Below are positions 1 through 64,000 of a stretch of 64,000 nt of DNA, one piece after another. This DNA comes from Natronobacterium gregoryi SP2 (GTDB lineage: Archaea > Halobacteriota > Halobacteria > Halobacteriales > Natrialbaceae), in assembly GCF_000230715.2 (NCBI RefSeq), contig NC_019792.1, forward strand, positions 372,001-436,000, read 5' to 3'. The notes beneath the pieces were generated by a model, which saw nothing but the letters and a program-made list of their open reading frames with translations, did not search any database and had not been told where the DNA came from. The position numbers and the translations under genes were made by a program. Every line of letters starts with the position of its first letter. The stretch's first letter is position 1.

Positions 1-531
1 GGTAACCACGTGGTCTGCTTCGACGCGGTTCTCGGCGTGGTCGCCGCCGTCGGCGTCGAACCCGGTGGGGACGTCGACCGCCACGACGGTCGCCGTCGCG
101 TCGTTGATCGCCTCGGCTGCGGTCGCGACCGGCTCTCGAAGGTCGCCGCTGATCCCCGTTCCCAACATTGCGTCGACGACCACGTCCGCGTCGGGGAGGT
201 CGAACCCGCTCGAGTCCTCAATCTCTCGCGTGTCGTGGTCGGTCTGCTCGAGTACGTCCCAGTTCTCGCGAGCGATTTCGGTGCCGATGTTCTCGGCCCG
301 ACCGAGCAGGAGGGTGGTGACGTCGTCCGCTTCCAGAAAGCGGGCGGCGGCGAACGCGTCCCCGCCGTTGTTCCCGCGTCCGGCGACGATCGCCACGCTC
401 GAGTCCGGTTTTGCGACCTCTCGGATCGCACGGGCGACGGCGTTCCCGCTCGACTCCATGAGCTGCTTGCGCGGTACGCCAAGCGCCGCGGCGTTCTCGT
501 CGACGGCGGCCATTCGACTGCCTGTGATCAT
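1..531 (-). CDS. nnr: NAD(P)H-hydrate epimerase / dehydratase (Nnr), N-terminal part, cut by window edge
   Basis: The protein repairs hydrated NAD(P)H; in archaea an epimerase domain is usually fused to an ADP-dependent dehydratase domain. The visible 177 residues are the epimerase (YjeF_N) domain: it starts MITGSRMAAVDENAAALGVP, carries the Rossmann-like signature GRGNNGGDAFAAARF and later VVDAMLGTGISGDLREP and AVDVPTGFDADGG. An in-frame ATG 17 codons upstream (582) is rejected because family members start at MITG and that upstream stretch nearly touches a repeat element. The dehydratase part lies outside the window. Confidence 0.9.
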   Translation of the reverse strand, partial: MITGSRMAAVDENAAALGVPRKQLMESSGNAVARAIREVAKPDSSVAIVAGRGNNGGDAFAAARFLEADDVTTLLLGRAENIGTEIARENWDVLEQTDHDTREIEDSSGFDLPDADVVVDAMLGTGISGDLREPVATAAEAINDATATVVAVDVPTGFDADGGDHAENRVEADHVVT

Positions 532-595
532 ACTCGAGCGTTCGACCGGCCGACCGTTCAAGATTGCGGACGCCACGCTCATGCGCCACGCTCCG

Positions 596-667
596 CTGGT
601 ACCGTTCCGATCGTCGACTGCTAGGTCGCTCGGGTCGCCCCAGCAGTGTAGGCTTGGCCCGCCACTA
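596..667 (-). repeat. CTAG-bounded palindromic repeat, family A, shortened copy
   Basis: Read on the minus strand this matches both ends of the 88-bp elements at 3700 and 44850: the last 19 bases are identical and 21 of the other terminal 25 bases match. Its central stem is short (ACTGCT/AGCAGT) and the loop differs, so it is a deleted or diverged copy. It lies just upstream of the nnr start and ends in CTAG, which is shared with the next unit. Confidence 0.7.
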
Positions 668-774
668 GTACTGTCCCAAGTCTACTCTGACTAGTGCACT
701 CCACTTCTGATCGAGAATCGTGATCGGTTTTGGCCAACTTTCAACTAGTTGGTCCATGCTTAGGATAGTACTAG
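664..774. repeat. Two diverged CTAG-bounded units in tandem (664-694 and 691-774)
   Basis: CTAG occurs at 664, 691 and 771 and links neighbouring units head to tail. The first unit begins CTAGTACTGTCCCAAG, close to the terminal sequence of family A. The second ends AGGATAGTACTAG, similar to the family's GGGACGGTACTAG end, and contains a stem of CCAAC with GTTGG around 735-752. These are weaker members than the copies at 596 and 771, and membership is inferred from ends and arrangement only. Confidence 0.4.
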
Positions 775-857
775 TACTCCGCCAAGCGTCGACTGATGAG
801 TGAAACCAGACGACCGCATTCGGTTTCACTCATCTGTTCAGGCTTGCCAAAGCACTA
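771..857 (-). repeat. CTAG-bounded palindromic repeat, family A, stem variant
   Basis: On the minus strand this has the same layout as the 3700 and 44850 copies: CTAG ends, a CAAGCCTGAAC block, a stem-loop, then a CAGTCGACG block. The stem is GATGAGTGAAACC paired perfectly with GGTTTCACTCATC, whereas the other copies use GGGTCGAATC with GATTCGACCC. The stem bases differ but pairing is kept, which points to selection or drift on structure. Confidence 0.75.
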
Positions 858-1002
858 GAAGCAACGTGAACGTCTTCTAGCTCGACGGCGAGCCACGGAC
901 CCGACGAGTCTCTAGGTATCGAAGTTGCGCGTCGATGCCAGCCTCGAGTGGCGATCACTCGACCCAGCACAGTTATGTTGTCTCCGCTGTCATTACTGGA
1001 CG

Positions 1003-1335
1003 ATGGCCCCCATCTCCCGAGGTTCGATCTTCGAAGGCGAACTGGTCCCGGACGACCTGGACCCAATCACTCGCGCCTACCGGAACGTCGTCATCTACAC
1101 CGACGCCGACTCGGAGGATGTCCTCTACGAGGGACCGATTATTGTCCACCCGAACGGCTGGCTCGAACTCGAGGGGAACCGACTGCTCTCGCCGAACGCG
1201 GTCCACCACGTCGATATCTACGACGACGAAACCGAATCCAACCGATCCGAAGACGGCAACGACGCAGACGGGGATGACCGTCGACGCGATGGCAGTCGAG
1301 ACGACGACCGCACCAATCGATTCAGCCCGCGTTAG
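1003..1335 (+). CDS. Conserved haloarchaeal hypothetical protein
   Basis: A 110-residue soluble acidic protein. The first 70 residues look like a compact beta-rich domain (ISRGSIFEGELVPDDLDP, RNVVIYTDADSEDVLYEGP, IIVHPNGWLELEGNRLLS), followed by a low-complexity Asp/Arg-rich tail from about residue 78. I chose the ATG at 1003 because upstream in-frame codons encode Cys/Arg-rich sequence unlike a haloarchaeal protein. I do not recognise the family. The gene stands alone and converges on a doubtful open frame at 1375. Confidence 0.6.
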   Translation: MAPISRGSIFEGELVPDDLDPITRAYRNVVIYTDADSEDVLYEGPIIVHPNGWLELEGNRLLSPNAVHHVDIYDDETESNRSEDGNDADGDDRRRDGSRDDDRTNRFSPR

Positions 1336-1374
1336 TGACACAACTCCCTCGAGATTCCGAGAGCGACCGTCCGT

Positions 1375-1770
1375 CTACGCCTCCCCGTCGAGTTCGAACG
1401 GATCGAACAGGTCGAACCGCGAGACTGCCTGTCCTGGAGAGCGAGTTCGCCCCGAGCACGATCCGTTCGTGTGAGTGTCGAGCAGTTCCTGGCCGAGTGT
1501 CTCGTCGCGAGTGAGCGCGTTCCAGCCCGCCCACATGGAGCTGTCGCCGGAGACGCTGTCGTACTCCGCGAATAGCGCCCAGAGTCTGCCACGATCGTCG
1601 AGTGATCTCTCTGAGATACGCTCGAGGTCTGCCGGCCCCACGTTCGCGCCCCGTGCGTTCACCAACCGTGAGCGATGAAGTCGCCCTCTGGATACGAAGC
1701 CAGCACGCTCTCGAGCCGTGGGAGGTCGATCTGGTCCGTCGACGACTGTTTCCGACGGGGAGGATGTCAC
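1375..1770 (-). CDS. Doubtful hypothetical protein or gene remnant
   Basis: A 131-codon frame whose C-terminal two thirds have haloarchaeal codon use and composition (for example LERISERSLDDRGRLWALFA and DLFDPFELDGEA), while the first 35 residues are Arg-rich and unconvincing. It may be the 3' part of a decayed gene whose start was lost. No motif, signal or membrane segment is visible, and I do not recognise it. Confidence 0.35.
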   Translation of the reverse strand: MTSSPSETVVDGPDRPPTARERAGFVSRGRLHRSRLVNARGANVGPADLERISERSLDDRGRLWALFAEYDSVSGDSSMWAGWNALTRDETLGQELLDTHTNGSCSGRTRSPGQAVSRFDLFDPFELDGEA

Positions 1771-1975
1771 AACGGTGTCGTGCGTAGCCGGCGGCTACTC
1801 CGTCGCTGGGAAGCACCCGAGCGAATCGGGTCGTCGGTTCGTTACGTTGCGACCGTCTACGTAGCTGACACCGCTGCGTGAAGTACCTCGGGGTCACGCT
1901 CTGAGACACTCTCGCTGTCTCTCTGTAGACAGCGATAGACATCAATTTCGATCTGCGAATTCGTCCGCTTCGCAC

Positions 1976-2254
1976 TCAGTACCGAATCTCGAACCCGTCC
2001 TCGTCCTGGGGCTCCGTGTACTCAACCTCGACGTCCTCGACCTCCGCGGCGGGGCTCCCCGTGTGACACCACTCGACCATCTCCTCGACGGCGTCCGCGG
2101 GCCCTTCGAAAACTGCCTCCACGCGGCCGTCAGCGAGGTTCTTCACCCAGCCGCCGATCCCCCTCTCGCGAGCCGCGTCCCGGGTGTTCGCCCGGTAGTA
2201 AACGCCCTGTACAGTTCCCGAAACGAAGACGTGTGCACGTCTGCAGTCGGCCAT
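1976..2254 (-). CDS. acyP: Acylphosphatase
   Basis: A 92-residue cytosolic enzyme that hydrolyses acyl phosphates. The family signature is complete: HVFVSGTVQGVYYRANTRDA holds the phosphate-binding loop (VQGVYYR, catalytic Arg) and GWVKNLADGRVEAVFEG holds the catalytic Asn. Length fits the family (about 90 residues). The start at 2254 (MADCRRAHVFV) is preferred to an upstream ATG at 2281, which would add nine residues not seen in acylphosphatases. Confidence 0.93.
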   Translation of the reverse strand: MADCRRAHVFVSGTVQGVYYRANTRDAARERGIGGWVKNLADGRVEAVFEGPADAVEEMVEWCHTGSPAAEVEDVEVEYTEPQDEDGFEIRY

Positions 2255-2410
2255 GTTCGACTCCTCGACCGGGAGTGTCAAAAATCCCGGCCGTCGCCGA
2301 CGACGAACCGAAAGCCAACGACGACGACGAAGGCCCCTCGAGATCCTACCGCCGTCAGTGACTGGAGCAGCCCGCCACTGGGACGGGATTCACAGCGGTA
2401 ACAGCGCGGA

Positions 2411-2450
2411 AGCCCACGGCTTTAGCTGTGAGAGGAAGCGCGTAAGTCAC
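2411..2450 (+). mobile_element. Possible right-end remnant of an IS200/IS605 (TnpB-type) element
   Basis: The sequence around AGCCCACGGC-TTTA-GCTGTG forms a short hairpin and is followed by AGAGGAAGCGCGTAAGTCAC. Haloarchaeal TnpB-type elements commonly end in a GGAAGCCC...hairpin...AGGA sequence just after tnpB. No tnpB is present here, so this is at best a leftover end. The call rests on remembered family features, not on a search. Confidence 0.25.
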
Positions 2451-2455
2451 ACGGT

Positions 2456-2608
2456 ACCGACGCCAATCCAAGCGAGGGGCGACGATACTGTTACGACGAA
2501 CTGCTCGAGGTGGTGCAAGCGATCGATCCCGGGGTCGCCGACATCCATCACGGCTTCGTCGAGGAGTTCGCGGACACACTCGTCACCGACGACGGCTGCC
2601 AGGCGTAG
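2456..2608 (+). pseudogene. Tail of a decayed gene
   Basis: The frame ending in TAG at 2606-2608 reads YDELLEVVQAIDPGVADIHH and continues GFVEEFADTLVTDDGCQA, with typical haloarchaeal composition and codon use. It has no start codon and runs upstream into the IS-like hairpin at 2411-2450, so the 5' part was probably lost to an insertion. The parent family is not recognised. Confidence 0.3.
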
Positions 2609-2680
2609 CCGCTGAAACGCGACCAGCGAACGCTCGTGGGATTTCACTGAGACGAATTGCCCCGGGACCGCCCCAGGAAG

Positions 2681-3007
2681 TTACAGCATCCGCAGTCGGT
2701 AGCCTTCGAGGGCAGTGTCGTCGGAGACTCGTCCGGCCTCGGATGCAGCAACGAGTAGGTCGGCGACGAATTCCTTGGGCACCTCGACACTTATAAAATC
2801 GGCTCCGTCTCGTGCCGTGGTTAGCCGTGCCATCGTACGGTTAGTGCCGTCATCGTTGTAGATGCTCCCAACGCGATTGTCATCTCGGATGAATCGGAGA
2901 GTTACGTCGGTCGGTTCGATCGTGTCGAAAGACACCTCGAACACTCGGTCGTCACCCTCAACTCGAGCAAGCATGCGGCCGTTCTGTTCGACTATCGTTG
3001 TCTCCAT
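2681..3007 (-). CDS. Hypothetical protein
   Basis: A 108-residue soluble protein with alternating hydrophobic and polar residues suggesting a beta-rich fold (TIVEQNGRMLARVEGDDRVF, DVTLRFIRDDNRVGSIYND) and a short C-terminal helix (PKEFVADLLVAASEAGRV). The chosen start METTIVEQNG removes a 22-residue N-terminal stretch (from 3073) that does not look like haloarchaeal protein, though the longer form cannot be excluded. It is divergent from the lipoprotein at 3091. I do not recognise the family. Confidence 0.55.
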   Translation of the reverse strand: METTIVEQNGRMLARVEGDDRVFEVSFDTIEPTDVTLRFIRDDNRVGSIYNDDGTNRTMARLTTARDGADFISVEVPKEFVADLLVAASEAGRVSDDTALEGYRLRML

Positions 3008-3090
3008 ACCGTTGCGACGGGTTCGATGCTCATAGAACCAGACCATGCTGTTAGCAGAAACCATATCCGCCATTGTGATAAGACGTGAAT

Positions 3091-3549
3091 ATGAATCGGA
3101 GAGCGTTGCTCGCTCTGCTCAGTGGCGCTGTTGTCGGTGGTTTTTCGGGTTGTCTCCGTGAGAGTGCCAACAGGGAGACCGATGCGAACGGTGAAGAGAG
3201 CGCGACGGACGACGGGAACGAACCAGCGGATATGTCCGGAGGCTACGACTTCTCGTCGTGTGAGTCCGATCTCGACTACGAGACGGTCGATGCACCACTC
3301 GACGAGAGCCAGTATAACGACCCGGTCGAGAGCGATCAACTCAACGTGGAACTTGGGTACAACACGGATATCGAGGACGACGAGCTAGAAGAGCTAGCTA
3401 GTATTTTCGGCGACGACGCGACACACTCCGAGGACTCACACAGCTATTCGACGCCCAGGGACGCTCCGATTCATCAGTGTGACGTTGCGAAACTTTCCAA
3501 CAGAGATTACGTCGACTACATCATTCCGTTCCCGCTCGACGTGCCCTGA
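3091..3549 (+). CDS. Putative Tat-exported lipoprotein, function unknown
   Basis: The 152-residue protein starts MNRRALLALLSGAVVGGFSGC: a twin arginine, a hydrophobic stretch and a lipobox-like FSGC, as in haloarchaeal Tat lipoproteins anchored to the outside of the membrane. After Cys21 follows a Glu/Asp-rich linker to about residue 50 and then an acidic domain with Cys57 and Cys129. A GTG two codons earlier (3085) is an alternative start. The mature domain is not recognised. Confidence 0.65.
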   Translation: MNRRALLALLSGAVVGGFSGCLRESANRETDANGEESATDDGNEPADMSGGYDFSSCESDLDYETVDAPLDESQYNDPVESDQLNVELGYNTDIEDDELEELASIFGDDATHSEDSHSYSTPRDAPIHQCDVAKLSNRDYVDYIIPFPLDVP

Positions 3550-3699
3550 ACAGCAGTCGTCGAGCAGTTGGCCGTCGACCGAATCGCACCTGTCCGGTGG
3601 TGTCGACACTCACGCACCAGACCGGGTCGACGCGCCCAGTCAGCGAGCATCTCGAGGAGAGAACGATACAGCCGAACACGGCTGCTCCGTGCGCCGCCA

Positions 3700-3787
3700 C
3701 TAGTGGCGGGCCAAGCCTGAACTGATGGGTCGAATCTGGCGGTGTGGCTCGATTCGACCCGTCAGTCGACGGTTGGGACGGTACTAG
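3700..3787 (+). repeat. 88-bp CTAG-bounded palindromic repeat, family A, copy 1
   Basis: Identical to the copy at 44850-44937 except for one base in the loop (G at 3746, C at 44896). It starts and ends with CTAG. The centre is a perfect 10-bp stem, GGGTCGAATC (3727-3736) with GATTCGACCC (3751-3760), extendable to 14 pairs with one mismatch, around a 14-nt loop. The outer arms are imperfect inverted repeats. There is no room for a protein. Confidence 0.92.
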
Positions 3788-3833
3788 CTCTGGGGCCGTC
3801 TCATCACCTGTCGACCGTTCGGCCGTGTTTGGC

Positions 3834-4733
3834 TCATCGATTCGTTCTGAGTTCGTGGAAGACGTACGTCTGTGCGTAGCCTGCATACTCGCCGCCGAAC
3901 CGTTCGCGAATCGCCCGTGACGTCGCCGCATAGGAGCCACAGTCACAGTCCGGATAGTAATCCTCGATCGCTGACTTGATCCAGGTGTCTAGCGGGACGG
4001 CCTCGTCGAACCCCAGCGAGAACAAAAGCACGCAGTCTGCGACCTTGTCGCCGACGCCGACGAACTGGCAGAGGTAATCGCGGGCTTGCTCGTACTCGAG
4101 GTCGCGGGCCTCCGCGGGGTAGGCCTCGCCGTCGGCAACCATCTCGGCCGTCCGGACGACGTATGGCGCGCGATAGCCGAGCCCTAACTCGCGGAGTTCG
4201 TCTTCGGTCGCGGTCGCCAGTTGAGTCGGCGTCGGAAACGCGTGGTAGGTTCGGCCGTCGAACTCGAGTGAGTCGCCGTACTCGCGGGCGAGCGCCGACA
4301 CCATCGAGTGGATGCGCTGCACCCGCATCTGTGCCGAGCAAATAAACGAGATCAGACAGCCGAAGGGCGGATCTCCGACCAGCCGCATCCCGCAGTGGGC
4401 CTCGTAGGCCTGTGCGAGCAGCGGATCGTCGGGTGCGGCCGCAACGATCGACGCGAGGTCGTCGTCCAACCGCAAGAGTCGGCACACGGCTGGCGCGGCG
4501 TCGGTCGTCGACTCCCACTCGAGGTGACCGTCTCGGGTGCGGACCCGGATCACGTCCGGTTTGGGGCCGCTCGAGGCGTCGACGACGGTGTAGTACCAGG
4601 TGTCGCTGGGTGGGTCGCCGGCGTACATCTCCCCGTCCTCGCGTCGCCAGAGATACGTCTGCCCGCTCTCGAGTGTCCGATACAGGTCAAGTCCGCCCGA
4701 GAGGGCTGCAACCGGGATTGTGCCGGTTTCCAT
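3834..4733 (-). CDS. ogg: 8-oxoguanine DNA glycosylase (OGG1-type, HhH-GPD)
   Basis: A 299-residue base-excision-repair glycosylase/AP lyase. It has the OGG1 N-terminal domain (ESGQTYLWRREDGEMYAG) and the HhH-GPD core: QFVGVGDKVADCVLLFSLGF contains the catalytic Lys230, and EAVPLDTWIK contains the conserved Asp249. DPPFGCLISFICSAQ matches the family's helix that contacts DNA. The start METGTIPV at 4733 is chosen because the 35 residues before it are Arg/Ser-rich and not conserved in type. It is divergent from the DUF555 gene. Confidence 0.9.
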   Translation of the reverse strand: METGTIPVAALSGGLDLYRTLESGQTYLWRREDGEMYAGDPPSDTWYYTVVDASSGPKPDVIRVRTRDGHLEWESTTDAAPAVCRLLRLDDDLASIVAAAPDDPLLAQAYEAHCGMRLVGDPPFGCLISFICSAQMRVQRIHSMVSALAREYGDSLEFDGRTYHAFPTPTQLATATEDELRELGLGYRAPYVVRTAEMVADGEAYPAEARDLEYEQARDYLCQFVGVGDKVADCVLLFSLGFDEAVPLDTWIKSAIEDYYPDCDCGSYAATSRAIRERFGGEYAGYAQTYVFHELRTNR

Positions 4734-4820
4734 TCGTCGAATCCTTCGAGGGCGTCGGCTTGGAACTTTCGAAGCTGACCCAGACTCTCGCGTTCTCGAG
4801 TGGGTCCGCGAGGCGAACCT

Positions 4821-4830
4821 TGATACTATA
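4821..4830 (+). promoter_or_regulatory. TATA element of the DUF555 gene
   Basis: TGATACTATA is centred about 25 nt before the ATG at 4850, which is the spacing of a leaderless haloarchaeal transcript. No ribosome-binding site precedes the ATG. Confidence 0.45.
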
Positions 4831-4849
4831 GGCGACACATTGTCTAGGT

Positions 4850-5338
4850 ATGAACTGCAGGGTTGTCGTCGAAGCTGCCGTGCCGGTGTTCGACGTTGAG
4901 ACGGAAGACGAGGCGATCCGTATCTCCATCTCGAAGACGGGCGAGATGCTGAACCCTGACTTGAACTACGTCGAGATCAACATGGGCGAGCGCACGTCCC
5001 CGTCCGGAGAGGAACTCCCGCCTGCGTTCATCGCTGCCGACGAGGCACTCGTCGCTCTCGAACTCGAGATGACCGTCTTCAACGTCGAGCGCGAGGAACA
5101 CGCCTCGCGTATCGCCCGGAAAGAGATCGGTCAGCGCCTCGAGAACATTCCGCTGGAGGTACAGTCCGTCGAGGTCATCGAAGAAGACGAAGTCGAAGAC
5201 GAAACCGAAGACGACTCCGACCAGGACAGCGGCGACGAGGACGATGTCGGTGACGAGACCGACGAGACGATCGAGTCGGATACAGACTCGGCGGACGACG
5301 AAGCGGTGCTGCCGGAGTTCGAAGATCTGGTCGAGTGA
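4850..5338 (+). CDS. DUF555 (UPF0212) family protein
   Basis: A 162-residue protein whose first 110 residues (MNCRVVVEAAVPVFDVETED, AIRISISKTGEMLNPDLNYV, EREEHASRIARKEIGQRL) match the archaeal UPF0212/DUF555 family as I know it. From about residue 112 it has a very acidic tail rich in Asp, Glu, Ser and Thr, ending VLPEFEDLVE. The function is unknown. The gene is single, probably leaderless, and divergent from ogg. Confidence 0.85.
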   Translation: MNCRVVVEAAVPVFDVETEDEAIRISISKTGEMLNPDLNYVEINMGERTSPSGEELPPAFIAADEALVALELEMTVFNVEREEHASRIARKEIGQRLENIPLEVQSVEVIEEDEVEDETEDDSDQDSGDEDDVGDETDETIESDTDSADDEAVLPEFEDLVE

Positions 5339-5424
5339 CGGAGCTGGTCGCGTGGTTCGGGAGAACTGGTGTCGCAGTCTTGCCAGTGAGAGAACAGTCG
5401 TGACCGTAGGATGTGACGTGAGAT

Positions 5425-5661
5425 CTAGTCGGCGGTGGCGGCGACTGCTTCCTGTTCGTCTTCACGCATGTTCGTCGTAATTCCGTTAGCAAGCGCGAAG
5501 ACGGCTGTCTTGTGGTCGGTTTTCGATTTGTGAATCGAGGTCGGTCGAATCCCGAGCGACTCGTATTCGTCGAGGTCGATCTCACAGTTGTCCCATTCTG
5601 CACACTGGTTCGATACCTCGGCGAGAAGACCGTGAAGGTGGATGAGCTCCTGTTTCTTCAT
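5425..5661 (-). CDS. UPF0058 family protein
   Basis: A 78-residue helical protein beginning MKKQELIHLHGLLAEVSNQC, the typical start of the archaeal UPF0058 family. It continues with an acidic segment (NCEIDLDEYESLGIRPTSIH) and KSKTDHKTAVFALANGI. The MKKQ start at 5661 is preferred to an ATG two codons upstream. The function is unknown, and no partner gene is adjacent. Confidence 0.82.
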   Translation of the reverse strand: MKKQELIHLHGLLAEVSNQCAEWDNCEIDLDEYESLGIRPTSIHKSKTDHKTAVFALANGITTNMREDEQEAVAATAD

Positions 5662-6059
5662 AACCATCCTCTTCTATCCACTGCAGGGTTATATTATTAT
5701 CTTGAGTCGCGTTACCACACTTATCGTCTAGTAACCTGGGACAGTCGGTTTCTCGAGCGAATCGAAGTCCGCCTCTAGCTGGTTGTAACAATCGAACGAA
5801 CGCGAGTGTACCGTTCGTGTTTCCGGGTAACACTCCGTTATCGAAACTCTCTATATTCCTGGGTCGGTAACGCTTGGCGGACGTAGTCGCCGATTGTCCC
5901 GTCGCCGCCAACAATCTACACGTACAGTGTGAGACACGGCCGTCGTCACCGGTAGTCACTCGTTACCGGTCGAATCCTGCAGAAGAGTCGTTTGGCCGGG
6001 ACGGTCTGCTATACTGATGTCTGGCGCACCCGCGACCGGCAGCGGTTGTGCCCCACTGA
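5662..6059. other. Intergenic stretch without recognisable gene
   Basis: The 400 bases between the UPF0058 gene and the zinc-finger gene hold only frames with stop-rich or Arg-rich translations. The part at 5690-5860 is relatively AT-rich and may carry the UPF0058 promoter. No repeat, tRNA or IS end was recognised. Confidence 0.5.
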
Positions 6060-6239
6060 TTAGCCGAGTTGTTTCAGCGTCTGAAGGTCACGGTCGGTTC
6101 GCATGAACTCTGCGGTTCGGCGGGAGGCGTGACAGTTAGGACAGTGAAACATGGCTGTAGATTCCGGCAACTGGTTCGGAGACGTCTGCCAGTCTTTTCC
6201 ACATTCTGGACACAACAGTTGAACAGTCGTCTCATCCAT
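6060..6239 (-). CDS. Small zinc-ribbon protein
   Basis: A 59-residue protein with two CxxC knuckles, LLCPECGKDW and FHCPNCHASRR, about 22 residues apart: a zinc ribbon of the kind common in small haloarchaeal proteins. The start MDETTVQLLC at 6239 is chosen, and an upstream ATG at 6254 is possible. It lies downstream of tfb on the same strand with a 91-bp gap, so it may be cotranscribed. Its role is unknown. Confidence 0.75.
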   Translation of the reverse strand: MDETTVQLLCPECGKDWQTSPNQLPESTAMFHCPNCHASRRTAEFMRTDRDLQTLKQLG

Positions 6240-6330
6240 GTTATGATAGTACACAGCAGCGGTGAAAAGCTTTGTCGCGCTCGTCCCGTCACGGACACCA
6301 CGACCAACCCGACAGTAGACGGCCGGCCTC

Positions 6331-7305
6331 TTATGCCGGCGTTGCCGTGTCCGAAGCCTCGAGAAGTTCCTTGTACCGGTTGCGGATCGTGACCTCGGAG
6401 ATGTTTGCGACTTCGCTGACCTCGTTTTGGGTTACTTTCTCGTTGGTCAGGAGTGCCGCAGCGTAGACGCCAGCGGCCGCGAGACCGACCGGCGACTTGC
6501 CGCTGTGGACGCCTTCCTGGCGTGCCGACTCGAGGAGTTCGCGGGCCATTCGCTCGGTCTCGTCGGGAAGGTCGAGGTCGCTGACGAACCGCGGCACGTA
6601 GCTCTCGGGGTCGGCGGGCTGGACTTCGAGGCCGAGTTCTCGGATGACATACCGATACGTGCGGGTCAGTTCCATCTTCTCGACGCGGGAGACGGCAGAG
6701 ATTTCGTCGAGACTGCGGGGGGTGCCGGCCTGTCGGGCGGCGGCGTACAGCGCAGCGGTCGCGACGCCTTCGATCGAGCGACCTGGCAGGAGGTCCTCCT
6801 CGAGTGCACGTCGGTAGATGACGCTTGCAGTCTCGCGGACGTTCTCCGGCAGGCCGAGGGCAGAAGCCATCCGGTCGATTTCGCCCAGTGCCTGCTTGAG
6901 GTTGCGCTCTTTCGAGTCGCGGGTTCGGAACCGCTCGTTCCAGGTGCGCAGGCGCTGCATCTTCTGGCGCTGGCGACTCGAGAGGGCTTTGCCGTAGGCG
7001 TCTTTGTCCTGCCAGCCGATGTTGGTCGACAGCCCCTGGTCGTGCATCATGTTCGTCGTCGGTGCGCCGACCCGGCTTTTCTCGTCTTTCTCTGCGGAAT
7101 CGAAGGCTCTCCACTCCGGGCCGCGGTCGATCTCGTCTTCTTCGACGACGAGCCCACAGTCGCTACAGACCGTCTCTGCGTGTTCGGCGTCCGAGACCAG
7201 GCGACCGCCACACTCCGGGCAGTACTCTCGCTCCTCGGCCCGCTCTCGCTCTGTACTGTCACGCTCCGTCTCTCGTTCGTTGGTGTAGGTTCGGATGTTC
7301 GTCAT
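6331..7305 (-). CDS. tfb: Transcription initiation factor TFB (first of two)
   Basis: A 324-residue archaeal TFIIB. An N-terminal charged stretch leads into a zinc ribbon (YCPECGGRL ... TVCSDCGLVVEEDEI, residues about 28-55), the B-finger/linker (VGAPTTNMMHDQGLSTNIGW) and two cyclin repeats (NLKQALGEIDRMASALGLP; PRFVSDLDLPDETERMAREL). The C-terminal end holds the recognition helix (NEVSEVANISEVTIRNRYKE) that contacts the BRE. It recruits RNA polymerase to TBP-bound promoters. A paralogue is at 57974. Confidence 0.96.
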   Translation of the reverse strand: MTNIRTYTNERETERDSTERERAEEREYCPECGGRLVSDAEHAETVCSDCGLVVEEDEIDRGPEWRAFDSAEKDEKSRVGAPTTNMMHDQGLSTNIGWQDKDAYGKALSSRQRQKMQRLRTWNERFRTRDSKERNLKQALGEIDRMASALGLPENVRETASVIYRRALEEDLLPGRSIEGVATAALYAAARQAGTPRSLDEISAVSRVEKMELTRTYRYVIRELGLEVQPADPESYVPRFVSDLDLPDETERMARELLESARQEGVHSGKSPVGLAAAGVYAAALLTNEKVTQNEVSEVANISEVTIRNRYKELLEASDTATPA

Positions 7306-7396
7306 GGTGTATAGGGTTGGTTACTCGGGGCTCCCGGGTGGGGGAACCAGAAAAAACCCCGGTCGCCTCGGCTAACGTAGAGTAAGGCCGTAACGC

Positions 7397-7423
7397 ATAT
7401 AAATGTTTTGGTTGGTTTATAAA
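7397..7423 (-). promoter_or_regulatory. Tandem TATA elements upstream of tfb
   Basis: On the minus strand TTTATAAA (7416-7423) and ATTTATAT (7397-7404) lie in an AT-rich stretch 90-120 nt before the tfb ATG, so the transcript would carry a leader of roughly 60-80 nt. Two usable boxes 19 bp apart suggest alternative start sites. Confidence 0.55.
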
Positions 7424-7556
7424 CTGCGGAGTTTTCTGTTATATATGTTCTGGTTATATGCCTATTAATCATGTTGGTCTAGTACTCGTCGGCGAGCAAG
7501 ACGGTCGGCCAGTGCAAGTCGAACGGTTTTCGACCCCGTCGGTCGAAGTGACGCGT

Positions 7557-8264
7557 ATGACCGTCCGCCTTGGCGCAGTAACCGCCGATTGGTTCGGTCT
7601 CGCCACCGTCCGACTCGAGGGCGAGACCGGCGTGGTCGTCTACATCGACCCAGGGTCAACGAGGAATGGCCTGTTAGAGGAAGACGAGCCCCGTGATGGC
7701 GACCTGATACTGGTCTCTCACGGTCACCACTACGACCCGGAGTCGATTCGACGGGTCGCCCACGACGAGGCGATCGTCGTCGTCCACGAGGCAATCGACG
7801 TCGACGGTGCGGATCGTGCCGACGAGGCACCCGAACAACTCCCCTACGAAGTCGAGCGCGTCCGTGCCGACGAGTCGTTCGTCCTCGGACCGCTCGACCT
7901 GTATACGACGCCGGCGTACAACGACCCTGCAGGCCCCCACACCGACGATCAGGGTCGACCGTACCATCCCGAAGGAACTGGCTGTGGCTTTGGCGTCACG
8001 ATCGACGGCGTCACGGCGTTTTGGCCAGGCGACACCGACGTTCTCCCCTTCCACGAAAAGATGGCCGTGGACCTCTTCTTGCCGCCAATCGGTGGCACGT
8101 ACACCATGGATCGCCACGAAGCAGCAACTCTCGTCGAACAGATCGAACCCGGACTCGTCCTTCCGGTCCACTACGATACGTTCCCCGAGATCGAGACCGA
8201 CGAGGAGGCATTCGTCGTCGACATCGCGGACCGCGGCGTACCGGTCGTTCTCGATACCCCCTGA
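7557..8264 (+). CDS. UlaG-like MBL-fold metal-dependent hydrolase
   Basis: A 235-residue metallo-beta-lactamase-fold protein. Metal-ligand motifs are visible: SHGHHYDP (the HxHxD loop, with a His-His variation), FWPGDTD (Asp ligand) and LVLPVHYDTFPEIE (C-terminal His). IGGTYTMDRHEA is the active-site helix typical of UlaG-like hydrolases. The start MTVRLGAVTADWFG at 7557 is chosen because the 33 upstream codons do not extend the fold. The substrate is unknown. It is divergent from tfb. Confidence 0.82.
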   Translation: MTVRLGAVTADWFGLATVRLEGETGVVVYIDPGSTRNGLLEEDEPRDGDLILVSHGHHYDPESIRRVAHDEAIVVVHEAIDVDGADRADEAPEQLPYEVERVRADESFVLGPLDLYTTPAYNDPAGPHTDDQGRPYHPEGTGCGFGVTIDGVTAFWPGDTDVLPFHEKMAVDLFLPPIGGTYTMDRHEAATLVEQIEPGLVLPVHYDTFPEIETDEEAFVVDIADRGVPVVLDTP

Positions 8265-8332
8265 CCAGTCGGCGACATCCTGAGAACTCCCCGCACCCGA
8301 CGCCCGCTTGGTCCGCCTGCGCCGCTTGCGTC

Positions 8333-8366
8333 CGCCTTCGCCCGCCTTCGCCCGCCTTTGCCCGCC
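8333..8366. repeat. 10-bp tandem repeat
   Basis: About three and a half copies of CCTTCGCCCG with one substitution, in the 319-base gap after the MBL gene. The gap otherwise holds no gene I can support. Confidence 0.6.
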
Positions 8367-8583
8367 TGTCAAGGGAAGTCCTGCCTGGCACGTCGTCGCA
8401 GAACACCCGTCCGAACCGTCACGCCTCTCTTGCACGGGGATTGCCCCCTACGTCGCCAGCCTGGTGTGTGCTGTTTGCACGACGAGTCCAACACACTAGC
8501 CACCCCGTAGCGTCGACTCCGATGACAGTTCAGGTTCCCAACCGTTCACAAGAGTTAGTGTCGTCGTCGCCCACAGTTCGCCC

Positions 8584-9477
8584 ATGGACGGCCAGCGTCG
8601 GGACCAAGACGGAACCTACTGTTCGAACTGTGGGGCAACTCTCGAGCCGTCGATGACGTACTGTCCATCCTGTGGCGAACGGATCGATCGGCACGACGAC
8701 CGATCGCCGTCGAACGCCACCGACTCAGCCAGCCGGCACCGCCTCGAGTCCCGGATCGCCGCGGCAGTCCGAGACGGCTGGCGACTCGAGCACGACTTCG
8801 GGGACCACGCAGTCATGGTCCGGCGAACGTTCGGGTCCGCCGACGAACACCTGCTGGTCGCGCTTGTGACAGTCTGGTGGACGATGGGGATCGGGAACGT
8901 CCTCTATGGCACCTACAAGTACGTCGAAGACGCCGACCGGATGGTCCTTCGCACAGAACCACACGACGATGACAGCGCAGAACAAGCCTCCTTGGATTCC
9001 CACCTGCTCGGCCGTGTGACTGCTGCCGTCTGCTGGCTTACGGCCGCCGTTCTGGCGGCAATCGGGGTCGTGATCGCTGCCTCCGGCCTCTCTCCAGTAC
9101 TGTACGCGCTCGCCGCCGGATTCGCCTTCCTCGGACTGATCTCGCTCCCGTCAGTTTCGGACCGGCTCGCACGTCGTCACTCGCTTCTGACCAACGGCCG
9201 GACTCGAACAGTCGAGGAGCGAACCGTCGTCGACTACGACCGGCCCTGTACCGCCTGTTCGGAACCGGTCGGCCGTGGCCTCGAGCGGATCTATCGCGCC
9301 GAGATCAGCGTCTTCGGCTTCCCGGTGACGGGCTCCGAGGGCCGGAACTACTACTGTCGCCGGTGTGCGAACGCGGACGTTGCGAAACCCCAGCCCGCGT
9401 CACCGGGTGACCGACCGCAGGCAGAACCGGAAACTGACCTCACAAAAACGTCTACGGACCCGACGCGACTCGACTGA
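8584..9477 (+). CDS. Zinc-ribbon membrane protein, function unknown
   Basis: A 297-residue protein. Residues about 13-33 are a zinc ribbon (YCSNCGATL...YCPSCGERI). A central region contains a hydrophobic segment (VALVTVWWTMGIGNVLYGTY) and two clear membrane helices (LLGRVTAAVCWLTAAVLAAI and LYALAAGFAFLGLISL). A second set of cysteines near the C terminus (RPCTACSEPVG ... YYCRRCANAD) could bind another zinc. The tail is acidic and disordered. The architecture suggests a membrane-attached sensor or scaffold, but the function is unknown. Confidence 0.75.
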   Translation: MDGQRRDQDGTYCSNCGATLEPSMTYCPSCGERIDRHDDRSPSNATDSASRHRLESRIAAAVRDGWRLEHDFGDHAVMVRRTFGSADEHLLVALVTVWWTMGIGNVLYGTYKYVEDADRMVLRTEPHDDDSAEQASLDSHLLGRVTAAVCWLTAAVLAAIGVVIAASGLSPVLYALAAGFAFLGLISLPSVSDRLARRHSLLTNGRTRTVEERTVVDYDRPCTACSEPVGRGLERIYRAEISVFGFPVTGSEGRNYYCRRCANADVAKPQPASPGDRPQAEPETDLTKTSTDPTRLD

Positions 9478-9764
9478 CGACGGGGCAGGCGACCGTCGAA
9501 CCAATCCCGTTCGACGACTCGATCACCAAGACAGTGCGAGTGACACTGCCGGACCCCGCAGTCCCGTGGTCCTCCAAGTGTGGTCTCCATCTTCTCGTTC
9601 GCGTTCGGGTCGACCCACCACACGACGCCTCCGACCGGCGCTGCAAGCGGGGGCGACGCTCGCTCCTTCCGAACGACTACAGGAGAAACGCCCGTTGGCC
9701 GAACGGACGGTCGATCCCGGGCAGGTCCCGCCTCGAGAACGAGGGAGACGAAAACTCGCCCGAC

Positions 9765-9919
9765 AGGACGCCCATCTCGCTGAGACGCCCGGATGCAATC
9801 TACCGAAACGTCGGCTCGATCGGCGTCTAGAGGACGCCCATCTCGCTGAGACGCCCGGATGCAATCTACCGAAACGTCGGCTCGATCGGCGTCTAGAGGA
9901 CGCCCATCTCGCTGAGACG
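9765..9919. repeat. 66-bp tandem repeat overlapping the 3' end of top6A
   Basis: Two complete 66-bp units (9765-9830 and 9831-9896), identical as far as I can read, are followed by 23 bases of a third (9897-9919). The third partial unit is the last codons and stop of top6A, which reads ERLSEMGVL. The array therefore repeats the gene's end, its stop codon and following bases downstream of the gene. Confidence 0.92.
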
Positions 9920-10984
9920 TTCCGGTAGATACGTCTCCGTCACGAAGTCCAATCCGTGTGACGCAAGCGACTGCTGTTCGGACTTCTTCTCGATCTCGAG
10001 TTGCAACTCGATCTGTTCCTCCCAGTAGTCGGTCTGGAAGCGCGGGTCCGAAAGTTCACTCTCTAAGGCGTTCTTGTCCGAGTCGCTGAGCGGGTCGGTT
10101 GGCAGATCGTACTCGACGATGTCGGCCGGCTGGACGCCGATAAACTGGGCTTGCGGCGTCGCCAGGTACTCGGAGAGGTGTGCAGACTTGATCGATCCGT
10201 ACGCGACGGAGCCGTAGATGCGGTACGACCACGGGTCACCGTCGGTAAACACCGTAACGGGCAGACTGAGTTCGTCACGGAGACGCTTCGTAATCCGGCG
10301 AGTCGCACGTGCCGGTTGCCCCTTCAGGTGAACGATAAGGGCATTGTACTCCTCGTCGAACCCGTTTTCGACCAGGCGGTCGCGCATACCACCGGTTTCG
10401 ACGGCCAGGATGAAGTCGGCCTCGCAGTCGAGAAACTCGATCGTGTCTGGGTTGTTCGGGATCTGGTAGCCACCCTCGCCGACGTCTTCCTGGCAGTGGA
10501 TCTCGCGTTCGCCCCGGCGAGTCTGCTCGCGCAGGTGAAGCGGCCCCATGATCGTCGCACCCGACTCCTCTGGGCGCATATGGAAGTCCTCGCGGGTGAC
10601 TCCCGAGACGATCTCTAAATCCTCGATGAGACTGTTCGACTCGTCCTGATCCGAGAACTGGGCTTCCTCGTTATCCCAGCTCTCCGAGAGGTAATAGAGT
10701 TCACGCAGGGTCGAGGACCGGTCTTCCTCGAGTTGATCTGCGAGGAAGTCGATCGTGTAGACGGCTTTCAGGAGTTTGCGGGCACCGCGGACGGAGTTTG
10801 CCGACCGCGTCGACTCGCGGTCACCGTAGACCCAGACGTCACTGTCCTCGTCGTACTCGATGTTGTTCTTCGTCCGCGTCGGAACGGACATGTGCGGGAT
10901 CTCGCCCAGTTCGAACTGGTCGTAAAACTGTGCTGCGAGATCGATCAACTGCTCTCGTGCTTGCTCGTTGTTGTCCGCGCTCAT
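9893..10984 (-). CDS. top6A: DNA topoisomerase VI subunit A
   Basis: The 363-residue Spo11-like catalytic subunit of type IIB topoisomerase. It relaxes and decatenates DNA with subunit B. The winged-helix domain holds the active-site tyrosine in [13 protein letters not shown] (Tyr97/Tyr98). The Toprim domain shows its Glu ([12 protein letters not shown]) and the acidic pair in [20 protein letters not shown]. The ATG overlaps the top6B stop by ATGA, so the two are translationally coupled. The 3' end is repeated downstream. Confidence 0.97.
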
Positions 10985-13440
10985 GCTGACACCGTGAGTT
11001 TCTCGCTTTCGACTCCCTTTACATCCAGATCGAACGACGCGTCGTCGGCGACCTCGTACTCCAAGGTCGACTCGTCACCACTGTCGACGTCGGGCTCCCA
11101 CTTGACGAACCACTCGCCGTCCATCTCGACGACCGTCGCACCGTCCGAGAGAGAGGTCGGTTCGGCCGAGACGATGTCGGTCACCTCGAGCGATTCGTTC
11201 GTACTCGAGTTGTTCTCGACGACGACCGAGACCGACTTGCCGTCACCGTCTGCTTCGACCTGCCGTTCGACGAGTACGTTGTTCATGATGCGTGCGAGCG
11301 CGTCGCCGATGTCGGGTTCCTCGCGGGCGGTGACTTCGGCGACTTTCTCGGCCATCTCCGGCAGTATCTTTCCGAGGACGTTCTGTTTCTTGCGCCGTTT
11401 TTGCATCGACCGGCGCTTGTTGAGGTAGCTCTTGAGGTCGCGTGCGGCCTCGCGGATCGCGAGTTCGATCTCGTCTTCGATCTCGGGAACGTTCGCGACG
11501 GCGTCTTTCGACTCGCTCGTGAAGGGAACGTTCGTCGAGGCGACGTGGACCATGATCACCGCGGGACCGTTTGGCAGTCCCGAGCCGCCGGGCTGGTCGA
11601 GCCCGTAATTGCGCCAGCCAATCGACTTGACCACGTCCGTCGTCGCACACGCGCCGCGTTGATAGACCAGCGGGACGCGGTTCGCGAACCGCATCACGTC
11701 GGCGCTTCCCTCTGCCTGAAGTTCGCCGCCGTAGGCGATACCGGCCTCAACGATGAACGGGTCGCCGCCGTGAACCTCGGCGTCACGTGTCGCAGAGGCG
11801 TAGAAGTCGGCGTCGAACTCTTTCTCGAGGCCAGCCTCGACCAGTTCTGCAGAGATTGGTGCGAGACATCGCGTCGGTGGAGCCATGATGTCGGTCGCAC
11901 GCATCGAGTCGACGAGGTCACTGGTGGCGTCGCGATCGTTCTCGAGTTCCCGGACGAGCGGTGGGTCGTCGGGCACGGTGACCATGACGTCCCAGATCGC
12001 CTCGACGACGTTCTCGCGGGCGGTGTCACCGAAGGCGACGTCGTCGTACTCCTCGGTGAGTTCCGCAGCGCGGTCGACGGACTCCCGAACCGTATCGCGG
12101 GTGAACCGATGGCGAACGTCCTCGTCGGTCGCGTCCGCGAACCGGCCGGCGAGTCGCTCGCTGAACGCGCGGACGACCTCGTCGTCCTTGCGCGTGCTCG
12201 TCGCTTCGTCGGCGAGCGCGTACATGTCGTCGACGAGTCGCGACTCCGCGGAGTCGTCCTCGGCGTCGGCCTCCTCCGACTCCGGAACGGCGTCGATAAG
12301 CTCGAGCCAGACCGCATCGACTGCGTTCTCTCGGACGGTATCGCCGAACGTGGTTCCGTGGTCTTCCTCGACCGCTTCGGCCGCCGTATCGACGACCGCG
12401 AGCAGTTCGTGGTGGGCGATCCGGTCGTGGTCGTCGACCTCGTCGGCGATCGCCTCGGCAAAAGCAGCGGTCGCGTCCGCTCCCTTGTTGGCCGTTGCGT
12501 CGGAGACTGCAGCGTGGAGGTCGACGTCTTCGTGTGCCGCTGGCGACCGCCAGCGCATCTCGCGACCGTAGTGGCGGTCGCGGAAGGCGTCGATGATCGA
12601 GTCGGCGGTCTTTTTCCCGACGCGCGTGAACTCTTCCTGCAAAAAGCCCGAGACGGTCTGGGAGTCCGTCGCCGTCAACATCTTCATGACGGTTCCGAGT
12701 TCGACGCCGTGTGGGTGGGGTCGAATCTCCTCGGTCTCCTCGGGCAGTTGGTCGGTCGCGCGCTCGAACTTGAAGTGAGCCTGCGGTTCGCGCAGTTCGA
12801 GGCGCGCGTGCGGGTTGACGACCGCCGTGTGCTTGATGTAGTCGTGGAGTTGCTGGCGGGCGCGCATGTTGGCTTCCATCTCGAGTTCGATGCGCGTCCC
12901 GTGTGGCCGATCCCACGTGGTCGTCTCCTCGACGCTGATTTCGGGTTCGTTGTCGTCGGTGTCGACGATGAGCTCGAAGTACTGGGCTTCGCTCGAGCCC
13001 TCGGTCCGGCTGGTGATTTTCGCCGGTTTGCCGCTGGTCAACTGCGCATAAAGCACGGCGGCGGAGATACCGATCCCCTGCTGTCCGCGGGACTGTTCGC
13101 GGGCGTGAAAGCGCGATCCATACAGTAGCTTCCCGAACACTTTCGGTAGCGATTCTTTCGTCAGCCCGGGGCCGTTGTCCTCGACGATCAGCCGGTAGTA
13201 GTCACCCGCTTCCTGAATTTCGACGTAGATATCGGGTAGAATACCGGCTTCCTCGGCGGCGTCTAGGGCGTTGTCGACGGCTTCCTTGACGGCCGTGACG
13301 AGGCCTCGAGCGCCGCTGTCGAAGCCGAGCATGTGCTTGTTCTTCTCGAAGAACTCGGCGATAGAGATCGCCTGCTGACTCTCGGCCAGCTCCTCGGCGA
13401 TCCCCGGCTCGTCACCGAGTGTCGACTGAAACGACGTCAT
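10981..13440 (-). CDS. top6B: DNA topoisomerase VI subunit B
   Basis: The 819-residue ATPase subunit. The GHKL motifs are clear: [16 protein letters not shown] (N box), [11 protein letters not shown] (G1) and [16 protein letters not shown] (G2). These are followed by the H2TH and transducer domains with KxxK-like sequence near [20 protein letters not shown] and an Ig-like acidic C terminus. At 819 residues it is far longer than the roughly 600 of methanogen homologues, because of an acidic insert (about residues 315-515) carrying two related motifs, [14 protein letters not shown] and [14 protein letters not shown]. An ATG one codon earlier (13443) is also possible. Confidence 0.96.
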
Positions 13441-13586
13441 CATCTCCCTGTACTAACGGTGGGGCTAAAAGGTGTGTGTTACCGGAGTGAAAGTGATCGC
13501 AGCGCCGGCAGCCGCCACGTATCGGCGGAATACCCCCGCACAAAGGTTTAACCACGCGCGAAACTTTGTCCTACACGAGAGGACAT

Positions 13587-14219
13587 ATGAATCCAGACGA
13601 CACCGACGACCACGGGGGAAAAGAGGACGCCAGCGACCTCGAGTCCGACCGGGAGCCGGCGTTCGACGAGGAGACAGAAGAGCGAATTCGGACGACGGCT
13701 GCCGAAGAAGTCGACCAGCGGATCGTCGACCTGCTCTCGTGGATTCTGGACACGGAGACGCGGGCGAAGATCTACGTGCATTCGCTCGCGAACCCGGGCA
13801 GCACGTCGGAGGAGATCGCGAAAGGGACAGGTCTCTATCCCAGTACCGTCCGGGAGGCGCTGGCCGAACTCCACGACGAGGAACGCGTCACGCGCGAAAA
13901 GCGAGCCAGCGAGGGAGCCGGTAACAACCCCTACGAGTACACGGCGATCCAGCCCAGCGAACTCGTCGGCGGCGTCGTCGACCAGGTACAGCAGGAATTG
14001 AACGCGATCGTCACGCTCGATCAGGTTTTCGACCGCGACGAGGACGATCCGTCCGAACCCGCGTTCGGCGAAGACGCCGAACCAGTCACGATCACTGTCG
14101 ACGACACCGGCCCGTTCGAAGACGACGAGACGAACGTCGACGTCGCCGCTACGGAGCCCGAACCGGACGAGAAAGACGAGTCAGAACCCTCATCCGACGA
14201 CGAACCCGTCGACGAGTGA
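13587..14219 (+). CDS. Winged-helix transcriptional regulator
   Basis: A 210-residue protein with an acidic N terminus, a winged helix-turn-helix in the middle (TETRAKIYVHSLANPGSTSE, EIAKGTGLYPSTVREALAEL, EERVTREKR) and a long acidic disordered tail after about residue 145. The fold resembles ArsR/TrmB-type regulators. It is divergent from top6B-top6A, sharing a 146-bp intergenic region, so it might regulate that operon or itself (inference). A GAGAGGA sequence just before the ATG is a good ribosome-binding site and fixes the start. Confidence 0.82.
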   Translation: MNPDDTDDHGGKEDASDLESDREPAFDEETEERIRTTAAEEVDQRIVDLLSWILDTETRAKIYVHSLANPGSTSEEIAKGTGLYPSTVREALAELHDEERVTREKRASEGAGNNPYEYTAIQPSELVGGVVDQVQQELNAIVTLDQVFDRDEDDPSEPAFGEDAEPVTITVDDTGPFEDDETNVDVAATEPEPDEKDESEPSSDDEPVDE

Positions 14220-14220
14220 C

Positions 14221-14304
14221 GCAGACGGGTTACTGTCCCGGCGATCCGGCGCAACCGCCACCCGAGACAGTTCCACTGGGAAGCCAGGACAGCAATCCGT
14301 ATCA
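14221..14304. repeat. Palindromic repeat, family B, copy 1 (diverged core)
   Basis: Ends match the family: ACGGGTTACTGT on the left and GGACAGCAATCCGTATCA on the right, with the CCGGCGCAACCGCC arm still present but its partner arm lost. It fills the gap between two convergent genes. Its terminal TATCA contains the stop codon (TGA on the minus strand, 14302-14304) of the M24-fold gene. Confidence 0.75.
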
Positions 14305-15408
14305 CTCCTCGAGCTCCAGAACGCCCGGTCGCTCGAGTTCGAGTGGCCGGTCTTCGCCGACGGCCTCGACGGTCGTCGTCGGCCAGCGGTCGCTTGCGGT
14401 GAGTACCTCGAACCCCTCGGCGGTCACCAGTACGGTATCTTCGCTTTTTGCCCCCTGAACCGTCGGGTTCCAGGCGTAGGCCATCGGTATCTCGACGGAT
14501 GTCTCGCGGTCTGGTGTCGCGACCCACTCCCGGCCGTCGAACCCCGCAGCCCCACCCTGATGGTGACGCTCCCACTCACCAGCGTGACCGACGACCTCGT
14601 AGGCGTCCTGGATCGCCTCGAAGACATCGCCCGCGGTTCCCTGCTTCTCACCAGTTGCAGCCTCCTGTGTCGCCACGAGCGCCGTCGCCTCGACGGTCGC
14701 TGCGGCCTCGTGGCGCTCTTCGAGCCACGCGGGCGGATCGAAGGCGACGGTCCGCGTGCAGCTCGCGTGAAGGCCGTTGCGCTGTGCGGTCACCGAGACG
14801 AGCGCGTAGTCGCCGAGCTCTGTCCGCTTCGGCGTGTAGTGGCGGTACTGCTGGGCGCGTTCGGCGCCACCGACGAGGACGACCGGAGCCTCGATCTCAC
14901 GGGCCGAGAGGGCGACCCGTAGCGCAGACGCGACCTCGTGTTCGGTGTCGCCGGACTGGAGCTCCCGACAGACCGCCTCGACGGCCGCCGCAGTCTCCCG
15001 ACCCAGTTCACGGTATCGCTCCCGGTCGCGTTCGGTCAGCGGCTGGCGCAACCTCGTCGGATCGACCGTCTCGGTCCCCGGTGTGTCGATGTCTGTCGCT
15101 GCCCGTCCGTCGACGTGGTCGGCGAGTGCCCCGCCCAGCGACGATTCCTGCCACGGGAACCGTTCGGTCGAGATCTCCTCGTCCTCGAGGTCGGGAAGCT
15201 CTTCGTCGACGATCCGCTCGAGTTCGACGTTAGTCGCCAGCAGTCGAAACCCACCGTCGTAGCCGATCGCCGCGACGCCACTGTCGCTTTCGCGGTCGAC
15301 GACGTTGGAACCGCCCGTCAGCCAGGCGAAACTGTTCGGCCGGGCGAACCAGACCGAATCGAGCCCGTTCTCTTCGAGGTACGACTCGAGTCGCTCGCGT
15401 TTCTCCAT
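14302..15408 (-). CDS. M24-family (Xaa-Pro peptidase-like) protein, probably non-catalytic
   Basis: A 368-residue protein with a creatinase N-terminal domain (ERLESYLEENGLDSVWFARP, SFAWLTGGSNVVDRES) and a pita-bread M24 domain. At the places where peptidases have metal-binding Asp residues (usual form DVGAxxxGYxSDxTRT) this protein reads ALVSVTAQRNGLHASCTRTV, so both Asp ligands are absent. The expected later Glu motif reads GAKSEDTVLVTAEGFEVLT. It may be a regulatory or binding relative. The start MEKRERLESYL at 15408 is preferred to 15471. Its stop lies inside a family-B repeat. Confidence 0.82.
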   Translation of the reverse strand: MEKRERLESYLEENGLDSVWFARPNSFAWLTGGSNVVDRESDSGVAAIGYDGGFRLLATNVELERIVDEELPDLEDEEISTERFPWQESSLGGALADHVDGRAATDIDTPGTETVDPTRLRQPLTERDRERYRELGRETAAAVEAVCRELQSGDTEHEVASALRVALSAREIEAPVVLVGGAERAQQYRHYTPKRTELGDYALVSVTAQRNGLHASCTRTVAFDPPAWLEERHEAAATVEATALVATQEAATGEKQGTAGDVFEAIQDAYEVVGHAGEWERHHQGGAAGFDGREWVATPDRETSVEIPMAYAWNPTVQGAKSEDTVLVTAEGFEVLTASDRWPTTTVEAVGEDRPLELERPGVLELEE

Positions 15409-15509
15409 GGCGGGTGCTCGAGAAGAACGCTCTTGAATGCGACGAACCGGGGCTGGACCGACGACGGGCAACCTAAGTACGACGGCTCCTAATCGTCGGT
15501 CGAACGACC

Positions 15510-16364
15510 GTGTCGTCTGACACTACTCCCCGTCCAGGTGTTCGTTCGCTGATCGACCGCCTCGGCTACCACCACCTGCTCGCTTCGACACTGGTGCTGG
15601 TCACCGCGACGATCCTGCTGGGCGTCGCCGCGAAAGCGACCGGGTCGGGACTGGCGTGTGAAGCGAACTGGCCGCAGTGTGACGCAGGGCCGTACAATCT
15701 GTTCCCCGCGAATCTCCCGAGTTTCTACGAGTGGTTCCACCGCTTCGTCGCCATGTTCGCCGGTTTCGCGATCATCGGCTCCGCCGTCACCGCCTGGCGT
15801 ACCCCGACCGTCGACAGGCGCGTAACCGCACTCGTCGTCCTCGGAATGATCCTGACGCCGATCCAGGTCGTCCTCGGCTGGCAAACCGTCGCACAGTACA
15901 CGATGGACATCCTGTCGCTGCACTTCTGGACGGCCGTGCTCATCTTCGGGCTGTTCGTGGTCGCGACCGTCCTGGTCTGGGAACACCGGCTCCGGGCGAG
16001 CCACGTGACCGGCGCGCTCGCGCTCGGGGCCGCTGCCGTCCCCTTCCACGTCCTCCTCAGTCCCCCGATCATCGCTGACGTCTCGAGTTACTCGGCGACG
16101 GTCCAGATGCTCCAGTACGGTGTGACACTCGCCGTCGTCGCCGCCGCCATCGTCGCCCCGATGGTCGGTCGACGGCAACTCGAGGACGGTCGTCTGACCG
16201 GCTACCTCTCCGGGACGGGTGTCTTCGCACTCGTGGTCGTCTTCCTCGGCCGACAGACCGGCATGGCGGTCAGTGCGACGCTCGATCTACTGTACGTCGT
16301 CACTGCCGGCGTCCTCCTGATTGCCTTCCTGGCGGGCATCGTCCTCGTTCGACGCCGCACGTAG
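15510..16364 (+). CDS. ctaA: Heme A synthase (CtaA/Cox15 family)
   Basis: A 284-residue membrane protein that oxidises heme O to heme A for terminal oxidases. It has about eight hydrophobic helices. Conserved features are TGSGLACEANWPQC (the loop cysteine pair), EWFHRFVAMFAGF (heme-ligand His), VVLGWQTVAQYTM and LSLHFWTAVLIFG (a second His). It starts with GTG at 15510. No cox genes are nearby, so the oxidase it serves is elsewhere. It is divergent from the M24-fold gene. Confidence 0.9.
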   Translation: MSSDTTPRPGVRSLIDRLGYHHLLASTLVLVTATILLGVAAKATGSGLACEANWPQCDAGPYNLFPANLPSFYEWFHRFVAMFAGFAIIGSAVTAWRTPTVDRRVTALVVLGMILTPIQVVLGWQTVAQYTMDILSLHFWTAVLIFGLFVVATVLVWEHRLRASHVTGALALGAAAVPFHVLLSPPIIADVSSYSATVQMLQYGVTLAVVAAAIVAPMVGRRQLEDGRLTGYLSGTGVFALVVVFLGRQTGMAVSATLDLLYVVTAGVLLIAFLAGIVLVRRRT

Positions 16365-16382
16365 CCACCGATCGAACGCTTT

Positions 16383-16874
16383 TCATCCGAAAACGGCGAC
16401 CAGCGTTGCCGCGATGACGACCGAACCGACGCCCAGCGCCAGCAGCGCATAGTTCGCGACCGGATTCGCTGCACGCGTCACCTCGAGTGAGTAGTGTCGA
16501 CTCGAGATCGGCCAGAACGGACGGATTCCCATCGGTGTCAGCACGTCGGCGAGCAGGTGCGAGACGATCGACAGCGTGCCGACGACGAACGCGAACGTGA
16601 CGAGGGCAGTTCCGGCGAGCGGCGATCCCGGTTCGACCAGCACGGCCGCCAGGGCGGCCATCGTGACACCGACGAGCAGGGCGAAGGCGACGGTGTGTGT
16701 CGGCCCGCGGTGGGCTACCAGCGGCAGTCGGTGGTCGAGGTCGGGCACCGTCGATAGCGACACACAGACGAACGCGCCGACGAGTGCGACGCCGTCTCCA
16801 CCGAACAGGGCGACGGCAGTTCCGAGCGGCGCGTACACGAGGAGTGCAGCGCCGTAGTGGCCGGCCTGGTACAT
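16383..16874 (-). CDS. YdjM/DUF457-type membrane metal-dependent hydrolase
   Basis: A 163-residue integral membrane protein with about four helices. It has the family pattern of His/Asp in loops: MYQAGHYGAALLVYAPLG, STVPDLDHRLPLVAHRGPTH (PDLDH and HRGPTH) and VSHLLADVLTPMGIRPFWP. The family is annotated as metal-dependent hydrolase, and the substrate is unknown. The start at 16874 fits a TATA box 28 nt upstream (leaderless). A longer form from 17015 would begin with a promoter-like, non-coding stretch. Confidence 0.85.
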   Translation of the reverse strand: MYQAGHYGAALLVYAPLGTAVALFGGDGVALVGAFVCVSLSTVPDLDHRLPLVAHRGPTHTVAFALLVGVTMAALAAVLVEPGSPLAGTALVTFAFVVGTLSIVSHLLADVLTPMGIRPFWPISSRHYSLEVTRAANPVANYALLALGVGSVVIAATLVAVFG

Positions 16875-16897
16875 CAACTCCGTCTCTGCGAACGCGG

Positions 16898-16907
16898 CGT
16901 ATAAATC
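16898..16907 (-). promoter_or_regulatory. TATA element of the YdjM-type gene
   Basis: GATTTATACG on the minus strand is centred 28 nt before the ATG at 16874, which supports both a leaderless transcript and the choice of start. Confidence 0.6.
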
Positions 16908-16992
16908 CAGCGTCACGACGTTGACCGGACGGGCACACGGCAGCGAGCGGTGAAACGGGAACCGCCGATCCTTTTTTGCCGGCGAGCTAAGA

Positions 16993-17397
16993 ATGAGTAT
17001 GCGGACGAGCCTCACGATTCCCGACGAGACGCTGGCCGAATTCGATCGAACCTGGCAGGCAGAAGGGTTAGACTCTCGCTCCCGCGCGGTTCGCGAGGCG
17101 ATCCAGGAGTACGTCGAGTCTCACCACACTGTAGAGCGAGCGCGAGGCACCGTCGCAGCGACTATCGTTTTCGACTACGTCCACGACGAAGTCATCGAAG
17201 ACCTCCACGAGATCCAACACGAGTTCCAGTCGGTGATCGACACGAACTGCCACGTCCACCACGGCGAGTGGTGTCTCGAGGCGATCTTCTGTCACGGCGC
17301 GGCCGAGGAGATCCGATCGCTGGTCTACCGGCTAAAAGACTTCGACGCCGTCAGCCGCGTCTCGGTGACGCTGTTACGATCTGACGGCGAGTACTGA
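16993..17397 (+). CDS. nikR: NikR-type nickel-responsive / CopG-family regulator
   Basis: A 134-residue DNA-binding regulator. The N-terminal ribbon-helix-helix reads MRTSLTIPDETLAEFDRTWQ and RSRAVREAIQEYVES. The C-terminal ACT-like domain carries the NikR metal site: the pattern TNCHVHHGEWCLEAIFCHG gives the His-x-His and Cys ligands corresponding to H87, H89 and C95 of the E. coli protein. The target genes are not in the window, since no nickel transporter or nickel enzyme is adjacent. Confidence 0.85.
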   Translation: MSMRTSLTIPDETLAEFDRTWQAEGLDSRSRAVREAIQEYVESHHTVERARGTVAATIVFDYVHDEVIEDLHEIQHEFQSVIDTNCHVHHGEWCLEAIFCHGAAEEIRSLVYRLKDFDAVSRVSVTLLRSDGEY

Positions 17398-17465
17398 TGG
17401 TCCTTCTCGCGTCCGAGTCGATCGACACCGCGACCGTTATTTGAGCGGTTCCCCTCCACTCACCC

Positions 17466-18098
17466 GTGAAAAACGTCACCGGCAGAACGAGCAACCCGTT
17501 CGGACTCCGGCCTCCCTTCGACCGTACGCCCGACGGTGAACGCACCGCCGTCTTCGGCTACGGTGACGCCAACGCCGACTTCCACGTCGTCGGCGACCAC
17601 CCCGGCGTCCACGGCGGAAAGCGGACCGGCGTTCCGTTCACCGAGACCGAGTCGGACCGTGGTGTCCAGGACGTCTTCCGCGAAACCGGCTTCGTCACGG
17701 GGCCGGAAGACGAACCCGACCTCGAGAACCTCTACCTGAACTACCTCCACATGTGCTGTCTGCCGAACGGCCACGAGCCGACCCAGCAGGGGTACGACGA
17801 CCTGGAGCGGTACTTCGACGCCGAACTGCGCGCGATCAACGCACACGTCCTCCTGCCGGTCGGCGAGACCGCTACGGACCACGTCATCCGGGAGTACACG
17901 ACCCAGCGTCGGCGTCTCAACCTCGAGATGGCCGATCTCCACGCCCGCCAGATCCGCGGTCGTGGGTTCATGGTCGTCCCGATCAGGGACCCCACAGCGT
18001 GGGAAGACGGCGACCGCGAGCGAATCGGCTCCTCGCTCACGGAAATCCTCGCAAGCGACTACCGGCAGACGAAGGGCGTAGCGACGCTGGTCGGCTGA
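17466..18098 (+). CDS. Uracil-DNA glycosylase-superfamily protein
   Basis: A 210-residue protein with the glycosylase fold signatures ADFHVVGDHPGVHGGKRTGV (motif A-like active-site loop followed by PFT), the YLNYLHMCCLP segment and LLPVGETATDHVI. The second motif (usual HPS) reads VPIRDPTAW, so it is not a classical family. It may act in uracil or deaminated-base repair. The GTG start at 17466 is the first in frame. Its 3' end abuts a family-B repeat in a convergent gap. Confidence 0.75.
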   Translation: MKNVTGRTSNPFGLRPPFDRTPDGERTAVFGYGDANADFHVVGDHPGVHGGKRTGVPFTETESDRGVQDVFRETGFVTGPEDEPDLENLYLNYLHMCCLPNGHEPTQQGYDDLERYFDAELRAINAHVLLPVGETATDHVIREYTTQRRRLNLEMADLHARQIRGRGFMVVPIRDPTAWEDGDRERIGSSLTEILASDYRQTKGVATLVG

Positions 18099-18100
18099 CT

Positions 18101-18185
18101 CATACGGATTACTGTAGCGATTTACCGGCGCAACCGCCGCCCGGGTCGCGGTTGTGCCGGAAATGACTTACAGTAAACCGTATCA
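18101..18185. repeat. Palindromic repeat, family B, copy 2
   Basis: A complete 85-bp copy. Outer arms are CATACGGATTACTGTA and TACAGTAAACCGTATCA. The core stem is CCGGCGCAACCGC with GCGGTTGTGCCGG (one G-T pair) around CGCCCGGGTC. It occupies the gap between the convergent UDG-like and dnaJ-like genes, and its last bases supply the dnaJ-like stop codon at 18183-18185. Confidence 0.9.
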
Positions 18186-19532
18186 GCGCCCGAAGTGTTT
18201 CCTGATCGTCGCCCGCAGCGGAAGCCCGAGCGCGCCCGCAAGCGGAAAAACGAGGAACGCAAGCAGGTCGACGACGAGCGTCGGCGTAAACCCGAGACCG
18301 GCAGCGACGAGTACAACTGCAGGTGCAAGCACCGGTGCCACGTACAGATACGACGGTTTCCAGCCCGGCTTTAGCCGTGTCTGGTGAACGATCACCGTAA
18401 ACAGAAACGGCATGAGGACCGCACCGGCAAGCAGGGGACCGCCGAGCAGCGTCGACGCCGCGACGAGCGCAAGCGACAGCAGGATCGTCTCGTCGATCGA
18501 TATCGTCTCCCAGGTGTCTTCTCGGCGAACGATCCGATCGAGCGCGACGACGCCGGCGGCAGCGACGACGATTCCGGCAACTGTGCCGTACAACTGGAGC
18601 GGAGCGACCGGGAGCGTGACGAGTTCGAGACCGGTCACGAACTCGGTCGTCGTCTGGACGCCGTGCCGGCTACCGGTGAGAACCGTCCAGACTCCGGTGA
18701 CGTCGGTACCGACGACGGCCAGCTCGGCTGCGATATCCTCGAGTGCAGGCCTGTTCGCTAGGGCGAACTGGGCGATTCCGGACAGGTAAAGCAGGACCGA
18801 CAGCCAGATCAGCGGCAACGAGAAGTTTTGCCGCCGCCACCACCTGACGACGGCGTTGTCCGTGAGCCGTCCCTTCGAGTCAGCCGTCCGTCGCGGCGAT
18901 CCGGCAGCACGAGCCGTCCGGCCGCCGTCGCTGGTCGCTGCTTTCGCGTCGGACGGGGTTGCAGTAGAGTGACTGTTCGTACTTTCGTCTACAGCGGCTC
19001 CAGCCGAGTTCGACCGGCGTGTCGTTTCGGTGCTGCTCTTCGAGTCGGTTTTCGTCCCCGCGTGGCTGTTCGACGATCCGCTCGAGTTCGTGCCGTCGCT
19101 CGTCGACTTCGACGAAGACGTCGATTCCGTCTTCGTCCCACCCTGCCGGGATCGAGACCGGGACGAACCGGCTTTGGTTCCGGTCGTTCGGGACGTTCGA
19201 GTGCTCGATCCCGATCCAGTGGTCGAACTCGAAGGAGAATCGGCCGTAGCCGTCGTTCCGTCGTCCGAACTGCGCCAGACCTCCGGAGACGGGATGCCGC
19301 TCGTCCGCTTTGCGACGTACTCTTCGTGGCCCAGACGATCGTAGGCCTGTCGTTCGACCGGATCGCCCAGGATCTCGTAGGCTTTCTTGACCGCCGTGAA
19401 CTGCGCCCGGGCGCGGTCGTCGTCGTTCACGTCGGGATGGTAGACGCGGACCTTCTCCCGGTAGGCGTCTTTGATCTCGTCCTGAGAGGTGTCAGAAGAG
19501 ATCTCGAGAAGGTCGTAGAAGTCCTCTGTCAT
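18183..19532 (-). CDS. DnaJ-domain membrane protein
   Basis: A 449-residue protein. Residues 1-70 are a J domain (DFYDLLEISSDTSQDEIKDA, YREKVRVYHPDVNDDDRA with the HPD motif) that should stimulate DnaK. Residues about 85-225 are a Ser/Thr/Gly-rich low-complexity linker. The C-terminal half has six or so membrane helices (for example LPLIWLSVLLYLSGIAQFAL and LQLYGTVAGIVVAAAGVVAL). It is not a canonical DnaJ: no zinc-finger CxxCxGxG repeats are present. A TATA-like CTATAATTG lies about 36 nt upstream. Confidence 0.85.
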   Translation of the reverse strand: MTEDFYDLLEISSDTSQDEIKDAYREKVRVYHPDVNDDDRARAQFTAVKKAYEILGDPVERQAYDRLGHEEYVAKRTSGIPSPEVWRSSDDGTTATADSPSSSTTGSGSSTRTSRTTGTKAGSSRSRSRQGGTKTESTSSSKSTSDGTNSSGSSNSHAGTKTDSKSSTETTRRSNSAGAAVDESTNSHSTATPSDAKAATSDGGRTARAAGSPRRTADSKGRLTDNAVVRWWRRQNFSLPLIWLSVLLYLSGIAQFALANRPALEDIAAELAVVGTDVTGVWTVLTGSRHGVQTTTEFVTGLELVTLPVAPLQLYGTVAGIVVAAAGVVALDRIVRREDTWETISIDETILLSLALVAASTLLGGPLLAGAVLMPFLFTVIVHQTRLKPGWKPSYLYVAPVLAPAVVLVAAGLGFTPTLVVDLLAFLVFPLAGALGLPLRATIRKHFGR

Positions 19533-19645
19533 GTGAAGATCGAAGACGGTTGACTATGGCGAACAATTATAGATGGAGGGTTATAATTTCAGTGTTCCAC
19601 TCTGCTCGACACGAGTGCACAGATCCCGACAGCTACACTCTCAAC

Positions 19646-20917
19646 TTACCGGAAATCAGTCAGTGAGGACTGACCACTCGAGCGATTTATCGACTCCTCG
19701 TCGAGTTCGGACCCAGACTCGTCGGTTCGAGGTCGGTCGGCGGCGTGTCCCCAGCCGTCGAGACTCGCCTGGTCGGCCGACGCGAACTCGAGGTTTGCGA
19801 CGCGGACGCCGACCTTCCGGACGGGTTCGGTCTCGAACTCGGCGAACAGTTCCCTGGTGATCCGATCGACGAGGTCGGGGTCGTCCACGGGCCCTGGAAG
19901 CGACCGTTCGCGGGTGTTGACATCGTACGGGGGTGTGACGGCCTTGATGCCGACGGTTCTGTAGAGTGCACCCTCTCGCTGTGCGCGGTCGGCGACGGCG
20001 GCCGCGAGCGTCTCGATCTGTTCGTACTTCGGCCCCGGGTCGGAAACCGGCTCCGCGAACGCCGACTCCCGCGAGAAACTTTTCGGATCGCCTTTCGGCT
20101 CGACGCGACGGTCGTCGTCGCCGCGAGCACGGTCGTACAGTTCACGGCCGCGCTCGCCGAAGCGCTCGACCAGCGGCTCCGGATCGGCGGCGGCGACGTC
20201 ACCGGCCGTCTCGAGACCCATCTCTCGAAGTTCCCGGGCCGTGACCGGGCCGACGCCGTGGAGCAGGTCGACCGCAAGCGGTGCGAGAAACGCTCGGAGT
20301 TCGTCGGGACGAACGACGGTCAGCCCGTCCGGTTTGTCGTAGTCGCTGGCGATTTTGGCCGCGCTCATCGTCGGTGCTGCGCCGACGCTGACGACGATGC
20401 CGACTTCCCGTCGAATGCGATCCTTGACGTGGCGGGCGAAGCCGTCCGCGACCTCCCAGGCGGTGCGTTCGGTGACATCTAGGTAGGCCTCGTCGATGCT
20501 GACCTCGCGGACGACATCGGCACAGTCGTGGAGAATCGACTGGACCGCCTCGGCGATCGACTCGTAGTAGTCCATGTCGACGGGCCGGTAGTAGCCGGTC
20601 TCCTCGCGGATGAGGTCGGGATCGTAGTCGTCGGCGTCGGGGGAAAGCCCAGCGCGGCGAGGGAGACGCTCGAGCGCGGTCGAGATCGCCTGCGCGCTCT
20701 CGACGCCGAACTCGCGGGCCTCGTAACTCGCGGTCGCGACCGCGCCGATCGTCTCGCCGGGTTCATAGCCCATCCCGACGACGACGGGTTCACCCTCGAG
20801 TTTCGGCTCTCGGAGCCGCTCACAGGCAGCGTAGAAACAGTCGGCGTCGACGTGGAGGACGATCCGCTCTTCCTCCCGTTCCTGCTCGACGCCTGGCAGC
20901 CGCGGCCCGTCGGACAT
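19646..20917 (-). CDS. dinB: DNA polymerase IV (Y family, Dpo4-like)
   Basis: A 423-residue translesion polymerase. Palm motifs are IVLHVDADCFYAACERLREP (first catalytic Asp) and VREVSIDEAYLDVTERT (SIDEAYLD). The thumb HhH segment reads LLHGVGPVTARELREMGLET, and the little-finger domain ends near VGVRVANLEFA. The C-terminal SGQSSLTDFR is a PCNA-interacting (PIP) box. The start MSDGPRLPGVEQE at 20917 is chosen because the 106 upstream codons are Arg/Thr-rich antisense of another gene. Confidence 0.94.
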   Translation of the reverse strand: MSDGPRLPGVEQEREEERIVLHVDADCFYAACERLREPKLEGEPVVVGMGYEPGETIGAVATASYEAREFGVESAQAISTALERLPRRAGLSPDADDYDPDLIREETGYYRPVDMDYYESIAEAVQSILHDCADVVREVSIDEAYLDVTERTAWEVADGFARHVKDRIRREVGIVVSVGAAPTMSAAKIASDYDKPDGLTVVRPDELRAFLAPLAVDLLHGVGPVTARELREMGLETAGDVAAADPEPLVERFGERGRELYDRARGDDDRRVEPKGDPKSFSRESAFAEPVSDPGPKYEQIETLAAAVADRAQREGALYRTVGIKAVTPPYDVNTRERSLPGPVDDPDLVDRITRELFAEFETEPVRKVGVRVANLEFASADQASLDGWGHAADRPRTDESGSELDEESINRSSGQSSLTDFR

Positions 20918-20972
20918 TCGTCCCACCAGTCGATTCGTGCGGATGAACGTGAACGTTGCGTCCGCTCGTTCG

Positions 20973-21416
20973 TTACGAGGTCCAGAAGCCCCGCTGGCGT
21001 TCTCCGATCTCCCCGAGACCCATCGCGAGAACATTGCGCCAGTCCTCGGGGTAGGAGTCGTCGACCCCCGGCGTCGGTGCGTCCGGTCCCGGGTGGACGT
21101 GATCGCGTGCGTTGTGGTCCGACGGATGGCGGTCCCACCGATGGTCGAATCGTCCGTCCTCGTGATCTTCGTGGTAGTGAATCGAGACGTCGCCGTTCTC
21201 GAACCACGCGATTTCAAGACGAACCTCGTCGACACTGCTCGGGTAGAATCCGTCGTCGTAGACGCAGAAGACCCGATCCGGTGCGAACTCGGGCTGGCGT
21301 TCGACCCGGGCGAACCGATCGTCGGTAGCGAGTCGCTCCGCGACGACCTCGAGTCGATCGAAATCGGTCGGTGCGCCGCTGTCCTCGTCGGCTGTTCCGT
21401 CTTCCCGACTGGTCAT
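20973..21416 (-). CDS. TumE-family putative toxin
   Basis: A 147-residue soluble protein. The segment DEVRLEIAWFENGDVSIHYH, followed by EDGRFDHRWDRHPSDHNARD and VHPGPDAPTPGVD, resembles the TumE (DUF6516) toxin family, which shows a beta-rich core and clustered His/Asp residues. Its ATG overlaps the stop of the upstream gene by ATGA, the usual toxin-antitoxin layout. The assignment is from remembered family features, and toxicity is inferred. Confidence 0.6.
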   Translation of the reverse strand: MTSREDGTADEDSGAPTDFDRLEVVAERLATDDRFARVERQPEFAPDRVFCVYDDGFYPSSVDEVRLEIAWFENGDVSIHYHEDHEDGRFDHRWDRHPSDHNARDHVHPGPDAPTPGVDDSYPEDWRNVLAMGLGEIGERQRGFWTS

Positions 21417-21964
21417 ACCGCGGTTCGTTCCTCGGTGGCGTTTTCCGGGCCAGCCGTTAGCGCTCGCTCGAGGAGGCCGATCCGCCGACGCGTCGTCTTC
21501 CAGGCCGAGGCGTCGTTCCACACGTCTTCCACCGCTCGATCGGTATCCGATGCGTGTTCCGTGATCGAAACCGCATCAGGAGAGTCGACATCGAACGTCT
21601 CGCCGTAGCTCTCGTCTCGTTCTCGCTCCGTCTCGAGCCGGGAGAGGAGTTCGTCGGTCGTGTACTCCTCCCGGAGCTTCTGGACGCGCCGCCAGTGTAG
21701 GTACTCCTGGTTTCGCTCGTAGGTCGCCGGCGACTCCGTAACCTGGGTGATGATTCCCATTCGCTCGAACCACTCGAGGTACTCCCTCGCCGCGTCGACC
21801 CCGTGTCCGGCGCGGTCGGCAACCTCGCTCACCGTCGCCGGACTGTCCAGTCCGAGAACAGCGTCGAAGAAGTCGTCACGCGTCCGATCGCCGGAGACGA
21901 GTTCCTTCGGGTCCGTCAGCGCGTCGAAGTCCGGCGACTCCGCGCGTTCGTCGTCCGTCGCCAT
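21413..21964 (-). CDS. Winged-helix protein, putative partner of the TumE-like gene (DUF7342-like)
   Basis: A 183-residue protein. ATVSEVADRAGHGVDAAREY and LEWFERMGIITQVTESPATY form a TrmB-like winged helix, followed by a helical region (LHWRRVQKLREEYTTDELLS). It precedes and overlaps the TumE-like gene by 4 bp. It is likely the antitoxin and autoregulator of the pair (inference). The start MATDDERAESPDFD at 21964 is preferred because upstream codons to 22348 read like intergenic DNA. Confidence 0.65.
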   Translation of the reverse strand: MATDDERAESPDFDALTDPKELVSGDRTRDDFFDAVLGLDSPATVSEVADRAGHGVDAAREYLEWFERMGIITQVTESPATYERNQEYLHWRRVQKLREEYTTDELLSRLETERERDESYGETFDVDSPDAVSITEHASDTDRAVEDVWNDASAWKTTRRRIGLLERALTAGPENATEERTAV

Positions 21965-22358
21965 CAACTCCGGACGGGGCTCTTTCAGTCCGTCTAACCG
22001 GCTCGAGGCGGAATAAGTCTTCTCAGTACTGAATATTCCGCGGACCCCACCAACCATGGGCAGCGATAACACAACTTCCCGTTTTGGTTCATTTCCCTCC
22101 AGTAGTTGAGAGATTGGCGTTGATGAATACACAGCGCGAATGCAGCATCCTTGGTCGATGAAGAACGGCCATCTATTTATCGACTCTATCCTGTTTCCAC
22201 TCGGGTAGTCTGTCGGGCACTCCCCGTGCAACCGTTCTTGAGAGCGTGCCACTCTCTGTGTCGATGGTCGCTCCTGGAGAGCGTCAGGAACGGTAGACAG
22301 TACGGTAACCGGGCGGTTAGGCGACTCAGGTATATTTGCTCGAACCATATGTTAGGTA
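21965..22358. other. Intergenic region upstream of the TumE-like pair and the MIP gene
   Basis: No gene is supported in these 394 bases. The right end holds the MIP promoter, GGTATATTTG (22329-22338), centred about 25 nt before the ATG at 22359. The middle (about 22110-22250) is lower in GC and might be IS debris, but no transposase motif or inverted repeat is recognisable. Confidence 0.4.
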
Positions 22359-23108
22359 ATGTCTTCCAATGAATTCACTACAAAACAGAAACTCGTCGCG
22401 GAGTTTTTCGGGTCTGCGACGCTCGTTTTCGTCCTCGTGTCGTCGGGGCTGCTTGCCGATGGAATGTTAGGGGCAAGTCCGAGTATCGGCGTGTTGTTTA
22501 TCGGGCTGGCGACGGCTGGCTGGCTGTTTGTCGTCGTGCAGATGCTCGGCCCGATCAGCGGTGCTCACGTGAACCCGGCGGTCACCATTGCACTACTGGT
22601 GACCGGTGATGTGGACGCAAAGACCGCACGTCAGTACATTCCCGTGCAGTTCCTCGGCGGCCTCGTTGGCGTCAGTTTGGCAGGACTCACCTTCGTGAGC
22701 ACGATTGGATGGGAGGTGTTCGCCGTCTCGGCCGTCGAGCGACCCGCGTCCACTTGGCTGGCCGAGTTCCTCGGCACCGTGTTACTCGCGTCGGTCATCA
22801 TCTCCTTGATCCGTCAAGAAAGCGAGTTAATCGGTATCGCCGTGGGCTTTACCGTCGGCATGGGGATCATTGGAACCGCCTCGACGGCGTTTCTGAACCC
22901 CCAAGTCGCTCTCGCCAGAATCTTCACGTCGGGTATTGCGGGGATCCAACCGTTCGACGCCGTCATGTTCATGCTGGCCTCGGCGCTCGGGGGGATCGCT
23001 GCTGGACTCATGTGGCGCTACCTCTGGCCGCGACCGACTCCCCTCGACAGACCGAAACCGGAACCCGACAACGAGAGCGCCCTCGACGAGTTCGCGGTAG
23101 AATCGTAG
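22359..23108 (+). CDS. MIP-family (aquaporin/GlpF-like) channel
   Basis: A 249-residue membrane channel for water or small neutral solutes, with six helices and two half-helices. The first pore motif is canonical (GAHVNPAVTIA, Asn72-Pro73-Ala74). The second reads FLNPQVALARI (Asn180-Pro181-Gln182, Arg187), so the usual Ala is Gln. A leaderless promoter precedes it. No glycerol or arsenic genes are adjacent, so the substrate is open. Confidence 0.88.
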   Translation: MSSNEFTTKQKLVAEFFGSATLVFVLVSSGLLADGMLGASPSIGVLFIGLATAGWLFVVVQMLGPISGAHVNPAVTIALLVTGDVDAKTARQYIPVQFLGGLVGVSLAGLTFVSTIGWEVFAVSAVERPASTWLAEFLGTVLLASVIISLIRQESELIGIAVGFTVGMGIIGTASTAFLNPQVALARIFTSGIAGIQPFDAVMFMLASALGGIAAGLMWRYLWPRPTPLDRPKPEPDNESALDEFAVES

Positions 23109-23358
23109 CTGGCCCAGGGAATTTGATCCGCGATGGGGCGAGAACAACGCATTATTTTCAGGTAGTTCACAGTCAGATGCACGGGATAAAGTTGCCAGCG
23201 ATGTAGAACTCAGTCTTTCTGTCCGGCAAACATCTTCTGATAGAATCCAAGTAGGTCGTTCAGCTACTGCTGTACTCATCCCCTGTATCGGTCACGGCGA
23301 TTTCAACACGACTGTTGTCTGCCACGTTGAAACGTGTAAGAATCCACGCTAATCCCCA

Positions 23359-23688
23359 TCAGTTGTAGCCACGCCAGCGATGGCCACACTCGGTACACTT
23401 GAAAAAGCGCGTCGGCGGTTCGTCAGCCGAAGCCGTCTGCTTGAGCGTGTACCACGCCTCCTGGTTGCCACATTCGTCACAGATCACGTCGGTCGCCTTC
23501 GGCTTCCCCTCGAAGTTGGCGTCTTCGCTGGACTCGATCACGTCGTCGTCCGTCTGGGACTCGGTCGTGACGAACTCGTCTTCGCGCTCGCGGTCCCGCT
23601 CGCTCGAGCCACCACAGTTCTCGTTGGTACAGACCATGTGGTCGCCGTCGGCTTTCATCATCGATCCGCAATCGTCGCAAAACTGCAT
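23359..23688 (-). CDS. tfs: Transcription factor S (TFS, RPB9/TFIIS-like)
   Basis: A 109-residue RNA polymerase transcript-cleavage factor. The N-terminal zinc ribbon reads MQFCDDCGSMMKADGDHMVC with TNENCG, the acidic linker spans about residues 35-65, and the C-terminal TFIIS-type ribbon (VICDECGNQEAWYTL ... FFKCTECGHRWRGYN) carries the catalytic hairpin ASADEPPTRF with Asp-Glu. The start is set at MQFCDDC. It is codirectional with, and 48 bp from, the GHMP-protein gene upstream. Confidence 0.93.
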   Translation of the reverse strand: MQFCDDCGSMMKADGDHMVCTNENCGGSSERDREREDEFVTTESQTDDDVIESSEDANFEGKPKATDVICDECGNQEAWYTLKQTASADEPPTRFFKCTECGHRWRGYN

Positions 23689-23736
23689 GACGGGGCGTAC
23701 GGGATCGAACGTCAAAAACGCTCGTGGTGTGACCGA

Positions 23737-24717
23737 CTACTCGAGTCGAAGACGAGCACCGTCGCCTGTCGTGACAGGAGCGGGAAGCAGTATCCGGCCG
23801 TCGCAGTCACACGCCGAGAGTGCCGCCTCTGCCGCCGCCACAGCCTCGTCGGCGTGATCACGGTCGGTGACGCCGTAGACGACCGGCCCCCACGAGGACT
23901 GACCGACGCCCGAGAGGACGGGACACGCCGCGAGTCGCTCGACGACCTCGCCCGCTGGCGGTCGGAAGACCCCACCCTGGACGTCGGTGTACCAGGTGCC
24001 GTTCTTGCGGCCGATCTCGCCGATCGCCTCGCCGAAGGCCTCGAGTCGCCCCTCTGTGGCGGCAGGCAGGAGTTTCCGAGTGAGGACGCCAGCGATTTCG
24101 TCGGCGACGGTCGGATCGGCGCGTTCGACGACCTCGTGCATGCTCGCGTCCTCGTCGTCGCCGTTGCGGCCGGGTTCGGCGTCGGGAACGACGACCAGGA
24201 ACCGCCAGTCGTCGGGGAGGTCGTGGCGGGCGACGACCGGCGGCACCGTCCAGTCGCCCTCGGCGGGCGGCCTCGTCGTGAAACGGTTCGTCGGGTGACC
24301 GGCGTCGACGACGAATCCGCCGTCTTCGAAGGTCGCGACACCGACGCCGCTGCGGCCGCCCCGGCCCATCGCGGGTGCACGCTCTCGAACCCGCGGCTCG
24401 AGATCGTGAGCGTGGGCTGTCGCTGCAAGCACCGTCAACGCGAGTTGGGTCCCGCTTCCGAGACCGACGTGTCGGGGGAGCCGTTCGACCACGTCGATCA
24501 CGACGCCGGAGACGTCGAGGAGGTCGACCGCACGGCGGGCGTACTCGCGGGCGAGCGGGTCGTCGACCTCGAGGTCGTCTGCGGGTTCGGCGGTGACGGT
24601 TACGCGGGGCTGGTCGAGGCCAACCCCGATTCCGCCGTAAATCCTCGCACGCGCAAGCGAGAGATTCTGAAACCCGACGTGGATGCGTGCACCCGCGCTC
24701 ACGGTCGCGCTCGGCAT
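23737..24717 (-). CDS. Beta-ribofuranosylaminobenzene 5'-phosphate synthase-like GHMP protein
   Basis: A 326-residue GHMP-superfamily protein. Motif 1 is ARIHVGFQNLSLARARIYGG, motif 2 is LPRHVGLGSGTQLALTVLAA, and the later motif LSGVGQSSWGPVVYGV is the glycine-rich loop 3. This order matches beta-RFA-P synthase, which condenses PRPP with p-hydroxybenzoate or pABA in pterin-cofactor synthesis. The exact substrate in haloarchaea is not evident from sequence. It is probably cotranscribed with tfs. Confidence 0.75.
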   Translation of the reverse strand: MPSATVSAGARIHVGFQNLSLARARIYGGIGVGLDQPRVTVTAEPADDLEVDDPLAREYARRAVDLLDVSGVVIDVVERLPRHVGLGSGTQLALTVLAATAHAHDLEPRVRERAPAMGRGGRSGVGVATFEDGGFVVDAGHPTNRFTTRPPAEGDWTVPPVVARHDLPDDWRFLVVVPDAEPGRNGDDEDASMHEVVERADPTVADEIAGVLTRKLLPAATEGRLEAFGEAIGEIGRKNGTWYTDVQGGVFRPPAGEVVERLAACPVLSGVGQSSWGPVVYGVTDRDHADEAVAAAEAALSACDCDGRILLPAPVTTGDGARLRLE

Positions 24718-24768
24718 AGGCGTAGCTAGGAAGCCGCTCCAGAAGGGGTTTTCGACGGAGGCAACGCC

Positions 24769-24850
24769 TGATACGGGTTACTGTGCCGACGTGCCGTGTA
24801 ACCGCTTCGGTCGCGGGTGCAACCATCTGAGACGGAGTATCGTCGCCGAG
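24769..24850. repeat. Palindromic repeat, family B, degenerate copy 3a
   Basis: Begins TGATACGGGTTACTGTGCCG like the intact copies and contains GTGTAACCGC facing GCGGGTGCA. The right end (GAGACGGAGTATC) is too diverged to be certain, so the end position is approximate. Confidence 0.5.
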
Positions 24851-24950
24851 TGCTGGAGTGACCGTCGGTCACGCAGCGGCAACTCGACGGGCGACGTGAG
24901 CGGTCGGTGTTCGGTGTCGAACCGGGCTCGTCTCGCGGCTGGCTCGATAG

Positions 24951-25036
24951 TGATACGGTCTGCTGTCAGTCATTCCCGGCGTGACCGCGAACTCTCCCGC
25001 GGTCGCGCCGGAGAATCGTCACAGCATTCCGTATGA
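24951..25036. repeat. Palindromic repeat, family B, copy 3b (covarying core)
   Basis: TGATACGG on the left and CACAGCATTCCGTATGA on the right enclose a core stem CCGGCGTGACCGC with GCGGTCGCGCCGG. Compared with the copies at 18101 and 26300, the inner arm changed from CAACCGC/GCGGTTG to GACCGC/GCGGTC, and pairing is preserved. It ends 7 bp before the stop of the next gene. Confidence 0.8.
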
Positions 25037-25043
25037 AACGTCG

Positions 25044-25370
25044 CTATCGGTCGACGCCGTAGTCGACGTGGACGTACGGCGTGCTCGAAGACTCGGGCGC
25101 GGGGACGCCGTTCCAGTCGACGACGTGGACGTTAGCCATCTCGCCGGAGAACCGGAATCGTTGGACGCCGACGTCGATCGCTCCTTCGACGACGTTTTCG
25201 GTAACGATCGTCGCGTTCGAGGCTGGTTCGTCCGCCACCAGCTCGATCTCGCCGTCGACGGCGATCTCGAACGAGGAGGGAACTCCCCGTCCGACGACGG
25301 TGACGAGGTTCGGAAGTCGGTCAGTGTCGGTCGGTGCTGTCTGGCTTCGTACCGGATCGTCGCGTGCCAT
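25044..25370 (-). CDS. Conserved haloarchaeal hypothetical protein
   Basis: A 108-residue soluble protein with a predicted beta-rich fold: LPNLVTVVGRGVPSSFEIAV, DGEIELVADEP, VEGAIDVGVQRFRFSGEMAN and a tail VDWNGVPAPESSSTPYVHVD. No catalytic motif is visible. The start MARDDPVRS at 25370 fits a TATA (GCTTATACC) centred 27 nt upstream, so the mRNA is leaderless and the longer frame to 25532 is rejected. The family is not recognised. It is divergent from mobA. Confidence 0.7.
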   Translation of the reverse strand: MARDDPVRSQTAPTDTDRLPNLVTVVGRGVPSSFEIAVDGEIELVADEPASNATIVTENVVEGAIDVGVQRFRFSGEMANVHVVDWNGVPAPESSSTPYVHVDYGVDR

Positions 25371-25392
25371 GCTTCGATGAGTCGAATCGTTC

Positions 25393-25401
25393 GGTATAAG
25401 C
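25393..25401 (-). promoter_or_regulatory. TATA element for the gene starting at 25370
   Basis: GCTTATACC on the minus strand is centred 27 nt before the ATG, giving a leaderless transcript. Confidence 0.55.
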
Positions 25402-25591
25402 TTTTTTCCTCGAGAAACGGTCAGAGTGGACGAATTAGGCCCTACAGCGTATAATCTTCTGTGACTGTTCGGTCGATCCGAACGTGCCGTCGACGGTCGA
25501 ACGGTGCCTGGAAATTGCTCACAGTAGTCCACAACAGAGGTCGACGCAACGTCCGACAGGTACAGGTACCACGAGCGATCCGTTTCTATCC

Positions 25592-26224
25592 ATGACCGTG
25601 TCTCCTCACTCGCTCGCTGGTGTGATCATTGCTGGCGGCTACTCCACTCGCTTCGGGGACGAGGACAAGGCCGTCGCTGATCTCGCCGGCACACCGATGA
25701 TCCGACGGGTCGTCGACCGACTCGCTGCGGTAACCGACGAGATCATCGTCAACTGCCGGAACGACCAGCGCGAGCAGATCCAGACTGCAATCGAGGGGTG
25801 TGCCCCAGACGTTCAGTTTGCGATCGATCCGATCGAGGATCGGGGCCCGCTCGCTGGCATCCGGATCGCTCTCGAGACGACGTCTCGCGAGTACGCGGCA
25901 GTGGTCGCCTGTGATATGCCGTTCGTCGATCCGGCGTTGCTGTCGTACCTCGCAGACCAGGCCCGGGGTCACGATGCAGCGATCGTTCAGGTCGAGGACC
26001 GCTGGTACCAGACGACTCAGGCAGTGTACCGATCCGACACGATGGCACGGTCGGCTGCGGCCGTCCTCGAGGACGACGACCGCCGGATCGTCGCCGCACT
26101 CGAGGAGATCGACGTCGTTACCGTCGACGAGAGCGAACTCGAAGAGATCGGCGTCGACAACGTGACGTTCGAGAGCATCGATACGCAGGACGCGCTCGAG
26201 ACGGCTGCCAGGCGACTTTCGTGA
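25592..26224 (+). CDS. mobA: Molybdenum cofactor guanylyltransferase (MobA-like)
   Basis: A 210-residue nucleotidyltransferase that attaches GMP to molybdopterin to make the bis-MGD-type cofactor. The nucleotide-binding loop AGVIIAGGYSTRFGDEDKAV, DPIEDRGPLAGIRIAL and the metal-binding YAAVVACDMPFVDP are all present. Asp in ACDMP coordinates Mg. The start MTVSPHSLAG at 25592 is used, since upstream codons do not extend the fold. It lies 0.5 kb upstream of the formate dehydrogenase cluster, whose catalytic subunit needs this cofactor. Confidence 0.9.
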   Translation: MTVSPHSLAGVIIAGGYSTRFGDEDKAVADLAGTPMIRRVVDRLAAVTDEIIVNCRNDQREQIQTAIEGCAPDVQFAIDPIEDRGPLAGIRIALETTSREYAAVVACDMPFVDPALLSYLADQARGHDAAIVQVEDRWYQTTQAVYRSDTMARSAAAVLEDDDRRIVAALEEIDVVTVDESELEEIGVDNVTFESIDTQDALETAARRLS

Positions 26225-26299
26225 GTCATCGGTGGGGTCCTGCAGCGATAGGCTGGCATACCTCCCGGGCCGAGCCACGGTGATGCTGACACTGACGAC

Positions 26300-26385
26300 T
26301 GATACGGATTACTGTACCGATTTACCGGCGCGACCGCCGCCCGGGTCGCGGTTGTGCCGGAACTGACTGACAGCAACCCGTCTGA
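26300..26385. repeat. Palindromic repeat, family B, copy 4
   Basis: Nearly identical to the copy at 18101: TGATACGGATTACTGTACCG, the CCGGCGCGACCGC / GCGGTTGTGCCGG core and a right end CAGCAACCCGTCTGA. It lies between mobA and the fdh cluster, about 75 bp after the mobA stop. Confidence 0.88.
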
Positions 26386-26390
26386 GCTAC

Positions 26391-26406
26391 CCACGGCTAG
26401 CCGTGG
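26391..26406. repeat. 16-bp perfect palindrome, possible IS605-type end
   Basis: CCACGGCTAGCCGTGG is self-complementary and resembles the subterminal hairpins of haloarchaeal IS200/IS605-type elements. The following 330 bases up to fdhA contain no gene I can support. Confidence 0.35.
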
Positions 26407-26736
26407 ATTGTCGTCTCGCACTATCACTTAAACGGCCGCAAAGCCTAGGTGTCAGTGGGACGGTCTTACTCAAAAAGACCCACGAAGGTGCGGGTGAAAA
26501 GACGGCATCGTCTCGGGAAGATGCTGCTACTGTGTTGTATTTGTGTTGTCCTGGAAATATAATAACTCTTCATCGACGGGATCGGCTCTGTTAGGTCGTG
26601 GGAGAGCAGTTTGGACGATCGCACCCTCTTTCTTTAAAAATGCCCGCAAAGCCATGGCTCCCCACTCTCGTACTGCTAAAAAACACCGCGAAAGTGTGGC
26701 TTCATCTTCATAGACCTTTCATCTAAACGAACTACT

Positions 26737-27070
26737 ATGGGAAGGACAACCCAGTCGCTTGACGTCGATAGACGAGGTGTCTTGAAAGCAAGCGGGGTAG
26801 CTGCGCTGGCAGCCGGCGTCGGGGGCCGGACGCTGGTACAGGAATCCAGTCCCGCGACTGACGACGAACTCGAAGAGGGGGAAGAAGTAAAGACGATCTG
26901 TTCGCACTGTTCTGTCGGCTGTGGGCTGAAGATGGTGGTCGACAACGACGCTGTCGTCGGCCAGGAGCCCTGGGACGATCACCCGATCAACGAAGGAGGG
27001 CTCTGTGCGAAGGGGGCGAGCCTGGCACAGACCGTCAACTCCGACCGTCGGCTCAAAGAGCCGATGAAAA
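26737..27070 (+). pseudogene. fdhA: Formate dehydrogenase alpha subunit, 5' fragment (IS-interrupted)
   Basis: Encodes the first 111 residues of the catalytic subunit. These are a Tat signal (DVDRRGVLKASGVAALAAGV), which would export the folded enzyme, and the N-terminal [4Fe-4S] motif ICSHCSVGCGLKM ... GGLCAKGASLAQ. The frame is interrupted at codon 112 by the IS at 27071. Joined to 28147-30731 it gives exactly 973 codons with no shift and reads RLKEPMKKEDGEWVRLDW across the junction. As it stands the fragment ends in IS-encoded residues at 27150. Confidence 0.9.
27063..27070. repeat. Target-site duplication, left copy (partner at 28139-28146)
   Basis: GATGAAAA directly before the IS is repeated directly after it at 28139-28146. 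Eight bases is the duplication length made by ISH1-type IS5 elements. The identity of both copies suggests a recent insertion. Confidence 0.88.
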
Positions 27071-27097
27071 GAGGGTGTCATAGAACGAGTAGCACAC
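27071..27097. repeat. Left terminal inverted repeat of the IS
   Basis: Fourteen consecutive bases (AGGGTGTCATAGAA) match the reverse complement of the right end (28112-28138), plus CACAC at the inner border. Confidence 0.85.
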
Positions 27098-27124
27098 TAA
27101 AGAGCAGGGTGAACGCTGAGGTGG

Positions 27125-28117
27125 ATGAGTTCAGCGACCCTGCAAGATGACCCTTCGGTAGACTCGTTTTTCAATGTCGTGGAGACCGAGACGCTAGCGC
27201 TGTTCGAGCACCTTTCCTTCGAGTTTCTCGAAGAGTTCGACGTGTTCGCCCCGGCGGAGACGGGGCGAACACGAGACCACGAACCTCCAGAGCTGATGCG
27301 TGGCTTTCTCCACTGCTACTACAAGGACATCTACGGCATTCGCCCCGTTGAACGAGAGCTACGGAATACAGTTGTCTGGCTGAGCTGTGGGTTCGATCGA
27401 CCGCCGTCGAGAGACGCGGTCGATCGCTTCCTCACCGATCTCGAACACGTCGTTGACGAGGTTTTCGACCACCTCGTCGAGCAGGCCGCCTTGCGGGGCC
27501 TGCTCGACTTGACCTACTCCATTGATTCAACTGACGTGAGGGCGATGCCTGCCGATCAAGACGCGTCGAAGTGCTACGATCCAACCAACGACGAGTACTA
27601 CCACGGCTACGGCTGTACAATCGTCTCGACCGGGCAAAAGATCCCGATTGCGGCGGAGTTCACAGAGAGTAAACAAGCGACAGAGGAGACGGCGATGCGC
27701 GTCACCCGTGACGCGCTCGCCGTCGCCAAGCCGATTTGGATGGTCGGTGACAGTGCCTACGACACGCTGGACTGGCACGACCACCTGCTGGCTGCAGGGG
27801 TCGTGCCAGTCGCCCCGTACAACGCGCGAAACACCGACGACCCGAAAGATATCGAGTATAGGGTCGAAGACCGTATCGAACAACACAGCGAGGACGTTCA
27901 GTTGAAGCAGTCCACGTTGGATGAGACGTACAACCGCCGTACTGGAGTCGAACGAACCAACGAATCAGTGAAGGACTGCGGCCTCGGGCGAACGCACGCC
28001 CGAGGCCGCGTTCACGCACGATCGCAGGTGTTCCTCGCTCTGTGCCTTCGTCTCGTCATCGCAATTACCAACTACGAACGTGGAGACAATCCGGGAAGCA
28101 CCGTGATCACGGTGTGA
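27125..28117 (+). CDS. IS5-family DDE transposase
   Basis: A 330-residue transposase that appears intact. The N-terminal domain reads FFNVVETETLALFEHLSFEF. Catalytic residues are seen in LTYSIDSTDVRAMP (first Asp), WMVGDSAYDTLDW (second Asp) and the C-terminal signature YNRRTGVERTNESVKD, which fits Y(2)R(3)E(6)K. The gene is complete, so the element may still be mobile. Confidence 0.93.
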   Translation: MSSATLQDDPSVDSFFNVVETETLALFEHLSFEFLEEFDVFAPAETGRTRDHEPPELMRGFLHCYYKDIYGIRPVERELRNTVVWLSCGFDRPPSRDAVDRFLTDLEHVVDEVFDHLVEQAALRGLLDLTYSIDSTDVRAMPADQDASKCYDPTNDEYYHGYGCTIVSTGQKIPIAAEFTESKQATEETAMRVTRDALAVAKPIWMVGDSAYDTLDWHDHLLAAGVVPVAPYNARNTDDPKDIEYRVEDRIEQHSEDVQLKQSTLDETYNRRTGVERTNESVKDCGLGRTHARGRVHARSQVFLALCLRLVIAITNYERGDNPGSTVITV

Positions 28118-28138
28118 GAACTCTTCTATGACACCCTT
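28112..28138. repeat. Right terminal inverted repeat of the IS
   Basis: Inverted partner of 27071-27097. It contains an ATG (28128) that opens a frame running into the 3' part of fdhA. Confidence 0.85.
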
Positions 28139-30731
28139 GATGAAAAAAGAAGACGGCGAGTGGGTCCGTCTCGACTGGGAAGAAGCGCTGAGCGAAGCCA
28201 CCGACGAGTTGGCCCGAATCCGCGACGAGTACGGTGCCGACAGTACGATGTGGATGGGATCGGCGAAGATCAGCAACGAAGAGGCCTACATGTTCCGTAA
28301 ACTGGCGGCGTTTTACGGAACGAACAACGTCGACCACCAGGCCCGGATCTGTCACTCGACGACAGTCGGTGGGCTGGCAAACACCTGGGGCTTCGGCGCG
28401 ATGACCCAGTCGTGCAACGACGTCACCAACGCGGACGCAAACCTCATCATCGGCCACAACCCAGCCGAATCCCACCCGGTGATGATGCGCTACATCCAGG
28501 AGGCACGGGAAAACGACGGTGACGTCATCGTCGCCGAACCTCGATTCTCGAAGACCTCGGCACACGCCGACACCACCACGCAGTTCCGCCCCGGAACGGA
28601 CATCGCGTTCATCAACGGATTGCTCTACCACATCGTCTACAACCTAGAGGCCCACGACGAGGAGTTCCTCGAGTCACGGGTCTATCGGTGGGAAGACGCC
28701 AAAGAGAACATCGCCGACTACGACCTCGAGACGGTCGAGGATATCACGTGGGTGCCCGTCGAAACGCTCAAAGAAATCGCCGAGACGCTTGCCGAGGCCG
28801 ACGTAAGCACCGTCGAGTGGTCGATGGGTGCGACCCAGCACACTGTCGGAACGCAGAATATCCGTTCGTTCGCGATTCTCAATCTGGCTCTCGGTGATAC
28901 TGGCACGCCAGGTGGTGGGAACAATCCCGTCCGTGGACACGACAACGTGCAGGGGGCGACCGACGCCTGCATCCTTTCACACCATCTGCCAGCCTACTAC
29001 GGGCTCGACAAAGGCGCGTGGGATCACTGGACGAACGTCTGGGATCAGACGCCGAGCACGAGCGGCTCGATTTCGTACGAAGAGATGCGTGATCGGTTCG
29101 AGTCCCAGGAGCTGATGGAGAAAAACGGTCTCACGGTGAGTCGCTGGTTCGAGGGCGCACTCGACGACGACGAGCGAAAAGGAGACCTGTACCAGCCAGA
29201 ACAGGTCAGGGCACTGGTCGTCTGGGGGCACTCGCTCAACTCCCTGAGCGAGCTCAAGCGGGTCAAGAAGGCGATGGAGAACGTCGAGATTGTCATCGGC
29301 GTCGATCCGTTCCCGGGACTGCACTCCTCGCTGCCGGAGCGTGAAGACGGCATCATCTTGCTGCCTGCGGCGACGAACCACGAAAGTCGGGGCACGGTTA
29401 CGGCGACGAACCGTTCGGTGCAGTGGCGCTACCAGGCAGTCACACCTCGACACAACTCCAAGCGTGACTTCGAGCTTCTACAAGAGTTCGCCGACCGACT
29501 CGGATTCGGCGAACACTTCGACTACGACGAGATCGAAGACGTCCTCGACGAGATGAACCTCGGGATGCGCTCGATCGGCGCGATCGGCTGGAGGCCCGAG
29601 CGCATCAAGGCACACATGGAGAACAGCCACGTCTTCAGCGTCGACGACCTCCAAGCGGAGGTAACTGACGATCACGAACTCGCCGGTGAGTACTTCGGAC
29701 TTCCGTGGCCGTGCTGGCACGACGATCACCCGGGGACGCCGATCCTGTACCGCGACGAGGTGCATCCTGCCGAAGGTGGCCTCGACTTCCGCGCTCGCTG
29801 GGGGACCGAAGGACCGGACGGCGAGACGCTGCTCCGTGATGCCTACGAGCCGGACTGGTGGGACGGCGAGATCGAGGGAGTGCCACAGTATCCGAACTAC
29901 GCAACGGAACTACCGGACCCGGAGACGCCTGCAGCACCGACGACGTCGATCGAGTACGCGCTCAGCGACGAACATTCGGTGTACGACGCCGCCCAGGCGC
30001 TCGACGATGTCGACGAGTCGGAGTTCGAGGCATTCGACAACGAACAACCCGATCCACCGACCGGTCGCGGTCGGGCGCGGGCAGCAGCGTGGAACCTTCC
30101 GGACGAAGTTCCAAAACACCGCGAACCGGTCGAAACGCCACGCCCCGACCTCATCGACGAGTATCCCAACTACGAGGCCCAGGAGGACTTCTACCGCCTC
30201 GATCTGGACAATCGCGGCAAGCAAGAGGAGTTCCGGACCCTCTCGGAAGACTTGCCACTCATCGTAACCAGCGGCCGACAGGTCGAACACATGGGCGGCG
30301 GGTACGAAACGCGAAACACCGAGGGCACCGCGAATCGGTCGCCCATGATGTACGCCGAAATCCACCCACGCGTCGCCAACGAACACGCACTCGAGACCGG
30401 CGATTGGGTGTGGGTTCGTACCGAACCTGGCTCCATGCTCGTGCAGGCGTACGTCACGGAGCGAGTGGAGGAAGAAGAGGTCTTCCTGCCGTACCACTGG
30501 GGCGGTATCTTCGAGGGCGAATCGTACACCGACCGGTACCCTGACGGGACCGAGCCGTTGGTCATCGGTGATTCGGCCAACATCGGCATGTCGATCGGCT
30601 ACGACCCCGTGACGAACATGCAGGCGACGAAGACGGGACTCTGTCAGCTCGAGCCTGCATCCGACGACGAGATTCCAGAACTGCCCGAGGAACAACAGGC
30701 GTATCAGCGACAGCACGGGTACACGAGGTGA
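28128..30731 (+). CDS. fdhA: Formate dehydrogenase alpha subunit, large 3' part (interrupted gene)
   Basis: An 867-codon frame opened by an ATG inside the IS end. From 28147 it is authentic fdhA: molybdopterin-oxidoreductase domains, the Mo/W-ligand Cys in HQARICHSTTVGGLANTWGF, NADANLIIGHNPAESHPVMM, VVWGHSLNSLSELKRVKKAM and the C-terminal cofactor-binding domain (IVTSGRQVEHMGGGYETRNT, HPRVANEHALETGDWVWVRT). Without the Tat signal and the first [4Fe-4S] motif it should be neither exported nor electron-competent. An acidic insertion between about residues 580 and 680 is lineage-specific in appearance. Confidence 0.9.
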   Translation: MTPLMKKEDGEWVRLDWEEALSEATDELARIRDEYGADSTMWMGSAKISNEEAYMFRKLAAFYGTNNVDHQARICHSTTVGGLANTWGFGAMTQSCNDVTNADANLIIGHNPAESHPVMMRYIQEARENDGDVIVAEPRFSKTSAHADTTTQFRPGTDIAFINGLLYHIVYNLEAHDEEFLESRVYRWEDAKENIADYDLETVEDITWVPVETLKEIAETLAEADVSTVEWSMGATQHTVGTQNIRSFAILNLALGDTGTPGGGNNPVRGHDNVQGATDACILSHHLPAYYGLDKGAWDHWTNVWDQTPSTSGSISYEEMRDRFESQELMEKNGLTVSRWFEGALDDDERKGDLYQPEQVRALVVWGHSLNSLSELKRVKKAMENVEIVIGVDPFPGLHSSLPEREDGIILLPAATNHESRGTVTATNRSVQWRYQAVTPRHNSKRDFELLQEFADRLGFGEHFDYDEIEDVLDEMNLGMRSIGAIGWRPERIKAHMENSHVFSVDDLQAEVTDDHELAGEYFGLPWPCWHDDHPGTPILYRDEVHPAEGGLDFRARWGTEGPDGETLLRDAYEPDWWDGEIEGVPQYPNYATELPDPETPAAPTTSIEYALSDEHSVYDAAQALDDVDESEFEAFDNEQPDPPTGRGRARAAAWNLPDEVPKHREPVETPRPDLIDEYPNYEAQEDFYRLDLDNRGKQEEFRTLSEDLPLIVTSGRQVEHMGGGYETRNTEGTANRSPMMYAEIHPRVANEHALETGDWVWVRTEPGSMLVQAYVTERVEEEEVFLPYHWGGIFEGESYTDRYPDGTEPLVIGDSANIGMSIGYDPVTNMQATKTGLCQLEPASDDEIPELPEEQQAYQRQHGYTR

Positions 30732-30737
30732 TTATCC

Positions 30738-31295
30738 ATGAGTAGTAGTACACCCCGAATCATTCCGAACGTTGAGGCGTGTATCGACTGTGGCGGCTGT
30801 GAAGTCGCCTGTATGCGAACCTGGGAGCTCCCCGAGGAGAGCAATCGTATCGGTGTCGTCACCCACGACGAGGGGTTCGAAGGCGACCGGTTCGACGGTG
30901 GCGAGACGAGCGTTCCGATGATGTGTTTCCACTGTGAGGAGGCACCGTGTGTGAACGTCTGTCCGACCGACGCCGTCCACCGCGACGAGGAAGGGCTGAT
31001 CCAGGTCGACAGTGACCGTTGTCTCGGCTGTTCGTACTGTGCGTGGGCCTGTCCGTTCGGCGCACCGCAGTTTCCCGACGAGCAGGATTCGGTCGGCGAT
31101 GCTGGGACGATGGACAAGTGTACCCTCTGTAAGCCTCGCCGTGAGGAGGGGAAAGAACCCGCCTGTGTCTCGTCGTGTCCGACGGACGCTCTCGTGTACG
31201 GGACGTCTGCCGAACTATCGGACGAGGCCCGTAAAGACCTCACCGAGGAACCGTTCTCCGACGAACTCGCCACGGTGGTGTTCGGGGATGAATAA
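30738..31295 (+). CDS. fdhB: Formate dehydrogenase iron-sulfur (beta) subunit
   Basis: A 185-residue ferredoxin-like subunit with four [4Fe-4S] cysteine sets: CIDCGGCEVACM, CFHCEEAPCVNVCP, CLGCSYCAWACP and CTLCKPR...CVSSCP. It should carry electrons from the catalytic subunit to the membrane subunit. It starts 6 bp after the fdhA stop, so expression may suffer polarity from the IS. It has no signal peptide and would be exported with the Tat-bearing alpha subunit, which here lacks its signal. Confidence 0.92.
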   Translation: MSSSTPRIIPNVEACIDCGGCEVACMRTWELPEESNRIGVVTHDEGFEGDRFDGGETSVPMMCFHCEEAPCVNVCPTDAVHRDEEGLIQVDSDRCLGCSYCAWACPFGAPQFPDEQDSVGDAGTMDKCTLCKPRREEGKEPACVSSCPTDALVYGTSAELSDEARKDLTEEPFSDELATVVFGDE

Positions 31296-31340
31296 TACAG
31301 TCTGGTATACCAGTAACTGGGTTCACCTCCGGTGATTCCC

Positions 31341-31664
31341 ATGGAAACGGAACACACCAATCCCTCGCAGGACGGTGACGACCTCCGTGCCACTATCTAT
31401 CAGTATCGATCGTACGTGGCTGGCGTCCTCACTATCGTCGTCGTCACCATGTTCCTGCTCTGGTTAGACGCGATGTCGGTACCGCTCGCAGAAGCGCCAG
31501 TCTTGCGGGACGGCAGTGGAGCGATCGCCAGTGGTGAGATGACCTACAACGCCTACGAACGGCTCTGGCTCGGCGTGAGAGCAGTTCTCGGGCTCTACAT
31601 CGCGTTCGTCGCGGTGTTCATCTCGGGACTTGCGCTCGTTAGCTGGAAGGAGGTGCTCGAATAA
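31341..31664 (+). CDS. Small membrane protein of the formate dehydrogenase operon
   Basis: A 107-residue protein with two membrane helices (SYVAGVLTIVVVTMFLLWLD and VLGLYIAFVAVFISGLALVS) joined by a roughly 45-residue loop. Its stop TAA shares an A with the ATG of the cytochrome b gene (TAATG). It may be an assembly or anchor subunit of the complex. The ATG at 31341 is preferred to a GTG three codons upstream. No family is recognised. Confidence 0.75.
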   Translation: METEHTNPSQDGDDLRATIYQYRSYVAGVLTIVVVTMFLLWLDAMSVPLAEAPVLRDGSGAIASGEMTYNAYERLWLGVRAVLGLYIAFVAVFISGLALVSWKEVLE

Positions 31665-32674
31665 TGTCTACCGAAACGGCAACGTCGGCAGGAGCAACCG
31701 AAACGTCCGTAATCGAGCGGTTCTCGAGCGCACAGGTGTGGGTCCACGGCGTGCTCGCAGTCAGTATCTTCGTGCTGTACTTGACGGGGCTGCCGATGAC
31801 GTTTAGCGACCACCTGGGTTGGTTGTTCGCGATCTTTGGCTACGGGAACATCGTCACGCTCCACATCGTCGCCGGCGTCGTGATGATCCTGGCGGCAGTC
31901 TACTACGTCCTGTATCTGGCCTTGACGGCGGGAGCCACCGGACGCTGGCGGCTGCCGTCGTTACCGTCCCTGTCGAACGTCAAAGAGGCGATCGCGTACT
32001 TCAAGTGGGTGGTTGGCCGCGGCGAGAAACCCGAAGCGGCGAAGTACAACTGGCTACAGAAAGCCGAGATCTGGGTGATTACCGTCGAGTTCTCCCTGCT
32101 CATCATTACCGGGCTGCTCCTGTGGTTCCGCGGGGTGTTCGTCTCGCCGGAGTTCCGTGCTATGCTCGGTGGCCACGAGCCCGTAGCCGACGTCCTGCTG
32201 TTGATCGTGCGTGACGTACACGTGTTGATCGCCCTGACGGCACTGATGGGGACGACGTTCCACCTCTACATGGTGAACGTCAAAGAAAAGTATCCGTTCA
32301 ACGATACGATGTTCAAGGGAACGGCTACGGCCGAGCGTGCAGCCCACCACTGGAAAAAGTGGGCCAAAGACAACCTCGAGTCGGTTCCGGACCATCCGGA
32401 AACGAAGAGTCCGGACAAGCGGACGCTCGTCGGTGTGACGCTCGCGCTCATGACGTTCTTCATGCTCATCATGTTGGCGACGCTGTTTGCGTCGGTGCTG
32501 TCGCCGCTGCCGACCCGTGAGTACCTGGTCGCACTATCGTTCGATCCGCTCACGCAGGGCGTCACCAGCATCGTGTTCTTCATCGCGCTCAACGTCGCCG
32601 TACTCGTACTCGTCGGCTCGTTGATCGCGATCTGTTACGGACTCGTGAAACGGGTTCGAGGTGATTACGAATGA
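31664..32674 (+). CDS. fdhC: Formate dehydrogenase cytochrome b (gamma) subunit
   Basis: A 336-residue membrane protein of the Ni-hydrogenase/FDH cytochrome b561 type, with about six helices. Candidate heme-b ligands are His28 (AQVWVHGVLAVSIFV), the His in IVTLHIVAGVVMIL, and two His in LLIVRDVHVLIALTALMGTT and FHLYMV. It would pass electrons from the Fe-S subunit to menaquinone. It overlaps torD by ATGA. Confidence 0.88.
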   Translation: MSTETATSAGATETSVIERFSSAQVWVHGVLAVSIFVLYLTGLPMTFSDHLGWLFAIFGYGNIVTLHIVAGVVMILAAVYYVLYLALTAGATGRWRLPSLPSLSNVKEAIAYFKWVVGRGEKPEAAKYNWLQKAEIWVITVEFSLLIITGLLLWFRGVFVSPEFRAMLGGHEPVADVLLLIVRDVHVLIALTALMGTTFHLYMVNVKEKYPFNDTMFKGTATAERAAHHWKKWAKDNLESVPDHPETKSPDKRTLVGVTLALMTFFMLIMLATLFASVLSPLPTREYLVALSFDPLTQGVTSIVFFIALNVAVLVLVGSLIAICYGLVKRVRGDYE

Positions 32675-33384
32675 CTGATACTGAGTCAGAGCGTGGAACG
32701 GTGGTCAGCGACTCGCCAGGCACGAACGACGAAGACGCCGTGATCGAGAACGAGCGCGAGACGCTCGCTGCCCTCTACGAGTTCGCCGCGGGTGCGCTGG
32801 CCGATCCGCTGGACTCCGATGCAGTCGAGCGAATCGCTGACGCGGGCCTCCCGGAACCCGAGGCGGTTCCCAACGAGCACCTGCAACGTGGGTTCGACCT
32901 GCTGGCGAGTTGGCGACGCACGGTCGACGATCCTGAAGAGGTCGCACACGACCTCGAGCGGGTTCATACTCGCCTGTTCGTCGGGCCACAGCCGAAGCTC
33001 CAGATCCACGAGTCGTACTACGCCGACGACTTCCTCGGAGAACCGCTCGCTCGCGTTCGGGGGACCTACATGGAACTCGGCATCGAGCCAGCACCAGATC
33101 TGCGCGAAGAAGCGGATCACGCGGCTGTCGAACTCGCTGCGCTTGCAGTGCTTACGCACCGGGAATCCGCGGACCCAGCCGAAAAAACCTGGTTCCTTCG
33201 GGAACACGGCTGGTGGTTCGACGCCTTCGCGGCCGACGTCGACGACGCGGCAACGAGCGAGTTCTACCGCGCAGTCGGCGCGATCGCAGCAGGCCTGGTT
33301 CAGTTCGATGCAAACCGCCACGACGTCGAACTCGAATGTGATCAGTACGACTTTGGCTTCGAGGAGTCAACCGACCACGCATGA
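32671..33384 (+). CDS. torD: TorD/DmsD-family redox-enzyme chaperone
   Basis: A 237-residue helical protein. The family features are ETLAALYEFAAGALADPLDS at the N terminus, VHTRLFVGPQPKLQIHESYY and LREHGWWFDAFAADVDDAAT. TorD proteins bind Tat signals and help insert the molybdenum cofactor, here presumably for FdhA. It is coupled on both sides by 4-bp ATGA overlaps with the cytochrome b and Fe-S genes. Confidence 0.86.
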   Translation: MTDTESERGTVVSDSPGTNDEDAVIENERETLAALYEFAAGALADPLDSDAVERIADAGLPEPEAVPNEHLQRGFDLLASWRRTVDDPEEVAHDLERVHTRLFVGPQPKLQIHESYYADDFLGEPLARVRGTYMELGIEPAPDLREEADHAAVELAALAVLTHRESADPAEKTWFLREHGWWFDAFAADVDDAATSEFYRAVGAIAAGLVQFDANRHDVELECDQYDFGFEESTDHA

Positions 33385-35204
33385 GTTCCATCGCACTCGT
33401 CTGTGACGCGGGCTCGTCGATCGATCGGCGAGCCGTTGCCGACGCCCTCGAGATCCGGACGGTCACCGGCTCGTCGCTCGAGGATATGCTCTCGGCGGCG
33501 CGCCGAGAGATCGAGTCGGAGACGTACGATCGAGTTGCAGTCGTTGCGACGACGGCGGGGGAGCCGACCCGAACGCGCCAGCAGGTCGAGACCCCGCTTC
33601 GGGCCGCTGGGGCCGAGACGGTCACCTGGGTCGATCCGAGACTTGCCGCCAGTCGGCCCACGGACGAGCGAGCGAGACTCGTCGGCGCGGCCGTCGAGGC
33701 GGCACTGGCAGTAGCGACTCCTCGGTCGACGACACCGGAGCCGGCGGACGATCACGTCGTAGTCGTCGACGACACCGGACTTTCGGCGGACCTCGCGACC
33801 CAGTTTCCGGTGACGCTGGTTTCCGACGCAGCCGACTACCGGCGGCGAGACGTCCGAACCGTTCGCGGCTCTCCAGTCGGGCTCCTCGAGAACGGAGCCG
33901 GCGACGGAACGGGTGGTGTGACGGTGCTCGTCGATCGTGACGGGCACACCGAACGAATCGCAGCAGATCAGGTCGTCTGGCCGGGATACGACGGCGATCT
34001 GGCAGACGCACGCGTCGTCCATACGGCGGCTACGGGCGTTTTGCGGGCTGCGGTTCGCGTCGCCCGGGACCGGGCACGCAAGCCCGTCGCGGTCGACACT
34101 AGCCGCTGTGTCGTCGGCCGGAAAGGCATCGACGGCTGTCGGGCCTGTGCGGACGTCTGTCCTCACGATGCCGTGTCGATCGGGATCGACGGTGACGGTA
34201 CGGTCGAGATCGACGCCGAAGCGTGTACCGACTGCGGTGCCTGTCTCGGCGTCTGCCCGACGGAGGCGTTGCTGTCACCTCGTGGAACCGACCTCGGGGC
34301 TATCGGGGATGCGACCCGGAGCGCGCTCGAGACTGCCCAGTCGGACGGTTCTAGCCTCCCGTTCGTCGGCGGTGATTCCGATCCAGTCGTGATCGCGTTC
34401 ACGTCGGAAACGGTGCTTCCGGCGCTCGTCGAGGCGACTGCTACAGCCGAGGAACCGCCGACGGTTCCAGTGCCAGTCACGGCGGCGAGTCGGGTACCGG
34501 CGTCGATGCTCTGTGCGACGGTGGCTGCGGGTGCAAGCGGCGTCGCGCTCGTCGGCGATCCGCGAGCCCCCAGTGAGCCGCTCGAGGAAGCCGTCGACGA
34601 TGCCCGACAGCTGCTCGAGGCGCTCGTCGACGATGCCCCGGTCCAGGGGGTCGCGACGACCGAGCCGTCGGCGATTGTAGAAGCCCTCGAGGCAGTCGCT
34701 CGCGACGACCCGCTCGTCGACGACGCGGACTCGATTCGCGCCCACGCTCAGACGTCGATGGCCCTGTCCGGGACTGCGGCCGATTCGCTTGCAGACGGCC
34801 GCCAGACGCAGGTGACGGCTCCTTCGATGGGGTCTGTTACCGTCGCAGCAGACGACTGTACGCTGTGTCACGCCTGCGAACGGCTCTGCCCGACGGAGGC
34901 ATTCGTTCAGCCAGACGAGACCACGCTCACCTTCGATCCCAGCGTGTGTACTGGCTGTCGCATCTGTGATGCCTGTCCCGAGGACGCCATCGAGGTCGAC
35001 GATCAGATCACCGTTCCACTCGGGGAACGCGAGACGGTCGTCGAGGCAGACGATATCGTCTGCTGTACCGAGTGTGGCGAACCGTTTGCGAGCGCTGCAG
35101 TCCTCGAGAACGTTCGCAGCGAACTCGAGGGAAGCGGAGAGACGGTCGACGAGTCGCTCGAACTGTGTCAGAAGTGTCGGCGGAAGGCAGGAGCGACGAG
35201 GTAA
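33381..35204 (+). CDS. Polyferredoxin-like protein with MvhD-like domain
   Basis: A 607-residue acidic protein. Its N-terminal domain of about 230 residues has no recognised motif. It then carries ferredoxin motifs CRACADVCP and CTDCGACLGVCP, a middle domain (VIAFTSETVLPALVEA, MLCATVAAGASGVALVGDPR) resembling MvhD/HdrA electron-transfer proteins, a second ferredoxin (CTLCHACERLCP, CTGCRICDACP), and a C-terminal zinc-knuckle pair (CCTECGEPF ... CQKCRRK). It probably links formate dehydrogenase or the AOR-like enzyme to a soluble acceptor (inference). It sits 3 bp before the AOR-like gene. Confidence 0.75.
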   Translation: MSSIALVCDAGSSIDRRAVADALEIRTVTGSSLEDMLSAARREIESETYDRVAVVATTAGEPTRTRQQVETPLRAAGAETVTWVDPRLAASRPTDERARLVGAAVEAALAVATPRSTTPEPADDHVVVVDDTGLSADLATQFPVTLVSDAADYRRRDVRTVRGSPVGLLENGAGDGTGGVTVLVDRDGHTERIAADQVVWPGYDGDLADARVVHTAATGVLRAAVRVARDRARKPVAVDTSRCVVGRKGIDGCRACADVCPHDAVSIGIDGDGTVEIDAEACTDCGACLGVCPTEALLSPRGTDLGAIGDATRSALETAQSDGSSLPFVGGDSDPVVIAFTSETVLPALVEATATAEEPPTVPVPVTAASRVPASMLCATVAAGASGVALVGDPRAPSEPLEEAVDDARQLLEALVDDAPVQGVATTEPSAIVEALEAVARDDPLVDDADSIRAHAQTSMALSGTAADSLADGRQTQVTAPSMGSVTVAADDCTLCHACERLCPTEAFVQPDETTLTFDPSVCTGCRICDACPEDAIEVDDQITVPLGERETVVEADDIVCCTECGEPFASAAVLENVRSELEGSGETVDESLELCQKCRRKAGATR

Positions 35205-35207
35205 ACT

Positions 35208-37106
35208 ATGGACACGATAGCTGGATTCCACGGTCGAATCGCGATCGCCGATCTCGGGGCTGAGACAGTCACGACACGGTCAATTCCGGACGGGTGGCTC
35301 GAGAGCCACCTGGGTGGTCGTGGGCTCGGTGTCCGGCTGTTGCTGTCGGAACAGCCCGGCGGCGTCGATCCGCTCGGGCCGGAGAATCGGCTCGTGTTCG
35401 CGACGGGGCCACTGACGGGGTACGGCGTTTCGGGAGCCGGCCGTCACTGGGTCGGCGCGCGGTCGCCGCTGACCGGCAGCCTCGGCGAGTCGTACTCCGG
35501 CGGCTCGTTCGGGCACCTGCTCGCTCGCTCCGGTGTCGACGCGCTCGTCGTCGAAGGGCAGGCCAGTCGACCTGTCGTTCTCGAGGTCACCGACGAGACG
35601 CTGGCGCTCGAGTCGGCAGACGACCGCTGGGGGGAGACGACCGACGTCGTCGACGCGACGCTTGCGGGTGAGCCCCGGCGGGCAACAGCAGCGATCGGCC
35701 CTGCAGGGGAACGCGAGGTTCACCTGGCGTCGATCATCAACGACAGCGGCCACGCGGCCGGCGGTCGTGGACTCGGTGCCGTGATGGGCTCGAAGCGGCT
35801 GAAAGCCGTGGTCGTCGGTGGGTCGGACCCGCCGCCGCTTGGAGAGCCAGAACGGTTCGAGCGACTGCAAAAGCAGTTCTCCCGGCAGATACAGGCGAAC
35901 GATCGCCTCCAGCAGTGGGCCGAGTACGGCACCACCTCGGCCGTCGAGATCCTCCACGAGCAGGGAATGCTCCCGACGAAGCACTTCGACGGTGGTCGAT
36001 TCGAAGGAGCGCCGGAGATCGGCGGGGAGGCGCTCCAGGAGTCGCTGCAAGTGGGTCAGCGAGGCTGTCGTGGCTGTCAACTCGAGTGCAAGCCCGTCGT
36101 CCAGGGAGAGTGTCGCGGGGTCGAACTCGACGAGGCGTCCGGGCCGGAGTACGAGACGCTCGCCTCGTTCGGGAGCCTGCTGTGTAACGACGACCTCGAG
36201 GCGATCGCGCTCGCGAACCAGCGGTGTAACGCCTACGGGATGGATACGATCGGCGTCGGTCACGTGATCGCGACAGCGATGGAGGCCGGCTACGTCGACT
36301 GGGGCGACGCCGACGCCATCCTCGAACTGGTCGACGCGGTCGCGTACCGTGACGGCATCGGTGACGTGCTGGCCGACGGCCCGGACGCAGCAGCCGAGGC
36401 GCTCGACGTCGACGACCCGGCGACGGTCAAGGGCGCGCCGGCAGCGATGCACGACCCCCGAAAAAAGAAGGGGATGGGGCTCTCGACGGCGACCTCGCCC
36501 CGCGGCGCGACCCACATGGAGGGATTTCAGGACTCGCTCGTCGAACGCACCGTCGAGACGGACCTTCCAGTCGAGACTGGACTGGCAGCCGACGGGACCG
36601 ACGGAAAGCCCGCCGCGGTCGTTACTTTCGAGAACGCCCGGAGCTTCGTCAATTCGCTCGTCTGTTGCTCTCACGTCGTCGTCACGGTCGGTCCGGACCG
36701 CAACTTCGACGACCTGCGAGAGCTCGTAGCTGCAGCGATCGGACGACCGCTCCCGATGGCGGAAGCCCTGCGGATCGGTGAGCGAAACTACACGCTCGGG
36801 AAGCTCTTTGCCGCTCGAGAGGGTTTCTCGATGGAAGACGATCGGCTCCCGAAGCGGCTCCAGAAGCCGTTATCCGACGACACGGGTGGTCCGGACCTCC
36901 CAGCAGCCAGCTTCTCGGAGACGGCACTCGAATCGATGATCCGTGCCTACTACGACCGCCGCGGGTGGACCCGCAAAGGAGTAAAGTGGGAGACACTCGA
37001 GCGACTCGGATTGACGGACCTCGTCGAGGGCCTCGAGCGAGCAGTGGCGGACGAAGAGGCGGCCGCTCGAACTACGCCGATTCCTCGCCCACGAGAACGT
37101 CCATAA
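35208..37106 (+). CDS. Aldehyde:ferredoxin oxidoreductase-family protein
   Basis: A 632-residue tungsten/molybdenum-pterin enzyme of the AOR family. The N-terminal domain binds the cofactor (GRGLGVRLLLSEQPGGVDPL, GPLTGYGVSGAGRHWVGARS, SYSGGSFGHLLARSGVDALV). Cluster ligands are CRGCQLECKP and the distal Cys in NSLVCCSHVV. The C-terminal region is typical of the family (RIGERNYTLGKLFAAREGFS, DDRLPKRLQKPL). The aldehyde substrate is unknown. It is the last gene of the cluster, and its end overlaps the convergent regulator by 35 bp. Confidence 0.88.
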   Translation: MDTIAGFHGRIAIADLGAETVTTRSIPDGWLESHLGGRGLGVRLLLSEQPGGVDPLGPENRLVFATGPLTGYGVSGAGRHWVGARSPLTGSLGESYSGGSFGHLLARSGVDALVVEGQASRPVVLEVTDETLALESADDRWGETTDVVDATLAGEPRRATAAIGPAGEREVHLASIINDSGHAAGGRGLGAVMGSKRLKAVVVGGSDPPPLGEPERFERLQKQFSRQIQANDRLQQWAEYGTTSAVEILHEQGMLPTKHFDGGRFEGAPEIGGEALQESLQVGQRGCRGCQLECKPVVQGECRGVELDEASGPEYETLASFGSLLCNDDLEAIALANQRCNAYGMDTIGVGHVIATAMEAGYVDWGDADAILELVDAVAYRDGIGDVLADGPDAAAEALDVDDPATVKGAPAAMHDPRKKKGMGLSTATSPRGATHMEGFQDSLVERTVETDLPVETGLAADGTDGKPAAVVTFENARSFVNSLVCCSHVVVTVGPDRNFDDLRELVAAAIGRPLPMAEALRIGERNYTLGKLFAAREGFSMEDDRLPKRLQKPLSDDTGGPDLPAASFSETALESMIRAYYDRRGWTRKGVKWETLERLGLTDLVEGLERAVADEEAAARTTPIPRPRERP

Positions 37107-37734
37107 TCTTCGACTGGGCGGTCGTGAGGTGTTCGGTGAACGTCGACGGCGCGATGCCGATTGCGTCGGCGACTTCCGTGGCGTTCGATCCTCGTGGATA
37201 TTCGAAGTAGCCCAGTTCGTGGGCAGTCTCGAGAACTTCTCGTTGGCGGTCGGTCAGTGCGTCGCGGTCGACCCAGACGAGGTCACCCCCTTCGACTCCT
37301 CCGGGCCTGTCGATTCCTGCTCGGTGGAGGCGTCGAATACGGACGTTCTGAAACTGCTCGCGGAGCTTTGCGACGACGTCGGTTATCTCGGTGACGTCGA
37401 GGGTATAAAACGAAAGCGTCAGCCCGTTTTGATCGACGTGAACCGTTTCGACCGGGAATCCCGACGCTTCGATCACCTGGCAGACACACTCCTGTTCCGG
37501 CCTGATAAAACGGTGTCTGGCGTGACTGTCGGTTTCGAACACGGTGTTGATCTCCTCGATGTCGATCGGCGCAACGTCGCTTTCGGTCGTGAACTCTTCA
37601 GTGGCCATCGCGGACTTGTCCGGCCTGCTCCAGGAGACCGTCGTAATCGGTCGTTCCGTCTCCCGCGATGCCGAGACGATGGGACACGTCCCTCCATCCT
37701 CGACTTCGAGTTCGACTCGAATCCCGTCGCTCAT
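37072..37734 (-). CDS. HTH-10 (Bat/DmsR-type) transcriptional regulator
   Basis: A 220-residue regulator. The C-terminal HTH_10 domain is clear: LTDRQREVLETAHELGYFEY, PRGSNATEVADAIGIAPSTF, TEHLTTAQSKIMDVL. The N-terminal part carries Cys residues (GGTCPIVSAS, RPEQECVCQVIEASGFP) that could sense redox state or bind metal. DmsR-type regulators of this class control anaerobic respiration in haloarchaea, so it is a good candidate regulator of the adjoining fdh cluster (inference from position). Confidence 0.83.
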   Translation of the reverse strand: MSDGIRVELEVEDGGTCPIVSASRETERPITTVSWSRPDKSAMATEEFTTESDVAPIDIEEINTVFETDSHARHRFIRPEQECVCQVIEASGFPVETVHVDQNGLTLSFYTLDVTEITDVVAKLREQFQNVRIRRLHRAGIDRPGGVEGGDLVWVDRDALTDRQREVLETAHELGYFEYPRGSNATEVADAIGIAPSTFTEHLTTAQSKIMDVLVGEESA

Positions 37735-37774
37735 ACCGAGCGGTTGGAACGCAGTCCACGTCGTTTCTTAGCTT

Positions 37775-37782
37775 CTATATAC
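37775..37782 (-). promoter_or_regulatory. TATA element of the HTH-10 regulator
   Basis: TGTATATA-type sequence (minus strand) is centred about 44 nt before the ATG at 37734, implying a leader of roughly 17 nt. Confidence 0.5.
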
Positions 37783-37972
37783 AGGGTTATTTGCGCTCGG
37801 AGACGGTGAGGCCGGTTGGCATCTCGAGTCTGGTACCGTTTCAGCCGTCGACCGGCGAGTCGAACCAGCCCACACGACCGAGTTGAACCAGCAGTGCGGG
37901 CCTGGTTCGCCACTGGGTTGCAACGACCGCCGAGAAGGAGTGACTTATGATGGCTCGTCCCAAGGTCGGAGC

Positions 37973-39709
37973 ATGAGCAGCGACGAGTTCGACTTCGGGA
38001 AAGCGAAGCGTCTACAGAGTCGTGAGGTGACCGAGGGAGCCCAGAAAGCACCCCACCGGGCGATGTTTCGCGCGATGGGCTTCGACGACGAGGACCTCGC
38101 TTCGCCGATGATCGGTGTGCCGAACCCTGCAGCCGATATCACGCCCTGTAACGTGCACCTGGACGACGTCGCCGAGTCGGCGATCGAAGGAGCCGACGAA
38201 GCCGGCGGGATGCCCATCGAGTTCGGGACGATCACTATCTCGGACGCCATCTCGATGGGGACCGAGGGAATGAAGGCGTCGCTGATCTCTCGAGAGATAA
38301 TCGCCGACAGCGTCGAACTCGTCAGTTTCGGCGAACGAATGGACGGCCTCGTCACCGTCGCCGGCTGTGACAAGAACCTCCCCGGCATGATGATGGGCGC
38401 GATCCGGACCGACCTCCCCTCCGTCTTCCTCTATGGCGGCTCGATCATGCCCGGCGAGCACGAGGGCCGAGACGTCACCATCGTCCAGGTCTTCGAGGGC
38501 GTCGGTGCCTACGGCACCGGCAAGATGGACGCCGAGGAACTGGACGACCTCGAGCGCAGCGCCTGCCCCGGTGCGGGCTCCTGTGGTGGTATGTTCACCG
38601 CGAACACGATGGCCGCAATCTCGGAGGCGCTGGGGATGGCCCCCCTGGGCAGTGCGTCCCCGCCGGCCGAACACCACGAGCGATATGCCGTCGCTCGTCG
38701 CGCCGGCGAACTCGCCGTCGAGGTCGTCGACGCGGACCGTCGGCCGTCCGACATTCTCTCGAGAAGGTCCTTCGAGAACGCCATCGCGCTCCAGACCGCG
38801 ATCGGTGGCTCGACAAACGGTGTCCTCCACTTGCTCGCGCTCGCTCGCGAGGCCGACGTCGACCTCGAGATCGGGGACTTCGACGAGATTTCGAAACGGA
38901 CACCGAAGATCGTCGACATGGCACCCGGCGGCGACAGCGTGATGAACGATCTCCACGAACTCGGCGGCGTCCCGGTCGTCGTCCGTCGGCTGCTCGAGGC
39001 CGACCGCTTCCACGGGTCGGCGATGACGGTGACCGGTCGGACGATCGCGGAAGAACTCGAGTTCCTCGAGGAGGAACACGGCCTGCCAGCGGACGACGAA
39101 CTCGAGGCGGATTTCCTCTATCCAGTCGAGGACCCCAAGGAAGAGGAGGGTGCGATCAAGATCCTCTCGGGCAACCTCGCGCCCGACGGTGCAGTGCTCA
39201 AGGTCACCGGCGACGACGAGTTCTACCACGAGGGGCCGGCCCGGATCTTCGACCACGAGGAACAGGCCATGGCGTACGTCCAGGACGGCCACATCGAGAG
39301 TGGCGACGTGATCGTCATCCGCAACGAGGGGCCAAAGGGCGGCCCCGGTATGCGCGAGATGCTCGGCGTCACCTCTGCCGTCGTCGGTGCCGGCCACGAA
39401 GACGACGTCGCGCTCATCACCGACGGCCGCTTCTCGGGCGGTACCCGCGGCCCGATGATCGGCCACGTCGCGCCCGAGGCGTTCGTCGGCGGTCCGATCG
39501 GCCTGCTCGAGGACGGCGACGAGATCACGGTCGACATCCCCGAACGACGACTCGAGGTCGATCTGAGCGAGAACGAACTCGAGACGCGACGCGAAGAGTG
39601 GGATCGACCCGAACCGGCCTACGAGGGTGGCGTCCTGGCGAAGTTCGGCCGTGATTTCAGTTCGGCTGCAGACGGTGCCGTGACGAACCCTGGCGTCCAG
39701 CGCAACTGA
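37973..39709 (+). CDS. ilvD: Dihydroxy-acid dehydratase
   Basis: A 578-residue enzyme of valine, isoleucine and pantothenate synthesis that carries an Fe-S cluster. Cluster cysteines are in [25 protein letters not shown] and [20 protein letters not shown]. The C-terminal motifs [20 protein letters not shown] and [17 protein letters not shown] are intact. The start [12 protein letters not shown] at 37973 is chosen over 37883, whose extra 30 residues look non-coding. It is a stand-alone gene. Confidence 0.95.
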
Positions 39710-39889
39710 CAGCGGCCCTGCGCAACCGCAGGACAGGACGCGATTGCGCCTCGACGTACAGTGGTCCGTCCGAGCCCGTCGGTGACGACTGGCGACTCGT
39801 GGTGAGTCGCTGCACTCGGTCTCGAAATCGGCGTTACCTTCCATTTCTTGCACGAGTCTTTCCCCCGCCTGTCACAGATGTTCGGACGA

Positions 39890-40054
39890 ATGTACAAGTA
39901 CTGCCTCCAGTGTGGCTGGCACGCAACCACTGCCGAGGGCTACACGGAACGTGAAGTCTCGCAGGAAGCGATCGAACACTTCGTCGAGACCGGCCACCCC
40001 GTCGATTCGTTGCGGCTCCCGCCACCAGTCGTCGTCGAGAACAGCGAGAGCTGA
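39890..40054 (+). CDS. Small zinc-finger protein
   Basis: A 54-residue protein, MYKYCLQCGWHATTAEGYTE, then VSQEAIEHFVETGHPVDSLR. The CxxC at residues 5-8 with the later His residues (including ETGH) suggests a one-zinc CCHH-like finger. An in-frame ATG at 39878 gives four more residues and cannot be excluded. The family is common in haloarchaea and its function is unknown. Confidence 0.68.
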   Translation: MYKYCLQCGWHATTAEGYTEREVSQEAIEHFVETGHPVDSLRLPPPVVVENSES

Positions 40055-40218
40055 TACTATCGGGCAGAAGTCAATACGAAGTCGGTCGCGGATTCGCGTC
40101 CGTCTCCACCGGTGACGGCCACAGCCGAGCGACCGATCGTCACGTCGTTCTGTCCGGCAGTATGAAGCCGCTCGATTCGCCCCCGCCCAGCCGACAGTGG
40201 TCACTGGTATCGCCGTTC

Positions 40219-41568
40219 TCAAAACGGCGGCGAGGTGTCGATCCCCGTCTCGAACTCTTCGAGCGGCCGGACGCCGATCCCGTGGAAGTCGGGCACCCGC
40301 GGCCCGTCTTCTTCGGGGTCCTGAGCGAGTTCGACGTGGTCGTCGTCGAACTCGTCGATCGGGTATGGCTCGATCACGTCGACGATCTCGCGGCTGTCGA
40401 CATCGAGCACCGAAATCCCGGGGGTTACGCCGGTCGAAGCGTGGGGGTCGCCCGACAGCGGTGCCGGCCCGCGCAGCGTGACGAACATGTACTCGCCGTC
40501 GGGCGAGGCCCACATGATGTCCGGTGCGTCTCGTTCGCTTGGATCGGCTGACGTGGCAGGCCCGAACTCGTCGATCGTCTCCACGACATCGTGGGTCTCG
40601 GGGTCGACGACGACGCCGTCGTTCGTCTCGCGGTTGAGCACCCACAGCTCCTCGCCGTCGGGTGTGAACCAGAACCCGTGAGCGTCGACCCCCGCTGTGC
40701 TCTCGCCGTCGACGACGACCTCGTCCGCGTCCGTGTCGTAGACGTAGTACTCACCGACGCCGTCCTCGTCGCTCGAGGGCAGTCCCGCAGTGAGATAGAA
40801 GTCGTCGCCGTTGGGCTGGGGCATCGTCCCGCAGTTGGTCGGCAGCGTCTCGTGGGGAATCGCCCTGTCGACCGAAAAGTCGTCGTGGTCGACGATCACC
40901 AGCGCGCCGTCGTGGTAGCTGGGGCCGAGCGTGTGCAGCGACCGACCGTCGGGTGCATACTGGTGACAGATCGGATCACCAGACTCGATTCCCGCCTCGA
41001 GAACTGTCTCGTTCTCCCGGAGGTCGATCTCGTCGACGACCTCGAACGTCTCGTTCTCGAGATCCGTGTCGACCCGGACGATCGCCGATTCGTTGATCGC
41101 GTCGACGTGAATGTAGTCGTCCTCGGGCGAGAACGCGGCCATGTGCGAACCGTCGCCGGTGTCGATGTCGGCGACCAGTTCGTGGTCCTCGGTCCGGAAA
41201 ACGAGCGTGCGCCCGCCGGCTGTACAGGCGACGGCGGCGTACTCGTAGTCCGAACTGTAATCGAGCATGTGCGGGACGACGTTCTCCTCGGGAATCCCCT
41301 CGAGGTCGTTGAGGTCGAGATAGTTCGTGAGAGCGAACCCGTCGCCGTCGACGCCGGGTTCGTAGACGAAGATGTCGTCACGACCCTGGTCGAGCGCCCA
41401 GAGTTCGTAGGAGCCGTCTCCCTCCTCGAGGCCGGGATCGATGTCGTAGTCGAACTCGACGCCGTCTTCATCTTCGTCTTCCCCGTCGCCGGTACAGCCG
41501 GCGACCGCGACGACGCCTGCAGTTACACTGCCGGCCAGGAACCGCCTCCGGGTCTGGTCCAGTTGCAC
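40219..41568 (-). CDS. Secreted Tat lipoprotein with beta-propeller (YncE-like)
   Basis: A 449-residue exported protein. The N terminus DQTRRRFLAGSVTAGVVAVA ending GC is a Tat lipoprotein signal with lipobox AGC. The mature part has repeated blades with sequence such as AAVACTAGGRTLVFRTEDHE, HMAAFSPEDDYIHVDAINES, FWFTPDGEELWVLNRETNDG and MWASPDGEYMFVTLRGPAPL, typical of seven-bladed YVTN/YncE propellers. The GTG start at 41568 is chosen because a TATA element lies 27 nt upstream. GTG 41577 is an alternative. The ligand is unknown. Confidence 0.8.
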   Translation of the reverse strand: MQLDQTRRRFLAGSVTAGVVAVAGCTGDGEDEDEDGVEFDYDIDPGLEEGDGSYELWALDQGRDDIFVYEPGVDGDGFALTNYLDLNDLEGIPEENVVPHMLDYSSDYEYAAVACTAGGRTLVFRTEDHELVADIDTGDGSHMAAFSPEDDYIHVDAINESAIVRVDTDLENETFEVVDEIDLRENETVLEAGIESGDPICHQYAPDGRSLHTLGPSYHDGALVIVDHDDFSVDRAIPHETLPTNCGTMPQPNGDDFYLTAGLPSSDEDGVGEYYVYDTDADEVVVDGESTAGVDAHGFWFTPDGEELWVLNRETNDGVVVDPETHDVVETIDEFGPATSADPSERDAPDIMWASPDGEYMFVTLRGPAPLSGDPHASTGVTPGISVLDVDSREIVDVIEPYPIDEFDDDHVELAQDPEEDGPRVPDFHGIGVRPLEEFETGIDTSPPF

Positions 41569-41590
41569 ATCTTTCACTGGGGACCCAGGA

Positions 41591-41599
41591 GATAAAAGT
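41591..41599 (-). promoter_or_regulatory. TATA element of the propeller lipoprotein gene
   Basis: ACTTTTATC on the minus strand is centred 27 nt upstream of the GTG at 41568, pointing to a leaderless mRNA. Confidence 0.5.
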
Positions 41600-41820
41600 A
41601 TGCGGGTACAGGCCCTGTCACTCGTGTATTCAGCCGTTCCGGCAGAGATAGTGGCAACAATTGACTCGGGTTTGTGGACGGTCGCCGTGGTTCGTTGCAC
41701 CCCGGGGCTCTCCCGCTGTATGCTGGCTCTTTACGCCCACAGGTGTGGCGAATACTGCCTCGGTCTGTGTCTCGAAAACGGAGGGACAGTCACTCCCGAC
41801 GACCGTTCGTGAGAGACGGC

Positions 41821-42252
41821 TCAACCCCGCCGCTCGAGAATACGCTCGACGATCAGTCGCGTCGACAGAATCTCCTCGTCTGCGGACCGTTCGCGGGCAC
41901 TCGCACGCCTGACTTCACAGTCGATGCCGCGTCGCTCGAGTTCGTCCTCGATCGCCGCGTCGTCGTGGTGCTGGTCGTGACCCAGCGCGATCACGTCTGG
42001 ATCGATCTCCTCGATCGGGACGAAGATATCCTCTTCGTGACCGAGAATGGCCTCGTCGACGGCCTCGAGCGCCGCGACCACGTCCCGACGCTGGGTTGCT
42101 GGACAGATCGGCTCCGGTTTGTGGTCGACGTTCGCCCGACGGGCGACGATCACGTACAGTTCGTCACCCATCGCCACCGCTTCCTCGAGGTAGTGGACGT
42201 GACCGGGGTGAAGCAGGTCGAACGTTCCCTGGGCGATAACCGTCTTCGTCAT
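41821..42252 (-). CDS. ribL: Archaeal FAD synthase (RibL-like nucleotidyltransferase)
   Basis: A 143-residue cytidylyltransferase-fold enzyme. The HxGH signature is complete ([20 protein letters not shown]), followed by [20 protein letters not shown] and, near the C terminus, [17 protein letters not shown], the ISSTxI-type motif. Archaeal RibL adenylates FMN to FAD. Length fits (about 140 residues). It lies 34 bp downstream of the JAMM gene on the same strand and may be cotranscribed. Confidence 0.85.
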
Positions 42253-42286
42253 AGCTGACTCGTCGTCTCGAAAGTGTCGCGTCGTG

Positions 42287-42784
42287 TCATCCTCGCAGTT
42301 CCTCGTCGATGTCAGACTGGGTAAAATCGAAGAAGTCCTCGGACTCGGGGAGGTCGACGTCGACCACGTGCAGATTCGTCGGCCGTCCCTCGGAGTCGAA
42401 GGCCTTCCAGTCGTGTCGGCCGTACGGCGCGCCGATGATGATGTGGACGCTGCCGCGGCCGAACGTCTCCAAGTCCGCGCTGCTGGGCTCGATGACGCCG
42501 TTAGGATGGGAGTGGACGCTACCGAGTGCCTTCACGTCGTTTGGAATCTGACTCGTCTTGACGGTGGCGCTGACGCTGTTTGATTCGGTCCCCGGCACCA
42601 CCAGTACGTCGGTGATGACGAGTCCGTCCTGGTCAAGTCCCAGCCGATGTGCCTCGGTCCCGCGAAGAAAGCCCATATACTCGTGAGGGTGGGCCGCCTC
42701 CGAGGACTCGATCGCGAACTCGAGGGTCTCCTCGGCGATGCCGAGGATCTCGTTCGAGCGAAACAAGGCGTCGAGCAGCCCCAT
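42287..42784 (-). CDS. JAMM/MPN+ metalloprotease
   Basis: A 165-residue zinc isopeptidase-type protein. The active site is complete: Glu35 ([11 protein letters not shown]) and His91-x-His93-x7-Ser101-x2-Asp104 ([19 protein letters not shown]). Haloarchaeal JAMM proteins remove SAMP ubiquitin-like modifiers, and this one could do so (inference). The C terminus is acidic. It is codirectional with ribL. Confidence 0.87.
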
Positions 42785-42948
42785 GTCCCTACCTGTGGGC
42801 TTGCGGTTGCTAAACGTTCCGAAAGGGGACTCGATCGGTGACGCGACGGCTCGTCCGTCGACCGCTCTACCGTGTGATCGATTTCATCCCTCGTCTCGTC
42901 CCTTCTTGATAAGGGTTATACGCGGGGACCTCCAAACGATGACTCAAG

Positions 42949-44853
42949 ATGAAACGAGCCTCTGCCGGTGATGCCGGCACGGACGACGGGGATTCCGTCG
43001 TCTACGATCTCGACGCCGACTGTACCGCTGCCGACATCGAATCGGACACCCCTTATCTCGCCGAAATCAACGGTATCGTCGACTACGGCGTCTTCGTCGA
43101 TCTCTCCGAATCCGTCTCCGGTCTCGTCCACGAATCCGTCCTCGAGGGAACCTTCGCCGTCGGCGACGAACTCGTCGTCGAACTCGAGAGCGTCCGTGAC
43201 AACGGTGACATAGCCTTCGAGCCCGTCGACGTCGACGACTACACCCTCCAGTCAGTCTCCCACGACTACGCGCTGACTGGCACCGACCGCCTCGAAGCAA
43301 ACGTCGGCGACCAGATCCACCTCGAAGGCGAGGTCGTCCAGGTCAAACAGACCGGCGGCCCAACGATCTTCCACGTCGCCGACGAGTCCGGCGTCGTCCC
43401 CTGTGCCGCGTTCGAGGAAGCAGGCGTCCGCGCCTACCCGAACGTCGAGGTCGGCGACGTCGTCCGCGTCACCGGCTCCCCCGAACACCGCGAGGGATCG
43501 GTCCAGATCGAGGTCGACGGTCTCTCGAAACTCGAGGCCGAGGACGCCGAAAAAGCCCGTGAGCGAATCCAGACAGCCCTCGAATCCCGCTCCGAGCCCC
43601 ACGATGTCGATCCGCTGATCGACTGGCCCGCCTTCGAGAAACTCCGCCCAAACCTACAGGAAGTCGCCACGCGACTCCGTCGTGCCGTCCTCGAGGGTCG
43701 CCCCATCCGCGTCCGTCACCACGCCGACGGCGACGGGATGTGCGCTGCCGTGCCGGTCCAGATCGCCCTCGAGAAGTTCATCGCCGAGGTCCACGAAAAC
43801 GACGACGCGCCACGCCACCTCATCAAGCGCCTGCCCGCGAAAGCGCCGTTCTACGAGATGGAAGACGCCACACGAGACCTCAACTTCGCGCTCGAGGACC
43901 GAGAGAAACACGGCCAGCAACTACCGCTCCTGCTCATGCTCGACAATGGTTCGACGGCCGAAGACGTCCCGGCCTACGAGACGCTGGCCCACTACGACAT
44001 CCCGATCATCGCCATCGACCACCACCATCCCGACCCCGACGCGGTCGAGGACTTGCTCGACGCCCACGTCAACCCCTACCTCCACGACGAGGACTACCGG
44101 ATCACCACGGGGATGCTCTGTGTCGAACTCGCGCGGATGATCTACCCCGATCTGACCGACCAGCTCCGTCACGTCCCCGCCGTCGCCGGCCTCTCGGACC
44201 GCTCGAAGGCCGACGCGATGGACCAGTACCTCGAGCTCGCGGCCGAGGAAGGCTACGACGAGCAGCGCCTCCAAGACGTCAGCGAAGCCTTAGACTACGC
44301 GGCCTTCTGGCTGCGCTATGACTCGGGCGACCAACTCATTCAGGACCTGCTTCAGATCGACAACGGCGACGAGCAGCGCCACCGCGATCTCGTGGACTTC
44401 TTCGCCGACCGCGCCCGCGAGGAGGTCGACGAGCAACTCGACGCCGCCATTCCCCACCTAGAGCACGAGGACCTGGACAACGGCGCACACCTCTACCGGA
44501 TCGACGTCGAGAATCACGCCCACCGCTTTACCTATCCCGCGCCGGGCAAGACGACGGGCGAGATCCACGACCGGAAAATCGAAGAAACCGGCGACCCCGT
44601 CATCACGGTCGGCTACGGCCCTGACTTCGCCGTGCTCCGCTCCGACGGCGTCCGCCTCGACATCCCACAGATGGTCTCGGAACTCGAGGACGAGGTCCCC
44701 GGCGGCGGCGTCTCCGGCGGCGGCCACCTCGTCGTCGGCTCTATCAAGTTCGTCAAAGGAAAGCGCGAGGAAGTGATCGACGCCTTGGTCGAGAAGATGG
44801 AAGACGCCGAGATCGACGAGGCGCTCTCGAGTGCAGCACCGATCGACGACTAG
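42949..44853 (+). CDS. recJ: RecJ-like DHH-family single-strand nuclease with S1 and OB domains
   Basis: A 634-residue protein. Residues about 38-80 are an S1-like domain (EINGIVDYGVFVDLSESVSG), about 110-185 an OB-fold (EGEVVQVKQTGGPTIFHVAD), then a DHH domain with HHADGDGMCAAV (Asp260, Asp262) and IIAIDHHHPDPD (Asp357). The end holds the DHHA1 glycine motif GGGVSGGGHLVVGSIKF. It is a probable 5'-3' ssDNA/RNA exonuclease, perhaps the GINS-associated type. Its stop TAG is provided by the CTAG that begins the repeat at 44850. Confidence 0.88.
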   Translation: MKRASAGDAGTDDGDSVVYDLDADCTAADIESDTPYLAEINGIVDYGVFVDLSESVSGLVHESVLEGTFAVGDELVVELESVRDNGDIAFEPVDVDDYTLQSVSHDYALTGTDRLEANVGDQIHLEGEVVQVKQTGGPTIFHVADESGVVPCAAFEEAGVRAYPNVEVGDVVRVTGSPEHREGSVQIEVDGLSKLEAEDAEKARERIQTALESRSEPHDVDPLIDWPAFEKLRPNLQEVATRLRRAVLEGRPIRVRHHADGDGMCAAVPVQIALEKFIAEVHENDDAPRHLIKRLPAKAPFYEMEDATRDLNFALEDREKHGQQLPLLLMLDNGSTAEDVPAYETLAHYDIPIIAIDHHHPDPDAVEDLLDAHVNPYLHDEDYRITTGMLCVELARMIYPDLTDQLRHVPAVAGLSDRSKADAMDQYLELAAEEGYDEQRLQDVSEALDYAAFWLRYDSGDQLIQDLLQIDNGDEQRHRDLVDFFADRAREEVDEQLDAAIPHLEHEDLDNGAHLYRIDVENHAHRFTYPAPGKTTGEIHDRKIEETGDPVITVGYGPDFAVLRSDGVRLDIPQMVSELEDEVPGGGVSGGGHLVVGSIKFVKGKREEVIDALVEKMEDAEIDEALSSAAPIDD

Positions 44854-44937
44854 TGGCGGGCCAAGCCTGAACTGATGGGTCGAATCTGGCGGTGTCGCTC
44901 GATTCGACCCGTCAGTCGACGGTTGGGACGGTACTAG
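44850..44937 (+). repeat. 88-bp CTAG-bounded palindromic repeat, family A, copy 2
   Basis: 87 of 88 bases equal the copy at 3700-3787, 41.15 kb away. The initial CTAG overlaps the recJ-like stop codon. The next 240 bases, to 45178, contain no gene I can support. Confidence 0.92.
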
Positions 44938-45178
44938 TGCTGTTTACCTGTCGATGGATTGAATCCGCTCACACGCCCTGGTTCGGACACGTTCGCGCTC
45001 TATCGACCGTGACAACGTCCTCGAGACGCCCTCGAGTGCGCGGAAAGAGAACGACGGCGACCGGCTCGTGATGGGGAGTCACTGTCGCCCGGGAGCGGAA
45101 CGCTGATTCCTCGAGGGAGTCGCCGAGACAGTCCTCGGGCGGGTGACGGGCCAGTGGTGGCTACCCGGCGACCAGCCG

Positions 45179-45418
45179 CTACCGACGTGACGACTCGTCT
45201 TCGTGGCGAACTCGATAGCTTGCACGTGGATCGACGGGCCGTTCTCGGCGTCGGACTGTCAGCTGTCCCCTCACGATCGAGGAGTCGTCGTCGGCACAGC
45301 AACACACCAGAGCGTAGATCGGCTCGATGTCTTCGGTGACGACGATGTCGTGGTTCCAGAGGTGGTGCCAGTCGTGACCGTACAACTGGCACTGGCAGGT
45401 GACGTTCGGGTCCGCCAT
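45179..45418 (-). CDS. Small Cys/His-rich hypothetical protein
   Basis: A 79-residue frame starting MADPNVTCQCQLYGHDWHHL, continuing WNHDIVVTEDIEPIYALVCC with a further Cys. The CxC, HDWHHLWNH and CCC groups could bind metal. The C-terminal 25 residues are Arg-rich and less convincing. It is divergent from the USP-ferredoxin gene, with 86 bp between the starts. The family is not recognised. Confidence 0.5.
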   Translation of the reverse strand: MADPNVTCQCQLYGHDWHHLWNHDIVVTEDIEPIYALVCCCADDDSSIVRGQLTVRRRERPVDPRASYRVRHEDESSRR

Positions 45419-45504
45419 ACGATGACATCGGCTCACACGAGCCTCACTCGTTCGACGGAGACGTGGAATGGCTACTTGTTCGCAACCGTGGTAGGGGGCC
45501 TGCG

Positions 45505-46734
45505 ATGTACGACACGATTCTCGTGCCGGCCGACGGGAGTCCGGTGGCGGAAAACGCTGGAACGTACGCGATCCAACTCGCGGAACGGTTCGATGCGACA
45601 CTACACGTCGTTTCGATCCTCGAGCAGGGCGTCGTTGGCGGTGACGAGGAAGGCGACGGGAAACGGGCTGTCGACGAACTGATCAAGCGAGCGAACGATC
45701 GCGGCCTCGAGACGACGACCGAACTCCGCGAGGCGGACGGCGACGTCCACGAAGCGGTCCTTACGTCGGCCGACGAGCGCGACGCAGACCTGATCGCGAT
45801 GGGGACGACCGGCCGAAGCGGGCTTGGCCGATTCCTGCTGGGCAGCGTCGCAGAGCAAACGCTTCGGGAGTCGTCCGTCCCGGTCGCGACCGTCCACGAA
45901 GAGACGAGCGCCGAGGCCAAGTTCGAGCGCGTCCTGGCCCCCATCGATGGAAGCCACAGTGCGGAGACGGCACTCGAGCACGCCATCGATCTCGCGACCG
46001 AAACGGGTGCGCGGCTCCACGTCGTCCACGTGAGCGACGAGGGGACGGTCGACGGTCTAGAGACGGTCGACATCGACGACACCGACGGTGTCGGCCTCGA
46101 GCCCGTCGACGACGCCTTCGAGCGTGCCCGCGAGTCAAATCTGGACGCCGTCGACGTCTCGGCCCCGAGCGGTCGGGTCGACCAGCGCATTCTCGCGACG
46201 GCCGCGATGCACGACACCGACTGCATCGTGATGGGGACACACGGCGAGACGGGGCTACGACGGTATCTCCTCGGGAGTACGACAGATCGCGTCGTCCGCT
46301 TCGCTGGCGTCCCAGTGATCGCTATCAGCGCACCACGGGCCGAGACCGCGACCGTCGAGTACCTCGACTACCAGGTCGTCGACGACCGGGACTGGTCGCT
46401 CGAGGACGACGACCTCCTCGAGCAGGCCGCGAACGCGGATCTCGACGCCGGCGCTTACGGCACGTTCGAGGTGGGGCGTGACGAGTACGTCCTCGACGCG
46501 GCCGAAGCTGCAGGGCACGACTGGCCGTTTCACTGTCGAGCAGGCGGCTGCGTGAACTGTGCCGCGGTGCTTCTCGCGGGAGAACTCGAGATGGACGTCC
46601 AGCGGAGCCTCTCGGAAGAAGAGATAACGGAGAAGGGGTTCCGGCTGACCTGTGTGGCCACGCCAGCGAGCGACTCGATCGAGTTGGTCTACGGCGCGAA
46701 ACACCGCGACGAACTGCGAGACCGCGTCGTCTAG
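45505..46734 (+). CDS. Tandem universal-stress-protein domains fused to a 2Fe-2S ferredoxin
   Basis: A 409-residue fusion. Residues 1-130 and about 145-275 are two UspA domains: MYDTILVPADGSPVAENAG with GTTGRSGLGRFLLGSVAEQT, and FERVLAPIDGSHSAETALEH with GTHGETGLRRYLLGSTTDRV, both with the ATP-binding G-x2-G-x9-G-S/T motif. From about residue 287 follows a whole haloarchaeal plant-type ferredoxin (VEYLDYQVVDDRDWSLEDDD ...) with cluster ligands Cys344, Cys349, Cys352 and Cys383 and the usual C terminus. The frame is continuous, with no frameshift. It suggests nucleotide-sensing coupled to electron transfer. Confidence 0.9.
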   Translation: MYDTILVPADGSPVAENAGTYAIQLAERFDATLHVVSILEQGVVGGDEEGDGKRAVDELIKRANDRGLETTTELREADGDVHEAVLTSADERDADLIAMGTTGRSGLGRFLLGSVAEQTLRESSVPVATVHEETSAEAKFERVLAPIDGSHSAETALEHAIDLATETGARLHVVHVSDEGTVDGLETVDIDDTDGVGLEPVDDAFERARESNLDAVDVSAPSGRVDQRILATAAMHDTDCIVMGTHGETGLRRYLLGSTTDRVVRFAGVPVIAISAPRAETATVEYLDYQVVDDRDWSLEDDDLLEQAANADLDAGAYGTFEVGRDEYVLDAAEAAGHDWPFHCRAGGCVNCAAVLLAGELEMDVQRSLSEEEITEKGFRLTCVATPASDSIELVYGAKHRDELRDRVV

Positions 46735-46809
46735 AGTCTCCGTCCTGGGAACAGCTTTATCCGAGCGATCGATGTCCGTATAGTCACAGTCGCGTGACAC
46801 GTCGATACC

Positions 46810-47460
46810 ATGACGGCAGACACCAACAACGAACTCACCCATCATCTGGTCGTAGCGATCGGGAGTATCGCCGTGGCGGTCCTGCTGTGGGTCGTCGGAT
46901 ACGGCGGGCAGCGAGTCGTCGGTGCCGTTCCCTTCTTCGTCCTGTTTGTCGTGATGGTCATCGGCCCGCTGGTACGCATCCGGCCGTCGATCAGACGACG
47001 GTTTTCCGGGAACGTCCCCGTGAACTGGCGGTCGGAACTGGGTATCTGGTTCGCTATCTGGTCCGTTATCCACGTCCTGTTCGTCTTTGCGGCACGCGAC
47101 TGGGATGTCGTCGGCTATCTCGTCGACATGAGTCCGTGGGCGTTCGGTGCCATGATCGCCGTCCTCATCGCAGTCGTGCTGGCGTTTACCTCCAACGACA
47201 GGGCCTACGACTATCTCGGCCCGAAAGCCTGGAAGTGGCACCAGAGCCACGGCACGTACGTCATCTTCTGGCTCGTGGCTGTCCACGGCTACGACCGGGC
47301 GTACCTCCGCCCGTACGAGGAGATGGGCTTTCCATCGGACGATCCGCTCCACCTGCTCTATCTCGCGATGATCGTCGTGGTGGTCGTTCTCCACGTGGTG
47401 GCGTTTGCGGCGGTCGTCTCCGAGTATCGCGAGAGCGGCGACTATCCGCCCGATCTGTGA
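46810..47460 (+). CDS. MsrQ/ferric-reductase-like heme membrane protein
   Basis: A 216-residue membrane protein with six hydrophobic helices. Candidate heme ligands are in SELGIWFAIWSVIHVLFVFA and KWHQSHGTYVIFWLVAVHGY, the paired-His pattern of the ferric-reductase-like transmembrane family (MsrQ/YedZ). It follows the USP-ferredoxin fusion on the same strand by 75 bp, and the two could form an electron-transfer pair (inference). No MsrP partner is adjacent. Confidence 0.82.
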   Translation: MTADTNNELTHHLVVAIGSIAVAVLLWVVGYGGQRVVGAVPFFVLFVVMVIGPLVRIRPSIRRRFSGNVPVNWRSELGIWFAIWSVIHVLFVFAARDWDVVGYLVDMSPWAFGAMIAVLIAVVLAFTSNDRAYDYLGPKAWKWHQSHGTYVIFWLVAVHGYDRAYLRPYEEMGFPSDDPLHLLYLAMIVVVVVLHVVAFAAVVSEYRESGDYPPDL

Positions 47461-47499
47461 CCGCGCCGACCCTCGAGTTCGCACTCATCTCGTGTCTCG

Positions 47500-50244
47500 T
47501 CAGTATCGGTCGAAGTAGCGGTTCTGTACTGCAACGAAGACGGCCATCAGGATCGAGAACGCTGCGACGACGACGGCGATCTGGAGCCAGTGACCGAACT
47601 CGAGTGCGGTGACGCCAAAGAGGATGCTCAGTGGCGTGTACAACACCAGCAACTGGAGGGTGAGGGTGATCGCGATCGCGACCACCAGCCACCGGTTGTT
47701 CGAGAACAGTCCGAGGCCGTAGCGCGATCGGATCGCGCCGATACGGGCGATCGCCATGAACACGAACGCGGTGAACACCATCGTCTGGGCGAGCACCAGA
47801 TCGCCAACGACCTGGTTGTAGTAGTAAAACAGCGGCAACAGCGTAGCCGTGATCAACACGGCGATGCCGCCGATCGACGAGACGATCCGTTCGGTTATCA
47901 CGCCTTCGTCCGGCGGCCGCGGTGGCCGTTCCATGACATCGTCGGCTTCGGGATCGACGCCCAGCGTCAACGCTGGAATGCCGTCGGTAACGACGTTGAT
48001 CCACAGGAACATGATCGGCGTCATCACCAGCCCTGCACCGGACATGATCCCGGTAAACAGCAGAAGGACGTGTGCGCCGTTGGCCGAGAGAAAGTAGTTG
48101 ACGAACTTCCTCACGTTGTCGAAGATCCGCCGCCCCTGACGGACGGCGTCGCGGATCGTCGCGAAGTTGTCGTCGAGCAAGACGATGTCAGAGGCCTGTT
48201 CGGTGACGTCGGTCCCGCGAACCCCCATCGCGACGCCGACGTCGGCGTTCTTGACCGCCGGTGCGTCGTTGACGCCGTCGCCCGTCATCGCAACCGTGTG
48301 TCCTTTCCTCTGTAGCGTCTTGAGAATCCGCGTCTTGTGGTCGGGTGACGTCCGAGCGAAGACGTCGACGTCTTCGACCACCGCAGCCAGTTCCTCGTCG
48401 CTCATCTCCTCGAGTTCCGGCCCCTTGACTACCCGTGCCGACTCGAGACCGATCTCTGTGCCGACCGCTCGCGCGGTGGTCGCGTTGTCGCCGGTGATCA
48501 TGACGACGTCGATGCCGGCGTCGAGACAGCCCTCGAGCGCACCGGTTACCTCGGATCGGGGTGGATCGAGCATTCCCTGGAGCCCGAGATAGACGAGGTC
48601 CTGCTCGTCGTCTTCGGAGACTTCGGCGGGAGCGTCGGGACGGACGGCAAAGGCCATCACCCGCAGGGCGTCCTCGGCGAAGGCCTCGTTGCGCGCTTCG
48701 ATCTCGGCACGTCGTTCGTCGGTCAACTCGACGATTTCGCCGTCGACGTACTCGCGGGTACACCGCTCGAGGACGACCTCCGGTGCCCCCTTCGTGTACG
48801 CGACGCGGTCGCCACCGGGCGTCTCGTGGAGCGTCGTCATCCGCTTGCGATCGGAGGTGAACTCGACCTCGTCGATCCGCGGGTACCGTTCCCTGAGGTC
48901 CTCGTGGTCGAAGCCGGCTTTTCGGGCGGCAACGAAGAGGGAAATCTCGGTCGGGTCGCCGAGGTACACCCGTTCGTCGTCTTCGAAGCCGTCCCCCTCG
49001 TCGCCCTCGACCGCCTCCCCGCGATCCTCACGTCTACCCAGTTCGACGTCGTTACAGAGCATGCCACACCGGAGCAGTTCGTCGATCCGGCCGGGGTCGA
49101 CCGTCTCGTCGCCCCGGCGGAACTCGCCGTCGGTGTCGTAGCCGGTGCCGGCCACGTCGTACGTTTCCCGGTTGGCCGCGATTCGGGTGACCGTCATCTC
49201 CTCCTCGGTCAGCGTTCCCGTCTTGTCGGTACAGATCACGTCGACGGAACCGAGCGCCTCGACGATCGGCAACCGGCGCACGAGCGCGTTCTGTTCGACC
49301 ATCCGCCGGGCACCGAGCGCGAGCGAGAGCGTGACGACGGCCGGGAGTCCCTCGGGAACCGCAGAGACCGCGACGGCGACGGCCGTCATGAACACCTGCA
49401 CCGGCTCCGTATCGCCGATCACCAGTTCCGTGATTCCGATCACCGTCACGACGCCGATGACGGCCGCGGCGATGATCTTGCCGAGTCGATCGAGTTCCGC
49501 CTGGAACGGCGTGTCGCGCTCTTCGGCTTCCTCGAGTGCCGTCGCGATCCGGCCGATTTCCGTCTCCGATCCCGTCTCGACGACGACCGCCGTCCCCGAG
49601 CCTCGCTCGACGACAGTGTCCTTGTGGAGGACGTTCGTCCGCTCGGCGATCGAGGCGTCGTCTTCGATCGTTTCAGGAGCTTTGGAGACGCTAACGCTCT
49701 CGCCGGTGAGTGCCGCCTCGTCGACCCGGAGGTTCGCCGACTCAATTACTCGCGCGTCGGCGGGGACGGCGTCGCCGGACTCGACGAAGACGACATCGCC
49801 GGGGACCACCCGCGTGGCGTCGACCTCGGTCTTCTCGCCGTCCCGGCTGACCATCGCGTACGTCGTCGAGAGCTCCTTCAGCGCTTGAATGCTCTGTTCT
49901 GCACGGTAGTCCTGGGCGAAGCCAAACAGCGTGATGAAGACCACGATGCCGGCGATGACGGCGGCATCGAGCGTCTCGCCGATCGCAGCCATGACGCCCG
50001 CCGCGACGATCAGTACCCAGATCAGCACCGACGTGTACTGCTCGAGGAAGATCCGAAGCGGCGAGGCACCTTCCTCGGTCTCGACTTCGTTTGGTCCGTG
50101 ACGCTCGAGTCGTTCGCGCGCTTCTTCCGAGTCGAGTCCCTGCTCGGAGGTGTCGAGTTCTTCGTAGACGTCCTCGGGTAGCTGTGCGTGCCAGTTGCTG
50201 TCGCGCTCGGGCTCGGTTCGCTCGTCGTATTTTTGCTGTGACAC
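47500..50244 (-). CDS. P-type cation-transporting ATPase (P2, Ca2+/Na+-type)
   Basis: A 914-residue ATP-driven cation pump. The N-terminal cation_ATPase_N domain is followed by the actuator loop ([14 protein letters not shown]), the phosphorylation site Asp340 in [14 protein letters not shown], the nucleotide-binding domain ([14 protein letters not shown]) and the hinge [20 protein letters not shown]. The C-terminal helices include [40 protein letters not shown] is the M4 transport motif, as in Ca2+ or Na+ P2 ATPases. The ion is not certain from sequence. Confidence 0.92.
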
Positions 50245-50297
50245 GTGTATCGATCGCTAGCGGTGGTCGTTCGCCGATCGAATCGATACGGAATCCG

Positions 50298-50672
50298 TCA
50301 GTCGGTCGGTGAGAACGAGACGAGCCACCTGTCTTCGCGTTCTTCAGCGCCGACTTCGACAGTCTCGCCGCGGTCGATCTCGTCGCCGTTCGCTCCCCGA
50401 AGCTGTCCCGTGAGTCGAACGCCCTCGTCGAACGTCGCCACGACGACCGTGTACGGTGTCTCGTCGGCGTACTCGGGGATCGAACTGAAGATCGTCGTCG
50501 TCGCCGAGACCGTCGCCGTCTCCGAGAGCCGTCGCTCCTCGAACGTTTGCGTCCCACACTCGGGACAGACGATCCGTGGGGGGAGAGCAACCTCGCCACA
50601 CTCCTCGCAGGCGAGGTAGATCGGCTCGCCGTCGTCGATCCCCTCCGCGAAGTCGACGAACCAGGGCTGCAT
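50298..50672 (-). CDS. DUF35 Zn-ribbon/OB-fold protein (acyl-CoA-associated)
   Basis: A 124-residue protein. The rubredoxin-like zinc ribbon reads YLACEECGEVALPPRIVCPE with CGTQTFEERRL, followed by an OB-fold (ATVSATTTIFSSIPEYADET, YTVVVATFDEGVRLTGQLRG). Proteins of this family accompany thiolases and HMG-CoA synthases and channel acyl-CoA. It lies only 2 bp after the thiolase gene, fully consistent with a thiolase/DUF35 complex. Confidence 0.88.
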   Translation of the reverse strand: MQPWFVDFAEGIDDGEPIYLACEECGEVALPPRIVCPECGTQTFEERRLSETATVSATTTIFSSIPEYADETPYTVVVATFDEGVRLTGQLRGANGDEIDRGETVEVGAEEREDRWLVSFSPTD

Positions 50673-50674
50673 CG

Positions 50675-51835
50675 TCACGCACCTCCCTCGAGGACGGTGA
50701 CGACGCAACTCGCACCGCTGCCGCCGACGGTGTGGGTGAGACCGGTCCTCGGATCGGCAACCTGGTTCGGGTGGCGACCCTCGAGTTGTTTCGTGATTTC
50801 GACGATCTGAGCGACGCCAGTCGCTCCCACCGGATGGCCCTTCGCGAGCAGTCCGCCGGAGGTGTTGACGGGAATCCGGCCGCCGACGGCCGTCTCACCG
50901 TCGACGGCTCCGCGAGCCCCCTCGCCCCGCTCGAAGAAGCCCAGCGACTCGACTGCGAGTATCTCGGCGATCGTGAAACAGTCGTGGAGTTCGACGACGT
51001 CGACGTCCTCGGGCGAGACGCCGGCGCGGTCGTAGGCGTCCTCGGCGGCCCGTTCGGCAGCCCGCGTCCGCGCGAGGTCGGGTCGGTCCTGCAGAGCCAG
51101 CGAATCGCTGGCTTGCCCGGTGCCGGCGACCGACACCTCGGTCTCGAGGCCGCGGTCCTCGGCGTACGTCTCGCTGACCAGGACGGCCGCGCTCGCGCCG
51201 TCCGTGACCGGACAGCAGTCCTGGAGGTGCAACGGAGCCGCGACCGGCGGCGACTCGAGGACACTCTCGACGTCGGTCTCCTCCTGGCGCTGGGCGATCG
51301 GGTTCGTCGTGCCGTTCTCGTAGTTTTTGACCGCTACCGCGGCCAGTTCTTCGTTGCCGACGTCGAACTCGTTCATGTAGACCTGCGCCATCAGCGCGTA
51401 GATCCCGGGAAACGTGAGCCCGGCCGCGTTCTCGTACTCGTTGTCCGCAGCGTTTGCGAGCGCGTCGGTGACCTCCTGAATACCGCTGGCGTGCATCAGT
51501 TCGACCCCACCCACGAGCGCCACGTCCGCGTCGCCGGCCGCGATCGCCTGCACGCCGCATCGGGCGGCCGAACTCGCGGAGGCGCAGGCGCTTTCCGTTC
51601 GCATCGACGCGGCCCGCCGCGCGCCGACGTAGTCGGCGAGCATCGCACCGACGTGGGCCTGATCGTCGACGAGGTCGCCGATGAAGTTCCCTGCGTACAG
51701 TTCCTCGACGTCGCCGGGCGGCAGCGACGCGTCCTCGAGCGCCTCGAGTGCGGCGTCAGTAAACAGCTCGCGGGCCGACGAGTCGGGATGCTCGCCGAAC
51801 TGGGTGCTGGCCACGCCAGCGATCTGAACGGTCAT
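50675..51835 (-). CDS. Thiolase-family protein (SCP-x-like acetyl-CoA acyltransferase)
   Basis: A 386-residue thiolase fold. The nucleophilic Cys84 lies in RTESACASASSAARCGVQAI. Active-site His motifs are VVELHDCFTIAEI and AKGHPVGATGVAQI. The second catalytic Cys of bacterial thiolases is replaced (THTVGGSGASCVVTV reads GSGAS), as in archaeal SCP-x-like thiolases that work with a DUF35 partner. It probably makes or cleaves acetoacetyl-CoA and is divergent from phaB by 269 bp. Confidence 0.86.
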   Translation of the reverse strand: MTVQIAGVASTQFGEHPDSSARELFTDAALEALEDASLPPGDVEELYAGNFIGDLVDDQAHVGAMLADYVGARRAASMRTESACASASSAARCGVQAIAAGDADVALVGGVELMHASGIQEVTDALANAADNEYENAAGLTFPGIYALMAQVYMNEFDVGNEELAAVAVKNYENGTTNPIAQRQEETDVESVLESPPVAAPLHLQDCCPVTDGASAAVLVSETYAEDRGLETEVSVAGTGQASDSLALQDRPDLARTRAAERAAEDAYDRAGVSPEDVDVVELHDCFTIAEILAVESLGFFERGEGARGAVDGETAVGGRIPVNTSGGLLAKGHPVGATGVAQIVEITKQLEGRHPNQVADPRTGLTHTVGGSGASCVVTVLEGGA

Positions 51836-52068
51836 GCGCCGCTTCCTACCACGATGGTCCCCTTAACTTTGCATCCTCCAGCGACTGGTTTCGGCCCCGG
51901 CCTGTGCTCGGCCCTGGAATACTGCACGACCGAAAGAGAGAGTTCCCGTCGCCCCGTCCCTGGCGTTATTCGCGGACGAAACCGTCTGGACGACAGCGGT
52001 TGGAACGGCTTCTGGCGGTCCGACACGTAATCGGTCGGAATCGCGGACAGTTACGTCCAATCAGGGGG

Positions 52069-52082
52069 TATTGTTAACAATA
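52069..52082. promoter_or_regulatory. 14-bp perfect palindrome upstream of phaB, candidate operator
   Basis: TATTGTTAACAATA is fully self-complementary and AT-rich in a GC-rich genome, 23 bp before the phaB ATG. Its position suits a dimeric repressor or activator site. No binding evidence is available. Confidence 0.5.
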
Positions 52083-52104
52083 GTGACGTTGGAGTGACGG
52101 ACGT

Positions 52105-52887
52105 ATGTCAGAAACAGTGCAACAGCTGGAACCCCTGGATCGGCGGCCACTCTCCGACCGAACGTGTCTCGTCACCGGGTCCTCGCGCGGAATCGGACGG
52201 GACATCGCACTCGAGTTCGCGCGTTGTGGCGCGGCCGTCGTGGTCAATTATCGGAGTTCCGACGGGCAGGCACGCGAGGTAACCGAACGGATCAGGCAAC
52301 ACGACGGGACGGCCATCGCCGTCGGTGCAGATGTCTCCGACCCCGAGGCAGTTCGGCGGATGGCCGCGGAGGTCCACGACGAACTCGGTCCGATCGACGT
52401 TCTCGTGAACAACGCCGGAATCACCATCGACCGGAAGTTCGAGAACATGACTGCCGAGGAGTGGTCGAACGTGATGGCCGTCAACCTCGATGGCACGTTC
52501 AACTGTACGAAGGCGTTCTACGACGACATCAAGGACGCCGACCAGGGACGACTCATCAACATCTCGAGTGTCGTCGGCCAGCAGGGAAACTACGGGCAGG
52601 CCAACTACGCCACCTCGAAAGGCGGGCTAATCGCGTTCACTCGGACGATCGCGCTGGAACTGGCCAGACACGACTCGACAGCAAACTGTGTTGCACCCGG
52701 CTTTACCCGGACGGACATGCTCGAGAAGGTCCCCGAACGAGTCCAAGAGCAGATCAGAGACGACATCCCGCTGAATCGGTTCGCCGAGACGAAAGACATC
52801 GTCGGCATGGTCCGGTTTCTTGCGGGCGAGTACGCCGACTACATGACCGGTCAAGTCATCGGGATCAACGGCGGCATGGAATGGTAA
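52105..52887 (+). CDS. phaB: Acetoacetyl-CoA reductase (SDR family, PhaB-like)
   Basis: A 260-residue NADP(H)-dependent short-chain dehydrogenase. Cofactor motif TCLVTGSSRGIGRDIALEFA, NNAG in VLVNNAGITIDRK, catalytic Ser in INISSVVGQQGN and Tyr-x3-Lys in QANYATSKGGL are all present. The long N terminus (about 18 residues before the beta strand) and MTAEEWSNVMAVNLDGTFNC resemble haloarchaeal PhaB of polyhydroxyalkanoate synthesis. The adjacent thiolase could supply its substrate. No PHA synthase is in the window. Confidence 0.85.
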   Translation: MSETVQQLEPLDRRPLSDRTCLVTGSSRGIGRDIALEFARCGAAVVVNYRSSDGQAREVTERIRQHDGTAIAVGADVSDPEAVRRMAAEVHDELGPIDVLVNNAGITIDRKFENMTAEEWSNVMAVNLDGTFNCTKAFYDDIKDADQGRLINISSVVGQQGNYGQANYATSKGGLIAFTRTIALELARHDSTANCVAPGFTRTDMLEKVPERVQEQIRDDIPLNRFAETKDIVGMVRFLAGEYADYMTGQVIGINGGMEW

Positions 52888-53085
52888 ATCGCCTCGGCCT
52901 GTACCGTCTGTCGACCCCGACTGAGCGCACTGGACTCGAGTGGTTCGAGACGCCGAGGCGTCTCGCCGTTCCACGACACGGCATAGTACGAGGACTCGTC
53001 GAGGGAGGTTGCCATCCCGAGATCGTCCCGGAAAGCCACATCCCTGAACGTCCAGAGACATCGGCACGGTCCACCTGTAGAGGAT

Positions 53086-53096
53086 CTATTATACGG
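53086..53096 (+). promoter_or_regulatory. TATA element of the first single-domain USP gene
   Basis: TATTATACGG is centred 27 nt before the ATG at 53118, so the transcript is leaderless. The 230-bp gap between phaB and this gene holds nothing else recognisable. Confidence 0.55.
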
Positions 53097-53117
53097 CTGG
53101 CCGACGTACCGACTCGC

Positions 53118-53543
53118 ATGACCGAGCGAATACTCGTTCCGTACGACGGTTCTGCCCCATCGAAGAAGGCACTCGAGTACACGGTCGAGAAGTTCGACGA
53201 TCCGGCCGTCACGACTCTCTACGTCGTTCCGGCACCGGAAGGATACTGGACCGCCTTCGAGGACGACGAGATGGAAGCCGCGGAAGCCGGAAGAGCCCGA
53301 GAACAGGGACAGGAGACGCTCGACGAAGCGAGAGAAACCGGGACAGAACACGGCCACGACGTCGACACGGAGGTCGTAACCGGCAAGCCGGACCGAGCGA
53401 TCCTCGACTACGCCGAAGACGAAGAGTACGACACGATCGTAATGGGAAGCCATGGTCGTGAGGGCGTCTCCCGGGTACTGCTTGGCAGCGTGGCCGAAAG
53501 CGTCGTTCGCCGGTCGCCGATTCCAGTCGTCGTCGTCCGGTAA
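53118..53543 (+). CDS. Universal stress protein (single UspA domain), copy 1
   Basis: A 141-residue UspA-fold protein. The N terminus MTERILVPYDGSAPSKKALE holds the ATP-binding Asp, and the C terminus MGSHGREGVSRVLLGSVAES keeps G-x2-G-x9-G-S, so ATP binding is expected. The central part (AFEDDEMEAAEAGRAREQGQ) is charged and helical. It is the first of three codirectional USP genes, followed after 5 bp by the next. Confidence 0.9.
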   Translation: MTERILVPYDGSAPSKKALEYTVEKFDDPAVTTLYVVPAPEGYWTAFEDDEMEAAEAGRAREQGQETLDEARETGTEHGHDVDTEVVTGKPDRAILDYAEDEEYDTIVMGSHGREGVSRVLLGSVAESVVRRSPIPVVVVR

Positions 53544-53548
53544 TCGTC

Positions 53549-54019
53549 GTGAACTCGATTCTCGTCCCGGTCGACGGCAGCGCCGCCGCAGGCCACGCCC
53601 TCGAGCAGGCACTGCAACTCGCCGACGAGAGCGACGAATCAGTCGAGGTCGACGTTCTCACGGTCGTCGACACGACGACGACTCCGATCCAGTTCGGCGT
53701 GACCGACGTCGTCGAGATCGACAGAGCCAGGATGCTCCTCGTCGACGAAATCGCCGCCGTCTCCGACGATCACGACGCCGAGATACACGGTGCCGTTCGT
53801 CGCGGACGGCCGGCCCGCATCGTCACCTCCTACGCCGACGAGCGAGACATCGACCTGATCGTCCTCGGCCGTACCGAGCACAGTAGCGTCGGCGAGACAC
53901 TGTTCGGGAGCACTGCAGACCGAGTGGTCGAACGAGCACCAGTCCCCGTACTCGTCGTCCCGGAGACCGAAGCCGACGACGACCGTCCGCTGTCCCCACT
54001 CGACTGGTGTCCGGGGTGA
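53549..54019 (+). CDS. Universal stress protein, copy 2 (altered nucleotide motif)
   Basis: A 156-residue UspA-fold protein starting at GTG, MNSILVPVDGSAAAGHALEQ. The C-terminal nucleotide motif reads LGRTEHSSVGETLFGSTADR: the second glycine of G-x2-G is Glu, so ATP binding may be lost. Tight 5-bp spacing to the upstream USP gene indicates one operon. The C terminus has an acidic extension (EADDDRPLSPLDWCPG). Confidence 0.86.
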   Translation: MNSILVPVDGSAAAGHALEQALQLADESDESVEVDVLTVVDTTTTPIQFGVTDVVEIDRARMLLVDEIAAVSDDHDAEIHGAVRRGRPARIVTSYADERDIDLIVLGRTEHSSVGETLFGSTADRVVERAPVPVLVVPETEADDDRPLSPLDWCPG

Positions 54020-54053
54020 GGGTTTAGTATCGTTCCAGTCCAACGTCAGGGAC

Positions 54054-54485
54054 ATGGCACGATCGATTCTCGTCGCCCACGACGACTCGTCACACGCACA
54101 GGCAGCACTCGAGTACGCCCTCGAGACGTTTCCCGACGCACGGATCGTCCTCTTTCACGCGATCGATCCGTTCGCGGTGACGGCCGACGAAAGTGAGTTG
54201 CCCCCACTGACGGAATCGTGGCTCGAGGAACAGCGGGCTGACGCGGCTGAACTCTTCGAGGAGGCCCGCGAGGCCGTCGTCGACGAGGACGTGACGATCG
54301 AGACTGACACCGCTGTCGGTTCCCCGCCGCAGACGATCCTCGGCTACGTCGAAGACTCGGAGATAGACCAGATCGTGCTCGGCGGACGTGGACGGAGTGC
54401 CGGACCGAGTTCGGAGTTTCGCCTCGGTAGCACTGCCGAACTCGTGGTTCGGCGTGCGAACGTTCCCGTCATCGTCGTGCGGTGA
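54054..54485 (+). CDS. Universal stress protein, copy 3
   Basis: A 143-residue UspA-fold protein, MARSILVAHDDSSHAQAALE, with the end motif LGGRGRSAGPSSEFRLGSTA, where the spacing between the glycines is two residues longer than usual. It is codirectional with the previous two and convergent with copy 4. The short gap with copy 2 suggests cotranscription. Confidence 0.87.
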   Translation: MARSILVAHDDSSHAQAALEYALETFPDARIVLFHAIDPFAVTADESELPPLTESWLEEQRADAAELFEEAREAVVDEDVTIETDTAVGSPPQTILGYVEDSEIDQIVLGGRGRSAGPSSEFRLGSTAELVVRRANVPVIVVR

Positions 54486-54506
54486 GCGAGTCGCTCCAGC
54501 AGACAG

Positions 54507-54971
54507 TCACGTCCGACTGCTTTCGTTCCGCACGACCGTGACGGTAACCGGTGCCCGGTAGACGACAGTCTCCGCGACACTACCCAGCAACAACCGTGTC
54601 GCTCCAGTGCGCCCGTGGCCGCCCAGGACGATTTGATCGATGTCGTGCTCCTCCGCGTAGTCGACGATTTCGCGTGCCGGGTCGCCGACGACGCTTTCGG
54701 TCTCGAGGGCGGCGTCGTACTCCGACGTCACCTCTCGAGCGTCCTCGAATATTTGTGCTTCCTCTTTGCCTGCGCGCTCGTACCACTCTTCGGAGCCGTG
54801 TGGCGGCTCCGTCCGAACGTCGATTTCCGTCATCGAGCTGTACCCTGGCTCGGACGGATCGATCACGTGGAGCGCGACGATCGAAACGTCGTCGTACTCC
54901 TCGAGTGCGAACTCGAGGGCTTGTCTGGAGAGTGGCGATCCGTCGACGGGGACGAGTAGCGTACGCGACAT
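54507..54971 (-). CDS. Universal stress protein, copy 4
   Basis: A 154-residue UspA-fold protein. The start MSRTLLVPVDGSPLSRQALE at 54971 is chosen, since an ATG six codons upstream is not conserved in type. The nucleotide motif is canonical (LGGHGRTGATRLLLGSVAET). The middle carries a Glu-rich helix (EEWYERAGKEEAQIFEDARE). It is convergent with copy 3 and codirectional with copy 5. Confidence 0.88.
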   Translation of the reverse strand: MSRTLLVPVDGSPLSRQALEFALEEYDDVSIVALHVIDPSEPGYSSMTEIDVRTEPPHGSEEWYERAGKEEAQIFEDAREVTSEYDAALETESVVGDPAREIVDYAEEHDIDQIVLGGHGRTGATRLLLGSVAETVVYRAPVTVTVVRNESSRT

Positions 54972-55022
54972 CGACCACTCGTACCTCATCGAGTCCCAAA
55001 AGAGTATCCTGGACCAACGCGA

Positions 55023-55442
55023 CTATCTGACGACGGTGACGGGGACCGGGGCTTGTCGGACGACGGTTTCGGCGACGCTGCCGAGCAAGACGCGGGAAGC
55101 CCCGGATCGGCCGTGGCTGCCGATGACGACGAGGTCGACGTTTTCCTCCGTTGCGACCGAGACGATCTCGCGGGCCGGTCGGCCGACGATCGTTTCGGTC
55201 GCTACGTCGTCGTGGCCGTGTTCGGCTGCGACCTTTCGTGTCTCTTCGAACAGCCGGGCGGCGGCTTCGCGGCGGGCGTCGATCAGTGAGTCGTACGCGT
55301 AGACGGCACCGTCGCCGTACATCGACGTGCTGGGATTGATGATGTGCACCAGCCTGAGATCGGCGTCGGGGTAAGCAGTTGCCGCGTGGGCGACCGCTTT
55401 TCTCGCCGGCTCCGAGTCGTCGATCGGCACGAGTACCTGCAT
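55023..55442 (-). CDS. Universal stress protein, copy 5
   Basis: A 139-residue UspA-fold protein, MQVLVPIDDSEPARKAVAHA, with canonical motif IGSHGRSGASRVLLGSVAET. It is 51 bp upstream of copy 4 on the same strand and divergent from the ZIP transporter. Its last residues (ETVVRQAPVPVTVVR) closely resemble those of copies 1 and 4, suggesting local duplication. Confidence 0.9.
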   Translation of the reverse strand: MQVLVPIDDSEPARKAVAHAATAYPDADLRLVHIINPSTSMYGDGAVYAYDSLIDARREAAARLFEETRKVAAEHGHDDVATETIVGRPAREIVSVATEENVDLVVIGSHGRSGASRVLLGSVAETVVRQAPVPVTVVR

Positions 55443-55529
55443 GCTCGTTCGTTCACGAAGCGTCTACAAAAAGGCACGCGCCGGCTCTCGGAGCAACAGG
55501 AGTAAGACGATCTGTTTCCGAAAGTCAGT

Positions 55530-56330
55530 ATGGCCGTGGAGGGGCTCGGACTGGTCGTCGCCGCCGGCGTCTTTACTGCGATAGTCTGTGGTCTGGGCAC
55601 CCTCCCGTTTTTCTTCGTCGACGACGTCAGTGATAGAGCAACCGTCGTTCTCTGGGGGCTGGCGGGCGGAATCATGCTGTTCGCGTCGGTGTTTGGATTC
55701 GTCGTAGAGGGACTCGGCGAGGGATCGATTACGCAGGTCGGGCTCGGGGTCGTCGTCGGCGTCGGGCTGGTAATTCTCGCCGACCGACTCATCGCGGGCC
55801 ACGAGTTCCAGCCACGTCAGATTCCCGAAGCTGACGTTCGGAAACTGGTGTTGATCGTCGGCGTCCTCACTGTCCACAGCTTTCCCGAGGGCGTCGCGCT
55901 CGGCGTCGCGTTCGCCGACCTCGGCGTCGAGGGAGACCTGGTGATCGCGGGACTGGCAGTTCCAGCACTCGCAATCTTCATCACGATCGCAATCTCGATC
56001 CAGAACGTTCCCGAAGGCCTCGCAGTCGCGATCCCGCTTCACACGTACGGAGTCGCTAACTGGAAGATTTTCGGCTGGGCCGTCTTCTCGAGTATTCCCC
56101 AGCCGGTCGGTGCGGCCATCGCCTACGTCTTCGTCACTATCGCCCGGGAGTTCCTCCCGTTCGGGTTCGGCTTCGCCGCCGGCGCGATGATCTATCTCGT
56201 CTTCCACGACATCTTTCCGGAGGCGCTCGATCACGGATCGGAGCTCCCTGGCAGGGGGCGACGGGAGCTGATATTCGGAATCAGTCTGGGCGTCGCGATC
56301 ATGGTTCCAGTGATGGTTCTCACCGAGTAG
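55530..56330 (+). CDS. ZIP-family divalent metal transporter
   Basis: A 266-residue membrane protein with eight predicted helices. The metal site is explicit in two helices: LTVHSFPEGVALGVAFADLG and ISIQNVPEGLAVAIPLHTYG, carrying the HxxPEG and QNxPEG patterns. ZIP proteins import Zn2+ or Fe2+/Mn2+ into the cytoplasm. A further metal ligand may be in AMIYLVFHDIFPEALDHG. It is an isolated gene. Confidence 0.9.
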   Translation: MAVEGLGLVVAAGVFTAIVCGLGTLPFFFVDDVSDRATVVLWGLAGGIMLFASVFGFVVEGLGEGSITQVGLGVVVGVGLVILADRLIAGHEFQPRQIPEADVRKLVLIVGVLTVHSFPEGVALGVAFADLGVEGDLVIAGLAVPALAIFITIAISIQNVPEGLAVAIPLHTYGVANWKIFGWAVFSSIPQPVGAAIAYVFVTIAREFLPFGFGFAAGAMIYLVFHDIFPEALDHGSELPGRGRRELIFGISLGVAIMVPVMVLTE

Positions 56331-56382
56331 CGACTCGATACAGCCGCCACCATTATTCACGGGGTCGTAGTAGAGCGATGGC

Positions 56383-57759
56383 ATGGCACCGTCGAACCCG
56401 AACGTCGTCCTGATAACGTGTCACGATCTGGGACGGTATCTGGGCTGTTACGGAGCCGCCATCGAGACGCCCCGACTCGACGAACTCGCAGAGTCGGGAG
56501 CCCTCCTCGAGAACCACTTCGTGACCGCCCCCCAGTGTTCTCCCAGCCGCGGCAGTTTCATGACCGGCCGGTTCCCTCACGTCAACGGCCTAATGGGGCT
56601 TGCCCACGGCGACTGGGAACTCCACGAGGGCGAACGCATCCTCCCCCACTACCTGGACGATGCGGGCTACGAGACGCACCTCTTCGGTCTTCAACACATC
56701 ACACAGGACACCGACCGACTCGAGTACGACTACGTCCACTCCGAGGGCAACCTCTATCCCGGCGTCTCGCCGGCAGTCCACCAGGCGAACCGGGCGAGAA
56801 ACGTCGCCGAGGTCGTCTCCGGCTTCCTCGAGCGCGAAGCGTTCGAATCGCCGTTTTTCGCGTCGATCGGCTTCTTCGAACTGCACCGCGTCGAGGAGGA
56901 GAACGGCCGCTTTGGCTTCGACAGCGACCACTACGAGACGGACGACCCGGACGCTGTCCGGCCGCTGACGTTTCTCCCGGATCGACGCGGGATTCGGCAG
57001 GACCTGGCGGAGATGCACGGCATGGTTCGTGCCGTCGACGACGCGGTCGGATCGATCCTCGATACGCTCGCGGAGACGGGCCTCGACGAAGAGACACTGG
57101 TCGTGTTCACGACCGAACACGGGATCGCGTTCCCGCGAGCGAAAGGAAGCTGCTACGATCCCGGCATCGAGGCGGCACTGCTCCTGCGATGTCCGGACGT
57201 CGCAGACGACGGCAGCCGGTACGACGAACTGCTCAGCAACGTCGACGTGTTACCGACGATCCTCGATCTAATCGGCGACGAAGACGACGACCTCGAGACG
57301 CCCGCTGGACTCGACGGCCGGAGTTTCCTCCCGCTGTTGACGGGTGACGACTACGAACCGCGAGAGCGCATCTTCGCGGAGATGACCTGGCACGACATGT
57401 ACAACCCAGTCAGGACCATCCGAACGAAGCGCTACAAGTACGTACGTAACTTCTGGCACCTGCCGAAAGTGTATCTCACCACCGACGTCTTCGCGAGCGA
57501 GGCTGGACGGATGGTCAGAGAGACCGACGCGGTCCCCCCACGACCCTACGAGGAACTGTACGACCTCGAGGAGAGTCCACAGGAGGACGACAACGTCGTC
57601 TTCGAGCCGAAATACCAGGGTATCAGGGAAAGGCTCGCTCGAGAACTGCACGAGTGGATGGGGCGAACCGACGACCCACTACTGGACGGTCCCGTCGTCC
57701 CCGGCGACTACGAGACGATCACGTCGTGGCCCCACAAGTCGAACTCTGACACCGTCTGA
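56383..57759 (+). CDS. Arylsulfatase-family sulfatase
   Basis: A 458-residue sulfatase. The N terminus NPNVVLITCHDLGRYLGCYG gives the first metal Asp, and APQCSPSRGSFMTGRFPHVN gives the C-x-P-x-R formylglycine site (Cys52). TLVVFTTEHGIAFPRAKGSC is the usual late metal site, here with Glu-His in place of Asp-His. There is no signal peptide, so it is probably cytoplasmic. The substrate and the maturation enzyme are not in the window. Confidence 0.88.
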   Translation: MAPSNPNVVLITCHDLGRYLGCYGAAIETPRLDELAESGALLENHFVTAPQCSPSRGSFMTGRFPHVNGLMGLAHGDWELHEGERILPHYLDDAGYETHLFGLQHITQDTDRLEYDYVHSEGNLYPGVSPAVHQANRARNVAEVVSGFLEREAFESPFFASIGFFELHRVEEENGRFGFDSDHYETDDPDAVRPLTFLPDRRGIRQDLAEMHGMVRAVDDAVGSILDTLAETGLDEETLVVFTTEHGIAFPRAKGSCYDPGIEAALLLRCPDVADDGSRYDELLSNVDVLPTILDLIGDEDDDLETPAGLDGRSFLPLLTGDDYEPRERIFAEMTWHDMYNPVRTIRTKRYKYVRNFWHLPKVYLTTDVFASEAGRMVRETDAVPPRPYEELYDLEESPQEDDNVVFEPKYQGIRERLARELHEWMGRTDDPLLDGPVVPGDYETITSWPHKSNSDTV

Positions 57760-57941
57760 TACGGGAGGACACAGCGACACCGCGGTCCACACTGGATCGC
57801 ACGAAAGCGGCGGGGTCGATGTGCAACCAGCTTCGGACGTAGCTATCTCTTTAAGTGTGAGTCGATTCCCAGCAGTCGAGAAACCGCCCTCTATACATAG
57901 GGCTTCTAACTTAACCTTGAGGTGAGAGCGACACACGATGT

Positions 57942-57960
57942 GGGGGGCTGGGTCCCCCAG
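57942..57960 (+). promoter_or_regulatory. Hairpin in the leader of the second tfb
   Basis: GGGGG (57943-57947) pairs with CCCCC (57954-57958), 14 nt before the ATG at 57974. A TATA-like CTATACAT at 57891 would start a transcript whose leader includes this hairpin, close enough to affect initiation of translation. Confidence 0.4.
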
Positions 57961-57973
57961 TGATCGATTACGT

Positions 57974-58939
57974 ATGTCCCAAACGACCGTCGACGCGATC
58001 GAAAGCAGGTCACGAGAGAGAGAACGCGAGGTCACGCGGTCGGAACGAGGGACCTGTCCGGAGTGTAACGGCCGGATTCGCCCGGACGACGACCGGGGTG
58101 AACGCGTGTGTTCGGACTGCGGATTAGTGTCCGGCGGCGACGAAATCGATTACGGCCCGGAGTGGCGCTCCTTCGACGAAGACGGGAACAGTCGAGGACG
58201 AGTCGGCGCTCCAATCACACAGCGTCGACACGACAAAGGGCTCAGCACGACGATCGGCTGGGAAGACCGAGACGCGTACGGAAACGAACTTTCGGCACGC
58301 AAACGCTCCAAACTCAACCGGCTTCGAACCTGGAACGAACGGTTCACTTCGACGAACTCCCAGGAGCGAAACCTCAAACAGGCCCTGGGCGAACTCGAGC
58401 GCATGGCGTCGGCGCTTGGCCTCCCGGAACCGTGTCGCGAGACCGCTGCGATCATCTACCGGCAGGCGGTCGACGCGGACCTGCTGCTCGGGCGGTCGAT
58501 CGAAGCGGTGGCGACCGCCAGCCTGTATGCCGCTGCACGCCAACACGGAACACCACGAACGTTCAGCACGTTCGAATCGGTAAGTCGCGTCGACGAACCC
58601 CCCATCAAGCGGGCGTACCGACAGCTTTCGAGTGACCTCGGCCTCGAGATGGCACCACCCGACCCCGATCACTACCTCCGGCAGTTTACCTCGAGTCTCG
58701 GGGTGAGCGAAGAGACCGAACGCGTCGCTCGAGACGTCCTTGCCGCAGCGAAAGAGGAACAACTTCACGTCGGGAAGAACCCGGCCGGAGTTGCGGCGGC
58801 GGCGATCTACGCGGCCGGCCGGCTGACGAACGAGCACGTCACTCAGGAAACGATCGACGACGCGACCGGCGTGAGCAAGTTCACGATCAGGAATCGGTAC
58901 CAGGAGTTACTTGATGCGTACGGAATCTACGAAAACTAG
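57974..58939 (+). CDS. tfb: Transcription initiation factor TFB (second copy)
   Basis: A 321-residue TFIIB homologue. It has a zinc ribbon (GTCPECNGRIRPDDDRGERV with CSDCGLV), a B-reader region (VGAPITQRRHDKGLSTTIGW), cyclin repeats (NLKQALGELERMASALGLPE and LRQFTSSLGVSEETERVARD) and a C-terminal helix-turn-helix (IDDATGVSKFTIRNRYQELL). It is closely related to the gene at 6331 but differs in the N-terminal arm and recognition helix, which fits promoter-selective TFB variants. The start MSQTTVDAIES is used. Confidence 0.95.
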   Translation: MSQTTVDAIESRSREREREVTRSERGTCPECNGRIRPDDDRGERVCSDCGLVSGGDEIDYGPEWRSFDEDGNSRGRVGAPITQRRHDKGLSTTIGWEDRDAYGNELSARKRSKLNRLRTWNERFTSTNSQERNLKQALGELERMASALGLPEPCRETAAIIYRQAVDADLLLGRSIEAVATASLYAAARQHGTPRTFSTFESVSRVDEPPIKRAYRQLSSDLGLEMAPPDPDHYLRQFTSSLGVSEETERVARDVLAAAKEEQLHVGKNPAGVAAAAIYAAGRLTNEHVTQETIDDATGVSKFTIRNRYQELLDAYGIYEN

Positions 58940-59014
58940 GAGTTGTCGAAACCACTAGTAGCTGACGAGAACTGCCTGCTGAATTTAGAGCGTGTCTTTA
59001 GCAGTCGAGCAACA

Positions 59015-59302
59015 TCAATTGTACGTGGCTGCAAGTGCAGCAACGGCAAACGCGACTACCACTGTGAGGGCAGCCCAACTGCCTACAAGTATCGGAGATT
59101 CGTCGGATTGACCGACCACAGTTGCTATCCCAATAGTGAGCAGTCCGTGAGCCGTGAGAATCCCGCCAGCCCGGGTGGCAAGTTCCTCCGGACCCTCATG
59201 TTCTGGATATTGAGCGAGTAGCTCTGTCCGCCCATACCAGATTGCGATACCAAACCCAGCAATTAGTAAGCCGGTTGCAGCCAGAACGACAGCCTCTCTC
59301 AT
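59015..59302 (-). CDS. Small membrane protein (DUF3784-like)
   Basis: A 95-residue protein with three membrane helices: VVLAATGLLIAGFGIAIWYG, AGGILTAHGLLTIGIATVVG and LTVVVAFAVAALAATYN. The short loop RTELLAQYPEHEGPEELATR follows helix 1, as in DUF3784-type proteins. Its function is unknown. Base composition is lower in GC than the neighbours, and similar 20-bp motifs flank it (58967 and 59443), so it may be acquired. Confidence 0.68.
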   Translation of the reverse strand: MREAVVLAATGLLIAGFGIAIWYGRTELLAQYPEHEGPEELATRAGGILTAHGLLTIGIATVVGQSDESPILVGSWAALTVVVAFAVAALAATYN

Positions 59303-59489
59303 TGATGGTCAATATTCTGTGACATTTGTCTAAGTCATTTCGCCCCAAAGATCGGGCAGTACGAACCCCTTCTCCAATGAGTCAGTTGTGCAAGACTCGC
59401 GCTGTCTATGCAGCAGGAACGGAACGTTCTACTCGGATTCTGTCAGAAACTGCGTGCTGAATCCAGAAGGAAGATGCATCACCAGTCTC

Positions 59490-59660
59490 TGCGCGAGCGA
59501 AGCGAGCGCGGTTCCCGGGCGGCGAGGCCAAAGGCCGAGCAGCCCGCCTTTTTCATCGAAGCTTTTGCGCCAGCGCGGGGCCGTCGGTCCCGCGAGCCAT
59601 GCGAACGGATGCTTTGCATCCGTGAGCAGAGAGTGGTTCGCCTTCGGCGAACCCGACGCG
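59490..59660. other. Array of short perfect hairpins in a gene-free region
   Basis: Within the 430-base gap at 59303-59732 four consecutive stem-loops occur. The first is around 59516-59547 with GGCC-AAA-GGCC in its centre, followed by CTTTTTC. The others are 59574-59594 (CGCGGGGCC-gtc-GGTCCCGCG), 59605-59623 (ACGGATGC-ttt-GCATCCGT) and 59635-59653 (GGTTCGCC-ttc-GGCGAACC). All have 3-nt loops and roughly 30-nt spacing. The region encodes no supported protein. Confidence 0.6.
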
Positions 59661-59732
59661 GAAAAAGTTCGCGTCTCCTATTCAGCGCGGCTTCTCAGAC
59701 CTATCGCCAGTTATGGATCTCGACAAATCCAG

Positions 59733-60809
59733 CTAGACCATCGCCTCGTCGCCGACATCGGGGTTCTCGAGCGCGTACGCGACGAGTCGATCGACGTAGG
59801 ATTCGAACGGCGGCACCTCGAGTCCGGTCCCCTCGAGCGCCTGCAGCGTCTTCGGGCAGGCGTACCGCGTCGGGTGGTCGAGGTAGTCGAGGGTGGCGGA
59901 CTCGAGCGGCAGCGACGACTCGAGTCGCGTCGTCACTGTCTGGGCGATCGGTTTCGTCGTCGGCAGCGTGAGGGTACGGTGGCCGGCTGCCTCGGCGATG
60001 ACGTCGACGAATCGCGGGACCGACAGTGGCGCGGGATCACAGAGCTGATAGACCTCGCCTGCGGTCTCCTCACGGTCGCTCAGGCACGCGATGGCGTCGA
60101 CGACGTAGTTTCTGGGGACGACGTTTAGCTCGGCGTCGCTCGAGTCAGGCAGCGAGAACGCCATCGAGAGCCACGCGGGCTGGGCGAGCAGGAGCCGAAG
60201 CAGGTAGTACGGGCCGTCGTACTTGTCGGTCTCGCCGGTTTGGCTGTCGCCGACGACGATCGCGGGTCGGTAGATCGTCGCGGGCAGGCCGTCGTTCATC
60301 CGGTCCCGAACCGCGACCTCTGCTCGGTACTTGGTCTCTTCGTAGTGGTTGTTGAACGATTGCCCTTCTTGCAGGTGGTCTTCGATGAACACGCCGTCGT
60401 ACCGGCCGCTGACGTAGCAGGTGCTGACGTAGTGAAAGCGGTCGACGTCGAGACGCTCGGCGAACTCGAGGACGTGTTCGGTCCCCTGGACGTTGACCGC
60501 TTCTGCCAGGTCGCGGTCGACGCCGAGGTCGTAGACGGCCGCGAGGTGGTACAGTTCACAGCGGTCGCCGAATGACGTCTCGCCCAGTCCGAGGTCGGGT
60601 TCGGTGATGTCGCCCTCGTAGAGCCGAATCGCGTCTTCGTCGCCGTCGATCCTGGCGGTGATCTCTCGCGCTCGTTGGCGTGCGGTCTCGAGGTACTGTG
60701 GCTGGACCAGACAGGCGACTGGCCCGTCGCCGCGGGCGAGGATGCGCTCGAGCAGTGCCGAGCCGAGAAAGCCCGGGAACCCGGTGAGAAAGACTTCGGC
60801 GTCGCTCAC
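59733..60809 (-). CDS. NAD(P)-dependent SDR, acyl/thioester reductase-like
   Basis: A 358-residue extended SDR. The cofactor motif is DAEVFLTGFPGFLGSALLER (GFPGFLG). Other conserved sites are ELYHLAAVYDLGVDRDLAEA, FHYVSTCYVSGRYDGVF and the Tyr-x3-Lys in NNHYEETKYRAEVAVRD, followed by ATIYRPAIVVGDSQTGETD. This resembles fatty acyl-CoA or thioester reductases. GTG at 60809 is chosen because it overlaps the upstream stop as GTGA. ATG 60818 is three codons earlier. It is coupled to the aldehyde dehydrogenase. Confidence 0.82.
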   Translation of the reverse strand: MSDAEVFLTGFPGFLGSALLERILARGDGPVACLVQPQYLETARQRAREITARIDGDEDAIRLYEGDITEPDLGLGETSFGDRCELYHLAAVYDLGVDRDLAEAVNVQGTEHVLEFAERLDVDRFHYVSTCYVSGRYDGVFIEDHLQEGQSFNNHYEETKYRAEVAVRDRMNDGLPATIYRPAIVVGDSQTGETDKYDGPYYLLRLLLAQPAWLSMAFSLPDSSDAELNVVPRNYVVDAIACLSDREETAGEVYQLCDPAPLSVPRFVDVIAEAAGHRTLTLPTTKPIAQTVTTRLESSLPLESATLDYLDHPTRYACPKTLQALEGTGLEVPPFESYVDRLVAYALENPDVGDEAMV

Positions 60810-62392
60810 GGCAACCACCTGGCGAGCCGTCGCTGGACGGCAGTTAGACCGAACATGAAGCGAGCGAACCAGCGCGGTGAGATACCCGGCGGCGCGTCCA
60901 TCGGTCCGATTCGGGAGGTCGCGATCGTTCGGACGTCGACGTACCGCTTGAGTCCCTCGGGTCCGTGACGGCGGCCGAGCCCCGAGTCGCCGAAGCCGCC
61001 CATCGGCGCGTCGATCGCCGCCCAGCCGACGGTGTAGGGATCGTTGACGCAGACGGTGCCACAGTCGATTTCGCGGGCGACCGCACGGCCGCGCTTGCGG
61101 TCGGCCGTCCAGACGCTCGCGTTCAGCCCGTATTCGGAGTCGTTCGCCCGCTCGATCGCTTCGTCGACGCTCGAGACGGCGTGGACGGAGACGACGGGAC
61201 CGAACGTCTCCTCGCAGGCGACCCGTGAGTCGGGGTCGACGTCGGTCAAGATCGTCGGTTCGTAACAGAACGGGCCGACGTCTGGACGGGAACGGCCGCC
61301 CGAGAGCAGCGACGCGCCGTTCTCGACGGCGTCGTCGACGAACTCACGGACGGACTCGAGGTGGTCGTCGTCGATCAGCGAGCCGACTGCGGGGCCGTAC
61401 TCGAACTCGAGGCCGAGCTCGAGGCGTCGTGTCGCACCGACGAAAGCATCGAGAAACTCGTCGTACCGGTGTTCGTCGACGTAGATCCGTTCGGGCGCGA
61501 GACAGAGCTGGCCGGCGTTCGTGAACGCGCCCTTGACCGCACCGCGGGCGGCTGTCTCGATGTCGGCGTCGTCTAAAACGAGCATCGGGTTCTTGCCGCC
61601 GAGCTCGAGCGAGCAACCGATCAGGTTCCGACCAGCCTGTTTGGCGACTGTTCGGCCAGTCTCGGTGCCACCCGTGAAGGTGACGTAGTCGACTTCGTCG
61701 ACCAGCGCTGGACCGACCGTCTCCCCTTCGCCGGTGACGACCTGGAACAGGCCAGCAGGGAGGCCGGCCTCGGCCAGCAGTTCTGCGAGTGCCAACGCGA
61801 TGAACGGCGTTCGCTCGTCGGGTTTGCAGACGACGGCGTTGCCGGCGAGTAACGCGGGAACGGCGTCGGTCATCGCGAGCGTCAGTGGATAGTTCCACGG
61901 CGAGATGACGCCGACGACGCCGACGGGATCGTACGTGACTGTCGCGTCTGCGGCTAGTGGCACCGCACTGGAGCGGTCCGCGTCTGCGAGGACCGAGACA
62001 CCGTTTGCCGCGTAGTACGAGCAGGTCAACGGCACGTCGAGTACCTCCTCGACGGCGTGCTGGCGGGACTTCCCCGTCTCGAGTTGCACGAGGTCGAGCA
62101 GTTCTTCCCGCCGGTCGAGGACGAGGTCGCCGAACCGTTCGAGTATCGCCGCCCGCTCGTCGATCGTCGCCCGCTCCCAACCGGACTGGGCTGAGCGGGC
62201 GCGTTCGACCGCAGCCGAGACGTCGTTGGCCGTACAGGCCGGGACCGATCCGATCGCTTCGTCGGTGACTGGCGTCCGAACCTCGAGCGACGACCGCTCG
62301 CCAGGCGCTTCGATGCGGGCCGAGAGTCGCTCGAGACGTCTGGCAGCGAGCGTCGTCTCCGCGAAAATTTGCGGTCCGCTCGTCTGTCCCAT
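60806..62392 (-). CDS. Aldehyde dehydrogenase (succinate-semialdehyde dehydrogenase-like)
   Basis: A 528-residue NAD(P)-dependent aldehyde oxidiser. Motifs: VVGVISPWNYPLTLAMTDAV, TGGTETGRTVAKQAGRNLIG, catalytic Glu in LELGGKNPMLVLDDAD, catalytic Cys in TNAGQLCLAPERIYV and CEETFGPVVSVH. The C terminus carries about 40 extra residues (GISPRWFARFMFGLTAVQRR) that look amphipathic and could touch the membrane. It overlaps the downstream reductase by GTGA, so the pair may interconvert acyl, aldehyde and acid forms. Confidence 0.92.
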   Translation of the reverse strand: MGQTSGPQIFAETTLAARRLERLSARIEAPGERSSLEVRTPVTDEAIGSVPACTANDVSAAVERARSAQSGWERATIDERAAILERFGDLVLDRREELLDLVQLETGKSRQHAVEEVLDVPLTCSYYAANGVSVLADADRSSAVPLAADATVTYDPVGVVGVISPWNYPLTLAMTDAVPALLAGNAVVCKPDERTPFIALALAELLAEAGLPAGLFQVVTGEGETVGPALVDEVDYVTFTGGTETGRTVAKQAGRNLIGCSLELGGKNPMLVLDDADIETAARGAVKGAFTNAGQLCLAPERIYVDEHRYDEFLDAFVGATRRLELGLEFEYGPAVGSLIDDDHLESVREFVDDAVENGASLLSGGRSRPDVGPFCYEPTILTDVDPDSRVACEETFGPVVSVHAVSSVDEAIERANDSEYGLNASVWTADRKRGRAVAREIDCGTVCVNDPYTVGWAAIDAPMGGFGDSGLGRRHGPEGLKRYVDVRTIATSRIGPMDAPPGISPRWFARFMFGLTAVQRRLARWLP

Positions 62393-62519
62393 GTCTCGAT
62401 TCTCGACTCGAGAGCACCTGTAGTTTGGGTTAGAAGAACCTGTGGACGTGACGGCTCTGGCGATGCCGCACGTGCGACGAACTCGAGGTGAGTCTGCCGG
62501 ACGAGGTGCGTGGGCCGTG

Positions 62520-63809
62520 TCAGCCCTCGTAGACGTACTGGTCGGCCATCTCGGCGGGCGTGATCACTTCGAGTTCGCCCTCGCCGACGAGTTCGTCGAT
62601 CCGTGCGGCAGCTTCTTCGACTGCGGTGATCGATCTCTCGTCTTCGAGCGCGTAGAACGCGAGCGAGGTGATGCCGCCGTGTTCGGCCGTCCAGTCGAGT
62701 TTGGTTGCCACGTCATCGGGGTCCGGATCGGACACGACCGAGCAGAGGTGTGGATTACTGGCGTACCCCTGACACTCGGCCTGTCCCGCGAACGCGAGGT
62801 CGTAGTTCTCTTGGGCGAGTTCGTACGACTCCTCGGTGTACTCTGAGCCCGGGTACGCGAAGAACCGCGCGCCGTCTTCGTACCCTTGCTCCTCGAGCCA
62901 GTCGATCGGGTCCGTCACGGTCGACTCGAGTTCGTTCGAACTCGCGTTGCCGAGGTGGACGCCCTGTGCGGACTGGCTGCCGATCGTCCAGCCCGCGCTA
63001 GCGAGTTCGCCGACCTGGTCGTAGGTGAGCCGGTCGCCCTGGACCGCGACGTCGGCACGGAGTCGGTCGGTCGGAACGAACGCCGTCGCCGGAAGGTCGT
63101 ACTCCTGGAGAATCGGCATCGCTTCCGTGTACTGAGACTCGTACCCGCCGTGGAACTGCAGCATGACCTTCCCGGTGTCGACGTCGGGAACGAAATGGAA
63201 GTCGTCGACCCACAACTGTCCCTCGGCGTCGTCGCCGAACCACCTGATGATCTGGAGAACGTAGACCTCGCTCAGGTCGGGTTCACCACGGACGCGCGTG
63301 AGGCCGAAGTTCTTGCGCGTCAGCGGCATGTCCTCCATCACCTGCTGGCTGTACTCGACGTAATCGCCGTCCTCGTCCTGAAGCTGGATTCGGACTATCC
63401 CGCGGTCGCTGGCGGTCATCGCGAGTCCGGGTGCGACGTTGCGGACGTCGATCGGTTCGTCCAGGGAACGACGAACCCTGACCTGCCCGTCCTCCTCGCT
63501 CGGCTCGAGTCGTGCACACTGTGAACCGCTAGAGGAGCGTTCCGGGTCGGCTCCGATCGAACCGATGTCCTGGAACGCGCCCCAGGGCTCGAGGTCCTCG
63601 AAGTCGTCGAAGGTCCCGAGGATTCCCGCCGTCTCTTCTGTTTCTTCTGTTTCTTCTTCCGTTCCTTCTTCCGTTTCTTCCTCGTCGTACTCGTCGTCGC
63701 CGTCTACGTCCGCGGGATCTTCTTCGTCGGCCTCGTCACCCATGCAGCCCGCGAGAGCGAGACCAGCAACAGTCGCCGTCGTCGTCGTGAGGTACGTTCG
63801 TCGCTTCAT
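62520..63809 (-). CDS. Polysaccharide-deacetylase-like lipoprotein
   Basis: A 429-residue exported protein. The signal MKRRTYLTTTTATVAGLALA is followed by GC (lipobox), then a highly acidic Glu/Thr linker to about residue 60. A beta-sandwich-like domain precedes a NodB-fold domain (VMLQFHGGYESQYTEAMPIL, PATAFVPTDRLRAD, GWTIGSQSAQG, ARFFAYPGSEYTEESYEL). The usual catalytic FDDG reads FHGG at residues 219-222, so the metal Asp is lost and it may be inactive or a binding protein. The start at 63809 is set by the signal peptide. Confidence 0.84.
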   Translation of the reverse strand: MKRRTYLTTTTATVAGLALAGCMGDEADEEDPADVDGDDEYDEEETEEGTEEETEETEETAGILGTFDDFEDLEPWGAFQDIGSIGADPERSSSGSQCARLEPSEEDGQVRVRRSLDEPIDVRNVAPGLAMTASDRGIVRIQLQDEDGDYVEYSQQVMEDMPLTRKNFGLTRVRGEPDLSEVYVLQIIRWFGDDAEGQLWVDDFHFVPDVDTGKVMLQFHGGYESQYTEAMPILQEYDLPATAFVPTDRLRADVAVQGDRLTYDQVGELASAGWTIGSQSAQGVHLGNASSNELESTVTDPIDWLEEQGYEDGARFFAYPGSEYTEESYELAQENYDLAFAGQAECQGYASNPHLCSVVSDPDPDDVATKLDWTAEHGGITSLAFYALEDERSITAVEEAAARIDELVGEGELEVITPAEMADQYVYEG

Positions 63810-64000
63810 CGGTGTGTGCCGAGACACAGACCGACTCACCGGATTGTTATGTGGCAGATAGTGCGAACCGTCGCCTGCTACCGGTTCGATTATCTCGGGT
63901 AACGGCGGCGAACACAGATGGCGAGAGCGTTCGTCGACGGGCGAACTTCTCTGGTTCTGGGCTCGAGAAGGTGATATCGCCGTGTAAGCACCGGCAAGCA
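63810..64000. other. Upstream region of the deacetylase-like gene, window end
   Basis: About 190 bases with no supported gene. They probably contain the promoter for the lipoprotein gene, but no clear TATA element stands out. Confidence 0.4.

Follow-up and report, generated by a model that had tools for sequence, protein, structure and literature searches.

A single gene of Natronobacterium gregoryi, located in the 64,000-nucleotide stretch of DNA analysed here (the window), encodes two universal stress protein (Usp) domains followed by a ferredoxin. This raises the question of what such a protein may do and with which partner it may work. In RefSeq, the product is named 'ferredoxin Fer', an equivalog name that masks its Usp half and thereby hides it from the annotation, and the membrane protein encoded next to it is named 'hypothetical protein'. 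A literature search, covering openly accessible papers outside their table bodies, found no description of the fusion. The text of a 2025 survey of archaeal Usp architectures (PMC12159084), the body of its Table 2 excepted, lists fusions to permeases and exchangers and does not contain the word ferredoxin. The domains themselves are already known, and it is their combination, together with the membrane partner, that appears to be undescribed.

Architecture of the fusion protein

The features of the locus are listed in Table 1. Translation of the gene yielded one open frame with zero internal stops, and the Usp pair and the ferredoxin are encoded continuously, as the first-pass annotation had proposed. 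Its identification of two UspA domains, each with an ATP motif, was also borne out: Pfam Usp models matched the protein twice (188.8 bits, cut-off 24), and both domains carry the G-2x-G-9x-G-S motif of the ATP-binding subclass. The Fer2 match scored 47.7 bits, and the halophilic ferredoxin equivalog of NCBIfam, NF041393, matched residues 283-409 with 195.5 bits (cut-off 150). Because this match extends over model positions 2-128 of 128, the acidic N-terminal segment of the halophilic ferredoxin is present. The protein contains five cysteines (240, 344, 349, 352 and 383), the last four of which fit the pattern C-x4-C-x2-C-xn-C and lie where the earlier description of a complete halophilic ferredoxin had placed the cluster ligands.

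Table 1. Features of the fusion locus (window coordinates)
Feature	Position	Strand	Basis and remarks
Promoter-like element CTACTT...GTGGTAGG, just upstream of the fusion start codon	45472..45495	+	Common to most of 16 group-A relatives; putative function
Usp-Usp-Fer2 fusion gene	45505..46734	+	409 aa plus stop; conserved in 33 loci
First Usp domain	45505..45897	+	aa 1-131; Pfam PF00582; tandem-Usp fold match TTHA0350 (3ab7/3ab8)
ATP motif of Usp 1, GTTGRSGLGRFLLGS	45802..45846	+	aa 100-114; Gly and Ser invariant, 33/33
Second Usp domain	45919..46329	+	About aa 139-275; Pfam PF00582, two stretches
ATP motif of Usp 2, GTHGETGLRRYLLGS	46234..46278	+	aa 244-258; Gly invariant 33/33, Ser 32/33
Complete halophilic [2Fe-2S] ferredoxin domain	46351..46731	+	aa 283-409; NF041393; PDB 1e0z/1doi aligned end to end
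Cluster ligands C344, C349, C352 (46534-46560) and C383 (46651-46653)	46534..46653	+	Invariant, 33/33
TATA-like CTTTAT and inverted repeat GTCAC-N6-GTGAC (46783-46798), 5' of the membrane gene	46755..46798	+	Putative operator
MsrQ/ferric-reductase-like multi-span membrane protein, 216 aa, proposed redox partner	46810..47460	+	Weak family matches, hydropathy, His residues, adjacency

The AlphaFold model of the fusion reached an overall pLDDT of 63; its Usp part is usable and its ferredoxin part is poor, probably because the underlying alignment contained seven sequences only. The top fold matches of the model are tandem Usp structures, and the best is TTHA0350, which was solved with ATP. Like TTHA0350 (3ab8), the tandem protein 3loq of A. 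fulgidus and Rv2623, the fusion contains two Usp domains, each with an ATP motif; unlike them, it carries a redox domain, the ferredoxin, after the Usp pair. The nearest solved structures for the ferredoxin part are 1e0z and 1doi, the latter from Haloarcula marismortui. In the hydropathy analysis, the fusion showed no stretch hydrophobic enough for a typical membrane span; it was taken as cytosolic and is probably an electron carrier of the cytosol.

Distribution and origin of the fusion

A search for proteins of the UspA-UspA-Fer2 architecture recovered 33 full-length copies from 30 genomes, mostly of Natrialbaceae. Within this family, 27 of 125 genomes carry the full-length fusion, three further matches that consist of Usp only having been left out of this count. 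An order-wide sample added three carrier genomes from other families, and carriers in a phylum-wide sample of 393 genomes were confined to Natrialbaceae at the strict threshold applied; these searches follow homologues of the present fusion and would miss any Usp-Fer2 fusion that arose separately in other organisms, from domains unrelated to these. Two copies reside on large plasmids (in Natrialba magadii and Natronococcus occultus), and the named carriers (L066-L071, L200 and L201) are organisms that we take to be largely from soda lakes. The fusion had been regarded as unusual, and it is apparently undescribed; however, its conservation in the family means that it is no one-off. The fusion occurs once in the genome of N. 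gregoryi (3,788,356 bases in one contig), which also encodes a single free Fer and dozens of further Usp proteins. A cluster of further Usp genes is located at about 53118-55457 of the window (genome positions 425118-427457).

The other copies are 45-81% identical to that in the window, and 72 of its positions are invariant in the alignment of all 33. Every copy retains the four ligand cysteines, D10, D148 and all six motif glycines. Identity to the window sequence is 62% in the Usp domains and 75% in the ferredoxin core, and the linker is variable in sequence. In comparison with a relative of the same genus, dN/dS values were 0.108/0.75 for the first Usp domain, 0.121/0.553 for the second and 0.095/0.654 for the ferredoxin; dN is thus several-fold lower than dS in every domain, indicating purifying selection. 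None of the 33 copies, which come from separately sequenced genomes, has an interrupted frame, so that a sequencing error can in practice be discounted.

Phylogenetic analysis of 75 ferredoxin domains placed the 33 fused ones in one clade (support 100/99) apart from free Fer, and also apart from a second free paralogue and from a group with a J-domain-like N-terminus. This topology is most simply explained by the fusion having arisen once. The fused domain resembles haloarchaeal Fer (NF041393; 1doi, 1e0z) in its full-length match, acidic N-terminal segment and four cysteines, and differs from it by the two added Usp domains and its separate clade. It is about 54% identical to the free Fer that N. 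gregoryi also encodes, falls outside the orthologous group of free Fer, and has fixed changes near the cluster relative to the latter, among them a replacement of Ala by Gly immediately before Cys349. The group with the J-domain-like N-terminus is represented by open frames of about 240 aa (L188, L189, L190 and L191), in which an HPD motif is followed by a halophilic Fer2 domain; it forms a clade of its own (100/100), and a narrow literature search found no paper on this second type of fusion.

The neighbouring membrane protein

Although the architecture given in the first-pass annotation stood, that reading had overlooked both the single clade of the fused ferredoxins and a membrane protein gene that adjoins the fusion or is close to it in 27 of the 33 loci, the remaining six having no nearby partner. 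The product of this gene resembles the MsrQ/ferric-reductase-like family in its multiple spans, weak family matches and conserved histidines, and differs in that its scores are below the cut-offs, both for Ferric_reduct (PF01794; 19.8 bits, cut-off 28) and for MsrQ (NF003831; 25.2 bits, cut-off 130), and in that no MsrP-type molybdoenzyme gene adjoins it, the three PF00174 proteins of the genome being encoded elsewhere. Membership of a classical MsrPQ system was rejected on these grounds. A connection of MsrQ-like proteins with other systems of transmembrane electron transfer has also been described (PMC8238504). H88, H144 and H159 are invariant in seven aligned sequences and are candidate haem ligands. 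A profile search with the family found no relative in PDB, and the AlphaFold model (pLDDT 49) was too poor for use.

Among the 27 paired loci, the two genes are on the same strand in 18 (the membrane gene being downstream of the fusion in 17), divergent in eight and convergent in one. The gap is <500 nt in 22 of the 27 and 2.8 kb at most. Two arrangements predominate, namely a downstream position on the same strand, commonly at 73-82 nt, and a divergent one at 165-530 nt, which characterizes a second subfamily. Of the 125 Natrialbaceae genomes, 25 contain both genes, two the fusion only, six the membrane gene only and 92 neither. The membrane gene is therefore present in 25 of 27 genomes with the fusion vs 6 of 98 without it (Fisher p = 1.8e-18, a value that ignores kinship); the two fusion genomes entirely devoid of it are G007 and G101. 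It was absent from all 50 loci inspected that contain free Fer, J-domain Fer or tandem Usp genes, within flanks of about 1.5-3 kb. In genome G091, the membrane gene adjoining the fusion (L075:9461-10113) is split over two frames, and more copies are present in that genome. A cation P-type ATPase gene adjoins the pair in the window (47500-50244, minus strand) and has a homologue in the examined stretch at 17 of the 33 loci.

Each gene of the pair seems to have its own promoter. The CTTTAT part of the element preceding the membrane gene is conserved in group A, and the inverted repeat is intact in the window and in a subset of the relatives. Separate promoters argue against a simple operon, and a strict operon is unsupported, both because of the TATA-like element at the membrane gene and because the arrangement differs between the subfamilies.

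A more distant branch of the membrane protein family is encoded directly downstream of a different Fer2 gene (L137, L138, L141, L142 and L148), only a few nucleotides away in L137 and L138, and L146 represents a divergent case. No Fer2 gene was found near several other members of the branch (L135, L136, L139 and L147). The Fer2 products of the paired genes begin with a twin-arginine-like stretch and a lipobox-like Cys; judged from these signals, this lipoprotein is apparently exported. The gene at L137:7533-7988 encodes such a Tat/lipobox-type [2Fe-2S] ferredoxin, possibly one half of an exported ferredoxin-cytochrome pair. Because the paralogues, too, adjoin Fer2 genes of this type, the membrane family pairs with [2Fe-2S] ferredoxins repeatedly.

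Possible roles of the fusion and its partner

Free haloarchaeal Fer is the electron acceptor of 2-oxoacid:ferredoxin oxidoreductases. The genomic pairing, together with the Fer and MsrQ-like backgrounds of the two proteins, suggests that the cytosolic fusion and the membrane protein act as donor and acceptor. We give an even chance to the reading that the fusion is a dedicated ferredoxin carrier, tuned by nucleotide or stress, that feeds a membrane b-haem electron-transfer protein. Its ferredoxin half would take electrons from central metabolism, as free Fer does from the oxidoreductases, and would pass them to the MsrQ-like neighbour, from which, we infer, they would reach a quinone or an external acceptor by way of b-haem. 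ATP or another nucleotide would bind to the tandem Usp domains, which would thereby set how the carrier assembles or docks, or how much of it there is, and this electron branch would run under particular energy or stress states. The Usp half would most likely act through nucleotide-dependent assembly. Coupling of nucleotide state to electron delivery by the fusion, which the first-pass annotation had also raised, is plausible because the Usp ATP motifs and the cluster ligands are strictly conserved. A bolder version, in which nucleotide binding by the Usp pair directly switches delivery to the MsrQ-like protein and gives haloarchaea a stress-controlled way of exporting low-potential electrons, with a parallel sister system in which the exported ferredoxin would serve the same membrane family, is tentative and, in our estimate, rather unlikely. 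Where a membrane paralogue pairs with the exported ferredoxin, electron flow could run in the opposite direction.

The Usp pair may instead be a stabilizing or localizing scaffold, that is, a dimer or oligomer platform for an ordinary second ferredoxin produced under stress, with no nucleotide gating. The lower conservation of the Usp domains than of the ferredoxin core and the variable linker would suit such a role. Moreover, control may be transcriptional, because the group-A fusion genes share the promoter-like element. However, all 33 copies keep the motif Gly and the Asp in each of the two Usp domains, which is beyond the need of a bare scaffold, and we consider this explanation possible but doubtful. 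It is less probable still that the ferredoxin half serves as a redox or iron-sulfur sensor with the Usp pair as its signalling output and that the membrane protein is functionally unrelated. Usp domains are described as signalling partners, for example in KdpD (PMC11018627 and PMC2714519), and the six loci without a membrane neighbour are consistent with this idea; against it, the fusion and the membrane gene are neighbours in two distinct arrangements, and members of the membrane family are also paired with another ferredoxin, apparently an exported one. A frameshift, a chance read-through fusion or an assembly artefact with no selected function is ruled out for all practical purposes by the number and divergence of the open homologues, their invariant ligands and dN/dS values well below 1.

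The fusion bears on a wider problem, since what universal stress proteins do biochemically has long been an open question. In this protein, a Usp pair is joined covalently to a domain whose activity is easy to measure, and a partner is suggested by the genome; nucleotide control by Usp domains is therefore directly testable in this protein.
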